This document shows, in pieces, positions 1 through 64,000 of a DNA stretch of 64,000 bases. Source of the DNA: Streptomyces sp. NBC_00483 (lineage in GTDB: Bacteria > Actinomycetota > Actinomycetes > Streptomycetales > Streptomycetaceae); NCBI RefSeq assembly GCF_036013745.1, contig NZ_CP107880.1, positions 868,001 through 932,000 on the forward strand, written 5' to 3'. The notes under the pieces are model-generated. The model was not told where the DNA came from. It did no database searches and was given only the letters and a program-made list of their open reading frames with translations. The position numbers and the translations under genes were made by a program. The stretch's first letter is position 1; the number at the start of each line of letters is the position of its first letter.

Positions 1-771
1 GAACACGGCTTGGAGCCCCAACTCGCTTACCTGCGCTGCGACTTGGGACGCGTCCTGCTCGTCGTACGCGAGGGGCAGCGGGACCGTCTCCGCGCCCGCC
101 TCGCGTACGCCCTCAAGACGCGGCACCGCGAACATGTCGAGGCCCGTCTCCTTCGGCATGACGACGCCGATACGCCGGCGGCCACCGTTCAGGAGATGCG
201 CGGCGGCGACGCGGCCGACCTCCCGGTGGTCCGTGAGCAGGGCGTGCGGGCCCTCGACCGGCTCCGGGCCGAGCGTGATGACCGCGCGGGCCCCGGAGCG
301 GCGGAGCACCGCGATGCCGTCGGGTCCCATTCCGACCGGGCCCAGCACGGCGACGGGGCGCAGCTCGGCCCAGGCGCGCGCGGCGTCGTCGCCGCTGAGG
401 CCCACGCTGCCGTACTGCACGACGGTGTAGTCGAGGCGGCTCAGCGCCCACTGGAGTTCGTTGAGGAAGGCGCTGTACAGAGGCCCGATCGGGACGTCGG
501 GGGTGGGCACGAGGACGATCCGGGTGCGTCCCGCGCGCAGGCTGCGGGCGGCGGCGTGCGGGACGTAGCCGAGTTCCTTGGCGGCCGCGTGGACGCGCCG
601 CCGGGTCGGCTCGCTGATGCGGACCGCGCTCGTGTTGTTGAGGACGTAGCTGACGGTGGCGCGCGAGACCCCGGCGAGGCGTGCGACATCGGCGCTCGTG
701 GGCAGGGCGCCGGATGCGGCCTTGTGGGGCACGGACGGCTGGGCGGACTGCTGCTTCGGTATCTGCACCAT
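1..771 (-). CDS. LacI-family transcriptional regulator (C-terminus outside window)
   Basis: DNA-binding regulator of the LacI/GalR family, which normally represses sugar-use genes until an effector binds. The N-terminal helix-turn-helix is clear (TSADVARLAGVSRATVSYVL), followed by the hinge helix region (RRRVHAAAKELGYVPHAAARSL) and the start of a periplasmic-binding-protein-like effector domain. About 257 codons are visible; the rest lies beyond base 1. I start it at ATG 771, about 11 bases after an AAGGA. An in-frame ATG at 783 would add four residues. The nearest downstream sugar functions are the GH18 protein and the solute-binding lipoprotein at 13466-14755, but no target can be assigned from this window. 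Confidence 0.9.
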   Translation of the reverse strand, partial: MVQIPKQQSAQPSVPHKAASGALPTSADVARLAGVSRATVSYVLNNTSAVRISEPTRRRVHAAAKELGYVPHAAARSLRAGRTRIVLVPTPDVPIGPLYSAFLNELQWALSRLDYTVVQYGSVGLSGDDAARAWAELRPVAVLGPVGMGPDGIAVLRRSGARAVITLGPEPVEGPHALLTDHREVGRVAAAHLLNGGRRRIGVVMPKETGLDMFAVPRLEGVREAGAETVPLPLAYDEQDASQVAAQVSELGLQAVF

Positions 772-842
772 GACGTACGGCATCCTTGCAGACGCCGCCC
801 AGCGGCTTCGGCTACCCCCTGCCCCTGGCCCCTACCCCTGGC

Positions 843-1916
843 TCAGCCCCGCGCCAAGGTCCTCCACAGCTTCGGGTCCTCGAAGTTCAGCGCCCACAGG
901 ACCGTGTTCCGTACGCCGTACTTCCGCAGGACCGGGAGGTGTGCGGCGGTGCCGGCGGCGTCCTGGTACCAGACGGTGCGGCGGGTCGCCTTCTTGCCCT
1001 TGCCCTCCTTGTACGTGAAGTGGGGGGTACGGGACTCCGGGTCGAGGACGTAGCGGGCGCCGACCTTGCGACGCAGCACCTCGGCGGACTTCGACGTGAC
1101 GTGCCGGGCGCGGTGCTTGCCGCCGCCGTGGGGGCCGCCGACCTTCCAGTTCCAGCCGTACGCGGGCAGGCCCATCTCCAGTTTGGCGCGCGGGACTTGG
1201 GTGGTGGCGCGGGACAGGATCTCGTCGTACCACTGGGGCGAGGCCAGCGGTCCCGGCTTGCCCTCCGCGGAGTGCAGGTTGTACGCCATGATCCGCACGC
1301 GGTCGGCGGCGGCGCCCAGCTTCCTGTAGTCCCAGATGCGGCCCGTCGAACGGGTCTTGGGCATCACGGTCAGGAAGCACTTCTTGCCGGAGGCGTGCAG
1401 GCGCGCGCAGAGTTGGGTGGCGAAGGTGGTGTAACCGGCGCGCACCGCACGGTACTTGTCGTCGGGGGCGGTGGCGATCGACTCGTAGTCGATGTCGAGC
1501 CCGTCGTAGGCGCGGCTGCGGACGACGTCGAGGAGCGCGTCGATGTGGCGGGTGCGGGACTTCTTGTTGTTCAGGACCTTGGCCAAGGCGCTCGGCTTCA
1601 TCGTCTCCATGACCGTGGGGACGACCTGGATGCCGCGGGCGTGCAGTCCGTTGATGATGCGGCGCTCGCCCGCGCCGGTGTGGCCGGCGACGCGGGCCGC
1701 GGATTTCGTCTCGTACCAGAAGGGGCTGATGGTGCGGATCTGCGCTGCGTGGGCGAGGGCGTTCTGGTAGGCGGCCTCCTGGTCCCAGTACGGGAGCCAG
1801 GCGGAGACGGTGCGCGGGGGCGCGGCCTCGGATGCGGCGGGCCCGGCGGGCGCCGCGGCGGTGAGGGCGAGGGTCCCCGCGAGGACGCTGAGGACGGTGG
1901 TGTGACGTCGTTTCAT
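843..1916 (-). CDS. Secreted glycoside hydrolase family 18 protein
   Basis: A 357-residue exported protein of the GH18 fold (chitinase, endo-N-acetylglucosaminidase or spore-cortex hydrolase type). It begins with a basic n-region and an alanine-rich signal peptide ending near AAPAGPAASEA. The diagnostic motif DGLDIDYE sits near residue 140, matching the family DxxDxDxE, whose Glu is the catalytic acid. Other family segments are the MxYNL strand (RIMAYNLHS), the GLPAYGWNW strand and a closing ALNFEDPKLW. The modest length and lack of a carbohydrate-binding module resemble the YaaH/SleL-like subgroup, so peptidoglycan is as likely a substrate as chitin. It lies downstream of the LacI gene on the same strand and diverges from the PemK-like gene. 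Confidence 0.88.
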   Translation of the reverse strand: MKRRHTTVLSVLAGTLALTAAAPAGPAASEAAPPRTVSAWLPYWDQEAAYQNALAHAAQIRTISPFWYETKSAARVAGHTGAGERRIINGLHARGIQVVPTVMETMKPSALAKVLNNKKSRTRHIDALLDVVRSRAYDGLDIDYESIATAPDDKYRAVRAGYTTFATQLCARLHASGKKCFLTVMPKTRSTGRIWDYRKLGAAADRVRIMAYNLHSAEGKPGPLASPQWYDEILSRATTQVPRAKLEMGLPAYGWNWKVGGPHGGGKHRARHVTSKSAEVLRRKVGARYVLDPESRTPHFTYKEGKGKKATRRTVWYQDAAGTAAHLPVLRKYGVRNTVLWALNFEDPKLWRTLARG

Positions 1917-1987
1917 GGGGCGAGCCTGCGACCCATCCGGCGTACCCGCCGCAGGGATTGGGCCGGTCGGCGTCTAACGTGACCCGC

Positions 1988-2443
1988 GTGACTGCCTATA
2001 CGGATGACCATGCATACGAACACCCCGGCCGCGGCGGCGCGACGGCCACGGTGGAGGCCGAGCCGACACGGGTCGGCGCGGTGCGCACCGAGTACGCGCC
2101 CGCGCACGACGGCGACCCGGATCCCGGCGAGATCGTGTGGACCTGGGTGCCGTACGAGGAGAACGACGGGCGCGGCAAGGACCGCCCGGTGCTCGTGGTC
2201 GCCCGGGAGGCGGCGGGCACCCTGCTGGCGGTTCAGCTGTCCAGCAAGCGGCACGACGGCGACCGCGAGTGGGTGGCGCTCGGCTCCGGCCCCTGGGACA
2301 GGGACGGCCGGGACTCGTGGGTGGACCTCGACCGCGTGCTGCGCGTGCACGAGAAGGGGATGCGCCGCGAGGCCTGCGCCCTGGACCGCGGCCGGTTCAA
2401 CACGGTGGTGCTGCGGCTCCGGGAGCGCTACGGCTGGCGCTGA
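1988..2443 (+). CDS. PemK/MazF-family protein, no antitoxin partner
   Basis: About 151 residues with the PemK/MazF signature: GEIVWTWVPYEE followed by a basic stretch and the RPVLVV strand, then AVQLSSK. MazF proteins are sequence-specific endoribonucleases, but many Streptomyces homologues are chromosomal orphans of unknown role. No small antitoxin gene lies on either side, and the 40-residue acidic N-terminal extension is atypical of a compact toxin. The start is uncertain: GTG 1988 is preferred, GTG 1979 and TTG 1958 are in frame, and none has a good ribosome site. The 3' end overlaps the convergent macro-domain gene by 16 bases. Confidence 0.72.
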   Translation: MTAYTDDHAYEHPGRGGATATVEAEPTRVGAVRTEYAPAHDGDPDPGEIVWTWVPYEENDGRGKDRPVLVVAREAAGTLLAVQLSSKRHDGDREWVALGSGPWDRDGRDSWVDLDRVLRVHEKGMRREACALDRGRFNTVVLRLRERYGWR

Positions 2444-3345
2444 CCGCCAGCGCGAAAGGCCCGCTCGAACGTGGAGCGGGTGGCCGCGCCCTTCGTCCGG
2501 TCGAGAACGGCGAACACGACCTGCTCGAAGCGGTCCGCGAAACGCCCTTCGAGCGGGGCGCGGAAGGCCTCGGCCACCCGCCCCGGATCGTTGCGGAACA
2601 CCCCGCAGCCCCAGGCTCCGAGGACGAGCCGCCGGTACCCCTCGGCCGCGGCGACCTCCAGCACACGCTCGGCGCGCGCGGCCAGGGCCGCGGGTATCTC
2701 GTGCACCCGCTCCGGGGTGCGCTGCGCGATCACTCCCGCGTTCGGCGCGGGTGACGTCAGGAAGCCGGCCTCGAACGGCGCGTCGAGCAGCCGGCCCTGG
2801 TCGTCACGGAACACCGGGACGGCCGGCGCGTGAATGACCCGGTCGCTGTAGAAGGCGTCGCGGTGCTCGCGGTGGTGGGCGTAGAACTCGGGCACCTCGA
2901 TGAGGCACGTGTACAGCGCGGAGCAACGACAGAGCGCCTCTTCCTGGGCCTGCGCTCCGTTGAGGTAGCCGCCTCCGGGGTTGCGCGCCGAGGCGAAGTT
3001 CAGGACCGCCACCGGCTGCGGCCGCTCCCCCACCATGCGCCGCGCCGCCTCCAGGCTGCTCTCGCCCGTGACCTCGACGCGCGTCCGGTCCGCAGACGAC
3101 GCCGGCGGCACGGGCGATACGTGTGTCACCGGCGACACCGGCGGCATCGGTGGCACGGGCACCGGGTCGGGCCCGTACATCCTGGTGCCCGCCCGCGCCC
3201 GCTCCACCGCGGCGCCGATCGTCACCACGCGGCCCCCGTCGCCCGCGTACTCCCCCGAGTCGACGATCTTCTCCGTGCTCCGCGCGAGCTCGCGCAGTCG
3301 TGCGCTCACGCCGCGTCCCCCGTCGTCTCCCCCCGTCGTGTTCAT
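2428..3345 (-). CDS. Bacterial-type poly(ADP-ribose) glycohydrolase, macro domain (TIGR02452 family)
   Basis: A 305-residue protein whose C-terminal two thirds form a macro domain of the bacterial PARG type. The signature NFASARNPGGGYLNGAQ followed by AQEE fits the GGG-x(6-8)-QEE pattern, in which the second Glu is the catalytic acid that releases ADP-ribose. Later segments VIHAPAVPVFRDD, FLTSPAPNAGV and LVLGAWGCGVFRNDP are also typical of the family. An N-terminal helical region is joined by an unusual Pro/Val/Ser linker (PVPVPPMPPVSPV) around residues 60-85. I start it at ATG 3345 because residues upstream have no family similarity. It probably removes ADP-ribose from protein or nucleic acid. 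It is convergent with the PemK-like gene, so the two are not a normal toxin-antitoxin pair. Confidence 0.85.
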   Translation of the reverse strand: MNTTGGDDGGRGVSARLRELARSTEKIVDSGEYAGDGGRVVTIGAAVERARAGTRMYGPDPVPVPPMPPVSPVTHVSPVPPASSADRTRVEVTGESSLEAARRMVGERPQPVAVLNFASARNPGGGYLNGAQAQEEALCRCSALYTCLIEVPEFYAHHREHRDAFYSDRVIHAPAVPVFRDDQGRLLDAPFEAGFLTSPAPNAGVIAQRTPERVHEIPAALAARAERVLEVAAAEGYRRLVLGAWGCGVFRNDPGRVAEAFRAPLEGRFADRFEQVVFAVLDRTKGAATRSTFERAFRAGGQRQP

Positions 3346-3397
3346 GAATCCATCGTGTACGCACAGTGACTGCTCGGGCAACAGGTTTTCGCCGTGC

Positions 3398-3418
3398 CCG
3401 GACAAGTGCCGGACAAGT
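3398..3418 (+). repeat. Direct repeat upstream of egtA
   Basis: The 10-mer CCGGACAAGT occurs twice with 11-base periodicity (3398-3407 and 3409-3418), in the 228-base gap between the divergent macro-domain gene and egtA. One helical turn between units is compatible with a regulator binding side by side. I saw no clear -35/-10 pair here, so a regulatory role is only a suggestion. Confidence 0.4.
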
Positions 3419-3573
3419 CCCGGGGATGTCCAGAGGCACTCTTGTGCGAGCCGCCCGAACCGTCTTGGGTGGAGGGTCTGCATCGCCCGGAAGGGGCCCG
3501 AACCACGGGCCGAATCGACGGCATGGCCCCCACCAGGGACCATGGAGAACGTGCGAACCAGGAGGAATCCCCC

Positions 3574-4872
3574 ATGAGCGAGGGAGACTGTACGGCGTTC
3601 GGTGAGCTGGTCACCGAGGCCGAGGCGGAGGCTCTGGTACGGGGCATCTGCTTCAAAACCGGACCACCGCGCAAGGTCGGGGTCGAGCTGGAATGGATCG
3701 TGCACGAGCCGCGGCCCCTGCTGAAGCCGTGGCACCCCTTACCACCCGAACGACTCGATGCGGCGTACGTCGCACTGCGCGCCCTGCCTCTGAGCTCGGC
3801 GCTCACCGTGGAACCCGGCGGGCAGCTGGAACTCAGTTCGCTCCCCGCCTCTTCCCTCACCGAATGCGTCTCGGCCATGCGGGCCGACCTGACCGCCGTG
3901 CGCGCCGCGCTCCGCGGCCACGGACTCACCCTGTCGGGACACGGCACCGACCCGTGGCTCCCCCCGCGGCGCGTTCTCCATCAACCCCGTTACGACGCCC
4001 TGGAGGCGTCACTCGACCGTGCCGGGCCCGCCGGGCGCTCCATGATGTGCTCGTCCGCGTCCGTGCAGGTGTGTCTGGACGCGGGGCACGAGGAGCCGGG
4101 CCCGCAGGGGCTCGGCAGGCGCTGGCGGCTCGCGCATCTGCTGGGCGCGGTCCTGGTGGCCGCTTTCGCCAACTCGCCGATGCTGTCCGGGCGCCCGACC
4201 GGCTGGCGCTCCACGCGGCAGTTGCTGTGGGAGCGGATCGACGTGGGCCGCTCCGGCGGCGTACCCCTCGACTTCGATCCGCGCGAGGCATGGGCACGGC
4301 ACGTGCTCGACGCGCCCGTGATGTGCGTGCGTGCCGAGGACGGGCCGTGGCAGGTGCCGGACGGGCTGACCTTCCGCGAGTGGGCGCGCACGGGTGAGCC
4401 GCGGCCGCCGGCCCACTCGGATCTCGACTACCACCTGACCACCCTCTTCCCGCCCGTGCGCCCGCGCGGACACCTCGAACTGCGCATGATCGACGCGCAG
4501 TCGGGCGACGACGGGTGGCTGGTGCCGCTCGCCGTCACCACCGCCCTGTTCGACGACCCGCAGGCCGCCGAGACCGCGTACCGCGCGGTCAAGCCGCTCG
4601 CGGAGCGCGCGGGCCCGCAGCCCGCTCCGCACAACCCGCTGTGGCACGACGCGGCGCGGCTCGGCCTCACCGATCCCGAGCTGCGCGAGGCCGCCACGGC
4701 CTGCTTCACGACGGCGCTGGAAGCACTGCCGAGGATCGGCGCGGGCCCGGACGTGCGGCAGGCGGTCGCGGACTTCACGCGCCGCTATGTCGTCCGCGGC
4801 CGCTGCCCCGCCGACGACGTGCTCGACCAGCTCACGCGACAACCCGCTCAGGGGAGGACGGTCCGGTCATGA
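3574..4872 (+). CDS. egtA: Ergothioneine biosynthesis glutamate-cysteine ligase EgtA
   Basis: Makes gamma-glutamylcysteine, the sulfur donor used by EgtB in actinobacterial ergothioneine synthesis. The 432-residue protein has GCL-type landmarks: the substrate-binding GVELEWIVHEPRPLLKPWHP near residue 35, PGGQLELSS, the SMMCSSASVQV strand and the ELRMIDAQ strand. ATG 3574 is supported by an AGGAGG eight bases upstream. It is the first gene of a four-gene operon and overlaps egtB by four bases (ATGA). The family is related to plant-type glutamate-cysteine ligases; the operon context decides the assignment. Confidence 0.95.
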   Translation: MSEGDCTAFGELVTEAEAEALVRGICFKTGPPRKVGVELEWIVHEPRPLLKPWHPLPPERLDAAYVALRALPLSSALTVEPGGQLELSSLPASSLTECVSAMRADLTAVRAALRGHGLTLSGHGTDPWLPPRRVLHQPRYDALEASLDRAGPAGRSMMCSSASVQVCLDAGHEEPGPQGLGRRWRLAHLLGAVLVAAFANSPMLSGRPTGWRSTRQLLWERIDVGRSGGVPLDFDPREAWARHVLDAPVMCVRAEDGPWQVPDGLTFREWARTGEPRPPAHSDLDYHLTTLFPPVRPRGHLELRMIDAQSGDDGWLVPLAVTTALFDDPQAAETAYRAVKPLAERAGPQPAPHNPLWHDAARLGLTDPELREAATACFTTALEALPRIGAGPDVRQAVADFTRRYVVRGRCPADDVLDQLTRQPAQGRTVRS

Positions 4873-6218
4873 CCGCTGAGGAGAATGTCACCACGGACCC
4901 GGAGGCGCTTCGCGGCCGCGCCGCGGACGCACTCGAGGCCGCCCGGCGCCGCACGACACTGCTGACGAGCTGTGTCGAAGAGGGCGAACTCACCGCCCAG
5001 CACTCGCCGTTGATGTCACCGCTCGTCTGGGATCTCGCGCACATCGGGAACCAGGAGGAGCAGTGGCTGCTGCGCGCGGTCGCGGGCCAGGAGGCGATCC
5101 GCCCCGAGATCGACCCGCTGTACGACGCCTTCGAGCACCCGCGCTCGGAGCGCCCGAGCCTGCCGCTGCTCGCGCCGCATGAGGCGCGCGGCTATGCGGC
5201 GGACGTCCGCGGGCGCGCCTTCGATGTGCTGGAGAAGGCCTCGTTCGAGCCGGAGGGGATGCGGAGTCTCACCCGCTCGGGCTTCGCCTTCGGGATGATC
5301 GCCCAGCACGAGCAGCAGCACGACGAGACGATGCTGATCACGCATCAGCTGAGGAAGGGCGGCGCGGCGCTCACCGCGCCCGACCCGGAGCCCCGGGCGC
5401 GTCCGTACGACGGTCCCGCCGAAGTCCTCGTCCCCGGCGGGCCGTTCACGATGGGCACGACGGCCGAGCCGTGGGCCCTGGACAACGAGCGTCCCGCGCA
5501 CACCCGCCTGGTTCCGCCGTTCCACATCGACACGACGCCGGTGACGAACGCCGCGTACATGGAGTTCGTCGAGGAGGGCGGCTACCGGGAGGAGCGCTGG
5601 TGGGCGCCGGCCGGCTGGGCGATGGTGCGCGAACACGGCCTCGAGGCGCCGCTGTTCTGGCGCCGCGAGGGCGGGCAGTGGCTGCGCAGGCGGTTCGGGG
5701 TGACCGAGCCCGTGCCGCCGGACGATCCGGTGCTGCACGTGAGCTGGTACGAGGCCGACGCCTATGCGCGGTGGGCGGGGCGCCGCCTGCCGAGCGAGGA
5801 GGAGTGGGAGAAGGCGGCCCGCCACCACCCGGCCTCGGGCCGTTCGATGCGCTATCCCTGGGGTGACACGGACCCGACGCCTGACCGCGCCAACCTGGGC
5901 CAGCGCCACCTGCGGCCCGCCACGGCCGGCAGCTATGAACTCGGCGAATCCCCGCTCGGCGTACGGCAGTTGATGGGCGACGTGTGGGAGTGGACGTCGA
6001 GCGACTTCCTGCCCTACCCGGGGTTCGTGGCGTATCCGTACCGCGAGTATTCGGAAGTGTTCTTCGGGTCCGACCACAAGGTGCTGCGCGGTGGTTCGTT
6101 CGCCGTGGACGCGGTGGCGTGCCGGGGCACGTTCCGCAACTGGGACCATCCGATCCGGCGGCAGATCTTCTCCGGGTTCCGCACGGCGTGCGACGCCGAG
6201 CCACTGGAGCGTGCCTGA
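4869..6218 (+). CDS. egtB: Hercynine oxygenase EgtB (iron sulfoxide synthase)
   Basis: A 449-residue non-haem iron enzyme that couples hercynine to gamma-glutamylcysteine with O2 to give the sulfoxide. The N-terminal DinB-like helical domain carries the expected iron ligands: a His in LAHIGNQEEQW and an HxxxH pair in AQHEQQHDE. The C-terminal half is an FGE-sulfatase (formylglycine-generating enzyme-like) domain with GPFTMGT, RLPSEEEWEKAARH, MGDVWEWTSSDF and VLRGGSFA. The start codon overlaps the egtA stop, so translation is probably coupled. The use of a gamma-glutamyl donor fits the adjacent EgtA and EgtC. Confidence 0.96.
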   Translation: MTAEENVTTDPEALRGRAADALEAARRRTTLLTSCVEEGELTAQHSPLMSPLVWDLAHIGNQEEQWLLRAVAGQEAIRPEIDPLYDAFEHPRSERPSLPLLAPHEARGYAADVRGRAFDVLEKASFEPEGMRSLTRSGFAFGMIAQHEQQHDETMLITHQLRKGGAALTAPDPEPRARPYDGPAEVLVPGGPFTMGTTAEPWALDNERPAHTRLVPPFHIDTTPVTNAAYMEFVEEGGYREERWWAPAGWAMVREHGLEAPLFWRREGGQWLRRRFGVTEPVPPDDPVLHVSWYEADAYARWAGRRLPSEEEWEKAARHHPASGRSMRYPWGDTDPTPDRANLGQRHLRPATAGSYELGESPLGVRQLMGDVWEWTSSDFLPYPGFVAYPYREYSEVFFGSDHKVLRGGSFAVDAVACRGTFRNWDHPIRRQIFSGFRTACDAEPLERA

Positions 6219-6973
6219 TGTGCCGTCATCTTGCCTATCTGGGGCCGCCGGTACCGCTCGGCGAGGTCGTCGACGCGCCGCCGCACAGCCTGTTCCGGCA
6301 GTCCTGGGCGCCACGCAGGCAGCGCCACGGCACGGTCAACGCCGATGGATTCGGGGTGGGTTGGTACGCGGACGGCGACCCGGTGCCCGCCCGCTACCGC
6401 CGCGCGGGACCCATCTGGGGCGACGCGGCCTACCAGGACCTGGCCCGCGTGGTCCGCTCCGGGGCGCTGCTCGCGGCGGTCCGTGACGCGACGCTGGCCG
6501 GGGCGGACGGGGAGGCGGCAGCGGCCCCGTACGCGACCGGGCCCTGGCTGTTCAGCCACAACGGGGCGGTACCGGGCTGGCCGCAGTCCCTGACCTCTCT
6601 GACACCCACCCTGCCGCCGACGGACCTGCTCTCCATGGAGGCCCGCTGCGACGCGGCGTTCCTGTGGGCGCTCGTCCTGCACCGGCTGCGGGCGGGCGAC
6701 GAGGAGGCGCAGGCGCTCGCCGACACCACCCTGGAGATCGCCGAGGCGGCACCCACCGCCCGCCTCAACTTCCTGCTCACCAACGGCGAGACGATCACCG
6801 CCACGGCCTGGGGCGACACCCTGTGGTACCGCACCGAGCCGGGCCGCTCCGTCGTCGTCGCCTCCGAGCCCTACGACGACGATCCGCACTGGATCGAGGT
6901 CCCCGACCGCACGCTGCTCGCGGCGAGCCGCACCGACGTCCTGTTGACCCCGCTCAAGGAGCCCTCCGCGTGA
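6218..6973 (+). CDS. egtC: Ergothioneine amidohydrolase EgtC
   Basis: A class II glutamine amidotransferase-like enzyme of 251 residues that removes the gamma-glutamyl group from the EgtB product. The sequence begins MCRHLAYLG, placing the nucleophilic Cys at position 2 so that Met removal exposes it, as this family requires. The NADGFGVGWYADG and LFSHNGAVPGW segments are typical N-terminal-nucleophile hydrolase strands. Its ATG overlaps the egtB TGA by one base (TGATG), and its stop overlaps the egtD start. Confidence 0.95.
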   Translation: MCRHLAYLGPPVPLGEVVDAPPHSLFRQSWAPRRQRHGTVNADGFGVGWYADGDPVPARYRRAGPIWGDAAYQDLARVVRSGALLAAVRDATLAGADGEAAAAPYATGPWLFSHNGAVPGWPQSLTSLTPTLPPTDLLSMEARCDAAFLWALVLHRLRAGDEEAQALADTTLEIAEAAPTARLNFLLTNGETITATAWGDTLWYRTEPGRSVVVASEPYDDDPHWIEVPDRTLLAASRTDVLLTPLKEPSA

Positions 6974-7944
6974 GCCCGTTCCGCATGACCCGCACCCTGC
7001 CCGAGGACGCCACCGACGCAGCCCTTCGGGCCGACGTCCAGCACGGCCTGACCAGCTCCCCGAAGACACTGCCGCCCAAGTGGTTCTACGACGCGCGCGG
7101 CAGCGAACTCTTCGACGAGATCACCCAGTTGCCCGAGTACTACCCGACCCGCGCCGAGCGCGAGATCCTTATCGCGCGCGCCCACGAGATCGCCGCGGCG
7201 ACCGGTGCGCGCACGCTCGTCGAGCTGGGCTCCGGCTCGTCCGACAAGACGCGCCACCTCCTGGACGCGCTCACCGACCTCACGACGTACGTGCCCGTGG
7301 ACGTGAGCGAGAGCGCGCTGCGCGGCGCGGCGGACACGCTCCTCGCCGAGCGGCCCGCGCTCGACATCCACGCCATGGTCGCCGACTTCACGGCCTCGTT
7401 GGAGCTGCCGGAGACACCCGGGCCGCGCCTGGTCGCGTTCCTCGGCGGCACGATCGGCAATCTGCTGCCGGACGAGCGGTCGGCCTTCCTGACGGCGGTG
7501 CGCGGCCTGCTCTCCCCCGGCGACTTCTTCCTCCTCGGCACGGACCTGGTCAAGGACGAGGCGACGCTGGTGGCGGCGTACGACGACGCGGCGGGCGTCA
7601 CGGCCGCGTTCAACAAGAACGTGCTGTCCGTGATGGACCGCGAGCTCGGCGCCGATTTCCGTCCCGACGCGTTCGAGCACGTCGCCCTGTGGAACGCCGA
7701 GTGCGAGTGGATCGAGATGCGGCTGCGCTCCACCACGGCGCAGACCGTGAAGATCCCGGCCCTCGACCTCGAGGTCGACTTCGCGGCGGGCGAGGAGGTG
7801 CGCACGGAGGTCTCGGCGAAGTTCCGCCAGGAGGGCGTGAAGGCGGAACTTCACGACGTGGGCCTTGAGTTGGGCCACTGGTGGACGGACGAGGAGGGAA
7901 GGTTCGCGCTGTCGTTGAGCAGGGCGTCGGCCGGGCCCTTCTAG
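6970..7944 (+). CDS. egtD: L-histidine N-alpha-methyltransferase EgtD
   Basis: Trimethylates histidine to hercynine with SAM, the first committed step of ergothioneine synthesis. The 324-residue protein has the EgtD pattern: PKWFYDARGSELFDEIT near residue 40, the SAM-binding motif TLVELGSGSSDKTRHLL, AFLGGTIGNLLP, and LLGTDLVKD. GTG 6970 overlaps the egtC stop (GTGA). The final PLP lyase EgtE is not in this window; in Streptomyces it is often encoded elsewhere. The stop codon lies inside a short tandem repeat. Confidence 0.96.
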   Translation: MSPFRMTRTLPEDATDAALRADVQHGLTSSPKTLPPKWFYDARGSELFDEITQLPEYYPTRAEREILIARAHEIAAATGARTLVELGSGSSDKTRHLLDALTDLTTYVPVDVSESALRGAADTLLAERPALDIHAMVADFTASLELPETPGPRLVAFLGGTIGNLLPDERSAFLTAVRGLLSPGDFFLLGTDLVKDEATLVAAYDDAAGVTAAFNKNVLSVMDRELGADFRPDAFEHVALWNAECEWIEMRLRSTTAQTVKIPALDLEVDFAAGEEVRTEVSAKFRQEGVKAELHDVGLELGHWWTDEEGRFALSLSRASAGPF

Positions 7945-7990
7945 GCGGGGCCCTTCTGGACGGGGCTCTTCTAGGCGGGGCCCTCAGGAC
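7933..7990. repeat. 15-bp tandem repeat across the egtD stop codon
   Basis: A 15-base unit (GGGCCCTTCTAGGCG) is repeated at 7933-7947, 7948-7962 and 7963-7977 with one or two changes, followed by a partial fourth unit. The egtD TAG is in the first unit, and the convergent methyltransferase stop (7984-7986) lies in the fourth. Because the unit is five codons long, gain or loss of a copy would leave both proteins unchanged. Confidence 0.8.
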
Positions 7991-8850
7991 CTGTCCGACG
8001 GGCCGGCGGGACGGTCCGCTGTGACCAGCCAGGACGTGCTGAGCAGCCGGACCGTCCCGTCCGCCGCCTCGAAACCGCGCAGGTGGTCCGTCAGGGTGCC
8101 GCGGGCGCGGGCCTGCGCGCCCGCGCCGGTCTGCTCCATCAGGTGGCGGCCAGGGCCGGTCCCCAGCAAGAACTCCGCCGCGTCCTCGGCGCCGGTCCCC
8201 CATGTCCCGTGGGCCTGCGCCTGGTTGACGGTGACGGCGGTGAAGCCGGCCGCGGCGAGTACCTCGCGGATGCGGTCCGGGTCGGCGAGGGAGAACATGC
8301 CGGGCAGCCCCGCCCGCCCGAGGTCGCCGACCGGCAGGACGCCGCGCAGGGATGCCATCGCCGCGACCCAGTCGTTGAGGGCGGCGGCGGCCGGGCAGAC
8401 GAAGGCCAGGCGGCCGCCGGGGCGCAGCGCCCTGCCGACGTTGGCGAAGGCCGCTTCAGGGTCGGCGTAGAACATCACCCCGTAGCGACTGATCCCCGCG
8501 TCGAACGCGCCCGCCTCGAAGGGATGCGTCTGCGCGTCGCCCTGCGTGAAGGAAATGTTGGCGATGCCCTCCCGGTTCGCGCGGGCCCGCGCCTCGGCCA
8601 GCATGGGGCCCGACAGGTCGAGGCCCACCGCGTAACCGTGGGGCACCCGGAGCGCGGCGAGGCGTGTGGTCTGCCCGGAGCCGCAGCCGAGGTCGAGGAC
8701 CCGTTCGCGCCCGGCGACCCGGGCGGCGGCGAGGAGCGGGGCGTTGAACCCCTCGTTGACGGCGTTCCAGCGGTCCTGGTGCCGGGCCCAGTGGGCGCCT
8801 TCCGGGCCGTTCCACGCATGCGCCTGCTCTGTGTTGACGATGTCCGGCAC
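7984..8850 (-). CDS. Class I SAM-dependent methyltransferase
   Basis: A 288-residue UbiE/Methyltransf_11-like enzyme. Motif I is VLDLGCGSGQTTRLAA near residue 47; the post-I acidic region is AVGLDLSGPML, and motif II lies near FTQGDAQTHPFEAGAFD. The N-terminus WNGPEGAHWARHQDRW is shared with a common actinobacterial methyltransferase group of unknown substrate. GTG 8850 is chosen for a GAGGAGG five to eight bases upstream. It is transcribed divergently from a TetR gene, and its promoter overlaps two operator-like repeats, so it is very likely that regulator's target. Confidence 0.88.
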   Translation of the reverse strand: MPDIVNTEQAHAWNGPEGAHWARHQDRWNAVNEGFNAPLLAAARVAGRERVLDLGCGSGQTTRLAALRVPHGYAVGLDLSGPMLAEARARANREGIANISFTQGDAQTHPFEAGAFDAGISRYGVMFYADPEAAFANVGRALRPGGRLAFVCPAAAALNDWVAAMASLRGVLPVGDLGRAGLPGMFSLADPDRIREVLAAAGFTAVTVNQAQAHGTWGTGAEDAAEFLLGTGPGRHLMEQTGAGAQARARGTLTDHLRGFEAADGTVRLLSTSWLVTADRPAGPSDRS

Positions 8851-8879
8851 GGGGGCCTCCTCGGGTGAAGGACGGAGAA

Positions 8880-8914
8880 TGGGCGTGCGCCCAAACAGTA
8901 TGGGCATGTGCCCA
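8880..8914. promoter_or_regulatory. Twin palindromic TetR-type operators
   Basis: Two near-identical 14-base imperfect palindromes, TGGGCGTGCGCCCA (8880-8893) and TGGGCATGTGCCCA (8901-8914), lie 21 bases apart centre to centre, about two helical turns, so they present the same face. They sit between the methyltransferase gene and the tetR gene. One is in the spacer of the methyltransferase promoter and the other just downstream of its -10, the usual position for repression. Confidence 0.75.
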
Positions 8915-8923
8915 ACCTGGCAA
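8895..8923 (-). promoter_or_regulatory. Promoter of the methyltransferase gene
   Basis: On the minus strand, TTGCCA (8918-8923) and TACTGT (8895-8900) are separated by exactly 17 bases, a good housekeeping-sigma match. Transcription would begin near 8888, giving a leader of about 38 bases before GTG 8850. The spacer is filled by the second operator repeat. Confidence 0.7.
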
Positions 8924-8988
8924 TCCCCGCTACCATCCGGGATGTCGTGCCCCTCGCGGGCAGCGGAACCGGAACGGAAGAGGGGCCC

Positions 8989-9576
8989 ATGTCACCGCGC
9001 GGAGTGGCGACGCCCGATGTGCGCGAGCGACTGTTCGCGGCCGCCGAGCGCGTCGTGCAGAGGGACGGCCCTGGCGCGCTCACCAGTCGGTCCGTGACCA
9101 CCGAGGCGGGCTGCGCCAAGGGGCTGCTGCACACGCACTTCGCGGGGCTCGACGAGTTCGTGGCCGAACTCTGCCTGGACCGCTTCGCGCGGACCGCGAC
9201 GAAGGCGCGGGCACTGTCGGAGCTCGTCGGAAAGGGCACGGTGGCGGGGAACGTCGACGACGTCGCCCAGGCGCTGTTCGACTCCGGTGGCCCTGCCGTC
9301 TCGGGCCTCGCCATGACCCGCCCCGCCGCCGCGCTGCGCGTCCGCGAGGCACTGGAGGGCGGGGCGCCCGGCTTCGCGACCATCCAGGAGGCCGTCACCG
9401 GCTATTTGGAGGCCGAGCGGGAGCTCGGCCGGGTGGCGCGGGCCCTCGACGCGGGCGCGACGGCCCTCGCCGTCGTCGGCACCGCCCATCACCTTCTGAT
9501 GACGAGCTGGCCGGGCGCACCGGACCCGCGGCCCGAAATGACGCGACTGGTGGCCGCGTTGGTGTGCAGGTCATAG
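8989..9576 (+). CDS. TetR-family transcriptional regulator
   Basis: A 195-residue repressor. The N-terminal helix-turn-helix runs from VRERLFAAAERVVQRDG to LTSRSVTTEAGCAKGLLHTH, with a variable helical ligand domain after it. ATG 8989 has an AAGAGGGG six bases upstream. In-frame GTG 8947 is an alternative leaderless start after a TACCAT at 8931-8936. It diverges from the methyltransferase and probably controls it through the twin palindromes. Its ligand cannot be inferred. Confidence 0.88.
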   Translation: MSPRGVATPDVRERLFAAAERVVQRDGPGALTSRSVTTEAGCAKGLLHTHFAGLDEFVAELCLDRFARTATKARALSELVGKGTVAGNVDDVAQALFDSGGPAVSGLAMTRPAAALRVREALEGGAPGFATIQEAVTGYLEAERELGRVARALDAGATALAVVGTAHHLLMTSWPGAPDPRPEMTRLVAALVCRS

Positions 9577-9579
9577 ACC

Positions 9580-9632
9580 CTGTCTTCAAACTCCCGTCTG
9601 CCCGACGGCGTTGACGGGAGTTCGAGAACAAG
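9580..9632. terminator. Bidirectional terminator between tetR and the MFS gene
   Basis: The arms AACTCCCGTC (9589-9598) and GACGGGAGTT (9613-9622) are perfect complements around a 14-base loop, and the stem continues outward with mismatches to about 9580 and 9632. It sits three bases after tetR and just before the convergent MFS stop, so it can end both transcripts. Confidence 0.8.
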
Positions 9633-9634
9633 GC

Positions 9635-10987
9635 CTAGTGGCCCGCGGGCTCCGCGGCCGCACCGGTAGCGGACCTGCCCTCTGGGACCGCGGACTTGGG
9701 CGGCTTGTCCGTTCCGGCGTCGGCCTGGCGGCTCCGCGTGCGGTGCCGCAGCAGGGCCAGCGGGGTGAGGAGTACGGCCAGGAGGCCGCCGCCCAGGCCC
9801 AGGGCGGGGAAGCCGGCGCCCGCCACCACCGCGCCGGAGGCCGCCCCGCCCGTGGCGCCCGCGAGGGAGATGCCGACGTCGACGAGGCCCTGGGTGCGGG
9901 CCCGGGTGGCCACGGGGAGCGCGTCCGTGATGAGGGCGGTGCCGCTGACGAGGCCGAAGTTCCAGCCGAGGCCCAGCAGGACCAGGGCCGTGGCGAGCGC
10001 GGCCACGGAGTGCGGCGGCGCCAGGGCGGCGAGCGCACCCGCCGCGAGCAGCGTCGCCCCGGAGGCCGCGGCCAGCCACAGCCGTCCGATGCGGTCGACA
10101 AGGAGTCCCGTGAGCGGGGACGGCAGATACATGGCACCCACGTGCAGGGCGATGACCAGGCCCGTGGCCTGGGTACCGTGCCCGTGGGCCTGCATGTGGA
10201 CCGGTGTCATCGTCATGACAGCGATCATCACGAGCTGGGTGAGGACCATGACGGCGGTGCCGGTGGCCACGCCGCGGGTGTCCGTACGTCCTGCGTTTCC
10301 GGTGGCCGACACCCGCTCCGCCGCCTGCTCCTCGGCCGCTCGCTCGCGCGAGAGCAGCAGCGGGTCGGGGCGCAGGAGGACGGCCAGGGCCACGGAGGCC
10401 GCACCGTACGCGACCGTGGCGAGCAGGAAGGGGCCCGCGAGGCGCGGTATGCCCCAGGCGTGCGCCCAATTGCCCGTCGCGTGGACGAGGTTGGGGCCGA
10501 TGACCGCCCCGAACGTCGTCGCGAACAGGACGGTGCTGACCGCCCGGCCGCGCCGCGCGGGCGAGGCGAGGTCGGCCCCGGCGTACCGGGCGAGGAGGTT
10601 GGCGGCCGTGCCCGCGCCGTACACCAGCAGGGAGACGAACAGCAGCGGCACGCTGCCCGCGACCGCGGCGAGCACGACGCCGAGGCTGCCGACCGCGCCG
10701 GTCCCGTACCCCAGGGCGAGTCCGGGGCGGCGGCCCCACCGCTGGCAGAGCCGCCCGATGCCCACCGACCCGAGCGCGGCGCCCCCGGTGAACAGCGCGC
10801 TGGGCAGCCCGGCAAGACCCGTGGAGCCCAGCATCTGCTCGGCGAGCAACGCCCCCACGGTGATGCCTGCGGCGAGGCCCGCCCCGCTCAGGGCCTGGCA
10901 GAGGACGAGGACGGCCAGCACCCGCCGCTGCGCGGGGTGTTCGGGCGTCGGCCGTCCGGCCTGCGGGGACCGTGCCGCAGAGGTCAC
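9635..10987 (-). CDS. MFS transporter, putative exporter of the peptide cassette
   Basis: A 450-residue major-facilitator protein with about 12 hydrophobic segments. The loop 2-3 motif is the degenerate GRLCQRWGRRPGLALG, and the second half has a matching GLLVDRIGRLWLAAASG. A charged, Ala/Glu-rich linker (RERAAEEQAAERVS) joins the halves, and the C-terminus is a hydrophilic tail. This pattern is usual for drug or metabolite efflux proteins. GTG 10987 overlaps the stop of the preceding gene (GTGA), so it is the last gene of the minus-strand operon that starts with the repeat peptide. I infer export of the modified peptide or self-resistance. A perfect-stem terminator follows. Confidence 0.85.
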   Translation of the reverse strand: MTSAARSPQAGRPTPEHPAQRRVLAVLVLCQALSGAGLAAGITVGALLAEQMLGSTGLAGLPSALFTGGAALGSVGIGRLCQRWGRRPGLALGYGTGAVGSLGVVLAAVAGSVPLLFVSLLVYGAGTAANLLARYAGADLASPARRGRAVSTVLFATTFGAVIGPNLVHATGNWAHAWGIPRLAGPFLLATVAYGAASVALAVLLRPDPLLLSRERAAEEQAAERVSATGNAGRTDTRGVATGTAVMVLTQLVMIAVMTMTPVHMQAHGHGTQATGLVIALHVGAMYLPSPLTGLLVDRIGRLWLAAASGATLLAAGALAALAPPHSVAALATALVLLGLGWNFGLVSGTALITDALPVATRARTQGLVDVGISLAGATGGAASGAVVAGAGFPALGLGGGLLAVLLTPLALLRHRTRSRQADAGTDKPPKSAVPEGRSATGAAAEPAGH

Positions 10988-11598
10988 GCCGCGCCCATCG
11001 GCTCGGCGGGGGCGCTCGGCGCCATCGGTTCGAGCGCCGCGATCTCGTCCAGCGGCATGCCCAGGTGCTGGTGCAGGTAGCGCACGATGGTCCAGTGCGG
11101 CAGCGCACCCTCGTCGAAGGGCCCGAACTCCCGGCAGTGCAGCGGGATCCAGCGCAGCGCCTCCTCGGCGACCTGCTCGCGGCCCGGCTCGGCCTGGTAG
11201 TCCTCGTAGGCGATGCTGCGATGGTGGATGAAGTACCGGCCCGGCAGGCGCTCCTCGCACAGGGCGACGTACTCGCGGGTCTGCAGGATCAGGTAGTGCC
11301 AGATCTCGTCAATGGCCTGCTCGACGGGGAGGAAGAGGCCACTGAGCCGCTCGCGGTACTTCGAGACGAGGTAGAGGTAGCGGAGGCACTCGGTGATCTG
11401 CCGCTCCACGTAGGCGCGTTCCTCGCCGGTCTCCTCCTCGCCGGTCTCCTTCACGAAGTACGCGACCACCTCGCCGTGCAGGTCGTGCCCGAGCAGTTCG
11501 CGAAGGTCCTCACCGGCGACGGTCGCGGCGGGCGCCTCATGCGGGTCGTTCTGGTTGCCCATGTGGCTCTGGTTATCCACGTGGTTCTGGTCGTTCAC
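10984..11598 (-). CDS. Unknown protein with a WH...HH motif, DUF1399/GRDP-like
   Basis: A 204-residue soluble protein I cannot name with confidence. The central segment AIDEIWHYLILQTREYVAL, then C and, about 11 residues on, FIHHRSIAYEDY, resembles the WHxxxL...Y...H pattern of glycine-rich-domain (DUF1399) proteins. The conserved His, Cys and Tyr could bind a metal. The first 30 residues are His/Asn/Gln-rich and likely disordered. The C-terminus, ALPHWTIVRYLHQHLGMPLDEI, looks like a helical domain. It lies 77 bases after the adenylate-forming enzyme and overlaps the MFS gene by four bases, so it belongs to the peptide operon. A catalytic or carrier role in maturation is an inference. Confidence 0.6.
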   Translation of the reverse strand: MNDQNHVDNQSHMGNQNDPHEAPAATVAGEDLRELLGHDLHGEVVAYFVKETGEEETGEERAYVERQITECLRYLYLVSKYRERLSGLFLPVEQAIDEIWHYLILQTREYVALCEERLPGRYFIHHRSIAYEDYQAEPGREQVAEEALRWIPLHCREFGPFDEGALPHWTIVRYLHQHLGMPLDEIAALEPMAPSAPAEPMGAA

Positions 11599-11675
11599 GT
11601 CGTTCCCCTCAGGTGCTTCCCTCGGTGCTTCCCGGGTACGTCCCGGCCCTCACTCCCCCGCATGGGGGCTCCTCC

Positions 11676-12968
11676 TCAACTCCTCGCCAGCCAGGCATAC
11701 TTGCCGGAGGCGCCGATGGGGATGTGGTCCCGGTGTTCGACGCGGCAGGCGCGCCCGGTCAGCGCGGAGACGGAGCGCCCCAGTGCTTCGGACTCGTCCG
11801 TGCCGAGCGGCTTGCCGTCGAAGGTGGTGCAGCGGAGCACGGCCGACTGTGGCCCACTCCCCTCCGACTCACCCTCCAGCAGCAGCAGTTGGTGCACGAA
11901 GACGCGGGGTGAGGCGGCGCCGACCCGCTCGTCCAGGTCGCCCGCCGCGACGGGCCCGTCCGGCCCGTCGAGGAGCTCCTTCTCCCGGCCGCAGAACGAG
12001 ACGATCTTCTCGGGGTCCGGCGAGCCGTCCCGCGTACGGGCGCAGTCGCCGGAGCGATAGCGGACCAGCGGCATGTGCGGGTTACGGACGCTGGTGACGA
12101 TGAGGGAGTAGAGGGTGCTGCCCGGGGTGACGGGGAGGAGCTCGACGCTCATCCCCTCCAGGTACGGGCGGTAACTGCCGGTGCGGTCGCTGTAGAAGAG
12201 GTAGCCGAGCTCGGTGCTGCCGAAGAGGTCGACGACCGGGCAGTCGAAGCGGCTCTCCAGGAAGCGGCGCACGTTCCTCGGCGTGTACTCGTACGCGGTG
12301 ATGATGCTCGCCGGGCGCGGGAACGCCCCCGGGTCCTCCCACAGTCCGGCGTCCTCGGCATGGCGCACGAGGTGCGCCAGGTGGTAGCCGGAGCAGTCCA
12401 GGTGGTAGCGGCCCTCGGGGTGCGAGGCGGCGATCGCGCGCAGCTCGCCGAGCATGCGCTCGACATCGGCACGCTCCCACAGGGCGGGATCGAGCCGCAG
12501 GTTGAGGTAGACGGTGCGCTCGTCCAACCGCCGGTCCTCCAGGGAGGGTTCGGCGTCCGGGGTACTCGCGTGGCCGTCGTTCCCGTCCTGCCCGCCGCGC
12601 TTCTTCGCGTTGACGCGGGCCACGTGTTCGGTCGCCAGGACGGTGGTGAGGGAGGCGCGTCGGCAGCCGTCCCGCCAGGTGTGCGCGATGTCGGGGTGCT
12701 CGCTCCACAGCCGGTAGTAGGAGCGGAGCAGGAAGTAGGGGGGTCGGATGAGCTGCATCCGCGCGTGGTTGGTGCCGGTGGACAGGACGTACTCCGCCTC
12801 GCCGGCCGCGAGGGCGGCCTCCAGCGGCGGCGTCATCCAGTTGTCCGGGAATCCGCGGGCGATCTCGGGCTTCTCCAGCACGGGGAAGTGGCCGCGCGCG
12901 ACGGAGTCGCGGTAGATCGGTATGTCCTTGACCTGCTCTATGACGTCGGCCGTCGGCTGACCGTCCAT
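11676..12968 (-). CDS. Adenylate-forming enzyme (phenylacetate-CoA ligase/ANL superfamily)
   Basis: A 430-residue ANL-superfamily enzyme that should activate a carboxylate as an acyl-AMP. Visible core motifs: the P-loop-like VLSTGTNHARMQL (A3) near residue 63, VVDLFGSTELGYLF (A5), the ribose-binding YRSGD (A7), the hinge GREKELLDGP (A8) and the C-terminal lysine loop IPIGASGKYAWL (A10). It is therefore apparently complete, although the A3 loop lacks the usual second Gly. There is no PCP or CoA-specific neighbour; instead a 50-residue repeat peptide lies directly upstream on the same transcript. Possible roles are activating the peptide C-terminus or attaching an acid to its Cys, Ser or Lys side chains. 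ATG 12968 has GAGGA upstream. Confidence 0.8.
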   Translation of the reverse strand: MDGQPTADVIEQVKDIPIYRDSVARGHFPVLEKPEIARGFPDNWMTPPLEAALAAGEAEYVLSTGTNHARMQLIRPPYFLLRSYYRLWSEHPDIAHTWRDGCRRASLTTVLATEHVARVNAKKRGGQDGNDGHASTPDAEPSLEDRRLDERTVYLNLRLDPALWERADVERMLGELRAIAASHPEGRYHLDCSGYHLAHLVRHAEDAGLWEDPGAFPRPASIITAYEYTPRNVRRFLESRFDCPVVDLFGSTELGYLFYSDRTGSYRPYLEGMSVELLPVTPGSTLYSLIVTSVRNPHMPLVRYRSGDCARTRDGSPDPEKIVSFCGREKELLDGPDGPVAAGDLDERVGAASPRVFVHQLLLLEGESEGSGPQSAVLRCTTFDGKPLGTDESEALGRSVSALTGRACRVEHRDHIPIGASGKYAWLARS

Positions 12969-13044
12969 GGTCGTCCTCGGAGGATCGGGAACGTGGGGGG
13001 TGAGGCGGGCGGGGCGCTCACTGTCGCCCGTACGCCGCCTGGAG

Positions 13045-13083
13045 GCGGGCCGGGCCGGTCCTGTCGGTCCGACCGCGGCCCGC
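13045..13083 (-). promoter_or_regulatory. Stem-loop between the precursor peptide and modifying genes
   Basis: The arms GCGGGCCG (13045-13052) and CGGCCCGC (13076-13083) pair perfectly, and an inner GGTC/GACC pair (13057-13060 with 13071-13074) extends the structure. It lies in the 189-base gap between the peptide stop and the adenylate-forming gene. Such hairpins often let a small abundant peptide be made in excess over its enzymes. There is no U-tract, so it may be an RNA-stability or partial-attenuation element. Confidence 0.5.
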
Positions 13084-13157
13084 TCCGGGGACCGCCGCTG
13101 TCACCTGGGCCGGTGTTCAGCCGCAGCCCTTGATCATGCGACCGGGTGCGTCCTGCT

Positions 13158-13310
13158 TCAGGAAATGCAGCCGGTCTTCGGGGCGGCGCTGATGCAGCCC
13201 GCCTTGGGGGCCGCGCTGATGCAGCCGTCCTTGGCGGCCGTCGCCGAGTTGGCGGCGACCCAGCCCTGCCAGTTGGCGTCCTGGGCCATCTTCTTGACGA
13301 GCTTCTCCAT
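13158..13310 (-). CDS. Putative RiPP-like precursor peptide with three GCIS repeats
   Basis: A 50-codon gene. Residues 1-26 form a possible leader with a basic amphipathic start (MEKLVKKMAQDANWQGW). Residues 27-50 are a nine-residue unit K-x-G-C-I-S-A-A-P repeated twice, then cut after GCIS at the C-terminus. Cys falls at positions 30, 39 and 48, the only cysteines. ATG 13310 has GGAGG five bases upstream. A near-consensus promoter precedes it, and the same transcript would carry an adenylate-forming enzyme, a WH...HH protein and an exporter. Leader plus repeated core plus tailoring genes is the classic layout of a ribosomally made, modified peptide. No lanthipeptide, lasso, thiopeptide or radical-SAM enzyme is nearby, so the chemistry is unknown. 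Confidence 0.7.
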   Translation of the reverse strand: MEKLVKKMAQDANWQGWVAANSATAAKDGCISAAPKAGCISAAPKTGCIS

Positions 13311-13368
13311 GTCGACCTCCGTAATGGGTGGGGACAGCGGTACGACCAAGATCCGTACCGCCCGGCCG

Positions 13369-13398
13369 AGCGTAAAAGGGGCCCCAAGAAAATGTCAA
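13369..13398 (-). promoter_or_regulatory. Strong promoter of the peptide operon
   Basis: On the minus strand, the perfect -35 TTGACA (13393-13398) and TACGCT (13369-13374) are 18 bases apart. Transcription would start near 13362, about 52 bases before the peptide ATG. A consensus -35 is uncommon among the genes of this window and suggests high-level expression. Confidence 0.75.
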
Positions 13399-13465
13399 AG
13401 GTCGGTAAAGTGAACGAGCCAACGACGAGGGGAAATCGGCTCGAACTGATCGTTAACGGGGTGCC

Positions 13466-14755
13466 CTAGCCGCGCTCGTCGAGGCGGTGGGTGATCTCCC
13501 GGGAGGCCCGCTCCGCCTCCGTCGACGGGTCGCCGCCGGCGAGGACCTTGGACATGTACTTCTTGATGGGGTTGTCGCCCGCCTCCACGTTCGGCCACAG
13601 CGGCGAGCGGGGCGTCGCCTTGCCGTGGGCGGCGCCGACGGCCATCGCGGCCACGCCCGGCTCGCCCGCGACCGCGCCGGCGAGGGTGGTCTTGTTCGGT
13701 ACGTAGTTCATGGTGCGGGCCAGGTCGGTGTTCCACTTCTCGCCGGCCAGCGCCTTCACGACCTCGACGGCGCCGTTCCGGTCGTCGGTGTTCGCCGGCA
13801 CGACCAGGTCGGAGCCGCCGGTGAACACCGTTCCCGGCCTGCTCGACGTCTTGCCGGGGATCGGGAAGTAGCCCAACTTGCCCTTCAGTTCCGGGTTCTT
13901 CTGGAGGATGAGCTGGGTGGCGCCCGGCACGGAGATGATCTGCGCGATGTCGCCGCGCGCGAACTGCTCGGCCTGCGGCGGGTGTTCCTCGTCGGCGTCC
14001 TTGGGGCCACCGCCGAGCGCCTGGAGTTGCCGGTAGAAGGCCATGCCGCGCAGCGCGGCGGGGGTCGCCAGGGTGCCGGACCAGACACCCGAGGACTCCT
14101 TGGCGAGGTGGCCGCCCTCGTCCCAGATGAACCCGGAGAGCGTGTACCAGTCCTGTCCCGCGAGGTAGATGCCCTGGGTGCCGCCGGAGTTCAACTCCCG
14201 TGTCGCGTCCAGCCATTGGGCACGCGTGGTGGGCGGCTTGTCGATGCCCGCCTGCCGGAAGAGGTCCTTGTTGTAGATGACGACCCGGTTGGCCGCGTAC
14301 CAGGGAATGCCGTACTGCCGGGAGGTGTCGACGCCGGGCTCGGCGAGGCCGGGCAGCCAGTCGTGCATGCCGAGGTCGCGCGCGGACTCCAGGGAGAGGT
14401 CGAGCAGGCCGTCCCCCTCGACGTACTGCGGGACCTGGGTGTTGCCGACCTCGATGACGTCGGGTGCGCCGGACTCGTCGCCGCGCTCCTTGCCGAGCGC
14501 CTTGGTGACCTTGGCGCCGATCCCGGTCCAGTCCTGGATGCGGATGTCGAGGGTGATGCCGTCGTGCCGGTCCTCGAAGTCCGCCGTGAAGCGTTTGACG
14601 AAGTCCTCCGACGCGCTGCCCCGCATCAGCCACACGGTGACCGTCTTCTCCCCCTCCCCCGTGCCCGGCAGGGCTCCGCATCCGGTGAGCAGCGCGGCGG
14701 TGGCGAGGAGGGAAGTGAAAGTCAGGGCGGGGCGGCGGGAGTTCACGTCGGTCAC
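13466..14755 (-). CDS. Sugar ABC transporter substrate-binding lipoprotein
   Basis: A 429-residue extracellular solute-binding protein (SBP_bac_1 type) that would capture an oligosaccharide for import. It has a type II signal peptide with lipobox LLTGC, then the core strand TVTVWLMRGSASEDFVKRF and later segments YGIPWYAANRVVIYNKD and FTGGSDLVVPANTDD. No permease or ATPase gene accompanies it, so it must use partners elsewhere; in Streptomyces a shared ATPase (MsiK) often serves such importers. A DasR-like palindrome 75 bases upstream suggests GlcNAc/chitin control, which fits the GH18 protein at 843-1916. GTG 14755 is chosen for an AGG seven bases upstream; GTG 14746 is in frame. Confidence 0.88.
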   Translation of the reverse strand: MTDVNSRRPALTFTSLLATAALLTGCGALPGTGEGEKTVTVWLMRGSASEDFVKRFTADFEDRHDGITLDIRIQDWTGIGAKVTKALGKERGDESGAPDVIEVGNTQVPQYVEGDGLLDLSLESARDLGMHDWLPGLAEPGVDTSRQYGIPWYAANRVVIYNKDLFRQAGIDKPPTTRAQWLDATRELNSGGTQGIYLAGQDWYTLSGFIWDEGGHLAKESSGVWSGTLATPAALRGMAFYRQLQALGGGPKDADEEHPPQAEQFARGDIAQIISVPGATQLILQKNPELKGKLGYFPIPGKTSSRPGTVFTGGSDLVVPANTDDRNGAVEVVKALAGEKWNTDLARTMNYVPNKTTLAGAVAGEPGVAAMAVGAAHGKATPRSPLWPNVEAGDNPIKKYMSKVLAGGDPSTEAERASREITHRLDERG

Positions 14756-14829
14756 TTTCTGCCTGCGGACAGGGAAGGTCGGCCCGACGTGGGGGATGAG
14801 CGCACGGCTCGTACGGGTGTTCAGGGAGT

Positions 14830-14843
14830 TTGGTATAGACCAA
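14830..14843. promoter_or_regulatory. DasR-like (dre) operator
   Basis: TTGGTATAGACCAA is an imperfect palindrome matching the core of the DasR-responsive element (TGGTCTAGACCA) except for one central base. It lies 75 bases upstream of the solute-binding lipoprotein and 65 bases upstream of dodecin. DasR is the GntR regulator of GlcNAc and chitin use in Streptomyces; the lipoprotein is the more natural target. Confidence 0.6.
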
Positions 14844-14907
14844 CGGAGGGGTCAAGAGGTGTGGCATACGGATGGCGGGCCACGCCCCGCTGGGGCACGG
14901 TGGAACC

Positions 14908-15120
14908 ATGTCGAACCACACGTATCGCGTCACCGAGATCGTCGGCACCTCTCACGAAGGCGTGGACGAGGCGGTCCGCAATGGGATCGCGCGCGCCTCG
15001 CAGACCGTGCGCAACCTCGACTGGTTCGAGGTCACGCAGGTCAGGGGGCAGATCGTCGAGGGCCAGGTCGAGCACTGGCAGGTCGGCCTGAAGGTCGGCT
15101 TCCGCCTGGAGGACGACTAG
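14908..15120 (+). CDS. Dodecin, flavin-binding protein
   Basis: A 70-residue protein of the dodecin family, which assembles into a hollow 12-mer that stores flavin (or CoA in actinobacterial forms). The whole family pattern is visible: YRVTEIVGTS, VDEAVRNGIARASQTVRNL, WFEVTQVRGQI and a final strand VGLKVGFRLED. The Trp in DWFEV is the residue that stacks on flavin. ATG 14908 is preceded by GGTGG. The stop codon lies inside the left inverted repeat of a MITE-like element. Confidence 0.93.
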   Translation: MSNHTYRVTEIVGTSHEGVDEAVRNGIARASQTVRNLDWFEVTQVRGQIVEGQVEHWQVGLKVGFRLEDD

Positions 15121-15393
15121 GGTCCTTCTGACGGATCAGGCTGGACGCGGGAGGCCGTGAATGTTCGGTTCCGGCGAGCGGGGTAATGGGGCCTCCCCTG
15201 CTCGAGCGAAGCCGAGAGCTTGGGGAAGCGTGCAGCTGCAAGGCGGAGGAGGGCGTCAACGCGAAGGGGGTACCTCCCGCCCGAGCCTGGCGAAGCCTGG
15301 TTCGAGGGTGGGGGAGTTGGCAACCGACGACAACGCAGCAGATGTGCGTGCCAGACCCAGCGACTCCAGCAGGATCCGTCAGAAGGGCCCTAG
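15117..15393. mobile_element. MITE-like element with 21-bp terminal inverted repeats
   Basis: The ends are complementary over 21 bases with a single mismatch (15117-15137 against 15373-15393; shared core CCTTCTGACGGATC). Inside are two further palindromic blocks, one around CTCGAGCGAAGCCGAGAG (15200-15220) and one around GAGCCTGGCGAAGCCTGG (15283-15300). No transposase frame fits in 277 bases, so it would be non-autonomous. The dodecin stop codon is within the left end. I recall similar blocks in intergenic regions of other Streptomyces, but could not search for them. Confidence 0.6.
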
Positions 15394-15411
15394 GGCTGAG
15401 CCCGCCCCGGC

Positions 15412-15900
15412 TCAGGTCCGCCCCTCGCGCTCCTGCGCGTCATTCAACGCCGCCGACGTGCTCGCCCAGCGGGCCCGTACGACGGTGAATCCGGCGCGCT
15501 CCGCCTCGTCGCAGACCAGCTCGTCGTCGTCCACGAACGCCCGGACCTCCCGGCCGCGCGCTATGCGGCGCAGGACGTCCAGCTTGGTGCGCCGGGCCGG
15601 CCTGCGGTCGTCATTGCGCCGCATGTGGACCGGCCCCTCCGGCAGCTTCTGCGCCGCGAGCCAGGCAGCGGTGTCGGCCCGGCACCGCTCCGGGCGCCCG
15701 GTCAGATAGACGACGTCGCATTCCGCCACGTACGAGAGGACGAGCGCGATCCCCTCGGCGAGCGGCGGATCGTGCGGCGCGGCCGCGAAGAACGCGTCCC
15801 AGTCCCGCGGCCTGCGCTCCAGGAACCGCTGGCGGTGCGCGGTGTCCGCGAGGGTGCCGTCGAGGTCGAACACGGCGAGGGGGCGTCTGTCACTGGGCAT
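15412..15900 (-). CDS. HAD-family phosphatase, polynucleotide-kinase 3'-phosphatase-like
   Basis: A 162-residue HAD-superfamily phosphatase. Motif I is FDLDGTLADT, with the nucleophilic Asp first and acid/base Asp two residues later; motif II is VVYLTGRPE; the motif III Lys is in TKLDVLRRI; and motif IV is AFVDDDELVCDEA. The spacing resembles the phosphatase domain of T4-type polynucleotide kinase and acid phosphatases of class B. The substrate is unknown. It is the only minus-strand gene between the MITE-like element and the flavin oxidoreductase. Confidence 0.82.
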   Translation of the reverse strand: MPSDRRPLAVFDLDGTLADTAHRQRFLERRPRDWDAFFAAAPHDPPLAEGIALVLSYVAECDVVYLTGRPERCRADTAAWLAAQKLPEGPVHMRRNDDRRPARRTKLDVLRRIARGREVRAFVDDDELVCDEAERAGFTVVRARWASTSAALNDAQEREGRT

Positions 15901-16003
15901 GTCGCTCAGCTTATGCGGAAGGCCCTTCGCGGCTTACGTGGAAGACCCTGCGCGGCCCGGGAATCCCTGGGACGCCACGGCGTTGAACCAAGGTGTGAGC
16001 ACC

Positions 16004-17002
16004 GTGATCGAATCGACCCGCTTCTCCGTCCTGGACCGCTCCCGCACCCGCGAGGGCCACTCCGACCAGGACGCGCTGCGCGACACCGTTTCCCTGGCAC
16101 AGGACCTGGAGCGCCTCGGCTACAGCCGCCTGTGGGTCTCGGAGCACCACGGGGTGCCGGGCGTCGCCGGTTCCGCGCCGACCGTGCTCGCGGCGGCCGT
16201 CGCGGCGGCGACCCGCACCATCCGCGTCGGCACCGGCGGTGTCATGCTGCCCAACCACCAGCCCCTGGTCGTGGCCGAGCAGTTCGGGGTCCTGGAGTCG
16301 CTGTTCCCCGGCCGGATCGACATGGGGCTCGGCCGCTCGGTCGGGTTCACGGGCGGGGTGCGCAAGGCGCTCGGCCGGGACAAGGACGACGCCGACGACT
16401 TCGCGGCGCAGCTCGACGAACTCCTGGCGTTCTTCACCGGTACGTCGCCCACGCGCGTGCACGCCCGCCCCGCCGAGGGCCTGGCCGTCCCGCCGTTCGT
16501 GCTCGCGATGGGAGAGGGCGCCTCGATCGCCGCCCACGCCGGTCTGCCGATGGTGATCGGCGACCTCCGCTCCCGCGAGAAGATGCTGCGCGGCATCGAC
16601 CGCTACCGCACCGAGTTCCGCCCCTCGCCCTGGGCCGCGGAGCCGTACGTCGTGATCTCGGGGACGGTGGCCGTGGCGGGCAGCGAGCCGGAGGCGCGCC
16701 GGATCCTCGCTCCCGAGGCCTGGTCGATGGCGCACTCGCGCACGCACGGCACGTTCCCGCCGCTGCCGCCCGTCGAGCGCATCGCGGGCTTCGACATGAC
16801 CGAGAAGGAGCGGGAGCTGTACGAGTCCGGGCTGCGCGGCCACATCGTGGGCACGGAGCAGCAGGTCACCGACGAGCTGGAAGCGGTGATCAAGGAGAGC
16901 GGGGCGCAGGAGGTGCTGGTGACGACCAGTACGTACGACCGTGAGGCCCTGCTGGAGTCGTTCCGCCGTCTGGCCAGGATCGCGCGCCTGACGCCCCGCT
17001 AG
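16004..17002 (+). CDS. LLM-class flavin-dependent oxidoreductase
   Basis: A 332-residue bacterial-luciferase-like protein of the MsnO8/group 1 type. Features are the start RFSVLDRSRTREG, the strand RLWVSEHHGVPG with the family His pair, TIRVGTGGVMLPNH, and the flavin-phosphate region FPGRIDMGLGRS. Such enzymes use FMN or F420 with a carrier and are annotated broadly; the substrate is unknown. GTG 16004 is chosen because an AAGG lies ten bases upstream; GTG 15995 is in frame. The stop codon is inside a 13-base tandem duplication shared with the convergent esterase gene. Confidence 0.88.
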   Translation: MIESTRFSVLDRSRTREGHSDQDALRDTVSLAQDLERLGYSRLWVSEHHGVPGVAGSAPTVLAAAVAAATRTIRVGTGGVMLPNHQPLVVAEQFGVLESLFPGRIDMGLGRSVGFTGGVRKALGRDKDDADDFAAQLDELLAFFTGTSPTRVHARPAEGLAVPPFVLAMGEGASIAAHAGLPMVIGDLRSREKMLRGIDRYRTEFRPSPWAAEPYVVISGTVAVAGSEPEARRILAPEAWSMAHSRTHGTFPPLPPVERIAGFDMTEKERELYESGLRGHIVGTEQQVTDELEAVIKESGAQEVLVTTSTYDREALLESFRRLARIARLTPR

Positions 17003-17015
17003 GACGCCCCGCTAG
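16990..17015. repeat. 13-bp tandem duplication on two stop codons
   Basis: GACGCCCCGCTAG occurs twice head to tail (16990-17002 and 17003-17015). The first copy ends with the TAG of the flavin oxidoreductase; the second contains the reverse-strand TAG of the esterase (17012-17014). Confidence 0.8.
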
Positions 17016-18013
17016 GTGCGCTCCTTCACTCCGAGGCCGTGCAGCAGCATCGGCAGTGACGCGTGCAGTTCGCGTTGCCAGTACGGCCAGGTGTGGGTTC
17101 CGGGGCCGTAGAAGTTGGTGGTGAGGTGCTTGGCGCCCGCCTTCCTCAACTGGGCGGCCAGGGCGTGGTTCTGGCGGTTGAAGTCGGCCTCCAGGGCATT
17201 GGTGGTGGTGCCCGGCGGGTCCAGCGGGCCCGCGGTGCCGTCGCCGCAGGAGAGGTACACGGGGAGCGACTTGAGGCGCTTGGCCAGGTGGTACGGGTCG
17301 TGGGCCGCCCAGATGTCGCGCTGCGCGACGGGGTCGCCCCAGACACGCTGCGGGTCGTCGCCCTGGCCCGCGAAGAAGCCCATGATGCGGCTCGTCGACT
17401 CGTCGTTCAGGAGCGGATGCGCGGAGCCGGAGTAGGCCGCGGCCGCCTTGAACATCCCCGGGTGCCGGGCCGCGTACAGGAGCGCGCCCTGGCCGCCCAT
17501 CGAGAGGCCCGCGACGACGCGGCGGGAGCCCGCGCCCCAGTCGCTCTCCAGGAGGCGGCGCAGGTCGCGGGTGTGGAAGGTGTCCCAGGCCGGATCGCCG
17601 CCCTCACCGTGGTTCCACCAGTCGCTGTACCAGCCGTTCCAGCCGGCCTCGGGCATCACGACGAGGACGTCGCGCAGGCTCTCCACGGAGGCAACGTCCG
17701 TCATGTTCGTCCAGGACGTGTAGTCGCCGCAGCAGCCGTGCAGCAGCCACAGCGTGGGCCAGTGCTTCGTGCGGTCGTCCGGGTTCCAGCCGTCGGGGGT
17801 GAGCAGGCGGACCTTGACCGTGCGCCCGCCGAGCGCCGACGCGCGTACGGAGAGGTCCACCTGACGGTCGGCGACCTGAGTGACGTCGACGACCTCGGCG
17901 GCGGGCCGCGACTTCGTGGCGGCGAGGGCCGGCGGCGCCGAACCCAGGGTGAGCAGCAGGGCGGCCAGGACGAGCAGCAGGCGTCTGGTGCGGCGGGTCA
18001 GGGCGGCGGTCAT
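17012..18013 (-). CDS. Secreted alpha/beta-hydrolase esterase (antigen 85/esterase D-like)
   Basis: A 333-residue exported hydrolase. It has a twin-basic n-region (TRRTRRLLLVLAALLLTLG) and an Ala-x-Ala cleavage site near residue 31. The nucleophile elbow is VVAGLSMGGQGAL (Ser near residue 170), the oxyanion side is LWLLHGCCGDYTSW, and the catalytic His is in GPGTHTWPYW near the C-terminus. This is the putative-esterase (D/antigen 85) fold, whose members act on acyl-trehaloses, feruloyl esters or formylglutathione. Secretion favours an extracellular ester. The gene is downstream of the phosphodiester glycosidase on the same strand; 20-base tandem repeats separate them. Confidence 0.88.
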   Translation of the reverse strand: MTAALTRRTRRLLLVLAALLLTLGSAPPALAATKSRPAAEVVDVTQVADRQVDLSVRASALGGRTVKVRLLTPDGWNPDDRTKHWPTLWLLHGCCGDYTSWTNMTDVASVESLRDVLVVMPEAGWNGWYSDWWNHGEGGDPAWDTFHTRDLRRLLESDWGAGSRRVVAGLSMGGQGALLYAARHPGMFKAAAAYSGSAHPLLNDESTSRIMGFFAGQGDDPQRVWGDPVAQRDIWAAHDPYHLAKRLKSLPVYLSCGDGTAGPLDPPGTTTNALEADFNRQNHALAAQLRKAGAKHLTTNFYGPGTHTWPYWQRELHASLPMLLHGLGVKERT

Positions 18014-18040
18014 GGCGGCTCCCTCGATTCGTCCGGCGCT

Positions 18041-18107
18041 CGGGTCAGTGGATGTCCGCTTGGGTCAGTGGGTGTCCGCTTGCGTCAGTGGGTGTCCGCT
18101 TGGGTCA
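18041..18107. repeat. 20-bp tandem repeat between two secreted-protein genes
   Basis: Three consecutive 20-base units (18041-18060, 18061-18080, 18081-18100) share GGGTCAGTGGGTGTCCGCT with one to three changes, followed by a partial unit. They fill the 101-base gap between the glycosidase stop and the esterase start, where the ribosome-binding leader should be. A number of copies that varies between strains would be expected. Confidence 0.85.
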
Positions 18108-18114
18108 GCTCGGG

Positions 18115-19743
18115 TCAGTGGGTCGCGGGGAGCACCAACAGCGCGTCCCCGACCGGGCGTTCGCCGGTCACGTCGGACGGATCGTTGATCACCTGGTCGT
18201 CGACGACCATCGTGGTCGAGCCGCCGCCGTCGAGGTTGATGGCGTCCCGCAGGCCGAGGGACTTGGCGACATCGGCGCTCTCGTTGATGCTCAGGCCGAG
18301 GGATCCGGTGCCGCGGCCGTCGGCGGTGACGAGCACGGTGCGGCCGGCGGCGTCCGTGCCGGCGAGGGTGCGCGGGTTCCGCTTGTGCACCCAGCCGTAG
18401 TAGAAGCTCGGGTTGTCGGGCTGCACCATGCCGTCGGTGGCCGGGGTGACATGGAGGCGGCCGTCGCGGACGAGTTCGGGGCCGCCGTTGAGGATGCTGG
18501 TCGAGCGGGAGGCGGTGAAGGGCCGCCCCTTGGTGTCCTTCAACCCGCCCTGGATTCGGAGGGGTTGACCGATCTTGGCGAGGGCGGTCAGCTGCGCCGC
18601 GTACGCGCCCGTGACCTGGACGCTGCGGCCTCCGGCGGGCAGGGCGCCGCCGCGCGGCGAGCGCACCTCGACGACCCGGCCGGCCCGGTCCAGGACGGCC
18701 TCGGCGCCGTCGCCCTTCGGGGTCTGCTTGCCGAACTCCGGGGTGAACGCGACGAGTTCGTCGGGGTCGGTGCAGGTGGTGTCGTGCAGCGGCCGGGCGG
18801 TCGGGGAGTCGTCTGCGGTGCCGCCGCAGTTGCGGATCAGGCCGGGGACGCGGTCGATGCCGTCGAGCGGCAGTTTCGCCCCGCCGACGCGGACGCTCCC
18901 CCGCCAGGTGAGCCGCTCCACCTCGGTGCCGCGCGCGGAGTCGTGGACGACGAGGCCGGGCCGGCCGTTGACCGCCTCGCTCAGCAGCCGGCCGTTGTAG
19001 ACGCCGACGCCCGCCGGGTCGCCGGGGGCGCCCGCCTTGGGGTCGAGGACGAAGAAGCCCGCATTGACGCCGGCCGTCGCGTTCTCGGCGGCGGCGAGCG
19101 CGCTGGTGGTCTCGCGGTTCTCCAGGTCGGGGCCGTACGAGGCCTTGAGGTCGCCGTGGAACTTCTTCGGGTCGATGGTCAGGACGTCGACGCGCCAGGG
19201 GCCGCGGTCCCCCGCGTCCCCGTCCCAGCCGGTGTACCAGGCGGATCCGGTGTATCCGGCGGCGCGCAGCCGGGTGCGTTCGGCGGTGGCAGCGGCCTCG
19301 GTCGTGAAGGTGCCGACGCGGACCCGCCAGCCGAGCGTGCCGCCCGCGTAGTCGGCGGTCGCCGCGGTGGTGACCTTCTCCGAGCGGGCGTCGAAGCCGT
19401 CCGTGCGCAGGTCGGAGGCGAGTTCGGCGGCGCTGGCCGCGTCCTTCAGGGCGGTCGGCGGCGCGTCCGGGTCGGGCGATCCCGCGCCGCCCGGGATGGA
19501 GACCTCCACGGTCCACGCCATGGCCGGGGCATCGGCGCCGCGCACGATCCGGGTGAGCGTCACGCCCGGCTGCAGTGTCCGTGTCGTCCGCGTCTCGGAC
19601 AGGTCGGCGGCGCCGAGGGGCAGGCCGCCGTGGCGAGGACCGGACGAGGCGGGGGCCGGTGACGACGTGGCCGGTGCGGTCGCCGCACCCACGAGGGCGA
19701 GAGCGCACAACGCCGCGCCCACGCCGAACAGTCTGCCGCTCAC
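18115..19743 (-). CDS. Secreted phosphodiester glycosidase-family protein with SPOR-like domain
   Basis: About 542 residues. A hydrophobic signal segment (FGVGAALCALALVGAATA) is followed near residues 110-175 by a SPOR-like repeat (GWRVRVGTFTTEAAATAE), which in other proteins binds denuded peptidoglycan glycan. The C-terminal half is the NAGPA/phosphodiester glycosidase domain, shown by VNAGFFVLD, STSILNGGPELV, LSINESADVAKSLG and AINLDGGGSTTMVV. Family members remove or expose N-acetylglucosamine phosphodiesters or act in wall-glycan turnover. The start is uncertain: GTG 19743 puts the signal peptide at the N-terminus, and GTG 19755 or ATG 19803 are in frame. Confidence 0.85.
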   Translation of the reverse strand: MSGRLFGVGAALCALALVGAATAPATSSPAPASSGPRHGGLPLGAADLSETRTTRTLQPGVTLTRIVRGADAPAMAWTVEVSIPGGAGSPDPDAPPTALKDAASAAELASDLRTDGFDARSEKVTTAATADYAGGTLGWRVRVGTFTTEAAATAERTRLRAAGYTGSAWYTGWDGDAGDRGPWRVDVLTIDPKKFHGDLKASYGPDLENRETTSALAAAENATAGVNAGFFVLDPKAGAPGDPAGVGVYNGRLLSEAVNGRPGLVVHDSARGTEVERLTWRGSVRVGGAKLPLDGIDRVPGLIRNCGGTADDSPTARPLHDTTCTDPDELVAFTPEFGKQTPKGDGAEAVLDRAGRVVEVRSPRGGALPAGGRSVQVTGAYAAQLTALAKIGQPLRIQGGLKDTKGRPFTASRSTSILNGGPELVRDGRLHVTPATDGMVQPDNPSFYYGWVHKRNPRTLAGTDAAGRTVLVTADGRGTGSLGLSINESADVAKSLGLRDAINLDGGGSTTMVVDDQVINDPSDVTGERPVGDALLVLPATH

Positions 19744-19926
19744 AAGCCCCCCACTCACTGCCCGAATGACGACCTCCGTAACGGTGCGTGAGCCCATGAC
19801 CACCAGTCAAGGCGTGTGCACATCATTCATCGGGCGTTCTCCGTGCCGCCGCGACCACGCCAGGGGTGGATCATGGAGTGCGACACCGTGACCGCACAGC
19901 CGTCCGTACGACCGGGAGCCCGCCCC

Positions 19927-22304
<2,378 letters not shown>

Positions 22305-22308
<4 letters not shown>

Positions 22309-23048
22309 GGTCTGCCCGCCGTGACGGGCAGGCACTCGGCGAGCAGGTCGACGACGTCGCGCCAGGCTCGCCGCGCGTGCTGTGGGTGGTAGCCGACGCC
22401 GGGACGTACGGTGTGGTCGACCTGCGGGTGGTGAAAGGCGTGCAGGGCGCCGCCGTAGACCGCGAGGCGCCAGTCGACGCCCGCAGCCTGCATCTCAGCG
22501 GTGAACGCCTCGCGTTGCGCGGGTGCCATGATCGGGTCTTCCGACCCGACCCCGGCCCACACCGGGCAGCGAATGCGCGCTGCCTCGCCCGGTCGGCCCG
22601 TGGTCAGTGCGTTGACTGTCCCGATCGCGCGCAGGTCGACGCCGTCGCGCCCGAGTTCCAGCCCGATGGCGCCCCCGGTGCCGTAGCCGACGGCGGCGAT
22701 CCGGTCGGGGTCGGTCCGCGGTTCGGTGCGCAACACGTCGAGCGCCGCATGACCGATGCCCCGCATCCGGTAAGGATCAGCGAGCAGTGGCATGCAACGG
22801 GCCAGCATCTCCTCGGGGTCGCTCAGATAGCGCCCGCCGTGGAGGTCGAAGGCCAGCGCTACATATCCCAGCTCGGCGAGAGCATCGGCCCGGCGGCGCT
22901 CGACGTCACTGAGCCCCGTGCCCTCCGGTCCGAGCAGCACCGCGGGCCGGCGGTCGACACCGGCCGGAAGCGCGAGGTGCCCGATCATCGTCAGCCCGTC
23001 GGCCGGATACTCGACCGTACGCGTCGTGATCTTCGTATTCGTCGTCAT
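22305..23048 (-). CDS. Dienelactone-hydrolase-family protein lacking the usual nucleophile
   Basis: A 247-residue alpha/beta-hydrolase of the dienelactone hydrolase group. The fold is recognisable in PAVLLGPEGTGLSDVERRRA, YVALAFDLHGGRY, the acid loop VGSEDPIMAP and the His region LHAFHHPQVDH. At the nucleophile elbow, where the family has GYCFGG or GYSFGG, this protein has AVGYGTGGAIG, so neither Cys nor Ser is present at the turn. It may be catalytically dead, use another residue, or act as a binding protein. Length and acid/His residues are otherwise normal. It is convergent with the UvrA paralogue. Confidence 0.82.
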
Positions 23049-23173
23049 GAGACTGGACTGTAGTGATCGTCGATCCCGGTCCGGCCGCTGTTCTGCCGCA
23101 GGCAGAGCAACCTGACTCCGAGCAGGCGAGGGGCGCCGGGGGGGATCTTTGTGACGGTGGCGGAACGCGATGA

Positions 23174-23206
23174 CGGGACCGGAGGTTGAGCACCACGCCG
23201 GTCCCG
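23174..23206 (-). terminator. Terminator of the succinate dehydrogenase operon
   Basis: Perfect nine-base arms CGGGACCGG (23174-23182) and CCGGTCCCG (23198-23206) around a 15-base loop, 45 bases beyond the sdhB stop. A second small hairpin, CCCGCG-ATCTT-CGCGGG (23212-23228), lies between it and the gene. U-tracts are absent, as is common in Streptomyces. Confidence 0.6.
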
Positions 23207-23250
23207 CCCACCCCGCGATCTTCGCGGGACGCCTATCGCCTACGGCAAGG

Positions 23251-23993
23251 TCAGCGGCTGACCTTGCGGTTCGCGCGCAGCCACTCCTTGTTCATGCTGG
23301 TGATGGAGAACAGCGGGATGCCCTTCGGGCAGGCCGTCGCGCACTCGCCGGTGAGGGTGCAGCCGCCGAAGCCCTCCTCGTCCATCTGACCCACCATGTC
23401 GAGGACGCGGGTCTCGCGCTCGGGAGCGCCCTGCGGGAGGACGTTGAGGTGGTTGATCTTCGCCGAGGTGAACAGCATCGCCGCGCCGTTGGGGCAGGCG
23501 GCGACGCAGGCGCCGCAGCCGATGCACTCGGCGTGCTCGAAGGAGAAGTCCGCGTCCGGCTTGGGCACGGGTGTGGAGTGTGCCTCGGGGGCGGCGCCCG
23601 TCGGGGCCGTGATGTAGCCGCCGGCCTGGATGATCCGGTCGAAGGCCGAGCGGTCCACGACCAGGTCCTTCACGACCGGGAAGGCGGAGGCGCGCCACGG
23701 CTCGATGTCGATCGTGTCGCCGTCCTTGAAGGACCGCATGTGCAGCTGACAGGTGGTGGTGCGCTCCGGGCCGTGCGCGTCGCCGTTGATGACGAGCGAG
23801 CAGGCGCCGCAGATGCCCTCGCGGCAGTCGTGGTCGAAGGCGACCGGGTCCTCACCCTTGAGGATGAGCTCCTCGTTGAGGGTGTCGAGCATCTCCAGGA
23901 ACGACATGTCCTGCGAGATTCCGTCCACGTCGTACGTGGACATGTGGCCGTCGGCGTCGGCGTTCTTCTGGCGCCAGACGCGCAGGGTGAGCT

Positions 23994-23997
<4 letters not shown>
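23251..23997 (-). CDS. sdhB: Succinate dehydrogenase/fumarate reductase iron-sulfur subunit
   Basis: A 248-residue electron-transfer subunit carrying electrons from the flavoprotein to quinone at the membrane. The [2Fe-2S] motif is [15 protein letters not shown] with a later Cys in TTCQLH. The two other clusters are bound by [15 protein letters not shown] and by the region [19 protein letters not shown] 23997 overlaps the sdhA stop (ATGA). It is the last gene of the three-gene operon. Confidence 0.95.
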
Positions 23998-25952
<1,955 letters not shown>

Positions 25953-25957
25953 GTCTC

Positions 25958-26665
25958 TCAGCTCACCAATCCGGTCATGACGCCCACGGGCACGGCGATG
26001 AAGCCGAGCGTGAGCACTACGGCGAGTACGTTGCCGACGGTCTTCAGAACGCGGTCGCGGGTGCGGCTGCCGACGCCGAGGGTCTGTGCGGCGCTCCAGA
26101 ACCCGTGCTGGACGTGGAGGCCGAGGGCGAGCATCGCGACGATGTAGATGACGTTGCTGTACCAGGTCGAGAACGTGTCGATGATGTTCTGGTACGGGCG
26201 CAGGTGCTCGTAGCCGCCGGGGTGCACCGTGCCGGTCGTCAGGTCGAGGATGTGCCAGACGATGAACAGGGCGAGGATGATGCCGCCCCAGCGCATGGTG
26301 CGCGTGGCGTAGTCCGAACGCGGCTTCTTGTGCACGTACTTGCTGGGGCGCGCCTTGATGCCGCGCCGGCTCAGCTGGTACGCGGACGTGGCGTGCGCGA
26401 CGACGGCGACGACCAGCACCACCCGGACGATCCACAGGCCCCACTCGTAGTGGAGGACCGGCTCGCCCATGGTCCGCAGCCAGTGGGCGTAGTGGTTGAT
26501 CTCCGGAGGACCGAAGAAGATCTTGAGGTTTCCGATCATGTGGGCGACCAGGTAGAGCAGCATGACGAGGCCGCTCACCGCCATCACGGTCTTCTTCCCG
26601 ACGGAGCTGTCCCAGACAGTGCGTGCCATGGACGGCCGTCGGTCCGTCCTCGTTGCCAGAGCCAT
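25958..26665 (-). CDS. sdhC: Succinate dehydrogenase cytochrome b subunit
   Basis: A 235-residue membrane anchor with five hydrophobic helices, as in the di-haem type B family (TIGR02046). Haem-ligand His candidates lie in [39 protein letters not shown] and [12 protein letters not shown]. It hands electrons to menaquinone. ATG 26665 follows TAGCGT (26674-26679) by eight bases, so the message may be leaderless; ATG 26629 in frame is the other candidate and matches typical N-termini ([13 protein letters not shown]). It heads the operon and diverges from a LysR regulator. Confidence 0.93.
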
Positions 26666-26722
26666 GGGTCAAGACGCTAGAGCCCAAGGGCCCGATCGGT
26701 CCAAGACATGGTCCGCCTCATT

Positions 26723-26743
26723 TCGATAGGCATTCGCTATCGA
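26723..26743. promoter_or_regulatory. LysR-type operator between sdh and lysR
   Basis: Perfect seven-base arms TCGATAG and CTATCGA flank a seven-base centre and contain the LysR T-N11-A core (TAGGCATTCGCTA). The site covers the expected -35 position of the regulator's promoter and lies 58 bases upstream of sdhC. Confidence 0.75.
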
Positions 26744-26749
26744 GGGAAC

Positions 26750-26755
26750 TAAGCT
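26750..26755 (+). promoter_or_regulatory. -10 element of a leaderless lysR transcript
   Basis: TAAGCT ends seven bases before the ATG at 26763, and there is no Shine-Dalgarno sequence, so transcription probably begins at or next to the start codon. The corresponding -35 would fall within the palindromic operator, implying autorepression. Confidence 0.55.
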
Positions 26756-26762
26756 GGCCGGT

Positions 26763-27653
26763 ATGCAGTTCCAGCAGCTCCAGTACTTCGTCGCGGTCGC
26801 GGAGACCCGGCACTTCACGCGCGCCGCCGAGCTGGTGCATGTCGCCCAGCCGTCGCTGTCCCAGCAGATCCGGGCGCTCGAGCGGGAGCTGGGGGTCGAT
26901 CTCTTCCTGCGGGCCCGCGGGAACATCTCGCTGACCGATGCCGGGGAGGCGCTGCTGCCGCTCGCCCGCAGGATCCTCGCCGACGCGGACACGGCGCGGC
27001 ACGAGGTGCAGGAGCTGGCGCAGCTCAAGCGGGGCCGGGTGCGGCTGGGCGCGACGCCTTCGCTGTGCACGGGCCTGCTGCCGGACGTGCTGCGGTCCTT
27101 CCACGACCGGTACCCGGGGATTCAGCTGCTGATCGAGGAGGGCGGCTCCCACGACCTCGTACGAGAGCTCGCGCGCGGCGCCCTCGACCTCGCGCTCGTC
27201 GTCCTCCCGCTGCCGGCGCCCGCGCCCGCCCTGACGACGGTGGAGCTGCTGCGCGAGGAGCTGGTGGTGGTGTCGTCCCAGGACGCGCCCGCGCCGGGAC
27301 GGGGCCGGAAGTCCGTACGGATCTCCGACCTGGAGGGCGAGCGGCTCGTCATGTTCCGGCACGGGTACGACCTGCGGGAGCTGACCGTCGCCGCGTGCCG
27401 GGGCGAGGGGTTCGAGCCGGACTTCGCGGTGGAGGGCGGCGAGATGGACGCGGTCCTCGGGTTCGTACGGGCCGGGCTCGGGGTGGCGGTGGTGCCGTGG
27501 ATGGTGGCGCACCGGGCCGGGGCGGATCTGCGGGTCACTCCGTTGGCCAAGCCGGGGCTCAGCCGCACGATTGCGCTGGCGCATCGGTCGGATGTGGCGC
27601 CGCCGCGGGCTGCGCGTGAGCTTCAGCGGATGCTCTTCGAGGGGCGGGAGTGA
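26763..27653 (+). CDS. LysR-family transcriptional regulator
   Basis: A 296-residue regulator. The winged helix is at the N-terminus (QQLQYFVAVAETRHFTRAAE, then VAQPSLSQQIRALERELG), followed by a two-lobed effector domain beginning near GRVRLGATPSLC. The region GYDLRELTVAACRGEGFEPDF and the segment VRAGLGVAVVPW are family-typical. It diverges from the succinate dehydrogenase operon, and a T-N11-A palindrome lies between them, so control of sdh by a central-metabolism signal is likely. A copy of the dispersed GC-rich repeat follows its stop codon. Confidence 0.9.
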   Translation: MQFQQLQYFVAVAETRHFTRAAELVHVAQPSLSQQIRALERELGVDLFLRARGNISLTDAGEALLPLARRILADADTARHEVQELAQLKRGRVRLGATPSLCTGLLPDVLRSFHDRYPGIQLLIEEGGSHDLVRELARGALDLALVVLPLPAPAPALTTVELLREELVVVSSQDAPAPGRGRKSVRISDLEGERLVMFRHGYDLRELTVAACRGEGFEPDFAVEGGEMDAVLGFVRAGLGVAVVPWMVAHRAGADLRVTPLAKPGLSRTIALAHRSDVAPPRAARELQRMLFEGRE

Positions 27654-27700
27654 CGGGTTGCGGTCACCCCTCTTGTTTGCGGTCACCCGGTGGCGCGGTC

Positions 27701-27761
27701 GCGGGGCTCTGCCCCGGGCCCCGCACCCCGCGGCCTCTCGTCCAAGAGCGGGGCTTAAATT
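27701..27761 (+). repeat. Dispersed GC-rich repeat, copy A
   Basis: Contains the core GGGGCTCTGCCCC and ends with GGGGCTTAAAT. It is the most diverged of five copies in the window. It starts 48 bases after the lysR stop and overlaps the stop codon of the convergent VOC gene. The outer GCGGGG/CCCCGC arms can form a hairpin, so it may act as a terminator. Confidence 0.75.
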
Positions 27762-28462
27762 GGGTCCCGGTCCGTGAGGCAGTACGTTCCGCCCGACGGG
27801 TCCCGCAGGACCGTCCAGGCGCGGCCCTCCTGGAGGGGTGTCGCGCCCAGTGACGTGTGCCGGGCGACGGCCTCCTTGCGGTTGGCGCAGGCAAGGTCCG
27901 CGTGGGCGGACGGCGCGTCGTCGGTGTCGAGGCGTTGGAGCAGGAGTTGGATCGGCGTCGCCTTCAGGAGGCGGAACTCCGGGCTCTCGCAGGGGACTTC
28001 GGGCCATTCGGTGAGCGCCGACCAGAAGTCGACCTCCGCGTCGTACGCGCCCGGCGCCGTGTCCAGGCACAGCTGGTCGAGGCGGCTGCGGGGCTCGGTG
28101 GTGGGCGGTGGGACCGTGTGCTCGCCGCGCCAGGTGTCCACGCAGAACCGGTGCCCGGCCGGTGAGCGCAGCACTTCCAGGCCGGGTTCCGCGTGCAGCA
28201 GGCTCGCGCCGAGCCGGCGGGCCCGCTCCCCCGTGGCCACCACGTCGTCCACCAGCAGGTCGAGGTGGGCGCCGCCCGGCCCGTCCACCACGCCCTGAAC
28301 CTTCACGCAGGCGTCGGTGGCGTCGGGCAGCAGCGTGGCGAACTGCCCTTGTTCACCCCGGAGTTCGGAGGTCCGCGTCCCGGTCGCCCGCGACCAGAAC
28401 GCGCAGGCCGCGTCCAGAGTGGCGTACGGCCGGTCGAGGAACAGATACGCCCAGCGGATCAT
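27755..28462 (-). CDS. Two-domain VOC (glyoxalase/bleomycin-resistance-like) protein
   Basis: A 235-residue protein made of two vicinal-oxygen-chelate modules. The first runs from WAYLFLDRPYATLDAACAFW to SPAGHRFCVDTW; the second from DQLCLDTAPGAYDAEVDFW to DPSGGTYCLTDRDP. His in AHLDLLVDDV and AHADLACANR are candidate metal ligands. Function is unknown; members include dioxygenases, isomerases and drug-binding proteins. Seven bases separate it from the upstream GGDEF/EAL gene, so it may be cotranscribed. Its stop codon lies in the dispersed repeat copy A. Confidence 0.8.
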   Translation of the reverse strand: MIRWAYLFLDRPYATLDAACAFWSRATGTRTSELRGEQGQFATLLPDATDACVKVQGVVDGPGGAHLDLLVDDVVATGERARRLGASLLHAEPGLEVLRSPAGHRFCVDTWRGEHTVPPPTTEPRSRLDQLCLDTAPGAYDAEVDFWSALTEWPEVPCESPEFRLLKATPIQLLLQRLDTDDAPSAHADLACANRKEAVARHTSLGATPLQEGRAWTVLRDPSGGTYCLTDRDPI

Positions 28463-28469
28463 CCGGCGC

Positions 28470-30710
28470 TCACCCCGTCGCGTCGGCGAGGGCCAGTTCG
28501 TGGAGGCGGTCCGGGGGGCCGGGGCGGGCGTAGTACCAGCCCTGTGCGGTGTCGCAGTTGAGGTGCCTGAGCTGTTCGGCCTGCGCCCCGGTCTCCACGC
28601 CCTCGACGGTGACCGAGAGGTCGAGGCTGTGTGCGAGCGAGACGATGCCCTCGACGATCTTCAGGTCGACGGGGTCCGCGGGGAACTGCTGCATTCCCTG
28701 CGTGAAGGAGCGGTCCAGCTTCAGGACGTTCACGGGCAGGCGGCGCAGGTTGGCCAGATTCGAGTAGCCGGTGCCGAAGTCGTCGAGGGCGATGTCGACG
28801 CCCATTTCGGAGAGCCGTCTGAGGGGCTTCAGGAGGTCGTCGTCGGCGCCGATAAGCGCCGACTCCGTGACCTCGAGGCAGAGCGCGTCCGGTTCGAGGC
28901 CGAAGCGCTCCAGGATGTCGACGGTGTCCGTCACCAGGCCGGGGTGGGTCAGCTGCATCGGGGACAGGTTGACGTTGATGCGGAACGGGCCCGCCTCCTC
29001 GTACCGGTCCTGCCAGATCCGCGCCTGCCGGACCGATTCCTCGAGGACCCAGCGGCCGAGCGGCACGATCAGCCCTGTGTGCTCGGCGAGCGGGATGAAG
29101 CGGTCGGGGCCGAGCACGCCGTGCTGCGGGTGCAGCCAGCGGACCAGGGCCTCGGCACCGCGCACGCTGCCGTCGCCGAGGTGCACCAGGGGCTGGTACT
29201 CGATGAAGAACTCGCCGCGGTCCAGGGCGGCGGGCAGCGCCGTCGTCAGACCGTGCCGCGTGATCGCCCGGGCGTCGGCCTCGGGGTCGGCCAGCTCGTA
29301 GCGGTTGCCGCCCGCGGACTTGGCCCGGTACATCGTGATGTCGGCACTGCGCAGCACCTCGGCGGGGCTGCGCTCGGCGGCCGGGCCCTCGACGATGCCG
29401 ACCGAACCGCGCACGGTCAGCTCGCGGCCGTCGATGCGGATGGGCGTGGCCAGGGCGTGCATGATGCGTCCTGCCAGCTCGTCGACCTCGGCCTGGGTGT
29501 CCTTGCCGGTGGTCAGCGCCACGAACTCGTCGCCGCCGAGCCGCGCGACCATCTCGCCGGGCGCGGTGGCGCAGGCCTGGAGGCGGTCCGCGACCTCGAC
29601 GAGGAGCCGGTCGCCCGCCGCGTGGCCGAGGCTGTCGTTGATTGTCTTGAAGCCGTCGAGGTCGAGGTAGCAGAGGCCGAAGCGCATGCCGTTGCCCGCG
29701 CTGAGCACCTTCTCCAGGCGCTCGAAGAACAGGGTGCGGTTGGGGAGCCCGGTGAGCGCGTCATGGGTGGCTTCGTAGCGCAGCCGCAGGTTCAGCAGCC
29801 GGCGCTCGGTCACGTCCTCCATGAGCGCCAGCTGGTACTGGGGGGCGCCGTCCGCGTCGCGCAGCAGCGAGACCGTCAGGTTCGTCCACAGGGCGGTGCC
29901 GTCCGGACGCGAGTAGGCCTTCTCCACCCGGTAGTGCTCGCGGTCCCCCTGCACCAGCTCGTGGTACATGCGCCAGATGTGCGGGGCGTCCTCGGGGTGG
30001 GTCAGCTGGTGGGCCTTGCGCTTGAGCAGCTGCTGCCTGCTGCCGCCGAACATCCGCACCATCGTCTCGTTGACCTCGAGGATGGTGCCATCGAGGTCGG
30101 CGATCCCGATGCCGATCGCGGCGCCGTGGAACACCGCGCGGAACTTGGCCTCGCTCGCGTGCAGGGCCTCGGCGACGGCGCTGCGGGCGTCGAGCGCGGC
30201 GCGCGATATGGCCTCCTGTTCGCTGCGGGTGCGCTCCCGCAGCGCGCCCGCGAACCCGGCGGCCATCGCGTGCTGGATGCGGGCGCAGCGGGAGCGCAGT
30301 TCCTCCGCGCGCTCCGCGGAGGGCTCCTGTTCGCCGCAGTGCCGGACGAGATGGGTCTCCACCACGTCGAGGGACTGGGTGAGCGCCTCGGGGTCGGTGC
30401 AGTGGGCGTCGACCAGGGCCGCGCCGACGGCCTGTGCCTCCGCGCTGTCCAGGGCCTGCGCGGCGAGCACGGTGCGCAACCGGCGTACGAGCGGCACGAG
30501 TTCCGTCTCGAACTCGTGCCGGGTCAGCGAGGTCGCCGTGACCGGGAAGATCGCCCGGCTCCAGATCATGGCGAACTCGCGGGCTCTGTCTTCGGTCCCG
30601 CCCGACGCATCACCACCGATGCCGTCGTCGGTCCGTGCCGACTTGCCCGCCCGGCCGGCTTTTCCGGCCTGAGGTCCGGGGTTCGTGCCCCGGGAGGATG
30701 CAGCAGTCAC
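28470..30710 (-). CDS. rmdA: PAS-GGDEF-EAL cyclic-di-GMP turnover protein (RmdA-like)
   Basis: A 746-residue soluble signalling protein. An N-terminal helical region is followed by a PAS/PAC sensor (FRAVFHGAAIGIGIADLDGT to LALMEDVTERR), a GGDEF domain (THDALTGLPNRTLF, ARLGGDEFVAL) and an EAL domain (GAEALVRWLHPQHG, DDFGTGYSNLANLRRLP, TVEGVETGAQAEQL). Both catalytic signatures are intact, so synthesis and hydrolysis of c-di-GMP are possible. Lack of membrane helices and the domain order match RmdA of Streptomyces, reported to act as a phosphodiesterase controlling development; the gene name rests on this similarity and on remembered synteny. GTG 30710 overlaps the preceding methyltransferase stop. 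Confidence 0.85.
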   Translation of the reverse strand: MTAASSRGTNPGPQAGKAGRAGKSARTDDGIGGDASGGTEDRAREFAMIWSRAIFPVTATSLTRHEFETELVPLVRRLRTVLAAQALDSAEAQAVGAALVDAHCTDPEALTQSLDVVETHLVRHCGEQEPSAERAEELRSRCARIQHAMAAGFAGALRERTRSEQEAISRAALDARSAVAEALHASEAKFRAVFHGAAIGIGIADLDGTILEVNETMVRMFGGSRQQLLKRKAHQLTHPEDAPHIWRMYHELVQGDREHYRVEKAYSRPDGTALWTNLTVSLLRDADGAPQYQLALMEDVTERRLLNLRLRYEATHDALTGLPNRTLFFERLEKVLSAGNGMRFGLCYLDLDGFKTINDSLGHAAGDRLLVEVADRLQACATAPGEMVARLGGDEFVALTTGKDTQAEVDELAGRIMHALATPIRIDGRELTVRGSVGIVEGPAAERSPAEVLRSADITMYRAKSAGGNRYELADPEADARAITRHGLTTALPAALDRGEFFIEYQPLVHLGDGSVRGAEALVRWLHPQHGVLGPDRFIPLAEHTGLIVPLGRWVLEESVRQARIWQDRYEEAGPFRINVNLSPMQLTHPGLVTDTVDILERFGLEPDALCLEVTESALIGADDDLLKPLRRLSEMGVDIALDDFGTGYSNLANLRRLPVNVLKLDRSFTQGMQQFPADPVDLKIVEGIVSLAHSLDLSVTVEGVETGAQAEQLRHLNCDTAQGWYYARPGPPDRLHELALADATG

Positions 30711-31534
30711 GCCTTGCGCCCCACTCCCACATAGCCCGCGTACGTGTACGGGTCCTCGTCCTCCGGGGCGGTGTCGGGCCGCCACACCGGCATCGCCACG
30801 ATGCCCGGTGCGACCACCTCGTACCCCTTGAAGAACCGTTTGATCTCGTCGCGGTTCCGCATGATCAGCGGATTGCGGACATCGTTTCGATAGACGTCGA
30901 CCATCCCGTCCGCCCGCTCCGTCTCTATGGGCATGCCCTCATTGGAGGCATGCGTCACAATGAGCAGGCTGCCGGGTGCGAGCGCCTCACTGAGTTCGGC
31001 CACCGCCGCGTACGGGTCGTCGGCCTCCTCGATGAAGTGCAGTACGGCGACGAGGAGCAGGGCCACCGGCCGTTCCAGGTCGAGGAGTTCGGCGACTTCG
31101 GGGCTCTCCAGGATCTCCCGCGGCTTGCGAAGGTCCGCCGTGACGACTCCGGTGTGCGGGACGTCCTCGAGGACCGCCTTGCTGTGCGCGACGGCGACCG
31201 GGTCGTGGTCGACGTACACCACGCTCGCTCCGGGGCTCGCCTGCTGGGCCACCTCGTGCACATTGCCGAACGTCGGGATGCCGGAGCCGATGTCGAGGAA
31301 CTGTGTGATGCCCTGCTCGGCGGCGTACCGCACGGCCCGGCGCATGAACGCCCGGTTCGCCTGCATGATCTTGGGCAGCCCCGGCAGGAACTCCATGGCC
31401 TTGCGGGCGGCCTCCCGGTCGACCTCGAAGTTGTGCGAACCGCCCAGGTAGAAGTCATAGATTCGGGACACACTGGGCACCGAGATGTCGATGCCCCGTG
31501 GGGCCCAGGCGGGACGCTGCATCAAGGTCTCCAT
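30707..31534 (-). CDS. DUF574-family SAM-dependent methyltransferase
   Basis: A 275-residue Methyltransf_19 (DUF574) protein, a family expanded in Streptomyces and of unknown substrate. The signature start is VPSVSRIYDFYLGGSHNFEV, with NRAFMRRAVRYAAEQGITQF, the SAM site LDIGSGIPTFGNVHEVAQ, VVYVDHDPVAVAH, and a C-terminal VYRNDVRNPLIMRNRDEI. It overlaps the GGDEF/EAL gene by four bases (GTGA), tying the two into one transcript. The 283 bases upstream of it hold a TTGACT (near 31590) but no convincing -10. Confidence 0.88.
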   Translation of the reverse strand: METLMQRPAWAPRGIDISVPSVSRIYDFYLGGSHNFEVDREAARKAMEFLPGLPKIMQANRAFMRRAVRYAAEQGITQFLDIGSGIPTFGNVHEVAQQASPGASVVYVDHDPVAVAHSKAVLEDVPHTGVVTADLRKPREILESPEVAELLDLERPVALLLVAVLHFIEEADDPYAAVAELSEALAPGSLLIVTHASNEGMPIETERADGMVDVYRNDVRNPLIMRNRDEIKRFFKGYEVVAPGIVAMPVWRPDTAPEDEDPYTYAGYVGVGRKA

Positions 31535-31817
31535 GGCGTAGGCGTGCCGGTGTTCGAGCAGAGGCTACTGATCCACCGCCAATGGAGCGAGTCAAAACGG
31601 AAATTGACCGTCCGTTCCCGGTCACTGCCTCCGTCACGTGCCAATCGGCAACGATCCGAAACCATCCCGAAACCTTCTCTTTCCTCGACGAAAAGAACCG
31701 GCCCGCTCCCTCCACACGGCCTGACCTGGCCATGCGGGGAACGGACCGGCGACGAGCCAATTCCGTTGACGACTCTACTGTGAGCGACTCACCGAACGCA
31801 CTTGACCCTCCTGGTTG

Positions 31818-32777
31818 TTACTTGGGAGCGCCTACCGGCTTTCCATTCGGAGCGGCCGCGTACCAAGTACCTCCTACGCCCTGACCGTTCGTGTCACCTG
31901 GCTTTTTGTCGCCCGAGAAGGTGTAGACGGGCCAGCAGTTCAAGGTCTGCTGCTTGGTTCCGTCGGGCCTTGTGAAGGTCATGTAGCCCTTCAGTGGAAT
32001 GTTCTGTGTGTCGTTCTTCGCAACCGGAGCGAGTGCGGGCCACTTCTCGGCGCAGGCGCCGACGCAGTTCGACTTGATGGGCCAGGCCGAGTCCTTGAGG
32101 AAGCGGTAGACCGTCATCCCGTTCTTGTCGACGACGACCTCACCGAGCTTCGGGTCGTTGCGCGTGGAGAGGCCCTCGAGGTCGGCGGGTTGGGCCCCGG
32201 CCTCCTGCTCGGCCTTCTTGTTGGCCTTCTTGCCGTCGGGGGCCGCGGCCCACCAAGTTCCGCCCACTCCCTGGCCCTTGACGTCACCGGCCTTCTTGTC
32301 CATCGCGTAGTGGTACATGGGCCAGCCGTCGACCGTCAGCTGCTTCGTGCCGTCGGCGGCGGTGACCTCGCCGAGCAGTGAGGCGTCGACGCCGGGCGCG
32401 GCCTTGGCGCCGCTCGCCGGCACGACCGGCCACGCCTTCAGGCAGGCCGCGTCGCAGTTCGACTTGGGCGGTTCGGCGGTGTCCTTGTCGAAGCGGTACA
32501 GGGTCATACCGTCGCTGTCGGTGAGCACCTTGCCGAGTTCCTCGCTGTCCCACGAGGCCAGCTGTCCCGCGGACTTGGCCTTGGCCGCGCTCTTGTCGGT
32601 GGTGCCCGACGAGCCGTAACCGTCGGAGGACCCGTAGCCGCCTTGCGCATCGGCCGCGCTGCCCACGTTCTGGCCCGTGTCCGCCTGGTCGCCCTGGTCC
32701 TGACCGCACGCCGTCGTCAGCGCCAGCAGGGCCGCAGCTGTCGCTACGAGCGAGGCGCTCCGCCAGGAGGTCTTCAT
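31818..32777 (-). CDS. Lipoprotein with two secreted PF03640-type repeats
   Basis: A 319-residue surface lipoprotein. The signal peptide ends in the lipobox LTTAC, followed by a Gly/Ser/Asp linker (GGYGSSDGYGSSG). Two homologous modules of about 110 residues follow; each has a GMTLYRF or GMTVYRF strand, a CxxxC pair (CDAACLKAWP, CVGACAEKWP), a TKQLTVDGWPMYHY or TKQQTLNCWPVYTF strand and the closing GQGVGGTWWAA or GQGVGGTWYAA. The family is widespread and may take part in extracellular redox or metal handling, but its function is not established. ATG 32777 has GGGAG six bases upstream. It corresponds in type to S. coelicolor SCO0930. Confidence 0.9.
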   Translation of the reverse strand: MKTSWRSASLVATAAALLALTTACGQDQGDQADTGQNVGSAADAQGGYGSSDGYGSSGTTDKSAAKAKSAGQLASWDSEELGKVLTDSDGMTLYRFDKDTAEPPKSNCDAACLKAWPVVPASGAKAAPGVDASLLGEVTAADGTKQLTVDGWPMYHYAMDKKAGDVKGQGVGGTWWAAAPDGKKANKKAEQEAGAQPADLEGLSTRNDPKLGEVVVDKNGMTVYRFLKDSAWPIKSNCVGACAEKWPALAPVAKNDTQNIPLKGYMTFTRPDGTKQQTLNCWPVYTFSGDKKPGDTNGQGVGGTWYAAAPNGKPVGAPK

Positions 32778-33029
32778 CTCAACTCCCGCACATTGCTTGG
32801 GTGTTGTGCGAGCCCCGGGTGGGTCGCACATGGCCCTAGGTACGCGCGGCGGTGACGGCTGTGTTCAATGCGGGGGAAGATTTCTTCGGGTGCGGCAGAG
32901 GAGTGCCCCGTAAGGCGCAGGTTCCGTAGCAGGCCCGCGCACTCCTGCAAACCCGAATGCTCCCGCGCCCCACCATCGGGGCATTCCGGGTCCGTGTCGG
33001 CGTGCCGGGGCCCGCCGCTGCTCAGGATC

Positions 33030-33605
33030 ATGGTCGTGCATCGAACCAAGCGCTCCGGGTCAGCCCTGGTCACCCGCGTCATCGCGGTGCTCGCCACCGC
33101 CTGGCTGTGCGGCGCGCCGAGCGCGGCCGCCATCGCCGCACCGCTCGCCGTCCCTGCCGACGCTTGCGCGTACGCCTCCGTCGACGGCGGCTCGTCGGGC
33201 GACGCGGTGGCGGTCTCCGGCAGCGGCGTCATCTGCCGCGCGGGCCCCAGCACTCCCCCACCGAAGAAGCCCGCCCCCAAGCCTCCGCCCCCCAAGCCGG
33301 CACCCCCACCACCTCCTCCACCTCCGCCGCCAACACCTCCGCCGCCTCCGCCTCCACCGACACCAACACCGACCCCGACGCCTCCCCCACCTCCGCCCCC
33401 GGCTCCCGAACCGCCCCCGAAACCACAGCCGAAGCCGACCCCGACCCATACGAAGCCGCCGCCCAGCCCGAAGCCGGTGCACTACCCGGCCTACCGCCCC
33501 ACCGCCCACCGCGCCCCACCGCGCGGCGGCCCGTCCCTGGTCACGCTCACCCTGCTCATCACAGCGCCCGCGGTGCTCGCCGTCGCCGCGCTGCGCCCCC
33601 GCTGA
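33030..33605 (+). CDS. Exported, proline-rich, membrane-anchored protein
   Basis: A 191-residue protein with a signal segment (ALVTRVIAVLATAWLCGAPS), a short Ala/Ser/Val-rich region with two Cys, about 85 residues dominated by Pro, Lys and Thr (PPPP, PTPTPTP, KPQPKPTPTHTKPP), and a C-terminal helix (VTLTLLITAPAVLAVAALRP). The rod-like Pro region probably spans the cell wall. ATG 33030 has CAGGA upstream; GTG 33036 is in frame. The next gene, a DUF4239 membrane protein, begins 27 bases later, suggesting joint expression. No enzymatic domain is visible. Confidence 0.8.
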   Translation: MVVHRTKRSGSALVTRVIAVLATAWLCGAPSAAAIAAPLAVPADACAYASVDGGSSGDAVAVSGSGVICRAGPSTPPPKKPAPKPPPPKPAPPPPPPPPPPTPPPPPPPPTPTPTPTPPPPPPPAPEPPPKPQPKPTPTHTKPPPSPKPVHYPAYRPTAHRAPPRGGPSLVTLTLLITAPAVLAVAALRPR

Positions 33606-33632
33606 ACTTGTTGAACATTTGTGGAGCTGTCG

Positions 33633-34394
33633 ATGTCGGAATGGCTTGTTCTCGCCCTCGCGATGCTCGCGGTCTGCGGTGTCGTCCTCGTCGTCCAGGT
33701 CCTGCAGCAGCGCAGGATCGGCGATGACGACGACCCGTCCGAGACTCCCGACGTCATCGAGTACATGACGATGATGATCGGCGTGGTCTACGCGATCGTC
33801 CTCGGCCTCGCCATCGCGGGCGTCTGGGAGGGCCGCAGCGCCGCCGAGGACCACGTACGCAACGAGGCGCAGGCGCTGCACGAGGTCAATGAACGCGTCC
33901 GGGTCTACCCGGCGGACGTGCGGGACAAGATTCGCGCGGATGTCGACAGGTATGTCAGCCATGTCGTCACCACCGAATGGGACTCGATGCGCAACAAGGG
34001 CGAGCTGACCGCCAAGGGCGACGCGCTGTTGCAGAAGGTGCGCGAGGACGTCACGGACTTCGAGCCGAAGAACGACTTCCAGGCGCAGGCCTACCAGCCG
34101 CTGCTCGACCAGGTGACGGCCGCCGACGAGGCGCGCGGAGCCCGCTCGGACTCGACAAGCGCCACGATGCCGGGCGTCGTCTGGTTCGGTCTGATCGTCG
34201 GCGCCCTGGTCACCATCGGCATGATCTTCGCGCTGCAGATCAGGCGCACCAAGCGCGAGCTGGTCCTCGCCGGGCTCTTCTCGTCCCTGATCGCGTTCCT
34301 GCTCTTCCTGATCTGGGACCTCGACGCGCCGTACAGCCGGGGCGTCGCGGCCACGGCGGAACCGTTCCTGATGCTGTTCCCCGGCGCGAACTGA
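33633..34394 (+). CDS. DUF4239 (bestrophin-like domain) membrane protein
   Basis: A 253-residue membrane protein. TM1 is at the N-terminus (WLVLALAMLAVCGVVLVVQV), TM2 is MIGVVYAIVLGLAIAGVW, and TM3-TM4 near the C-terminus are VVWFGLIVGALVTIGMIFAL and LAGLFSSLIAFLLFLIWDLD. A charged cytoplasmic helical domain lies between TM2 and TM3. The EGRSAAEDHVRNEAQAL segment after TM2 is characteristic of DUF4239. Function is unknown; a resemblance to bestrophin channels is noted for the family. ATG 33633 has GGAG six bases upstream, preferred over GTG 33621. Confidence 0.85.
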   Translation: MSEWLVLALAMLAVCGVVLVVQVLQQRRIGDDDDPSETPDVIEYMTMMIGVVYAIVLGLAIAGVWEGRSAAEDHVRNEAQALHEVNERVRVYPADVRDKIRADVDRYVSHVVTTEWDSMRNKGELTAKGDALLQKVREDVTDFEPKNDFQAQAYQPLLDQVTAADEARGARSDSTSATMPGVVWFGLIVGALVTIGMIFALQIRRTKRELVLAGLFSSLIAFLLFLIWDLDAPYSRGVAATAEPFLMLFPGAN

Positions 34395-34440
34395 CCGTTT
34401 CCTGCTGCGGTTCGCCCCTGCGCGCCGCACGCTGTGGTGC

Positions 34441-34695
34441 ATGACCCGATGGCACGCACCGATCGTCGTCCACCCGCCCGCACCGGCGGGTGGACGGCAT
34501 GTCTCCGTCCGCGGACAGGCGCTCGGCCTGGCGCACAGCGATACGGACCTGACCGAGCTGCTGCGTCGCGCCGGGTTCGGCGAGTCGGACGTGACGCTGG
34601 ACGATCCGCACCTCGTGGAGTGGCGTGGCGCGGACCCGCACGTCTGGCACGCCGGCGGTCCGATCGAGCATCAGCACGGCCGGGAAGACACCTGA
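34441..34695 (+). CDS. Small hypothetical protein
   Basis: An 84-residue protein with no family I recognise. It is rich in His and Asp, with a central GLAHSDTDLTELLRRAGFG and a C-terminal WRGADPHVWHAGGPIEHQ. Codon use is normal for the window (strong G/C at third positions), which supports it as a gene. It lies 46 bases after the DUF4239 gene on the same strand; the ribosome site is weak. Confidence 0.55.
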   Translation: MTRWHAPIVVHPPAPAGGRHVSVRGQALGLAHSDTDLTELLRRAGFGESDVTLDDPHLVEWRGADPHVWHAGGPIEHQHGREDT

Positions 34696-34836
34696 CCGGC
34701 CCACATGTGTGCCCCGTTCGTACGACACCGATCGCGGCCGTACGGGGGTGTCCCTAGCGTTTCCGGCATCGAGGTGCCTGTCCCCTGCGCGCGGAAACGG
34801 TCCGCTGCCGCTCCTCGTGGACCCCGGAGGAACCCC

Positions 34837-35343
34837 ATGCACGCGATACGCGCCGCATCCGCCGCCGCTCTCTCGCTCACCGCACTGACCCTGACCGCGC
34901 CGACGGCGCACGCCGAGGACTCCGACTCGTTCCGGCCGAGCATCTCCCCCACCACGATCGCCGCGGGCGGCAAGGTGACCCTGTCGGCCAGCGGGTGCAA
35001 GGGGGACACCGAAGTGTCGGCCGGGATCTTCGACACCGCCAAGATCGGCCCCGGCGAGGGCCCCCGCACCGTTCCCGTCGACTGGGACGCGAAGCAGGGC
35101 GCCGCCTACACCGTGACGTTCACCTGCGACGGCGGCCAGCCCCGCAGGGTCGACCTCACCATCGCCACCGGCCGCCCCGACTCCTCCCCCAGCCCCGTCC
35201 CCCAGGGCGTCAAGGCCGGTATCGGTGGCAGCGCCGGTGGGCTCGACCTGCAAGAGGTCGCCCTCGGTGGCGCGCTGATCGCGGGCGCGCTCGGCACCGC
35301 GTACGTCGTGGCGCGCCGCCGCACCGGCGACAAGAGCGCCTGA
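34837..35343 (+). CDS. Secreted protein with C-terminal transmembrane anchor
   Basis: A 168-residue protein with a signal peptide (MHAIRAASAAALSLTALTLT, cleavage after AHA), an immunoglobulin-like beta domain (SPTTIAAGGKVTLSASGCKG to AYTVTFTCDGG) with two Cys that could form a disulfide, a Ser/Pro linker, and a C-terminal helix ending RRRTGDK. No LPxTG is present, so it is probably not itself a sortase substrate although a sortase gene follows 19 bases later. GGAGG six bases upstream supports ATG 34837. Similar pairs recur in Streptomyces. Confidence 0.82.
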   Translation: MHAIRAASAAALSLTALTLTAPTAHAEDSDSFRPSISPTTIAAGGKVTLSASGCKGDTEVSAGIFDTAKIGPGEGPRTVPVDWDAKQGAAYTVTFTCDGGQPRRVDLTIATGRPDSSPSPVPQGVKAGIGGSAGGLDLQEVALGGALIAGALGTAYVVARRRTGDKSA

Positions 35344-35362
35344 CCCGCCCCGCCGCCTCCCC

Positions 35363-36022
35363 ATGTCGAACTGGCGCTTCGCGGACGAGGAACGGCCCAG
35401 AAGGCGCGCCCCGTGGGGTGTGCTCGCGCTGGTGCTGCTCACCGGGCTCGCACTCGTCCGCAGCGGGTCCGGGGAGTTCGACTCGGGCCCGCCGCAGCCC
35501 GCATCTGCGGCAGCCGACGAACGGCGCGCGCCTGAGCCGGCGCAGGCGAAGGCCGCCCGCCCGCTGTCCTTCTCGCCGGTCGACCGGGTCCGGATCCCGG
35601 CGATCCGGGTCGACGCACCCGTGACGGAGGTCGGCCTGGACGCGGAGGGCTGGATCGACGCGCCGCCGCCAAAAGAAGCCAATCTGGCGGGCTGGTTCTC
35701 GGGCGCCGCGGCGCCAGGCGAGCGGGGCACCGCGGTCGTCGTCGGCCACGTCGACAACGCACGCGGCCCCGCCGTCTTCTACGGCCTGGGCTCGCTGCGC
35801 GAGGGCCACCACGTGGAGATCCGCCGCAAGGACGGCAGGACGGCCGTCTTCCGGGTCTACGGGGTCGAGGTGTTCGCGAAGTCCCGTTTTCCGGGCCGCA
35901 AGGTCTATCGCTCGCACAGCACACCGGAGCTGCGGCTCATCACGTGCGGCGGCCACTTTTCGAAGCGCGACGGTTACGAGGGGAATGTCGTGGCGTTCGC
36001 GCGCCTGGTGTCGACGCGCTGA
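35363..36022 (+). CDS. Class F sortase
   Basis: A 219-residue membrane-bound transpeptidase. It has a single N-terminal helix (WGVLALVLLTGLALVRSGSG), a linker, and the sortase barrel: VRIPAIRVDAPVTEVGLD, the catalytic His in AVVVGHVDNARGP, the Cys in LRLITCGGHFSKRDGY, and a likely Arg downstream in AFARLVSTR. The ITCGG form and overall length are typical of actinobacterial class F enzymes. Sortases cleave sorting signals and attach proteins to peptidoglycan, but no classic LPxTG protein is encoded in the window. Confidence 0.9.
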   Translation: MSNWRFADEERPRRRAPWGVLALVLLTGLALVRSGSGEFDSGPPQPASAAADERRAPEPAQAKAARPLSFSPVDRVRIPAIRVDAPVTEVGLDAEGWIDAPPPKEANLAGWFSGAAAPGERGTAVVVGHVDNARGPAVFYGLGSLREGHHVEIRRKDGRTAVFRVYGVEVFAKSRFPGRKVYRSHSTPELRLITCGGHFSKRDGYEGNVVAFARLVSTR

Positions 36023-36029
36023 CCTCACA

Positions 36030-36854
36030 TCACACGCCGTACGGGCGCGGAACCGTCATCCGGTACCCGGCGTCTAGCAGGCGCGGCAGATAGCTGCGTA
36101 CGGCGGTGAGTGTCTGGGAGCGGTCGCCTCCCGCGTCGTGGTTGAGGACGATCACGCCGGGGGCCGCCCGGTTCACGACCCGGGAGATCACCGTCGGGGC
36201 GCCGGGGTTGTCCCAGTCGAGCGAGTCCACGGTCCAGGCCAGGGGCTCCATGCCGAGTTCGGTCCCCAGCTCGAAGACGTTCCGGTTCCACGCACCGTAG
36301 GGCGCCCGGAACCAGAGCGGAGGCTCGCCGATGGTCCGCTCGATGAGCTCGCAGGTGCGCTCGATCTCGGCGCGGATCCGCGTCCTGTCCAGCTTCAGGA
36401 GCAAGGGGTGCGTCCAGGTGTGGTTGCCGATGACATGTCCTTCGTCGGCCATCCTGCGCAGCAGGTCGGGGCTCTCCCGCGCCCGGTCCCCGCACACGAG
36501 GAACGTCGCGCGCACGTCGTGCTCGCGCAGGATCCGCAGGATCTCGGGGGTGTACGCGGGGTCGGGGCCGTCGTCGAAGGTGAGCGCCATGGCGCGGTCG
36601 CCGGGATCGGTGCCGAGGCTCAGGATGGGCGCCTTGCGCACCTTCAGGGCCGCGCGCCGCGGACCGCCCGGTCCGGCGATCGGGCGCAGCCGGTACATGG
36701 ACGGCTCGCGTACGGGTCGGGCGGCCCCGCCCGCCGGGTCCGGGGCGGCGCCCTGCCGGTCGGGTCCCGCGCAGCCGGTGAGCGCGGCCAGGCCGACGGC
36801 GGTGACGCCGCGCAGCAACGCGCGCCGTCCCGTGGTGTCCTGATGCTTTGTCAT
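36030..36854 (-). CDS. Polysaccharide deacetylase, Tat-type lipoprotein
   Basis: A 274-residue NodB-domain carbohydrate esterase. The N-terminus GRRALLRGVTAVGLAALTGC combines a twin-arginine motif with a lipobox, so it is probably exported folded and lipid-anchored. Catalytic motifs are all present: ALTFDDGPDP (motif 1, metal Asp), HVIGNHTWTHPLL (motif 2, HxxxH), RAPYGAWNRNV (motif 3), WTVDSLDWD and VIVLNHDAGG (motif 5 His). The likely substrate is wall peptidoglycan or chitin-like glycan GlcNAc. It is convergent with the sortase (eight-base gap) and divergent from the universal stress protein. A start two codons upstream is possible. Confidence 0.9.
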   Translation of the reverse strand: MTKHQDTTGRRALLRGVTAVGLAALTGCAGPDRQGAAPDPAGGAARPVREPSMYRLRPIAGPGGPRRAALKVRKAPILSLGTDPGDRAMALTFDDGPDPAYTPEILRILREHDVRATFLVCGDRARESPDLLRRMADEGHVIGNHTWTHPLLLKLDRTRIRAEIERTCELIERTIGEPPLWFRAPYGAWNRNVFELGTELGMEPLAWTVDSLDWDNPGAPTVISRVVNRAAPGVIVLNHDAGGDRSQTLTAVRSYLPRLLDAGYRMTVPRPYGV

Positions 36855-36953
36855 GATTAATGCGTGACACGGCACGCGGGCGCCGCGCACGGAACCACCG
36901 GATGGGACGCGGGAAAGCACCTGATCGGCGGCTTCTCGGTTAACCTCTGCCGC

Positions 36954-37415
36954 GTGACCGAAGATCAACCACATCAGTTCGAACGTGGCACCGACGGACC
37001 GAAAGTGATCGTCGTCGGTGTCGACGGATCCGATTCCTCGTTCCGCGCGGCGGCCTACGCAGGGGGCCTGGCCCGCAGGCAGCACGCGCTGCTCGCCGTG
37101 GTCTACGTGCAACCCGTGATGACGAGCGGGGCCGCGCTCGGGGTGCCCGTCGCCGAGACGACCGACGAGATCGCGGAGGGGCTCATCGCCTACATCCGCG
37201 AGGCCACGGAGCGGGTCAAGGGCATATACGACGTGCGCTGGGAGTTCCACACCTTCCGCGGCGACCCGTTCAACGGCCTGGTCACGGCCGCCGACGAGTT
37301 GAAGGCGGACGCGGTGGTGGTCGGTGCATCGGAACAGGCGGGACACCGCATCGTCGGCTCGGTCGCCGTACGCCTGGTGAAGGCGGGCCGCTGGCCGGTC
37401 ACGGTCGTCCCCTAA
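36954..37415 (+). CDS. Universal stress protein (UspA family)
   Basis: A 153-residue single-domain Usp. It begins VIVVGVDGSDSSFRAAAYAG and ends with VVVGASEQAGHRIVGSVAVRL then PVTVVP. The nucleotide-binding glycine pattern G-x(2)-G-x(9)-G(S/T) is present in part (GASEQAGHRIVGSV). GTG 36954 lies eight bases after TAACCT (36941-36946), with no ribosome site, so a leaderless message is likely. Confidence 0.88.
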   Translation: MTEDQPHQFERGTDGPKVIVVGVDGSDSSFRAAAYAGGLARRQHALLAVVYVQPVMTSGAALGVPVAETTDEIAEGLIAYIREATERVKGIYDVRWEFHTFRGDPFNGLVTAADELKADAVVVGASEQAGHRIVGSVAVRLVKAGRWPVTVVP

Positions 37416-37524
37416 AAATTTCCGTGGGTGCGCCAACGGCGCTGCTGTCTTCCGTACCTGCCGCCGCAGCGGCATCATGATCGGCCGTCAGCCGTCGTCG
37501 CAGCAGCGAAGAGGTGAGGTCCCC

Positions 37525-38946
37525 ATGACCGTCCCCCCGAAGATCTCGAGAGGGCAGGGCGTACTGCGCCGTAAGCCCATCGAGCAGATCGAGGACACGG
37601 AGTCCGGCGGAAAGCTCACCCGCTCCCTCGGCCTGTGGCAGCTCACCGCGATCGGCGTCGGCGGCATCATCGGCGCGGGCATCTTCACCCTCGCCGGCAC
37701 CGTCGCGAACGGTACGGCGGGGCCCGCGGTCCTCATCTCGTTCCTCATCGCGGGTGTCGCGAGCGCGGCCGCGGCCCTCTCGTACGCCGAGTTCGCCGGG
37801 ATGATTCCGAAGGCCGGGTCCGCGTACACGTACGGCTACGCCGTGCTCGGCGAGATCGTCGGCTGGTTCATCGGCTGGGACCTGCTCCTGGAGTACACGG
37901 CGATCGTCGCGGTCGTCGCCATCGGTATCTCCGGCTACTTCAGCTTCCTGCTGGGCGAGATGGGTGTCGACCTGCCCAGCTGGATGCTGGGCGCGCCGGG
38001 CACCGGCGGCGGCCACAAGGTCGACCTGTTCGCCGCGGCGCTGTGTCTGCTCATCGCGTGGCTGCTGAACATGGGCATGAAGAACGCGGCCCGCTTCGAG
38101 ACCTTCGTGGTCATCCTCAAGGTCCTCGTCGTGCTGCTCGTCATCGGCGTCGGCGTCTTCCACATCAACTCGGACAACTACACGCCGTTCTTCCCGTTCG
38201 GCGTCAGCGGCGCGTTCACGGGCGCGGCCACGGTCTTCTTCGCGGTCTTCGGCTACGACGCCATGTCGACGGCGGCCGAGGAGTCGAAGGACGCGCAGCG
38301 CCACATGCCGAAGGCGATCATCTACTCGCTCATCATCTCGATGATCCTGTACGTGCTCGCCTGCCTCGTCCTGACCGGTATGCAGAACTACAAGGACATC
38401 GACCCGGAGAGCGGGTTCTCGACCGCGTTCAAGTCGGTGGGCCTGAGCGGCCTCGCGGACGTGATCGCGGTGGGCGCGATCATCGGCATCCTCACCGTGA
38501 TGTTCACGTTCATGATGGGCGTCACGCGCGTGTGGTTCGCCATGTCGCGCGACGGCCTGCTGCCGAAGTGGTTCGCGAAGACCCACCCGACGCGGCACGT
38601 GCCGACCCGTGTGACGTGGATCGTCGGCGTCGCCTCGGCGCTCATCGCCGGGTTCCTGCCGATCGGCGAGGCGGCCGAACTCACCAACATCGGCATCCTG
38701 TTGGCGTTCGTCGTGGTCTGCGTCGCGGTGATCGTGCTGCGCTACCGCCAGCCGGAGCTGCCGCGCTCCTTCCGTACGCCCGCCATGCCGTTCGTGCCCG
38801 TCTTGGGCATCATCTTCTCGATCTGGCTGATCACGTTCCTGCAGTGGCAGACGTGGGTGCGGTTCGCCGTGTGGTTCCTGATCGGTCTGGTCATCTACTT
38901 CGGCTACTCCTACCGGAAGTCCGAATTGGCCCGTACATCCGACTGA
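37525..38946 (+). CDS. APC-family amino acid permease (cationic amino acid transporter type)
   Basis: A 473-residue transporter with about 12 helices. The APC consensus is at TM1 (AIGVGGIIGAGIFTLAGTVA), TM3 carries AGSAYTYGYAVLGEIVGWFI, and TM6 has FFAVFGYDAMSTAAEESKD. The similarity is to bacterial YfnA/CAT-type carriers for basic or branched amino acids. ATG 37525 has GAGGTGAGG seven bases upstream. There are no cotranscribed metabolic genes, so the substrate is not fixed by context. Confidence 0.9.
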   Translation: MTVPPKISRGQGVLRRKPIEQIEDTESGGKLTRSLGLWQLTAIGVGGIIGAGIFTLAGTVANGTAGPAVLISFLIAGVASAAAALSYAEFAGMIPKAGSAYTYGYAVLGEIVGWFIGWDLLLEYTAIVAVVAIGISGYFSFLLGEMGVDLPSWMLGAPGTGGGHKVDLFAAALCLLIAWLLNMGMKNAARFETFVVILKVLVVLLVIGVGVFHINSDNYTPFFPFGVSGAFTGAATVFFAVFGYDAMSTAAEESKDAQRHMPKAIIYSLIISMILYVLACLVLTGMQNYKDIDPESGFSTAFKSVGLSGLADVIAVGAIIGILTVMFTFMMGVTRVWFAMSRDGLLPKWFAKTHPTRHVPTRVTWIVGVASALIAGFLPIGEAAELTNIGILLAFVVVCVAVIVLRYRQPELPRSFRTPAMPFVPVLGIIFSIWLITFLQWQTWVRFAVWFLIGLVIYFGYSYRKSELARTSD

Positions 38947-39084
38947 TTCGGCTGATTCCGCACTGGCCCGCCGGGGCTCCGCCCGTCCCGCTCGCCGCAC
39001 CGCTCGTCGAGGGCTTCGCCCCGCCCGCCGCACATCCCCGCGCGTCCCCTGGGCGCGCGGGGCGTGCTGCGTTGCCATACGCCC

Positions 39085-39621
39085 ATGACGACGGCGCTCA
39101 CGACACCCACGACGACGGAGGAGGACCTCGCCCAGGTCCAGCGGGAGCACGGCGGTCCGCTGTTCTCGTTCCTGCTGCGCCTGTGCGACGGTGACGCCCA
39201 GCGCGCGGAGGACCTGGTGCAGGAGACGTACGTACGCGCCTGGCAGCATCCGGAGGCCCTCGACCCGCGCTACGAGTCGGTGCGGCCCTGGCTGTTCACG
39301 GTCGGGCGGCGGCTCGCCATCGACGCCCGCAGGGCCCGGCTCTCCCGGCCCGCCGAGGTGGGCGACGCCGTCCTGGAGAACGCCCGCGTGTGCGCGGACC
39401 ACGCGGAGCGTTCGGCGGCCGCGCTCGACGTGCGGGAGGCCGTGGCGACCCTCTCCCCCGAACACCGTGCCGTACTGCTCGAGGTCTACTTCAAGGGCGC
39501 CAGTGTGGCGGAAGCCGCACGCGCACTCGGCATCCCCACCGGTACCGTGAAGTCCCGTGCGTATTACGCGTTGCGGGCGTTGCGGCGTGTACTTCCGGGT
39601 TATGCATCCGACCTGCGATGA
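39085..39621 (+). CDS. ECF RNA polymerase sigma factor
   Basis: A 178-residue sigma factor with region 2 (PLFSFLLRLCDGDAQRAEDL, VQETYVRAWQHPEAL, RPWLFTVGRRLAIDARR) and region 4 (LSPEHRAVLLEVYFKGASVA, EAARALGIPTGTVKSRAYYA). The form resembles ECF groups paired with zinc-binding anti-sigma factors. No anti-sigma gene is adjacent; one lies 4.8 kb away (44455-45108) beyond the symporter/two-component operon and could be its partner. ATG 39085 is chosen for fit to family N-termini. Confidence 0.9.
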   Translation: MTTALTTPTTTEEDLAQVQREHGGPLFSFLLRLCDGDAQRAEDLVQETYVRAWQHPEALDPRYESVRPWLFTVGRRLAIDARRARLSRPAEVGDAVLENARVCADHAERSAAALDVREAVATLSPEHRAVLLEVYFKGASVAEAARALGIPTGTVKSRAYYALRALRRVLPGYASDLR

Positions 39622-39767
39622 AACCGAGGGCCGGGTCAAGCATCGGTAAAGCGCCTTGCTCCGCACCCCCTTTCCTCGATTGAGTAATCCGCTGTCCTCC
39701 CCGGTGAGTTGAGACGGGTGGTCCGGGGGCCGGAGCAGCACGCGGACCGGAGGAAGGCAGGAAGGCG

Positions 39768-40289
39768 ATGCGGTACGGGAGCGATGAGGGCACGGACGGC
39801 ATGTCCGGCGCCGAGGGTGGACCGGGCGGCGGACTCGTCGTCCCCATGGCGTGGTTGTACGCGGAGTACATCGCGGACGAGTTGTTGCGGACGGGCGACC
39901 TGATGCCCCCCACGTCCTTCGAGTTCAAGGCGGGGCGGGACGCGCTCGCGCTGACGATCTTCCTGTCCGACGCGGGCGACGAACTGTCCGGGATCCGCGT
40001 CGTGTCCCAGCTGGAGAACTGGCTGTCGCTCACGGCGTACGACCAGCCGTGGCAGTCATGGGTGCGTGACCGCTTCACGGAGCGGCTCGACCAGGACGCG
40101 CTCGCGCGGCGGCCCTCGCCCGACCTGCTGCTCGCCGAGGCGGCGTGGAGATGGCTGGAGGAGACCGAGCTGCTCGCCCCCGACCTGGACGCGGTGCCAG
40201 TGCCGGACGAGGAGGACGGGCCGCAGGTGTGGACTCCGGCGTGGCAACTCGGGTTACCGCTCGGCCACTTGGCGATCTCGCTGTTCTAG
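39768..40289 (+). CDS. Hypothetical protein
   Basis: A 173-residue acidic, soluble protein I do not recognise. A Gly-rich N-terminus precedes an amphipathic region (AWLYAEYIADELLRTGDLM), a beta-like central part (ALALTIFLSDAGDELSG), a helical segment (DLLLAEAAWRWLEETELLAP) and a C-terminus VWTPAWQLGLPLGHLAISLF. GGAAGG upstream and normal codon bias support it. It lies between the sigma factor and the convergent histidine kinase. The 146 bases before it show no clear promoter. Confidence 0.6.
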   Translation: MRYGSDEGTDGMSGAEGGPGGGLVVPMAWLYAEYIADELLRTGDLMPPTSFEFKAGRDALALTIFLSDAGDELSGIRVVSQLENWLSLTAYDQPWQSWVRDRFTERLDQDALARRPSPDLLLAEAAWRWLEETELLAPDLDAVPVPDEEDGPQVWTPAWQLGLPLGHLAISLF

Positions 40290-40322
40290 CCCCCCCTCCG
40301 TTTCAGGCGTTCGCGGGGGCGG

Positions 40323-41516
40323 CTACGGCGCGTACACGCCCGCCCGGTACTTCGGGATGCGGATCGTGATCTTCATGCCCGCACCCTCCGCGGTCTCGAT
40401 CACCAGGCCGTACGCGTCGCCGAAGACCTGGCGCAGGCGTTCGTCGACGTTCGACAGGCCGATGCCGTGCCCCTGGCCGCCCTCGCCGCGCAGGATCGCC
40501 CGGAGTTCGCCGGGGTTCATGCCGACGCCGTCGTCCTCGATGACGACCTCGGCCTCGGCTCCCGCGTCGGTGGCACCGATCGAGATACGGCTGCGGGTGA
40601 CGGCGCCCTCCAGGCCGTGCTTGACCGCGTTCTCGACGAGCGGCTGCAGACAGAGGAACGGCAGAGTGACCGGGAGGACCTCCGGGGCGATCTGCAGGGT
40701 GACGGAGAGCCGGTCGCCGAAGCGGGCGCGCACCAGCGCCAAGTACTGGTCGATGGAGTGGAGTTCGTCGGCGAGCGTGGTGAAGTCGCCGTGGCGGCGG
40801 AACGAGTAGCGAGTGAAGTCGGCGAATTCCAGGAGGAGTTCGCGAGCTCGCTCGGGGTCCGTGCGAACGAACGAGGCGATCGCCGCGAGGGAGTTGAAGA
40901 TGAAGTGCGGCGAGATCTGCGCGCGCAGCGCCTTGATCTCCGCCTCGATGAGACGGGTGCGGGAGCGGTCCAGTTCGGCGAGTTCGAGCTGGACCGACAC
41001 CCAGCGGGCGACCTCGTCGGTGGCGCGGGCGAGCACCGCGGACTCGCGGGCCGCGTAGGCGACGACGGCGCCGAGCACCCGGCCGTCCGCGACCACGGGC
41101 GCCGCCACCGCCCACCGCAGCGGGCAGTCGTCGTTCGGGCAGCCGCAGCCGAACGCGGCGCTGCGGCCACCGGCCAGCACCGGGCCCACCCGCTCCATCA
41201 CCTGGGCCGCGTGGGCGTGTTCGGCCGCACCGTCCCAGGCGAGGACCGTGGAGCGGTTGGTGACGGCGAGGGCGTCGGTGCCGAGCAGCGTACGCAGGCG
41301 GCGCGCGGACTTGCGGGCGGTGTCCTCGGTGAGGCCCGCGCGCAACGCCGGAGCGGCGAGCGAGGCGGTGTGCAGGGTCTCGAAGGTGGCGCGCTCCACG
41401 GGCGTGCCGACGTCGCTGCGTCCGTCTGGATGCGCGGTGCGCCGCCCGAGCAGGAATCCGGCGCCGAGCAGGAGGGGGCACAGGGCGATGAGGACCGCGG
41501 TGACGGTGCCGCTCAC
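40323..41516 (-). CDS. LytS/YehU-type sensor histidine kinase
   Basis: A 397-residue kinase. One N-terminal helix (AVLIALCPLLLGAGFLLG) is followed by a GAF-like region containing a Cys cluster (FGCGCPNDDCPL), the His_kinase phosphoacceptor box (LRAQISPHFIFNSLAAI) and an ATPase domain (LCLQPLVENAVKHGLEG, IEDDGVGMNPGELR, GHGIGLSNVDERL). The CGCPNDDC cluster could sense metal or redox state. GTG 41516 overlaps the symporter stop; the partner response regulator begins the same gene group, so the system probably controls symporter expression. Confidence 0.92.
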   Translation of the reverse strand: MSGTVTAVLIALCPLLLGAGFLLGRRTAHPDGRSDVGTPVERATFETLHTASLAAPALRAGLTEDTARKSARRLRTLLGTDALAVTNRSTVLAWDGAAEHAHAAQVMERVGPVLAGGRSAAFGCGCPNDDCPLRWAVAAPVVADGRVLGAVVAYAARESAVLARATDEVARWVSVQLELAELDRSRTRLIEAEIKALRAQISPHFIFNSLAAIASFVRTDPERARELLLEFADFTRYSFRRHGDFTTLADELHSIDQYLALVRARFGDRLSVTLQIAPEVLPVTLPFLCLQPLVENAVKHGLEGAVTRSRISIGATDAGAEAEVVIEDDGVGMNPGELRAILRGEGGQGHGIGLSNVDERLRQVFGDAYGLVIETAEGAGMKITIRIPKYRAGVYAP

Positions 41517-43090
41517 TCGGGATCGCCTCCCGTCTCCCCCGCACGCGCCCGGGGCGGCTGGCCGCCCAGCGCGTCGAGACCGCGTCCTGACGCCCCCAGC
41601 GACTCCGGGAGGTGCAGCCGCGTCATCGTCGCCGTCGTGTGCGGCGGGATCGCGTCCCGCGTGGCCAGGGACACCAGGATCATCGCCAGGAAGCCGACCG
41701 GCACCGACCACACGGCCGGCCAGGCGAGCAGTGTGTGCAGCCAGCCGGACGTGACAGGTCCTGCCACCGTCAGCGTCACCGCGACCAGGGCGGAGCCGCC
41801 GCCGAGGAACAGGCCCGCGAGGGCGCCCGGCGGGGTGAGGCGGCGCCACCAGATGCCCAGGATGAGCAGCGGGCAGAACGAGGACGCCGACACCGCGAAC
41901 GCCATGCCGACCGCGTCCGCGACCGGCACCCCGTCCACCAGGAGCGCCCCGCCGAGCGGCATGGCGATCGCGAGCAGCACGGCGAGCCGGAAGTGCCGTA
42001 CGCCGCGCGCCTGCAGCACGTCCTGGCTGACGACCCCGGCGACCGCCATCGTCAGCCCCGACGCGGTGGACAGGAACGCCGCGAACGCGCCGCCCGCCAC
42101 CAGCGCGCCGAGGAGGTCGCCCGCCACCCCGTCGAAGACCCGCCCCGGCAGCAGCAGCACGGTGGCGTCGGCGTCCTGGGTGGCGGTGAGTTCGGGCGCG
42201 TACAGGCGGCCCAGCCAGCCGTACACGGGCGGCAGCAGATAGAAGAGGCCGATCAGGGCGAGGACCACGACGGTGGTGCGGCGGGCCGCGCGGCCGTTGG
42301 GGCTGGTGTAGAAGCGGACGACGACGTGCGGCAGGCCCATCGTGCCCAGGAACGTGGCCACGATCAGGCCGTACGTGGCGTAGAGCGGATGGTCGGCGCG
42401 GCTGGTGGCGAGCGGCTGGCCCGCACCGACCCCGGCGGACGGCGGGGCGAGGGTCGCGGCCTCCGGTGGCGGGGCGCCCTGGCCGTGCCAGGCCAGCAGG
42501 AGAAAGAAGGCGGGCACCAGGAGGGCCGTGAGCTTGAGCCAGTACTGGAAGGCCTGGACGAAGGTGATCGAGCGCATGCCGCCCGCCGCGACCGCGAGCA
42601 CCACGACCGCGGCGACGAGCGTTGCCCCGAACCAGCGGGGCGCTCCCGTGAGGATCTGCAACGTGAGGCCCGCGCCCTGGAGTTGGGGCACCAAGTACAG
42701 CCAGCCCGCCCCGACCACGAACAGGCTGACCACGCGCCGCACTTGGCGGGATTCGAGCCGGCCCTCGGCGAAGTCGGGCAGCGTGTACGCGCCCGAGCGG
42801 CGCAGCGGCGCCGCGACGAAGACGAGCAGCACCAGGTAGCCGGCCGTGTATCCGACCGAGTACCAGAGCATGTCCGGGCCGTGGATGAGGAGCAGCCCGG
42901 CGATGCCGAGGAAGGAGGCGGCCGAGAGGTACTCGCCGCTTATGGCCGCCGCGTTGAGCCGGGGTCCTACCGTGCGGGACGCCACGTAGAAGTCGGACGT
43001 CGTGCGGGAGACGCGCAGGCCGAAGCCGCCGATGAGGACGGTGGCGAGGACGACGACGGCCACCGCCGTGATCGCGTACGCCTCGTTCAC
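41513..43090 (-). CDS. Sodium:solute symporter (cation/acetate symporter type)
   Basis: A 525-residue SSS-family transporter with about 13 helices. Family landmarks include TSDFYVASRTVGPRLNAAAI, SGEYLSAASFLGIAGLLLI, TYGLIVATFLGTMGLPHVVV and GGAFAAFLSTASGLTMAVAG. Likely substrates are acetate or another short monocarboxylate (ActP group). GTG 43090 overlaps the small partner gene and its stop overlaps the kinase gene (both GTGA), giving a tightly coupled set. An acidic, Gly/Arg-rich tail is cytoplasmic. Confidence 0.9.
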   Translation of the reverse strand: MNEAYAITAVAVVVLATVLIGGFGLRVSRTTSDFYVASRTVGPRLNAAAISGEYLSAASFLGIAGLLLIHGPDMLWYSVGYTAGYLVLLVFVAAPLRRSGAYTLPDFAEGRLESRQVRRVVSLFVVGAGWLYLVPQLQGAGLTLQILTGAPRWFGATLVAAVVVLAVAAGGMRSITFVQAFQYWLKLTALLVPAFFLLLAWHGQGAPPPEAATLAPPSAGVGAGQPLATSRADHPLYATYGLIVATFLGTMGLPHVVVRFYTSPNGRAARRTTVVVLALIGLFYLLPPVYGWLGRLYAPELTATQDADATVLLLPGRVFDGVAGDLLGALVAGGAFAAFLSTASGLTMAVAGVVSQDVLQARGVRHFRLAVLLAIAMPLGGALLVDGVPVADAVGMAFAVSASSFCPLLILGIWWRRLTPPGALAGLFLGGGSALVAVTLTVAGPVTSGWLHTLLAWPAVWSVPVGFLAMILVSLATRDAIPPHTTATMTRLHLPESLGASGRGLDALGGQPPRARAGETGGDPE

Positions 43091-43464
43091 GGCGCTCCGT
43101 GGTCGTGCGCGTCGGCCGGGCGGCCGCGTACGAGGTCGGCGAAGTCGCGCTCGTTGCGCTCGGCGCGGCGTACGTACCACCAGGCGATGAGCACAAGGAA
43201 GGGGTAGCAGCCGAAGCCGAGGACGAGCCATTGGACGGGTGCGTTGCGCAGGGCGCCGAAGAACAGCGGCAGGGCTGCGACGGGGACCGCGAGGAGCATG
43301 AACGCGGTGATTCCTGCGCGGAGTTGGCTGCGCATGAGGGAGCGGACGTAGGCGGCGCCGAGGGTGGTCTGTTCGTCGATCTCCCATTGCGTACGGAGGC
43401 CTGCCGGGCCGGGGGGTTGGCGGGGTTCGCCGGTCACGGTTTCGCGTTGCGGGGGATCGAGCAC
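43087..43464 (-). CDS. Small membrane protein, DUF485-like partner of the symporter
   Basis: A 125-residue protein with two helices (ITAFMLLAVPVAALPLFFGA and WLVLGFGCYPFLVLIAWWYV) and a short charged C-terminus (RRAERNERDFADLVRG). The LGAAYVRSLMRSQLRAG segment before TM1 fits the DUF485-like proteins found beside SSS acetate symporters, probable subunits or assembly factors. GTG 43464 is eight bases after TAAACT, pointing to a leaderless start; in-frame GTG 43518 would add a proline-rich tail. Confidence 0.75.
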   Translation of the reverse strand: MLDPPQRETVTGEPRQPPGPAGLRTQWEIDEQTTLGAAYVRSLMRSQLRAGITAFMLLAVPVAALPLFFGALRNAPVQWLVLGFGCYPFLVLIAWWYVRRAERNERDFADLVRGRPADAHDHGAP

Positions 43465-43533
43465 GTGGCGGAGTTTAGGCAGGTGAGGCGGGTTGGCGGA
43501 AGGGTCTGGGTGCAGCACGACGGCGTTACGGTT

Positions 43534-43585
43534 GCGGGGCTCTGCCCCGGACCCCGCTGCTCAATCGCCGCAGGGGCTTAAATTG
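43534..43585 (+). repeat. Dispersed GC-rich repeat, copy B
   Basis: Core GGGGCTCTGCCCC, ending GGGGCTTAAATTG. Bases 43534-43581 are identical over 48 bases to copy C (54888-54935, opposite strand). It lies in the 167-base gap between the response regulator and the small symporter partner. Confidence 0.85.
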
Positions 43586-43631
43586 CTCGGCCCGCACCGG
43601 AGCTTGAATGGGCCGCCCGCACCGGAAGGGG

Positions 43632-44375
43632 CTACGGCCTCCGCATCAGCAGTTCCCGTACCCGGCTCGCATGTCTGCGGCTTACCGCGATCTCCGCCGA
43701 GCCGACCCGGACCGTCATTCCGCCGCCGTCGAGGCGGAGTTCGTCGATGCGGTGGAGGGCGACGAGGTGGCTGCGGTGGACGCGGACGAAGCCGAGTTCC
43801 TGCCAGCGTTCCTCCAGGGTGCTGAGCGGTATCCGCACCAGGTGGCTGACGCCGTCCTCCGTGTGCAGGCGCGCGTAGTCGCCCTGCGCCTCGGCGTAGG
43901 TGATGTCGGAGATGGCCACGAGCCGGGTGATGCCGCCGAGTTCGACGGGGATGCGGTCGGCGACGGTGGCCGGGGGCGGGGCACTGACCACGCGTTCGGC
44001 GACCCGGCTCACGGCCTCGGCGAGGCGCTCGCGGCGCACCGGTTTGAGGACGTAGTCGACGGCCTTCAGGTCGAAGGCCTTCACCGCGAAGTCCTCGTGG
44101 GCGGTGACGAAGACGACGAGCGGGGGCCGCGCGAAGCCCGCGAGCAGCCGCGCCACGTCGAGTCCTGTCAGGCCCGCCATCTGGATGTCGAGGAAGAGGA
44201 CGTCGATGGCCCCGTCCCCGCCGGGCCCATCCTCCAGGGCGCGGCCGATGCGGCGCAGCGCCTCGTTGGCGTCGGTGGCGCCCTCGGCGCTGCGTACGCG
44301 CGGGTCGGCCCGCAGGAGGTACAGGAGTTCGGCGAGGGCGGGTTCCTCGTCGTCGACGGCCAGTGCGCGCAACAT
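43632..44375 (-). CDS. LytTR-family response regulator
   Basis: A 247-residue regulator. The receiver domain has AVDDEEPAL, the phosphoacceptor Asp in VLFLDIQMAGLTG, VTAHEDFAVKAF and the conserved Lys in YVLKPVRR. The LytTR DNA-binding domain follows (YAEAQGDYARLHTEDG, FVRVHRSHLVALHRI). It is the natural partner of the LytS-like kinase. It is transcribed first in the minus-strand group, with a repeat copy between it and the symporter genes. It diverges from the anti-sigma gene (79-base gap). Confidence 0.93.
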   Translation of the reverse strand: MLRALAVDDEEPALAELLYLLRADPRVRSAEGATDANEALRRIGRALEDGPGGDGAIDVLFLDIQMAGLTGLDVARLLAGFARPPLVVFVTAHEDFAVKAFDLKAVDYVLKPVRRERLAEAVSRVAERVVSAPPPATVADRIPVELGGITRLVAISDITYAEAQGDYARLHTEDGVSHLVRIPLSTLEERWQELGFVRVHRSHLVALHRIDELRLDGGGMTVRVGSAEIAVSRRHASRVRELLMRRP

Positions 44376-44454
44376 GCCGCGGAGTGTAATCGCGCGGTCG
44401 CTTGAATGAATCAGCCGCCTCCTGCGTACCGGTAACCGACAGACGGAGGAAGGC

Positions 44455-45108
44455 ATGTGGTCCCTGGAACGGCATCGCGACGTAGGCGCCTACGCGCTGG
44501 GGGTTCTCGACCCCGCGGAACGCTTCCGCTTCGAGGACCATCTGCCCGAGTGCGCCACGTGCGCGTCCCTGGTCGGTGAACTGGCGCCCACGACAGGTGC
44601 GTTGGCCGTGTACGCGCGGGCGACGCCGCCGTGCGTGGAGGCGTTCGCCCGCCCGGCGCCCACGTTCGTCGACCGGGCCGTGGATCGGCTCGGCGCGCTG
44701 CACCGCAGGGCGCGGCGCCGGCTGTGGGGGGCGGTCGTCGCGGCGGTGCTGGTGCTCGCGGCGACGGGGCAGGGAGTCGCGCTGCTCACCGGGATCGGTA
44801 CGGGTCCCGGGCACACGGCGACGCTGCGCGGCCACGACGCGGGGACCGGTGTGGCGGCGACCGTGACGGCGGACGACCGGGACTGGGGCACACAAGTGGG
44901 CCTGGACGTCCGGGACTCGGGCGGGCCGCGGGTGTGCGAGCTGGTCGCGGTGGGCCGGGACGGTTCGGAGCAGACGGTGGGGACGTGGACGGTGCGCGGG
45001 GACGACGTGGCGCTGGACGGCGGGGTGGCGGCGCGGCCCGCGGACCTCGATCGGTTCGAGGTGCGGGCGGACGACGGGGTGCCGCTGCTGTCGCTCCCGA
45101 TGCGCTGA
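44455..45108 (+). CDS. Zinc-finger (zf-HC2) anti-sigma factor
   Basis: A 217-residue membrane protein. The N-terminal zinc-binding anti-sigma domain has the H-x3-C-x2-C pattern (RFEDHLPECATCASLVGEL). One helix follows (LWGAVVAAVLVLAATGQGVA), then an extracytoplasmic beta-rich domain (GTGVAATVTADDRDWGTQVG). Such proteins hold an ECF sigma factor at the membrane. The only sigma gene in the window is at 39085-39621, so the pair would be split by the symporter operon. ATG 44455 has GGAGGAAGG upstream. Confidence 0.88.
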   Translation: MWSLERHRDVGAYALGVLDPAERFRFEDHLPECATCASLVGELAPTTGALAVYARATPPCVEAFARPAPTFVDRAVDRLGALHRRARRRLWGAVVAAVLVLAATGQGVALLTGIGTGPGHTATLRGHDAGTGVAATVTADDRDWGTQVGLDVRDSGGPRVCELVAVGRDGSEQTVGTWTVRGDDVALDGGVAARPADLDRFEVRADDGVPLLSLPMR

Positions 45109-45112
45109 GCCC

Positions 45113-45976
45113 CTATTTGAGCAGTCGTGACATCCGCCGGTCCGCGAGCGGCTTGCCGCCCGTCTGGCAGGTCGGGCAGTACTGGAGCGCGCTGTCGCTG
45201 AAGCTGACCTCGCGGACCGTGTCCCCGCACACGGGGCACTTCTCCCCGGCCCGCCCGTGCACGCGGAGCCCGCTCTTCTTCTCGGCCTTGAGCTTCCCGG
45301 CGGCGACCCCGCGCGAGCGCTCGACGGCTTCGGTCAGCGTCGTGCGCATTGCCTCGTACAGCGTGTGCACGTCCTCAGCGCTCAGCCCTGACGTCGGTTT
45401 GAACGGGGACATGCGGGCGGTGTGCAGGATCTCGTCGCTGTAGGCGTTGCCGATGCCCGCGATGAGCGACTGGTCGCGCAGGGCGCCCTTGATCTGGCGC
45501 CGCTCGCCTTTCAGCAGTTCGGCAAAAGCCGCCTCGTCGAAGTCGTCCGCGAGCGGGTCGGGTCCGAGGCGGGCGATGCCGGGGACGTCCCCGGGGTCGC
45601 CGACCACGTACACGGCGAGCTTCTTCGTGGTCCCGGCCTCGGTGAGGTCGAAGCCCTCGCCGGTCTCCAGGGCGATGCGCAGCGCGAGCGGTCCTTTGCC
45701 GGGTTTCGGCGGCCCGTCGGGGAGGCGCTCCTTCCAGTGCAGCCAGCCCGCGCGAGCCAGATGCGTGACCAGGTGGGGGCCGTCCCCGGTGCTCACGTCC
45801 AGGAACTTGCCGTGCCGCGTCACGGCCGTGACGGTGCGGCCCTCCAGGGCGGTGGGCGGCGGGTCGTACGTCTTCAGGACGCTCACCGCGACCGGCAGGA
45901 CGCGCACGATGTCGTGTCCGACCAGGTGCTCGGTGAGGAAGTCCTTGAGCGCTTCGACCTCGGGGAGCTCCGGCAT
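45113..45976 (-). CDS. Fpg/Nei-family DNA glycosylase
   Basis: A 287-residue base-excision enzyme. The start MPELPEVEALKDFL provides the catalytic Pro2 and Glu3. The helix-two-turn-helix is at IKGALRDQSLIAGIGNAYSD, and the C-terminal zinc finger is CPVCGDTVREVSFSDSALQ followed by CPTCQ. The Lys of the central region (RHGKFLDV) is also conserved. The TGGKPLADRR ending differs from the usual Fpg ending (GRxTxFC), so it may be a Nei-like or actinobacterial subgroup enzyme rather than the main MutM. It is convergent with the anti-sigma gene (four-base gap). Confidence 0.9.
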   Translation of the reverse strand: MPELPEVEALKDFLTEHLVGHDIVRVLPVAVSVLKTYDPPPTALEGRTVTAVTRHGKFLDVSTGDGPHLVTHLARAGWLHWKERLPDGPPKPGKGPLALRIALETGEGFDLTEAGTTKKLAVYVVGDPGDVPGIARLGPDPLADDFDEAAFAELLKGERRQIKGALRDQSLIAGIGNAYSDEILHTARMSPFKPTSGLSAEDVHTLYEAMRTTLTEAVERSRGVAAGKLKAEKKSGLRVHGRAGEKCPVCGDTVREVSFSDSALQYCPTCQTGGKPLADRRMSRLLK

Positions 45977-45989
45977 GTCCGTCAGCCTC

Positions 45990-48092
45990 TCACTCGCGCG
46001 TGGGCACCACGAATTCGCACCAGACGCACTTGCCCCCGCCGCGCGCCTCCACGCCCCACACGTCGGCAAGCTGGTCGACGAGGAACAGGCCGCGCCCCGA
46101 TACGCCGTCCTCGCCCGCCTCGCGGCGGCGCGGCAGGGCGCTGGAGGTGTCCTCCACGTCGACCCTGAGCCTTCGGTCGGCGCCGGTGAGGACGCGCAGG
46201 GTGACGATGGCGGGGCCTTCGGTGTGCATGAGGGCGTTGGTGATCATCTCGTCGGCGACGAGTTCGATCTCGTCGGCGTTCTCCTTCGCTCCCCAGGCGC
46301 GGACGGCGTGCCGAATCATGTGGCGGGCGGCCCTCAGCGCCTCCGGGTCGCCGGGCGGCACGTGTTCGGTGAGCCGGCTGCCGCTCTGCACCGCGCCCGC
46401 GCCGCGGCGGCGCAGGAGCAGCAGCGCCACGTCGTCCTCGACGTCGCGTTCCTCGCACGACGCGACGAGCCGGTCCGCGAGCAGGTCGAGGTCGTCGGGG
46501 CCCGTGCCGATGAGCGTGGTGAGGGTCTGGAGCCCGTCGTCGAGGTCGGCGCCCGGCTGTTCGACGAGGCCGTCGGTGCACATCACCAGCGCCTCCCCTG
46601 GGTCGAGTTCGGCGGTGGTCACCGGGTATTCGAGCCGCCCGAACTCGGCGGACAGGCCGAGCGGGAGCCCGCCCTCCACCGCGAGCCTGCGGCAGTTTCC
46701 GCCGGTCAGGCGCAGCAGCGGGTCGAGGTGTCCGGCCCGGACGAGCTGGACGACGCCGGTCGACAGGTCGGCCTCCGCGTACAGGCAGGTCGCGAAGCGG
46801 TCGGTGTCGAGTTCGTGCAGGAAGGAGGAGGCGCGGGCCATGACGGTGGCGGGCGTGTGGCCCTCGGCTGCGTAGGCGCGCAGCACGATGCGCAGCTGGC
46901 CCATGACGGCGGCGGCGTGCGTGTCGTGTCCCTGTACGTCGCCGATGACCGCGCCGACGCGGCCGCCGGGCAGCGGGATCACGTCGTACCAGTCGCCGCC
47001 GATGTCCCGGCCGAGCGAGGCCGCGCGGTAGCGGACGGCGAGGTCGGCGCCCGGCACGTTCGGGATGGTGCGCGGCAGCATGGCCTGCTGGAGGCCCTGG
47101 GCGAGGTCCTTCTCCTGCTCGTAGAACATGGCGCGCTGGAGGCTCTGCGCGATGCTGCTGCCGAGCGCGACCATGACGTTGCGCTCGGAGTCCGTGAAGC
47201 CCTGGCGGTCGTGGAAGAGCAGGCCGACGACGCCGATGGGCCTGGCCTGCGCGATGAGCGGCAGGTAGGCGGCCGAGGTGATCTCCATGTGGGCGATCCG
47301 CGGCCACAGCTCGGGGTAGTCGGCGGCGAACTCCTGCGGTGACTCGATGAAGCGGGGCTGGAGGGTGCGCACGGCCTCGCTCATCGGATACGGGTCGTCG
47401 ACGCGGGTGGTGTGGATGCCCGGAACGAAGGTGCCCTGGGGCCCCTCGGCGACGAGGTGGATGCGCCCGGACCTGACGAGGCCCATGACGAAGCTGGCCG
47501 AGCCGCGTTGGTCGACGCCGTGGGTGTCGCGCAGCACGTCGATGACGTCCTGGACGGTGCGGGCGTGCGCGAGGGCGGCCGTGGTGTTCTGCACGACGCC
47601 GGTGTCGCCGCTCCGGAGGGCTCGCCGGGCCTCGCGCTCGGCGTGCACGGTGGCGTCGTTCAGCTCGTCGGTGGCGTCACGGACGATGCCCACGATGCGG
47701 CGCGGGCGGCCGTGCTCGTCGCGTCGGATGTAGCCGCGCGTGTGGGTCCAGCGCATCTCGCCCGTGCGGGTGCGGATGCGGAAATACGTCCCGTAGGTCT
47801 CCTCGCCGCTCTTCAGGGCCCGCGCCACGAGGCTGTCGAGCCGCCCGCCCTCACTGACCGGCACCCGCAGGGCCAGCGTCTCCGGGTTGCCGTCGTACTC
47901 CTCGGGGCGCAGGTCGAAGACCTCGTGGGCCTGGGCGTCCATCGCCATGAGGCCGGTGTCGAGGTCCCAGTCGAAGCTGCCCATGCGCAGGCCCCGGCCG
48001 TAGGCCTCCAGAAATCCGCGTGGGGAGTCCTCCGGGCCCTCCCCGCCTGGGGCGTTCCCGGACTCCTCGCCGCCCCCGTTACCCGCGCCCAT
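45990..48092 (-). CDS. PAS-GAF-SpoIIE phosphatase with C-terminal kinase-like ATPase domain
   Basis: A 700-residue regulator of the RsbU/SpoIIE type. A PAS domain (MGSFDWDLDTGLMAMDAQAH to RRIVGIVRDATDEL), a GAF domain (about residues 165-320), the PP2C-like phosphatase domain (VRYRAASLGRDIGGDWYDVI, VIGDVQGHDTHAAAVMGQLR, VMCTDGLVEQPGADLDDGLQ, ERDVEDDVALLLLRR) and an HATPase_c anti-sigma-kinase-like domain (IELVADEMITNALMHTEGPA, GRGLFLVDQLADVWGVE) are present in order. Such proteins dephosphorylate anti-anti-sigma factors, while the last domain may phosphorylate them. Many paralogues exist in Streptomyces. ATG 48092 is chosen at the end of similarity. Confidence 0.9.
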   Translation of the reverse strand: MGAGNGGGEESGNAPGGEGPEDSPRGFLEAYGRGLRMGSFDWDLDTGLMAMDAQAHEVFDLRPEEYDGNPETLALRVPVSEGGRLDSLVARALKSGEETYGTYFRIRTRTGEMRWTHTRGYIRRDEHGRPRRIVGIVRDATDELNDATVHAEREARRALRSGDTGVVQNTTAALAHARTVQDVIDVLRDTHGVDQRGSASFVMGLVRSGRIHLVAEGPQGTFVPGIHTTRVDDPYPMSEAVRTLQPRFIESPQEFAADYPELWPRIAHMEITSAAYLPLIAQARPIGVVGLLFHDRQGFTDSERNVMVALGSSIAQSLQRAMFYEQEKDLAQGLQQAMLPRTIPNVPGADLAVRYRAASLGRDIGGDWYDVIPLPGGRVGAVIGDVQGHDTHAAAVMGQLRIVLRAYAAEGHTPATVMARASSFLHELDTDRFATCLYAEADLSTGVVQLVRAGHLDPLLRLTGGNCRRLAVEGGLPLGLSAEFGRLEYPVTTAELDPGEALVMCTDGLVEQPGADLDDGLQTLTTLIGTGPDDLDLLADRLVASCEERDVEDDVALLLLRRRGAGAVQSGSRLTEHVPPGDPEALRAARHMIRHAVRAWGAKENADEIELVADEMITNALMHTEGPAIVTLRVLTGADRRLRVDVEDTSSALPRRREAGEDGVSGRGLFLVDQLADVWGVEARGGGKCVWCEFVVPTRE

Positions 48093-48167
48093 GGGCCCCA
48101 CGCTAGGCCGAGCCCCCTTCGCCCGCACGTCGTGACCTTGGCGGGAAACGGGGCACACACTGGTGGC

Positions 48168-49577
48168 ATGGACTGGTTCGGCGCTACGGACTACTGGCTC
48201 GCACGCCTGGTGTTCCAGCGGGGCCTCGCGGCGCTCTACCTCGTCGCGTTCGTGGCGGCGGCGCTCCAGTTCAGGGCACTGCTCGGGGAGCGCGGGCTGA
48301 CGCCGATCCCCCGGTTCGTGGCGCGCGTGCCGTGGCGGGCCGCGCCCTCGCTGTTCCGGCTGCACTACTCGGACCGGTTCTTCGCCGGGTGCGCGTGGGG
48401 CGGCGCGGTGGTGGCGGCCGGGCTGCTCGCGGGGGTGGACGGGCTAGTGCCGCTGTGGGCGGCGATGCTGCTGTGGCTGGTGCCGTGGGCGCTGTATCTG
48501 TCGATCGTGAACGTGGGCCAGACCTGGTACGGCTTCGGCTGGGAGTCGCTGCTCCTGGAGGTCGGCTTCCTGGCGGTGTTCCTGGGGAACGACGAGGTGG
48601 CGCCGCCGGTCCTGGTGCTGTTCCTGCTGCGCTGGGTGCTGTTCCGGCTGGAATTCGGGGCCGGGCTGATCAAGATTCGGGGCGACGCGTGCTGGCGGAA
48701 GCTGACCTGCCTCGACTTCCACCACGAGACGCAGCCGATGCCGAACCCGCTGAGCTGGTTCTTCCACCACCTGCCGCGCCCGCTGCACCGGGTGGAGGTC
48801 GCGGCCAACCATGTCACCCAGCTGGCGGTCCCCTTCCTCCTCTTCACGCCGCAGCCGGTCGCTACCTGGGCGGCGGCCCTGATGATCGTCACTCAGCTGT
48901 GGCTGGTCGCCTCGGGCAACTTCGCGTGGCTGAACTGGCTCGCGATCGCCCTGGCGGCCTCCGCGCTCGACCTGTCCGCGCTGCACACACCGCCCGCGCT
49001 CCCCGAGGCGCCGCTCTCGTACGAGATCGTGGTCATCGCCCTCACGGCGGGGGTGGCGGCGCTCAGCTACCGGCCGGTGCGCAATCTGCTCTCGCGCCGC
49101 CAGTCCATGAACCGCTCCTACGACTCCCTGCACCTGGTCAACACGTACGGGGCGTTCGGCTCGGTCGGGCGGGTCCGGCAGGAGATCGTGATCGAGGGCA
49201 CGGCGGATGAGGTGCCGCGCCCCGAATCGGGCTGGCTGGCCTACGAGTTCAAGGGGAAGCCGGGCGATCCGCGCCGGCTGCCGCGCCAGTTCGCGCCGTA
49301 CCATCTGCGGCTCGACTGGATGATGTGGTTCGCCGCGCTGTCGCCCGCGTACGCCAGATCCTGGTTCCAGGGCCTGGTCGAGCGACTCCTGGAGGGCGAC
49401 CGGGACACGCTGCGGCTGCTGCGCCACTCCCCCTTCCCCGCCGACGCGCCGCCCGTGCACATCCGGGCGCGCGTGTACCGCTACCGCTTCACGTCGTGGC
49501 GTGAGCTGCGGGAGACGGGGGCGTGGTGGGAGCGGACCTACGTACGGGAGTTCCTGCCGCCGACCCGGCTGAGGTAG
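48168..49577 (+). CDS. Lipase maturation factor family membrane protein
   Basis: A 469-residue membrane protein with about seven helices. The N-terminus YWLARLVFQRGLAALYLVAF, the segment WYGFGWESLLLEVGFLAVFL, WVLFRLEFGAGLIKIRGDAC, and the loop FHHETQPMPNPLSWFFHHLP are diagnostic of LMF1/2 (DUF1222) proteins. The C-terminal part (SYDSLHLVNTYGAFGSVGRV, QFAPYHLRLDWMMWFAALSP) is the soluble domain. In animals LMF1 helps fold lipases in the ER; the bacterial role is unknown. ATG 48168 is used. The 3' end overlaps the convergent amidohydrolase by 40 bases. Confidence 0.9.
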   Translation: MDWFGATDYWLARLVFQRGLAALYLVAFVAAALQFRALLGERGLTPIPRFVARVPWRAAPSLFRLHYSDRFFAGCAWGGAVVAAGLLAGVDGLVPLWAAMLLWLVPWALYLSIVNVGQTWYGFGWESLLLEVGFLAVFLGNDEVAPPVLVLFLLRWVLFRLEFGAGLIKIRGDACWRKLTCLDFHHETQPMPNPLSWFFHHLPRPLHRVEVAANHVTQLAVPFLLFTPQPVATWAAALMIVTQLWLVASGNFAWLNWLAIALAASALDLSALHTPPALPEAPLSYEIVVIALTAGVAALSYRPVRNLLSRRQSMNRSYDSLHLVNTYGAFGSVGRVRQEIVIEGTADEVPRPESGWLAYEFKGKPGDPRRLPRQFAPYHLRLDWMMWFAALSPAYARSWFQGLVERLLEGDRDTLRLLRHSPFPADAPPVHIRARVYRYRFTSWRELRETGAWWERTYVREFLPPTRLR

Positions 49578-50401
49578 ACGCGGCGGGCGGTGCCCCCGAA
49601 GATGTGCGGGTCCGCTCCGCCCACCAACTCCCGTGCCGTGTCGACTACTTGTTGATAGGTGGCCGCGAGCGTGCACACCGGCCAGTCGGAGCCGAACATC
49701 ACGCGGGCGGGGCCGAAGGCGTCGATGACCGTGTCCGCGTACGGCCGCAGATCCTCGACGGTCCAGCCCGCCCAGTCGGCCTCGGTGACCATACCGGAGA
49801 GCTTGCAGACGGTGTTGGGGAGCGCGGCGAGCGCGCGCACGTCGCCCCGCCAGGGGTCGAGCTCCCCCGATGCGATCGGCGGCTTGCCCAAGTGGTCGAG
49901 TACGAAGGTGAGTTCGGGGTGTTCGGCGACGGCCTTCACGCAGGCCGGCAGCTGGTGCGGCAGGACCAGCAGGTCGTAGACGAGCCCGGCGTCCGCGACG
50001 GCGGCGAGCCCGCGCCGCACGTCGGGGCGGAGCAGCCACTCGGGGTCGGGCTCGCCCTGCACCTGGTGCCGGATGCCCACCAGGTGCCGACCGCCCGGCA
50101 GCCCCCGCAGCCGCTCCAGGGTGTCGCCGACGTCGGGCCGGGTCAGATCGGTCCAGCCGACGACCCCCGCGACGAGGTCGCTGCGCTCGGCGAGCGCCAG
50201 GAACTCGGGCGTCTCCTCGGCGACGCTGACCGTCTGTACGAGCACGGTGGCGTCGACACCGGCCGCCCGCAGGTCGGGGGCCAGGTCGTCGAGGGTGAAC
50301 GTGCGGCGTATCGGCGCGAGTTCGGGTCCGGTGATCCAGTCCTGGTCGCGTACGGAGAGGTCCCAGACGTGGTGGTGCGCGTCGACTGTTCCGGGTGTCA
50401 C
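49538..50401 (-). CDS. Amidohydrolase-2 family lactonase (L-fuconolactonase-like)
   Basis: A 287-residue TIM-barrel hydrolase. Metal-binding motif DAHHHVWDL is at the N-terminus, with LVGIRHQVQGEPD, VLDHLGKPPI and MFGSDWPVCTLA (metal Asp) following. In sugar clusters these enzymes open fuconolactone or rhamnonolactone. It is the last gene of the minus-strand sugar operon and overlaps the mutarotase gene by four bases. GTG 50401 is chosen for this coupling; ATG 50413 is in frame. Confidence 0.88.
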   Translation of the reverse strand: MTPGTVDAHHHVWDLSVRDQDWITGPELAPIRRTFTLDDLAPDLRAAGVDATVLVQTVSVAEETPEFLALAERSDLVAGVVGWTDLTRPDVGDTLERLRGLPGGRHLVGIRHQVQGEPDPEWLLRPDVRRGLAAVADAGLVYDLLVLPHQLPACVKAVAEHPELTFVLDHLGKPPIASGELDPWRGDVRALAALPNTVCKLSGMVTEADWAGWTVEDLRPYADTVIDAFGPARVMFGSDWPVCTLAATYQQVVDTARELVGGADPHIFGGTARRVYLSRVGGRNSRT

Positions 50402-50712
50402 GGCAGCTCCCATGCGACGGGCAGTCCGGCGTCGGCGCCTTCGGCGGAGTAGTCGTGGGCGACGTCGAGGAGTTCGTCCATGCGGGCCTGCCAGGCGATG
50501 TTCACCGGCAGCTTGTCGAGTTCGGCGAGCATGCGGGCGTAGTCCTCGCACTCGATGACGTGGAACAGGTCGGTGCCGCTGCGCCAGATCGTCCACTGCC
50601 GGGCGCCCGCCGCCCGGATCGCGGCGACGAGTTCCTCCGGCACCTCCCGGTGGGCGGCCTCGTACTCGTCGATGAGGTCGGCGCGGACCTTGGTGTGCAG
50701 GGCGACTCTCAC
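50398..50712 (-). CDS. Sugar mutarotase (L-rhamnose/L-fucose type, RhaM fold)
   Basis: A 104-residue protein of the RhaM (DUF718) family. The pattern RVALHTKVRADLIDEYEAAH, with the catalytic-site His/Tyr region, then WTIWRSGTDLFHVIECEDYA and PVNIAWQARM is clear. It interconverts alpha and beta anomers of the imported sugar before oxidation. In this operon, with fuconate-type enzymes, L-fucose is the likely sugar. It overlaps both neighbours by four bases. Confidence 0.9.
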   Translation of the reverse strand: MRVALHTKVRADLIDEYEAAHREVPEELVAAIRAAGARQWTIWRSGTDLFHVIECEDYARMLAELDKLPVNIAWQARMDELLDVAHDYSAEGADAGLPVAWELP

Positions 50713-51716
50713 GTGTGCGGCTCCTGTTCCGAAGGTACGGGCACGTCGGCCGGGAGGAGGTGCCGGTCGCGGGCCTCCTGCCAGAACGCGGCGGGCACGG
50801 GGGTGGTGAACTGCTGTGCTGTGTCGGCGACTTCGGCGGCCGAGCGGGTGCCGACGAGCACGCTCGTGACGCCCGGGTGACCGAACGGGAAGGCGAGCGC
50901 GGCGGCGCGCAGGGTCGTGCCGTGGCGCTCGGCGAGGTCCTTGAACCGCCTCGCGCGGCGGAGGACCTGGGGCGAGGCCAGGGCGTAATCGAAGGTGCCG
51001 CCCTGCTTGGGGTCGGCGAGCAGGCCGGAGTTGAAGACGCCGCCGACGACGACGGAGACGCCGCGTTCGGCGGCCGTGGGCAGCAGCAGCTTCAGGGCAC
51101 GCTGGTCGAGCAGCGAGTAGCGGCCGGCACACAGCACCACGTCGACATCGGTTTCGCGGACGAAACGGGACAGCATCGCGGACTGGTTCATGCCCGCACC
51201 GATGGCGCCGATGAGCCCTTCGCCGCGCAGCCGCTCCAACTCCGGGTAGGCCTCGCCGAACGCCTCCTTCGCGTGGTTGTCGGGGTCGTGGATGTAGGCG
51301 ACGTCGATGCGGTCGAGCCCGAGGCGGCCGAGGCTCTCCTCGATGGAGCGGCGCACCCCGGCCGCGCTGAAGTCCCACACCCGGCGCGCGGTGGCGGGCA
51401 CCGCGAAGCCGTGTGCACTGTCGTCGCCGACGGCCTCCCCGTTCGCGGACCGTTCGAGCAGGCGGCCGACCTTGGTGGACAAGGTGTACGAACCCGTGGG
51501 CCGGGTGCGCAGAAACTCGCCGATCCGGCGCTCGGACAGGCCGAGGCCGTAGTGCGGCGCCGTGTCGAAGTAGCGCAGGCCCGCGTCCCAGGCCGCGTCC
51601 AGGGCGAGGTACGCCTCTTCGTCGCGGACGGGCGTGTAGAGGTTGCCGATGCCCGCGCCGCCGAAGCCGAGTGCGGTGACCGGGACATCGCCGCGGCCGA
51701 GTGTGCTGGTGCGCAT
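50709..51716 (-). CDS. Aldo/keto reductase, L-fucose (aldose 1-) dehydrogenase-like
   Basis: A 335-residue NAD(P)-dependent oxidoreductase. Catalytic residues of the AKR fold are visible: Asp and Tyr in YFDTAPHYGLGLSERRIGEF, Lys in TLSTKVGRLL, and His in VAYIHDPDNH. The form matches D-threo-aldose/L-fucose dehydrogenases, which oxidise the sugar at C1 to a lactone, the step preceding the lactonase in this operon. ATG 51716 is used; GTG 51725 would overlap the preceding stop codon in the GTGA manner. Confidence 0.88.
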   Translation of the reverse strand: MRTSTLGRGDVPVTALGFGGAGIGNLYTPVRDEEAYLALDAAWDAGLRYFDTAPHYGLGLSERRIGEFLRTRPTGSYTLSTKVGRLLERSANGEAVGDDSAHGFAVPATARRVWDFSAAGVRRSIEESLGRLGLDRIDVAYIHDPDNHAKEAFGEAYPELERLRGEGLIGAIGAGMNQSAMLSRFVRETDVDVVLCAGRYSLLDQRALKLLLPTAAERGVSVVVGGVFNSGLLADPKQGGTFDYALASPQVLRRARRFKDLAERHGTTLRAAALAFPFGHPGVTSVLVGTRSAAEVADTAQQFTTPVPAAFWQEARDRHLLPADVPVPSEQEPHT

Positions 51717-51721
51717 GCGGA

Positions 51722-52501
51722 TCACTGTTCCACGGGGCGAAGACGCAGCCCCTGCATGCCGCCGTCCACGGCGACGGACGTGCCGGTCGTCGCGCCGGAC
51801 AGGGGGCTCGCCAAGTGGGCGATGGCGCCCGCGACTTCGGCGGCGGAGACCAAGCGCCCGGTGGGCTGGCGGGCTTCGAGGGCGGCGCGTTCGGCGGCCG
51901 GGTCGTCCGCCTTGTCGAGGAGCCGGCCGACCCAGGGGGTGTCGGCGGTGCCGGGGTTGACGCAGTTGACGCGGATGCCCTCGCGTATGTGGTCGGCGGC
52001 CATGGCGAGCGTGAGGGAGAGGACCGCGCCCTTGGACGCCGCGTACAGGGCCCGCTGCGGGAGCCCCGCCGTGGCGGCGATGGAGCAGGTGTTGACGATC
52101 GCCGCGTGCTCGGAGTCCCGCAGCTTGGGGAGCGCGGCCCGGGCGACGCGGACCATCCCGATGACGTTGACGTCCAGGACACGGTGCCATTCGGCGTCGT
52201 CGTTGTCGGCGACGGTGCCCTGGGCGCCGATACCGGCGTTGTTGACGAGTACGTCGAGCCCGCCGAGGTCGCGGGCCGCCGCGGCCACGGCGGCCCGCAC
52301 GGCGGCGTCGTCGGTGACATCGGCGGCGTATCCGCGCAGCGGCTTCTCCACGTCGGTGATGTCACGGTCGAGCACCGCGACGTCGGCGCCGCGCGCGGCG
52401 AGCAGCTCGGCGGTGGCCCGGCCGATGCCGGAGGCGCCGCCCGTGACGAGGGCCTTCAGGCCCGCGAAGTCCTGGACGCTCTGGACGCTGGCATCGCTCA
52501 T
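51722..52501 (-). CDS. Short-chain dehydrogenase (2-keto-3-deoxy-L-fuconate dehydrogenase-like)
   Basis: A 259-residue Rossmann-fold SDR. The cofactor motif is [19 protein letters not shown], the structural motif NNAGIG, the catalytic Ser in [12 protein letters not shown], and YxxxK in [13 protein letters not shown]. The Asp after the second strand (VLDRD) indicates NAD preference. In the non-phosphorylating fucose route this step oxidises 2-keto-3-deoxy-L-fuconate. It overlaps the dehydratase gene by four bases (ATGA). Confidence 0.9.
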
Positions 52502-53877
52502 GCGGCGGCTCCGTTCGGGTCGGTGGATCCGGGAGCTTCCGTGGATCCGGGTGCTTGAGTGGCGAGGTCCTTCGCCCAGAACTCGCCGTCCGGGTAGGTG
52601 AATTCGGCGATGGACGAGGCGTGCATGGTGGCGGAGAACCCGGGGGCCGCCGGGGCGGCGTAGTGGCCCTGGCGGACGACGACCGGGTCGACGAAGTGCT
52701 CGTGCAGATGGTCGACGTACTCGATGACACGGTCCTCGGTGGTGCCCGTCAGGGCGACGAAGTCGAACATCGACAGGTGCTGGACGAGTTCGCACAGGCC
52801 CACGCCGCCCGCGTGCGGGCAGACGGGGACGCCGAACTTCGCGGCGAGCAGCAGGATCGCCAGGTTTTCGTTGACGCCGCCGACGCGCGCGGCGTCGATC
52901 TGCAGGATGTCGATGGAGCCTGCCTGGAGAAGCTGCTTGAAGACGACGCGGTTCTGCACGTGTTCGCCCGTGGCGACCTTCACCGGGGCGACGCCCCGAC
53001 GGATCGCCGCGTGGCCCAGGATGTCGTCCGGGCTGGTCGGCTCCTCCACCCAGTACGGCTCGAACTCGGCGAGGGCGTTGGTCCATTGGACGGCGTCGCC
53101 GACGTTCCAGCGCTGGTTGGCGTCGACGGCCATGCGGATGTCCGGGCCGACGACCGCGCGGGCGGTGCGGCAGCGGCGGATGTCGTCGTCGAGGTCGGCG
53201 CCGACCTTCAGCTTGATCTGGGTGAAGCCGTCGGCGACGGCCTGCCGGGCGAGGCGGGTGAGCTTCTCGTCGCTGTAGCCGAGCCAGCCGGGAGAGGTGG
53301 TGTAGCCGGGGTAGCCACGCTCGACGAGGCGCGCGGTGCGGTCGGCGGCGCCCTGCCGCCCCAACTGAAGGAGCTCCAGGGCCTCTTCGGGGGTGAGGGC
53401 GTCGGCGATGTAGCGGAAGTCGACCTGGGACACCAGCCACTCGGGGTCCGCCTCGGCGAGCAGCCGCCACAGCGGTTTGGCGGCGCGCTTGGCGGCGAGG
53501 TCCCAGGCCGCGTTGACGACGGCGCCGATCGCCATGTGCATCACGCCCTTCTCGGGCCCGAGCCACCGCAGTTGGCTGTCGCCGATCAGGTCGCGGTTGA
53601 GGCTGCCGGGGTCGGCGCACAGCGCGTCGAGCGGGCGGCCGACGACGTGGTGGCTCAGTGCGCGGATCGCGGCGACCTGGACGTCGTTGCCGCGCCCGAT
53701 GGTGAAGGTGAACCCGTGCCCCTCGTGTCCGTCGGGGTCGTCGGTGCGCAGCACGACGTACGCGGCGGAGTAGTCGGGGTCGGGGTTCATGGCGTCGGAG
53801 CCGTCCAGCTCCCGGGAGGTCGGGAACCGGATGTCGTACGTGTCGACGGCGGTGACGCGGGGCGAGGTGGAGGACAC
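52498..53877 (-). CDS. fucD: L-fuconate dehydratase (enolase superfamily)
   Basis: A 459-residue enolase-superfamily dehydratase. N-terminal capping domain: [20 protein letters not shown]. Barrel residues: KxK in [11 protein letters not shown], metal ligands in [20 protein letters not shown] and [11 protein letters not shown], and the general base His with [15 protein letters not shown]. The [17 protein letters not shown] segment is characteristic of FucD. Product is 2-keto-3-deoxy-L-fuconate. A C-terminal extension with [12 protein letters not shown] is likely disordered. GTG 53877 has AAAGG five bases upstream. Confidence 0.92.
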
Positions 53878-53914
53878 GTGCTGCCTTTCGGGCGGGGGCG
53901 GAGGCACTGCGGGG

Positions 53915-54979
53915 TCAGTCCTGGGCGCGGCCGGTGGTGACACGGGCGACCATGAGGGCGAGCAGGATGATTCCGCCGTAGATGGCCTGGATCCAGAAGG
54001 ACGGCACCTGGGCGAGGGTCAGCATGTTCTGTACGACACCGAGCAGGAGTACGCCGGTCAGGGCGCCGAACATGGTGCCCTTGCCGCCGTCGAGGCTGAT
54101 GCCTCCGATGACCGCGGCGGCGAACACCGTGAAGATCATGTTGTTGCCCTGGTTGGCGCTGATGGCACCCACGTATCCGGTCTGCATGATGCCGCCGACG
54201 GAGGCGAGGACACCCGCGACCACGAAGACACCGAGCATGACGCGCTCGACGCGGATGCCCGCGGCGCGCGCGGCCTCGGCGTTGCCGCCGATCGCGTACA
54301 GGGCACGGCCCACGCGGTGGTACTTGAGGATGAGCCCAGCGACGCCGAACGCGATCGCGGCGAACCACACCGACATCGGGACCCGCAGGAACGTGGAGGT
54401 GGCGAGCGCGAAGAACGCGTCGGGCATTCCGAACAGCGTCTTGCCCTTGGTCGCCCCGACGAGCAGTCCGCGCAGCACGATCAGCATCGCGAGCGTCACG
54501 ATGAACGCGTTGAGCTTCAGCTTGACGACGAGCACACCGTTGAAGGCGCCGATGCAGGCTCCGGCCACCAGCACCGCCAACAGCGAGACGGCGACGGGGA
54601 ATTCGGTCCCGAACCCGGACTGCGCGACGGGCAGCACGAGCAGGGCGCCGAAGGCCGGCGCGATGCCGACGACCGATTCCAGCGACAGGTCGAACTTGCC
54701 GCTGATGAGCACGAGCGACTCGGCGAGCACCACCATCGCGAGGGCGGCGGAGGAGCCGAGGATGGAGATGATGTTCTGCTCGGTGAGGAACGAGTCGTTG
54801 AGGACGGAGCCGAGGATCAGGAGCAGCAACAGGGCGGGTACGAGGGCGAGTTCGCGGGCGCGGCGTAGGAGGACGTTCTTGGCACTATTAAGCCCCTGCG
54901 GCGATTGAGCAGCGGGGTCCGGGGCAGAGCCCCGCGGCCTGGGCCGCATGGCGACCGGAGCTTTACGGGTTGACGTCAC
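53915..54979 (-). CDS. Ribose-type sugar ABC transporter permease with repeat-derived N-terminus
   Basis: A 354-residue membrane permease of the RbsC/BPD_transp_2 type with about ten helices ([78 protein letters not shown]). The EAA-like region [17 protein letters not shown] contacts the ATPase. GTG 54979 lies inside the ATPase gene and has AGGGGG six bases upstream; ATG 54949 is the alternative. Residues 16-31 ([16 protein letters not shown]) are encoded by a copy of the dispersed GC-rich repeat, so the extreme N-terminus is probably a recent addition. The first helix follows directly. Confidence 0.88.
54888..54935 (-). repeat. Dispersed GC-rich repeat, copy C, inside a coding region
   Basis: Identical over 48 bases to copy B at 43534-43581 and oriented with the minus-strand genes. 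It begins 28 bases after the ATPase stop codon, the same relative position as copies D and E after their genes, but here the permease reading frame runs through it. Confidence 0.85.
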
Positions 54980-56495
54980 TGGAAACCCCCTCGATCGACG
55001 CGATCAATTCCTGGTCCGCCCACCCCGCCGCGTGCTCCGCGACAACACGCCCGTGGAAAAGCACAAGCACCCGGTCGCACCGCCGCAGGTCGTCGAGCTC
55101 GTCGGACACGACGAGGACCGCCGTGCCGTCGTCCCGCGCGCTGTCCACCCGCCGCAGCAGCGACTCCTTGGACTTCACGTCGACGCCGGCCGTCGGATTG
55201 ATCAGCACGAGCAACCGCGGGTCAGAGGCGAGCGCACGGGCCATCACCACCTTCTGCGCATTGCCACCGGACAGATCGGACACGAGCTGGTCCGGCCCCT
55301 CCGTATGGATGTCGAGCCGCTGGATCAGCTCACGGGCGAACCGCCGGCGGCTCTCCGTTCCGATGAACCCGCGCCGGCCGAGCCGCCCGAGCACCGACAG
55401 CGTGGAGTTGTCACCGATGGACATCCCGGTGACGAGCCCCTGGTCGTGCCGGTCGCGCGGGACACACCCCACACCCGCGGCGAGCGCGGCGGACACGTCC
55501 CCGAAGGGCAGCACGCGCCCGTCGAGCCGGGCGGTGCCCGACGTGGGCGTGTGCAGTCCGGCGAGGGACTCCGCCAGCGCGATCTTGCCGCTGCCGCTGG
55601 AGCCCGCGAGCCCGACGACCTCGCCGCGCCGCACGGTCAGATCCACGTCCTCGTACGTGTCCGAGGTCAACCCCACCACCTCCAGGACGACGGGCTCGAC
55701 CGCCTCCTCGGCCGCCTGCTCGACGACCGCCTCCGCCGCGGCCGCCGCCTGTTCCGCGACCGCCTCCCCCGCCATCGCCTCGACGAGGGCGGGCCGCGGC
55801 AGTTCGGCGACGGGGGCGGTGGTGATCCAGCGGGCGTCACGCAGCACGGTGACCGTCTGGCACACCTCGTACACCTCCTGGAGGTGGTGCGAGATGAACA
55901 GGAAGGTGACGCCCGATTCCTGGAGCGCCCGCATGCGGTCGAAGAGCCGCTCGATCTCGCGGTTGTCGAGCTGCGCGGTCGGCTCGTCGAGCACGATGAA
56001 CCGGGCGCCGCCGCTCAACGCCCGCGCGATCTCGACCATTTGCCGGTCCTCGACCTTGAGGTCGGCGGTGCGCGCGCCGGGATCGACGCGCACGCCCCAC
56101 GTGTCGAGCAGTTCCCGGGCCTCGGCGTCGAGCTTCTTCCAGCTGAAGAAGCCGCTCCGGGCGCCCGGCTGCCGGTTCAGGAACAGGTTCTCCGCGACGG
56201 TCAACTCGGGGATGACCGTGGGCTTTTGGTAGACGCAGGCGACCTTGGCGCGCCATGCTTCCCGGTCGCCGAGCGGCGGCGCGGGCTCCCCGTCGAAGGT
56301 GAGCTCGCCCGCGTCGGCGGCCTGCAGCCCGGTGAGGACCTGGACGAGCGTGGACTTGCCCGCGCCGTTGCGCCCGACGAGCGCATGGGACTCGCCCGCG
56401 CGCACGGTGAGCCGGCCGTCGGCGAGGGCGACCGTGGGCCCGTAGCGTTTGACGATGCCGCGGGCCTCGACCAAGGGCGGGGTGGCGGCGGTCAC
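54963..56495 (-). CDS. Ribose-type sugar ABC transporter ATP-binding protein (two ABC domains)
   Basis: A 510-residue fused double ATPase of the RbsA/MglA group. First domain: Walker A LVGRNGAGKSTLVQVL, signature around VEDRQMVEIARALSGGA, Walker B FIVLDEPTAQLDN. Second domain: GLAGSSGSGKIALAESL, where Ile replaces the usual Ser/Thr after the Walker A Lys, signature DLSGGNAQKVVMARAL, and LLVLINPTAGVDV with Asn-Pro in place of Glu-Pro, so site two is likely degenerate, as is common in this group. An Ala/Glu-rich linker (AEQAAAAAEAVVEQAAEEAV) joins them. GTG 56495 overlaps the binding-protein stop. Confidence 0.92.
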   Translation of the reverse strand: MTAATPPLVEARGIVKRYGPTVALADGRLTVRAGESHALVGRNGAGKSTLVQVLTGLQAADAGELTFDGEPAPPLGDREAWRAKVACVYQKPTVIPELTVAENLFLNRQPGARSGFFSWKKLDAEARELLDTWGVRVDPGARTADLKVEDRQMVEIARALSGGARFIVLDEPTAQLDNREIERLFDRMRALQESGVTFLFISHHLQEVYEVCQTVTVLRDARWITTAPVAELPRPALVEAMAGEAVAEQAAAAAEAVVEQAAEEAVEPVVLEVVGLTSDTYEDVDLTVRRGEVVGLAGSSGSGKIALAESLAGLHTPTSGTARLDGRVLPFGDVSAALAAGVGCVPRDRHDQGLVTGMSIGDNSTLSVLGRLGRRGFIGTESRRRFARELIQRLDIHTEGPDQLVSDLSGGNAQKVVMARALASDPRLLVLINPTAGVDVKSKESLLRRVDSARDDGTAVLVVSDELDDLRRCDRVLVLFHGRVVAEHAAGWADQELIASIEGVSSDVNP

Positions 56496-57628
56496 TTGAC
56501 CGTGTTTCCCCACAGCTCGGAGTCGTCGACGTTCTTCTTGGTGACCAGCGGGGCGGGCAGTTGGTCCTCAAGGGTGCCGCTGGGCAGCTTCACGATCTTC
56601 GAGCCGTGGTCGGTGGGCCCGGGCTTGAACTTCTTCCCCTGCATCGCCGCCTTGATGTAGTACATGCCGTACTTGGCGTACGTGTCGGCGGGCTGCGAGA
56701 CCGTCGCGTCGATCTGGCCCTTGCGGATGGCGGCGAACTCCTGCGGGATGCCGTCGTTCGACACGATCGTGATGTGCTTGGCCGAACCCGCCTTCTCCAG
56801 CATCCCCTTGGACTTGAGGGTCTGCAGCGTCGGCGCGAGATAGACCCCGCCCGCCTGCATGTAGATCCCCTTGATGTCGGGGTTGGCGTTGAGGAGGGTG
56901 TCGAGCTTGGACGCGGCGGTGTCCGACTCCCACTTCGCCGGGATCTCCAGGACCTTGAGCTTCGGGTATTTGTCCTTCACGCAGTCCCGGAAGGCCTTGG
57001 ACCGCTCGCGCCCGTTCACCGACGCGAGATCGCCCATGATCTGGACGACCTTGCCGGACTTCACGTGGTCGCCGAGGTACTCGCAGGCCTTCTTGCCGTA
57101 CGCGACGTTGTTGGCCCGTACGACCATGGCGACCTTGCCCTTGTCGGGCGCGACGTCCACGGCGACGACCGGCACGCCCTTGCGCTCGGCCTGGTCGAGC
57201 CCGGCGCCGATGGCGGCGCTGTCGAGCGGCGCGACGACGAGGCCCTTCACGCCCTGGTTGAGCTGGTTGTTGATGTCGGTGATCTGCTGCGACGGGTCGC
57301 TGTTGGAGTTGACGGTCTTCAGCGCGTCCACACCCTCGGACTTCGCCATCTTCGGCACGTAGTCGTTGTACGACTGCCAGAACGGCGAGGTCAGCAGCGG
57401 CAGGATGACGCCCACCTTGCCCTTGCCGTCACCTGCTCCGCCGCCACCGCCCGCGCCGGACGCGGTGTCCTTGGTGCTGCCGCAGGCGGCGAGGGCGAGG
57501 GCGGCGCAGCCGAGCAGGGCCACCGCGCCCAGCCCCCGCCTTCTGGAACTGCGGGCGCGCGAACTGCGAGCGCGCGCCGCGCTGTTCCCCCTGGTCGTTC
57601 CCTTCGAGTCCATCGTGGTGCCAGTCAT
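56492..57628 (-). CDS. Ribose-type sugar-binding lipoprotein
   Basis: A 378-residue periplasmic-binding-protein-type lipoprotein (Peripla_BP_4). A long Arg-rich n-region precedes the helix LGAVALLGCAALALAACG with lipobox LAAC, then a Gly-rich linker. The binding domain starts VGVILPLLTSPFWQSYNDYV and includes GVKGLVVAPLDSAAIGAGLD, VQIMGDLASVNGRERSKAF and ITIVSNDGIPQEFAAI. It probably delivers L-fucose or a related deoxy-sugar to the permease. ATG 57628 has AGGAG seven bases upstream. It is the first gene of the operon. Confidence 0.9.
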   Translation of the reverse strand: MTGTTMDSKGTTRGNSAARARSSRARSSRRRGLGAVALLGCAALALAACGSTKDTASGAGGGGGAGDGKGKVGVILPLLTSPFWQSYNDYVPKMAKSEGVDALKTVNSNSDPSQQITDINNQLNQGVKGLVVAPLDSAAIGAGLDQAERKGVPVVAVDVAPDKGKVAMVVRANNVAYGKKACEYLGDHVKSGKVVQIMGDLASVNGRERSKAFRDCVKDKYPKLKVLEIPAKWESDTAASKLDTLLNANPDIKGIYMQAGGVYLAPTLQTLKSKGMLEKAGSAKHITIVSNDGIPQEFAAIRKGQIDATVSQPADTYAKYGMYYIKAAMQGKKFKPGPTDHGSKIVKLPSGTLEDQLPAPLVTKKNVDDSELWGNTVK

Positions 57629-57708
57629 CGGACTGCTCCTCGGCTCCTGAAGTCATGGGCGCGGTCGGCCCCCGCCCCTCCGGTTTCCGGCCCGCGCCGA
57701 GATATTTA

Positions 57709-57718
57709 TCAGACCACT
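57709..57718 (-). promoter_or_regulatory. FadR-type half-operator at the sugar-operon promoter
   Basis: On the minus strand AGTGGTCTGA matches one arm of the full operator at 57801-57815 and runs into TAAAT, a plausible -10 for the operon. A bound regulator would block the promoter. Confidence 0.45.
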
Positions 57719-57800
57719 TCGGGGCCCCAACACCCTTCGTAGGCAAGTTTTCTCGGTATTTACGCCCTCTGGTGCCGCGAAGAGGTCCGACTTCCTCGGT

Positions 57801-57815
57801 AGTGGTCCGACCACT
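57801..57815. promoter_or_regulatory. GntR/FadR-type operator
   Basis: AGTGGTCCGACCACT is a perfect palindrome of seven-base arms around one base and matches the TGGTC-N-GACCA consensus of the FadR subfamily. It covers the -35 position of the adjacent regulator gene. Confidence 0.85.
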
Positions 57816-57823
57816 TGGCTGGT

Positions 57824-57829
57824 TACACT
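57824..57829 (+). promoter_or_regulatory. -10 element of a leaderless gntR transcript
   Basis: TACACT ends seven bases before the ATG at 57837 and there is no ribosome-binding sequence between them, so the message should start at or next to the ATG. With a 17-base spacer the -35 hexamer is 57801-57806, inside the operator, which implies autoregulation. Confidence 0.6.
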
Positions 57830-57836
57830 GCGCGGC

Positions 57837-58520
57837 ATGCAGAAGGCCACCGTCACCCAGCGGGCCATCGACCAGCTCAAGGCGATGATCGGCAGCGGCG
57901 AGCTCCAGCCGGGCCAACGGCTGCCCACCGAGCGGGATCTGGCGGTGCAGCTCGGCATCTCGCGCAGCTCCATGCGCGAGGCGATCCGGGCGCTCACCGT
58001 GCTCGGCGCCCTGGAGGCGCGGCACGGATCCGGCATCTACGTCACGCAGTTGGAGGCCGGTGACCTACTGGAGACGTTCGGGGTCGTCGCCGACCTGTCG
58101 CGCGGGCCCCGGCTCGTGGAGCTGCTCGAGGTGCGCCGCATCCTGGAGTCGACGGCCACGGCGCTCGCCGCGGCACGGATCACACGTGCGCAACTCGCCG
58201 AGGTCGAGGACCACTTGGCGGCGATGGAGGCGACGGACGATCCGGAGGAGATCCTCTCCCACGATCTGGCGTTCCACCGGACGATCGCCGCGGCCGCGGG
58301 CAACGACACGATGGCGGCGATCCTGGAGGGTCTGTCCTCCCGGACCTTCCGGGCGCGGGTGTGGCGCGGCTATGAGCAGGAGGGGGCCTTCGAGCGGACC
58401 CGTCGCGAGCATGCGCGGATCCTGCGGGCGCTGACGGCGCGGGATCCGGAGGCGGCGCGGGCCGCTGCCGCGGCGCATGTGGGTGAGGTGGAGGAGTGGT
58501 TGCGGGGGCAGTTGGGCTGA
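57837..58520 (+). CDS. FadR-subfamily GntR transcriptional regulator of the sugar operon
   Basis: A 227-residue regulator. Winged helix: AIDQLKAMIGSGELQPGQRL, PTERDLAVQLGISRSSMREA, EARHGSGIYVT. The C-terminal FCD domain has the metal-binding/ligand pattern around LVELLEVRRILESTATALAA, SHDLAFHRTIAAAAGND and TRREHARILRALTARD, where Asp and the three His would bind a metal. It is transcribed divergently from the fucose-type operon and a perfect operator lies between, so it is almost certainly the local repressor. The inducer is probably a pathway sugar acid. Confidence 0.92.
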   Translation: MQKATVTQRAIDQLKAMIGSGELQPGQRLPTERDLAVQLGISRSSMREAIRALTVLGALEARHGSGIYVTQLEAGDLLETFGVVADLSRGPRLVELLEVRRILESTATALAAARITRAQLAEVEDHLAAMEATDDPEEILSHDLAFHRTIAAAAGNDTMAAILEGLSSRTFRARVWRGYEQEGAFERTRREHARILRALTARDPEAARAAAAAHVGEVEEWLRGQLG

Positions 58521-58547
58521 CGCCCCCGGTCGGGCGGGGTTGACGCC

Positions 58548-58624
58548 GCGGGGCTCTGCCCCGGACCCCGCGCCTCAATCTCCCCCAGCCAACGCTGGGA
58601 GGTGCCCCCTGCGGGGCTTGAAAT
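58548..58624 (+). repeat. Dispersed GC-rich repeat, copy D, with an inserted hairpin
   Basis: Begins 28 bases after the gntR stop. The core GGGGCTCTGCCCC is intact, but the middle carries an extra segment with CCAGCCAACGCTGG flanked by CCCCC tracts before resuming with GCGGGGCTTGAAAT. The whole could fold into two hairpins and act as a terminator. Confidence 0.75.
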
Positions 58625-58669
58625 GACGAGACTCAGTCGCCGACCGGGCCAGGTTTGCCGACAGGACTT

Positions 58670-58753
58670 GAGACGGTCGACCCGGACGCCAGGGAGGAGG
58701 CGGTCGGTCCGGCCGCCGCCAAGCTGATCGACTTCTTCGGCAAGCATCTCTGA
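58670..58753 (+). pseudogene. Possible relic of a hydrolase C-terminus
   Basis: A 27-codon open frame ends in TGA: ETVDPDAREEAVGPAAAK then LIDFFGKHL. The ending resembles the last helix of dienelactone-hydrolase-like proteins (a helix ending F-F-x-x-H-L). No start codon or upstream domain is present, and a strong terminator follows in the correct position, so this could be the remaining tail of a deleted gene. Codon bias is normal. The assignment is tentative; chance similarity is possible in so short a stretch. The rest of the 317-base gap holds copy D of the repeat. Confidence 0.35.
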
Positions 58754-58780
58754 TCAGGCCCGCCTCTGATCAGGCCCGCC
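58749..58780. repeat. 16-bp tandem duplication
   Basis: TCTGATCAGGCCCGCC occurs at 58749-58764 and again at 58765-58780. It includes the TGA of the possible gene relic. Confidence 0.8.
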
Positions 58781-58793
58781 TGAAGCCCGGAAC

Positions 58794-58830
58794 CGAAGGC
58801 CCCACGCCCACCGCGGGTGTGGGGCCTTCG
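58794..58830. terminator. Strong bidirectional terminator
   Basis: Perfect 12-base arms CGAAGGCCCCAC (58794-58805) and GTGGGGCCTTCG (58819-58830) around a 13-base loop. It lies eight bases beyond the minus-strand tetR stop, and 40 bases after the possible plus-strand relic. Confidence 0.85.
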
Positions 58831-58837
58831 CGCGCGC

Positions 58838-59533
58838 TCACTCCGAGGCCGCGACCTCCAACGCCGTCAGCAGCAACTCCAACGCCACCTCGAACGAACT
58901 CCCCGCCATCAGCGGCAAGTGCTCGCGCGCAGCACCGAGTTGGGGATGCGTCTCGGCCGACAGGTTCGCGTACTCCCCCGTCCACGCCCGGTCGTCCGCC
59001 TCCCGCCGCTCCGCGGGCAGCGCCAGATACGCGGCGTCGAGGGCCGCGTGGCCGAGGACGGTGTCGACGAAGGCGGAGTAGTGCCGCACCGCGTCCTCGT
59101 CCCCGAAGCCGGCCCGCTTGAGCAACCCGATCCCCGCGTCGACGGCCCGGAACTCGTGCGGACGCCGCGTCACCCGGTACGCCGCGAGCGCCGCCACCCG
59201 CGGGTGCGCGCGGTACCCGCGGTGGATGCGCAGGCCGAACTCGCGCAGCCCGTCGCGCCAGGCCATCCGCTCGGGGTGGAAACCGTCCATGGCCTCGCCG
59301 ATGAGCCGGTCGGAGACGGCGAGCAGCAGGTCGTCCGTGCTGTGGAAGTAGCGGTACAGCGCGCTCGGGTCGCAGCCCAGGGCCGCTCCGATCCTGCGCA
59401 CGCTCAGCGCATCGCCGCCGTGCTGCCCGACCAGGCGCAGCGCGCAGTCGACGATCACGTCCTCGGACAGCAGCACCCCCGACCTTGTCAGCTTGCGGCG
59501 CCGCCGCTCCACCGGGATCCGCCCTTCCGGCAC
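58838..59533 (-). CDS. TetR-family regulator with C-terminal TetR_C domain
   Basis: A 231-residue repressor. Unusually the DNA-binding domain is preceded by a basic arm (VERRRRKLTRSG); the helix-turn-helix is in VIVDCALRLVGQHGGDALSV and RRIGAALGCDPSALYRYFHS. The C-terminal domain (LREFGLRIHRGYRAHPRVAA, RHYSAFVDTVLGHAALDAAY) resembles TetR_C. GTG 59533 has GGAGGGGAGAGG upstream. It diverges from the permease-amidohydrolase pair, which is its likely target; TGACAA repeats at 59571 and 59593 are possible operator half-sites. Confidence 0.88.
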   Translation of the reverse strand: MPEGRIPVERRRRKLTRSGVLLSEDVIVDCALRLVGQHGGDALSVRRIGAALGCDPSALYRYFHSTDDLLLAVSDRLIGEAMDGFHPERMAWRDGLREFGLRIHRGYRAHPRVAALAAYRVTRRPHEFRAVDAGIGLLKRAGFGDEDAVRHYSAFVDTVLGHAALDAAYLALPAERREADDRAWTGEYANLSAETHPQLGAAREHLPLMAGSSFEVALELLLTALEVAASE

Positions 59534-59570
59534 GGCCCTCTCCCCTCCGTCGCCCGACGCGTCCCGCTTA

Positions 59571-59610
59571 TGACAACACCATTGACGCAAGCTGACAAGG
59601 CCGATTTGAT
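59571..59610 (+). promoter_or_regulatory. Possible promoter/operator of the permease-amidohydrolase pair
   Basis: TTGACG (59582-59587) and TTTGAT (59605-59610) are 17 bases apart on the plus strand. Direct repeats of TGACAA at 59571-59576 and 59593-59598, 22 bases apart, overlap it and the divergent tetR promoter (TTGTCA on the minus strand). Confidence 0.45.
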
Positions 59611-59693
59611 CGCGGTCGCCGCCCCCTCGCCGCCCCTCGCGCACCTCCCACCCCCTTTCCGTCCCCGCCTCCCCGGCCATCAGGAGATCGATC

Positions 59694-61175
59694 ATGAGAA
59701 GCGAACCACCGGGCCTGCGCCGCTCCCTCGGCCTCGTCGACGGCATCGCCATCGCCGCGTCCAGCACCGCCGCGACCACCAGCATCGGCATCGGAATGGG
59801 GTCCCTCGCCGCGACGGTCGGGCTGCACGCGCCCGCGGTCCTGCTCGTCGCGTTCGTGCCGATCCTGGGGATCGCGGTGGCCTACGCGCGGCTGAACCGC
59901 CAGGAGCCGAACATGGGCAGCGGCTATGTATGGGTGGGCCGTTCGCTCGGCCCCTGGCTAGGCTTCCTCACGGGCTGGGTCACGCTCGTCGGCACGCTGA
60001 TCTTCATGGCGTACACGAGCGCGGTGACGGGCTCGGTCTTCCTTCAGTTCGCCAACAAGGCACATCTGCATACGGTGTTGGGGATCGACCTCGACCCGAA
60101 CTCGACGGCACTTTCGACCGTCGTCGGCCTGCTCGTACTCACCGCCGTCACCGTCACCGCGGTCACCGGCGTCCGCAAAGCGACCCGCCTCCAGGCGTGG
60201 CTGCTCGTCTTCGAGTACGTGGTGCTGCTCGGGTTCTGCGGCTGGTCCCTGGTCACCGGCGAGCACGCCTTCCAGTGGTCGTGGTTCAACCCGTTCGACA
60301 TCCACGGCGGCACGGCCTTCGCGCAGGGCCTGGTCCTCGCGGTGTTCTTCTTCTGGGGCTGGGACGCGGCGTTCACGGTGACCGAGGAGACCAAGGACGT
60401 GCGGGACGCGGGGCGCGGCGGACTGATCGCCCTGTTCGCGATGCTCGCGCTGTTCCTCTACGGTTCCGTGGCCTTCCAGCGCGAGATGTCGCTGCCCGAA
60501 CTGGTCGAGCAGGGCCCACAGGCCCTTACCTATCTCGGCGCGAAGCTCGCCGACGAACCGGTGGCCAGCCTGCCGCTGCTCGCGCTGCTGTTCTCGGCGG
60601 TGGCGTCCCTCCAGGCCAGCGTGATCCCGACGGCGCGCGGGCTGCTCGCGATGGGCCGGGACCGCACGATGGGCCAGGTGTGGACGCGGGTGAGTCCCCG
60701 CTACGGTTCGCCGGCCGCGGGCACCGTCGTCGTGATGTCGATCGCGGCGGCCGTCGCCCTGCTCGCCTTGGCGATACCGAAGTTGAACGAGATGATCCTC
60801 GCCGCCGTGAACTCCATCGGGCTCACCGTCGCCCTCTACTACGGCCTCACGGCCCTCGCCTGCTCGGTCCGTTTCCGCTCACTGCTGCGCACAGCGCCCC
60901 GCGAGGCGGTGCGCGCGGTCCTCGTGCCGGGGCTCAGCGCACTCGCGCTGCTCGGCATCGGGGCGTACCTGGCGTACTCGTACGCGACGATGAGCGACCA
61001 CTTCGAACTGTCGCCGGACAACGGCTGGTTCATGCTGGCCGTGCCCGCGGCGATCGTCGTGTCCGGTCTCGTCATGGCCGCCGTCGCCAAGTACGGGCGC
61101 CGCTCCCCGTACTTCAGGACCGGGCGCGGCACGGACGCCGACGCCGTCGAACTGGCCGGGCCGACGGCCAACTGA
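59694..61175 (+). CDS. APC-superfamily amino acid permease
   Basis: A 493-residue transporter with about 12 helices. TM1 region: SLGLVDGIAIAASSTAATTS; TM3: EPNMGSGYVWVGRSLGPWLG; TM6: VFFFWGWDAAFTVTEETKDV; TM8: LLALLFSAVASLQASVIPTA. The form is that of putrescine/amino acid/ethanolamine-type carriers rather than the CAT group at 37525. AGGAG eight bases upstream supports ATG 59694. The amidohydrolase 43 bases downstream is probably cotranscribed, so the pair may import and hydrolyse one amide or imine substrate. Confidence 0.9.
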   Translation: MRSEPPGLRRSLGLVDGIAIAASSTAATTSIGIGMGSLAATVGLHAPAVLLVAFVPILGIAVAYARLNRQEPNMGSGYVWVGRSLGPWLGFLTGWVTLVGTLIFMAYTSAVTGSVFLQFANKAHLHTVLGIDLDPNSTALSTVVGLLVLTAVTVTAVTGVRKATRLQAWLLVFEYVVLLGFCGWSLVTGEHAFQWSWFNPFDIHGGTAFAQGLVLAVFFFWGWDAAFTVTEETKDVRDAGRGGLIALFAMLALFLYGSVAFQREMSLPELVEQGPQALTYLGAKLADEPVASLPLLALLFSAVASLQASVIPTARGLLAMGRDRTMGQVWTRVSPRYGSPAAGTVVVMSIAAAVALLALAIPKLNEMILAAVNSIGLTVALYYGLTALACSVRFRSLLRTAPREAVRAVLVPGLSALALLGIGAYLAYSYATMSDHFELSPDNGWFMLAVPAAIVVSGLVMAAVAKYGRRSPYFRTGRGTDADAVELAGPTAN

Positions 61176-61218
61176 CCGCCCTCTCGTAACACCCGCACAT
61201 GTACTAGGAGTTGAAAAC

Positions 61219-62862
61219 ATGTCCACACCCGCCGACCTCGTCTTCACCGGCGGTCCCGTCCACACCGGCTCCCCCGCCCGCTCGCGCGCCACCACGGTCG
61301 CGGTGCGGGGCGAGCGGATCGTCGCCGTAGGCCACGACGAGGTGCGCGAGTTGATAGGCCCGCGCACCGAAGTGGTCGACCTGGCGGGGAAGTTGCTGAT
61401 CCCCGGCTTCCAGGACGCGCACGCGCACCCCGTCGGGGCGGGCATGGAGATGGGCCAGTGCGATCTGAGCGGCTCGACGACGCTCGCCGCGTACCGGGAG
61501 CGGATCGCCGCGTATGCGAGCGCGCACCCGGACGCCGAGTGGATCACCGGGGGCGGCTGGGCGATGGAGGCGTTCCCCGGCGGACTGCCGACGGCGGCCG
61601 AGCTCGACGCCCTGGTGCCGGACCGGCCGGTGTATCTGGTCAACCGCGACCACCACGGCGCCTGGGTCAACTCGCGTGCCCTGCGGGCCGCGGGGATCGA
61701 CGCCCGTACCCCCGACCCTTCGGACGGCCGCATCGAGCGCGACCCGGACGGCACGCCGACGGGCATGCTCCAGGAGGGCGCCGCGAACCTCGTCGGCCGT
61801 CTGCTGCCTCCGGTCACCCGCGAGGAGAAGATCGCGGGCCTGCTCCGCGCCCAGGAGCACCTGCACTCGCTCGGCGTCACGGCCTGGCAGGACGCCATCC
61901 TCGGCGACCACGCCAACCTCACCGACCCGACGGACGCGTATCTGGCGTGCGCCGACGACGGGCGGCTCACCGCGCGTGTCGTGGGCGCGCTGTGGTGGGA
62001 CCGCGCGCGCGGCACCGAGCAGATCGGGGAACTGCTCACCCGGCGCGAGGCCGGCACCCGTGGCCGGCTCCGCTCGACGACCGTGAAGATCATGCAGGAC
62101 GGGGTGGCTGAGAACGGCACGGCGGCGCTGCTCGGCCCGTATCTCGACGGCTGCGGCTGCCGGTCGGACAACAGCGGGATCAGCTTCGTACCGCCCGAGG
62201 CGCTGAAGAAGTACGTGACCGAGCTGGACGCCCACGGTTTCCAGGTGCACTTCCACGCGCTCGGCGACCGGGCCGTCCGCGAGGCACTCGATGCCGTGGA
62301 AGCGGCACGGGGGGCCAATGGTTGGACGGATACCCGCCCGCACCTGGCTCACCTTCAGGTCGTGCACCCCGATGACATCGGCCGGTTCCGGGAACTGGGC
62401 GCGACGGCGAACATGCAGGCGCTGTGGGCCGCGCACGAGCCGCAGATGGACGAGCTGACGATCCCGTTCCTCGGGGCGGAGCGCTCGGCCTGGCAGTACC
62501 CGTTCGCGGCGCTGCTGGGGGCGGGGGCGACGCTTGCGGCGGGCAGCGACTGGCCGGTGAGCAGCCCGGATCCGTTGCAGGGGATCCATGTCGCGGTGAA
62601 CCGGGTGCTGGCGGATGCGCCTGCGGGGACGCCGGTGTTCCTGCCGGAGCAGCGGATCGGGCTGGGCGATGCGCTCGCGGCGTATACCTCCGGTAGCGCG
62701 TACGTGAATCATCTTGACGCGGATACCGGGGTCATCGCGGGCGGGTGCCTCGCAGACCTCGTGGTCCTTGACCGGGACCCGTTTGCCGGGCCCGCGACGG
62801 AGATCGGCGCGACGCGTGTCGAGCAGACCTTCGTCGGGGGTCAGCGAGTGTTTGCCAGTTGA
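61219..62862 (+). CDS. Amidohydrolase-3 family metal-dependent hydrolase
   Basis: A 547-residue cytoplasmic hydrolase of the YtcJ/NfdA (N-substituted formamide deformylase-like) group. The N-terminal small beta domain starts DLVFTGGPVHTGS; metal ligands are in IPGFQDAHAHPVGAGMEMG, the carbamylated-Lys-like region is TTVKIMQDGVAENGTAALLG, further His ligands are in FQVHFHALGDRAVREALDAV and RPHLAHLQVVHPDDIGRF, and the metal Asp is in TLAAGSDWPVSSPDPLQG. AGGAG eight bases upstream supports ATG 61219. The substrate is unknown; the linked permease suggests an imported amide or amine derivative. Confidence 0.92.
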   Translation: MSTPADLVFTGGPVHTGSPARSRATTVAVRGERIVAVGHDEVRELIGPRTEVVDLAGKLLIPGFQDAHAHPVGAGMEMGQCDLSGSTTLAAYRERIAAYASAHPDAEWITGGGWAMEAFPGGLPTAAELDALVPDRPVYLVNRDHHGAWVNSRALRAAGIDARTPDPSDGRIERDPDGTPTGMLQEGAANLVGRLLPPVTREEKIAGLLRAQEHLHSLGVTAWQDAILGDHANLTDPTDAYLACADDGRLTARVVGALWWDRARGTEQIGELLTRREAGTRGRLRSTTVKIMQDGVAENGTAALLGPYLDGCGCRSDNSGISFVPPEALKKYVTELDAHGFQVHFHALGDRAVREALDAVEAARGANGWTDTRPHLAHLQVVHPDDIGRFRELGATANMQALWAAHEPQMDELTIPFLGAERSAWQYPFAALLGAGATLAAGSDWPVSSPDPLQGIHVAVNRVLADAPAGTPVFLPEQRIGLGDALAAYTSGSAYVNHLDADTGVIAGGCLADLVVLDRDPFAGPATEIGATRVEQTFVGGQRVFAS

Positions 62863-62883
62863 CGCCCAACGGGGCTGGGGCCT

Positions 62884-62934
62884 CGGGGCTCTGCCCCGGA
62901 CCCCGCGCCTCAATCGCCGGCGGGGCTTGAGAAA
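62884..62934 (+). repeat. Dispersed GC-rich repeat, copy E
   Basis: Begins 22 bases after the amidohydrolase stop, with core GGGGCTCTGCCCC and the ending CGGGGCTTGAGAAA. It ends 13 bases before the convergent small peptide gene, so it may terminate both. Confidence 0.8.
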
Positions 62935-62946
62935 CCCGACCCGGCG

Positions 62947-63123
62947 TCAGTCCACGCTGGGCAGAATGTGCGGCTCCGCAAGATCGTCCTCGTAACCCGC
63001 GAGGCGAATCGGCGCCGACCTCGCCCAGACGTCGAGACTGCCAAGCTTCTCCGGCCTGCGTCGGCCGGCCCGCTCGGCTCGGTCCTTCGGGCTCTGTTCG
63101 CGATTCGTCTTCTCTGGTGTCAC
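62947..63123 (-). CDS. Small 58-residue peptide of unknown function
   Basis: A short gene supported by a strong AAGGAG (63130-63135) six bases before GTG 63123 and by normal codon bias. The N-terminal half is basic and hydrophilic (KTNREQSPKDRAERAGRRRP); the C-terminal half is acidic and more hydrophobic (SLDVWARSAPIRLAGYEDDL then AEPHILPSVD). It has no Cys and no signal peptide. The two-part layout would fit a precursor peptide, or a small protein that binds a partner; no modifying enzyme is adjacent in the window. No family was recognised. Confidence 0.55.
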   Translation of the reverse strand: MTPEKTNREQSPKDRAERAGRRRPEKLGSLDVWARSAPIRLAGYEDDLAEPHILPSVD

Positions 63124-63592
63124 CGCGCACTCCTTGTGTGTCGGGTAACCCGCTTCGGCGGTCCGTCCCTGCGTCGCGCGGGGTCCGGCGCCCGATCGGG
63201 CTTGTGTAGAGGGCCAGTTCGGGCGCGGTGGCGCCGGTTGTCGCTCGTTGGGTCGGCCGTGGTTCTCGGTCTGTCCCTGTACGGCCACCATGGGTCGAGG
63301 TGTCGGACCCACTTGCGGTAACCGTGCGGCTACAGCCTAACCATATGAGCGGGGGTCCGCTCACTGGGGCTGGAATCTCTGGGTCTTTCGGAGGTCGCCT
63401 GGCGTTCATTCAGCCATGGACACCCGTCCAGGCGCGAAGGGTTTTCGCTCGTACGGGGGCACTTCAGGACATCACGGCGTGTCGCCAGGTGGTGTTGACG
63501 CGGCCCCAGGCGTCACCCGGGGCCGACGAGGCGCGTGGGACGGGGCGGCCGACGCCGAAGATTGGCGTCAACTCGCCCCCTGCCGCCGGAGG
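63124..63592. other. 469-bp region without a recognised gene
   Basis: Long frames here on both strands lack family similarity and ribosome sites. On the minus strand TAGGCT (63334-63339) is a possible -10 for the small peptide gene, giving a leader of about 200 bases. A perfect inverted repeat TGAGCGG-GGGT-CCGCTCA lies at 63346-63363, upstream of it. The remainder (63365-63592) shows nothing I can name. Confidence 0.5.
63346..63363. promoter_or_regulatory. Inverted repeat, possible operator
   Basis: Seven-base perfect arms TGAGCGG and CCGCTCA around GGGT, just upstream of a possible minus-strand -10 (63334-63339). It could be a repressor site for the small peptide gene or a weak hairpin. Confidence 0.4.
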
Positions 63593-64000
63593 CTAATCGC
63601 TCTCGACCGGAACGTTCGCTGCTCGCCCGCGCAGGGTCCGTACAAGGAAGAACGCCCCCACCAGCACGACGACCGCGACCAGGACGAGCAGGTCCGGGAC
63701 GCGGTCGCCCATGCCGCGCGCCCACTGCTCGGCGGCGAACGAGTTGTCGACGTCGAGGAGTCCGGGAAGCGCCGTCGTCCCGTCGAAGACCAGAAACAGC
63801 GTGCCGAGCGCCAGGAAGAACAGACCGGAAGCCAGCGACGTCGAGTGCGTTTCGAAACGGCCGATGCGGACCGGACGGCCGCGCAGCCACCGCTTCCCGC
63901 CAAGGTCGAACCGTTCCCACAACAGCGCGAGCAGGAACAGCGGTACGGCCATGCCCAGGGCGTACACCGCGAGCAGCGCTCCGCCGTACACCGGGTGCCC
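63593..64000 (-). CDS. CcdA/DsbD-type membrane protein (N-terminus outside window)
   Basis: The C-terminal 135 residues of a polytopic membrane protein that continues past base 64000. The visible helices are GGALLAVYALGMAVPLFLLA, SLASGLFFLALGTLFLVFDG and LLVLVAVVVLVGAFFLVRTL. The first matches the last part of the CcdA/DsbD repeat, in which paired Cys carry electrons from cytoplasmic thioredoxin to the outside. The Cys-bearing part is not visible, so activity cannot be judged. The Arg-rich loop FDLGGKRWLRGRPVRIGRFE is extra to the minimal family. Confidence 0.75.
   Translation of the reverse strand, partial: GHPVYGGALLAVYALGMAVPLFLLALLWERFDLGGKRWLRGRPVRIGRFETHSTSLASGLFFLALGTLFLVFDGTTALPGLLDVDNSFAAEQWARGMGDRVPDLLVLVAVVVLVGAFFLVRTLRGRAANVPVESD

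Follow-up and report, generated by a model that had tools for sequence, protein, structure and literature searches.

Among the described systems that come closest to the one analysed here, bufferins are Cys-containing peptides. Like our locus, they combine a small precursor, metal-chelating in their case, with a dedicated enzyme; according to their description (PMC12452194) this is an MNIO enzyme, and none was found among the four proteins of our cassette. Pearlin carrier peptides (e.g. TglA and AmmA) likewise offer a ribosomal peptide as a building site. For example, 3-thiaglutamate is built on TglA, a carrier peptide of 50 residues, as laid out in two papers (PMC9016710, PMC9303977). Pearlins depend on a PEARL (LanB-like) ligase and aminoacyl-tRNA, whereas no such ligase is among the cassette's four proteins.

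On the enzyme side, the nearest described proteins are the PaaK-type benzoxazole ligases NatL2, AjiA1, and ClxA, to which the adenylate-forming enzyme of the cassette (ANL) is 15–20% identical. These ligases act on small aryl acids with no peptide partner, as far as we have seen, and their P-loop sequence differs from that of the ANL when the standard consensus is taken as reference. Identity to the acyl-CoA ligases PaaK1 and BT_0428 is 13–16%, and the ANL falls below the Pfam AMP-binding cut-off.

The cassette was analysed in a 64,000-nucleotide stretch of the Streptomyces sp. NBC_00483 genome (hereafter the window), where it occupies positions 9635–13310 of the minus strand in the order peptide gene, ANL, WH...HH protein, and MFS transporter (Table 1). 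An earlier reading of the letters and their open frames (the sequence-only reading) had proposed this order, and all four genes are found where it placed them. The 50-codon peptide has the three evenly spaced GCIS motifs that it described (residues 29–32, 38–41, and 47–50, i.e. a spacing of 9), and the last two genes do overlap, with the MFS start and the WH...HH stop sharing 4 nt (GTGA). The "perfect terminator" at the cassette end holds in part: the hairpin is strong (−39.2 kcal/mol, z −6.95), but its 25-nt arms are 80% complementary, and a scan of the window for canonical terminators, which admits loops of 3–8 only, finds none. The gene convergent with this end is TetR-like, as read from its translation.

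Table 1. Coordinates of the cassette features within the window.
Feature	Position	Strand	Remark
Conserved promoter-like element TTGAC-N5-CTTGG-N7-TTTAC	13372..13398	-	about 60 nt 5' of the peptide start
Gene of the 50-aa peptide, with leader (about residues 1–26) and three KxGCIS repeats	13158..13310	-	
Two strong RNA hairpins in the peptide–ANL gap	13041..13129	-	folding z-scores
ANL, PaaK-type adenylate-forming enzyme, 430 aa	11676..12968	-	
WH...HH protein, small (204 aa), predicted all-helical; distant kin of glycine-rich-domain (GRDP-like) proteins	10984..11598	-	
MFS transporter, 450 aa, optional member	9635..10987	-	PF07690, 108 bits
Terminator-like hairpin between the MFS gene and the convergent TetR-like gene	9577..9634	-	folding

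A search of 392 Streptomyces genomes returns an ANL match of any kind in 77, i.e. a full-length orthologue in 48 (window included), a C-terminal fragment in one (G303), and weak partial matches in 28, which are other proteins. The 47 full-length relatives are 68–77% identical to the window ANL. Every one of the 48 genomes with a full-length ANL also encodes the peptide, so the cassette genes are not chance neighbours. We examined the flanks of 48 loci (L032–L079), namely the 47 full-length relatives and G303. The peptide lies upstream of the ANL in 47 of 47 relatives, the WH...HH gene downstream in 46 (the exception, L048, ends on its contig), and an MFS gene is present in 32, with a few loci stopping at a contig edge. 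At the G303 locus, the peptide was looked for and not found. Conversely, a peptide profile run against the same 392 genomes gives 54 matches at E ≤ 0.01, five of them weak (E 4e-4 to 5e-3); the 49 strong matches are the 48 ANL genomes and a genome whose sequence stops 30 nt past the peptide (G081).

The cassette extends beyond the genus. Among 394 genomes of the class there are 7 matches, 6 in Streptomyces (window included) and one in another family, whose locus holds the peptide, ANL (61%), and WH...HH protein (61%), with no clear MFS gene. A second locus set (n = 81) consists of this locus and 80 loci kept of 108 relatives from named genomes, including Kutzneria viridogrisea and Sciscionella with two repeats each. 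The peptide is found in 81 of 81, the WH...HH gene in 80 (L171 ends on its contig), and the MFS gene in 57. In this second set, at least 26 loci carry an ANL that is core-identical to one in the first, so the 47- and 81-locus counts are not independent. ANL and WH...HH are fused in one open frame at two loci (L038, which is also L154, and L044), giving proteins of 572 and 585 residues.

Far from occurring mostly without a Cys-repeat peptide, the full-length ANL is always accompanied by one (47/47 and 81/81), and the peptide frame is conserved at the loci that keep the other genes rather than lost from them. Because both outcomes went this way, the proposal that the peptide serves as substrate or scaffold is well supported, by the invariable pairing and by the conserved frame. 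An assembly of unrelated neighbours is rejected, since the trio is together in every full-length locus examined that does not end at a contig edge. The peptide, ANL, and WH...HH genes are thus inherited as one unit. The proposed unit of precursor, enzymes, and exporter stands for the first three genes, which form the conserved core; the exporter, present in 32/47 and 57/81 loci, lies outside it.

Conservation of the peptide reaches both its leader and its repeats. Invariant columns among 36 aligned peptides include M1, L4, W14, W17, N21, S22, and K27, and L4, W14, W17, N21, and S22 are kept in all 81 peptides of the second set. The 47 peptides of the first set hold 142 GC(I/V)S stretches, and in 141 of them the second residue upstream of the Gly is a Lys; in the 81 peptides this holds for 238 of 239. 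Three repeats are the rule (69 loci), with two in 8 and four in 4; some of the two-repeat loci hold an altered third repeat, and altered single repeats read GYIS (L110), GCIC (L108), and GRAS (L148). The Ser of the repeat is encoded by AGC/AGT 157 times and by TCN 82 times, a switch of codon family that takes two base changes, and therefore the amino acid itself is kept. Among codons of the leader that differ by a single base, the change is synonymous in 2997 of 6092 cases in frame (49%), against 2572 of 7276 (35%) and 1024 of 6907 (15%) in the two alternative frames; the count takes every pair of the 47 related sequences, so that pairs are not independent. On these codon and residue patterns, the peptide is evidently under selection as a protein. 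It thereby shows two traits of a RiPP precursor, i.e. a short ribosomal product with conserved leader and repeated core (2–4 repeats), and a gene conserved beside presumed modifying genes (48/48 genomes and 81/81 loci).

The same selection bears on another view of the short frame, in which it is a regulatory leader peptide and ribosome stalling at the Cys codons controls a terminator hairpin before the ANL gene. The arrangement is suggestive, with a strong hairpin standing between the short, Cys-containing frame and the enzyme gene. Specifically, the 110 nt that follow the peptide stop are more stably folded than shuffled sequences, with a mean z of −3.3 across 48 sequences (34 below −2), compared with −0.24 in a coding control (4/47 below −2), and the window stretch 13040–13157 has a z of −3.10. 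However, selection also acts on residues irrelevant to stalling (the five leader residues above, and the Lys and Ser of the repeats), the Ser switches codon family, leader differences in these non-independent pairs are more often synonymous in the true frame than in the other two, and the canonical terminator scan of the window is negative. We therefore regard a leader peptide as highly improbable. Rfam gives two sub-threshold matches and assigns no RNA element. If the peptide is instead a substrate, the hairpin 3' of its gene could keep peptide message above enzyme message.

Some database matches to the peptides were set aside. Of 36 peptides, 30 match the Pfam family Ldi (linalool dehydratase; best E 5e-4) and 17 the NCBIfam chaperone SicP (best E 0.004); both leave the window peptide unmatched, and both are put down to chance, the peptide being short. 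There is also one NHLP-related RiPP match (E 0.12), which is not significant.

The sequence-only reading described the ANL as apparently complete, and it is full length. Its assignment comes from profile and fold comparison, needed because Pfam AMP-binding scores the window protein below threshold (10.5 bits for a cut-off of 29.9); of 24 ANL members, 2 match this family at E ≤ 1 (best E 0.026). A profile search of solved structures finds ClxA (E 5e-7), followed by AjiA1, NatL2, and PaaK1 at weaker E-values. The AlphaFold2 model has a mean pLDDT of 84, and Foldseek and VIA-align group it with PaaK-type enzymes across both domains. According to this model, the ANL folds like PaaK, NatL2, and ClxA, with the two-domain PaaK fold. 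Core motifs of the PaaK family are [FY]GSTE, RYxxGD, and a C-terminal catalytic Lys. The first is present as FGSTE in 80 of 81 ANL sequences and RYxxGD likewise in 80 of 81; strict GRxxE and strict SGKY each occur in 75 of 81, and a less strict form of the lysine motif, GKYxWL, is seen in 80 of 82. The P-loop is of the STGTNHARMQ type (STGT in 79/81) and departs from the standard consensus, SSGTTGKPT. As this loop is unusual and also the weakest part of the model (pLDDT below 50 at residues 61–80), we only infer that the enzyme uses ATP. In a few loci the ANL is apparently damaged, among them L165 and L175, which have lost motifs. An ordinary catabolic PaaK is an unlikely identity, given that the 48 orthologues stand together as a single clear group and, apart from the G303 fragment, the 28 other matches are weak and partial.

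The WH...HH protein is modelled as helical (pLDDT 80), and its DExWH motif is kept in 80 of 80 relatives. Profile and fold searches of solved structures find no relative, and the fold may still be a known one. A stretch of the form DExWHxxILxTRxY...C...GRxxHH is common to this protein and two distant bacterial proteins, a few relatives are annotated as "glycine-rich domain-containing protein", and a precomputed label places it in Pfam PF27765. The window protein itself has no glycine-rich tail, and the GRDP-like family PF07173 gives one match among 26 members (E 0.19), which is not significant. Across 296 genomes of the phylum there are 4 matches, i.e. the window's own and three weak ones. Two of the weak matches were inspected, and the open reading frames listed around one (L182) include no recognisable Cys-repeat peptide. 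At L182 (4839–6612), the WH...HH-like protein stands beside a cupin-like protein, and both end in a similar-looking short domain, as judged by translation.

The claim that none of the established RiPP enzymes is encoded in the cassette withstands Pfam and NCBIfam scans of its four proteins, among which LanM/LanKC, YcaO, lasso, radical SAM, ATP-grasp, and MNIO enzymes are absent. By the same scans the conserved trio holds no protease; one may be encoded elsewhere. An RRE domain, common though not universal in RiPP pathways, was not recognised in the trio either, its WH...HH model being all helical and its ANL a PaaK fold. The cassette appears to work like a RiPP cassette, and no enzyme of an established RiPP class was found among its four proteins. 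No description of it is found among the literature matches listed, as judged by titles and abstract starts mostly from outside subscription papers, and a term search of the main text of the decRiPPter paper (PMC7794033) gives no match. The trio looks like a new way to make a modified peptide or to build a small molecule on a peptide. It is near certain that peptide and ANL are partners, and acylation of the peptide's repeats is most likely but unproven. Our leading explanation, to which we give even odds, is that the product is a ribosomal peptide modified by the enzymes of the cassette, of a RiPP-like class absent from the literature matches listed. A role as a defence system is set aside, PADLOC giving no match at E ≤ 1.

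In the mechanism that we propose, the N-terminal leader of about 26 residues would dock on the ANL/WH...HH pair, and the ANL would form the acyl-AMP of a small carboxylic acid, perhaps an aromatic one. With neither CoA nor a carrier protein involved, the acyl group would then move from the ANL to each KxGC(I/V)S repeat. The Cys thiol would be acylated first, and the side chain of the Lys three positions upstream perhaps next; the repeat sequence does not single out Cys over Lys or Ser as acceptor. The WH...HH protein would help or finish the transfer, possibly binding a metal through its conserved Asp/Glu/His, and the MFS transporter, where present, would export the product. A bolder reading, which we consider possible though doubtful, is a new kind of biosynthesis in which the repeat peptide serves a stand-alone PaaK-type enzyme as its ribosomal acyl carrier or as an acceptor with several sites. 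ATP-driven acylation of the KxGC(I/V)S repeats would then need neither CoA nor a carrier protein nor any known RiPP enzyme, and in many species it would be linked to a carbonic anhydrase/SulP pair.

The main rival, though unlikely, has the peptide as a reusable carrier, on which the ANL loads a Cys thioester and the WH...HH protein alters the bound group, the small molecule being released and exported and the peptide kept; in function the peptide would resemble a carrier protein or a pearlin scaffold. PaaK itself ends its reaction on a thiol, that of CoA. A multi-site carrier would also fit the several equal Cys sites and the varying number of repeats, and carrier peptides such as TglA are known (PMC9016710, PMC9303977). 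The trio, however, has no releasing thioesterase-like gene, the four proteins include no PEARL-type ligase (Pfam and NCBIfam), and a conserved Lys and Ser in each repeat exceed the needs of a thiol carrier.

We find it rather improbable that the ANL modifies the peptide in some other manner, e.g. by activating its C-terminus or adding AMP to a side chain. The nucleophiles of ANL enzymes are varied, and an acceptor at the C-terminus would agree with the 76 of 81 peptides whose last residues are exactly GC(I/V)S. Yet in the remaining 5, at loci that keep both ANL and WH...HH, the terminus reads GCISR or GCISKG or is a degenerate repeat, and the internal repeats are conserved too.

A carbonic anhydrase and/or SulP transporter gene lies within about 7 kb of the ANL in 52 of 78 loci; the other 26 have neither, including the window, which is counted. 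Where present on the ANL strand, these genes are downstream in 27 cases and upstream in 10; on the other strand, they are upstream in 12, upstream and close in 2, and downstream in 1. Four loci with short flanks were left out, and short-flank loci with a match were counted, so the link is slightly favoured by this way of counting. The ANL tree, which was built quickly and has many weak branches, requires at least 16 changes between these states. SulP homologues occur in 201 of 246 Streptomyces genomes, and the window genome has one 0.7 Mb from the cassette; the nearness therefore does not come from SulP occurring only with the cassette. By simple arithmetic, a single random gene is expected this near in about 0.15% of loci. 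A functional link of the cassette to bicarbonate is possible.

With carbonic anhydrase, a zinc enzyme, as a frequent neighbour and repeated Cys in the peptide, the latter could also be a metal-binding or redox small protein (a Cys buffer), with ANL and WH...HH serving another purpose in the same response. This is very unlikely: the 81 peptides have no CxxC or CxC pair save CIC in L108, and the strict pairing with an adenylating enzyme would be left without explanation.

The cassette is present in about 1 in 8 of the Streptomyces species examined (48/392), and its named carriers include S. griseus, S. rimosus, S. noursei, and S. lydicus. In the listed relatives its genes are mostly annotated as hypothetical protein or phenylacetate-CoA ligase, and the KxGC(I/V)S repeat offers a search handle for more such cassettes. 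If the ANL does act on the peptide, adenylate-forming enzymes would join the modifiers of ribosomal peptides, and the trio would offer a way to acylate peptides with three genes that are easy to express.

Upstream of the peptide gene, the pattern TTGAC-N17-TTTAC is found in 39 of 47 relatives and in 66 of the 81 loci, with 3 relaxed matches and 12 loci without. In the 10.2-Mb genome of the window strain, a 15-base version of this promoter-like pattern has one exact match, at the cassette; allowing two mismatches gives 5 matches, compared with 4 for a reversed control. By eye, TTG recurs every 10–11 bases or so across the −35 region in many relatives, a spacing reminiscent of SARP-type sites. 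This periodicity suggests a dedicated activator. Directly upstream of the cassette, on the same strand, the window encodes an ABC sugar-type substrate-binding lipoprotein (13466–14755; PF01547). Farther off, at 4515–7944, are genes whose translations resemble the ergothioneine synthesis enzymes EgtB, EgtC, and EgtD.
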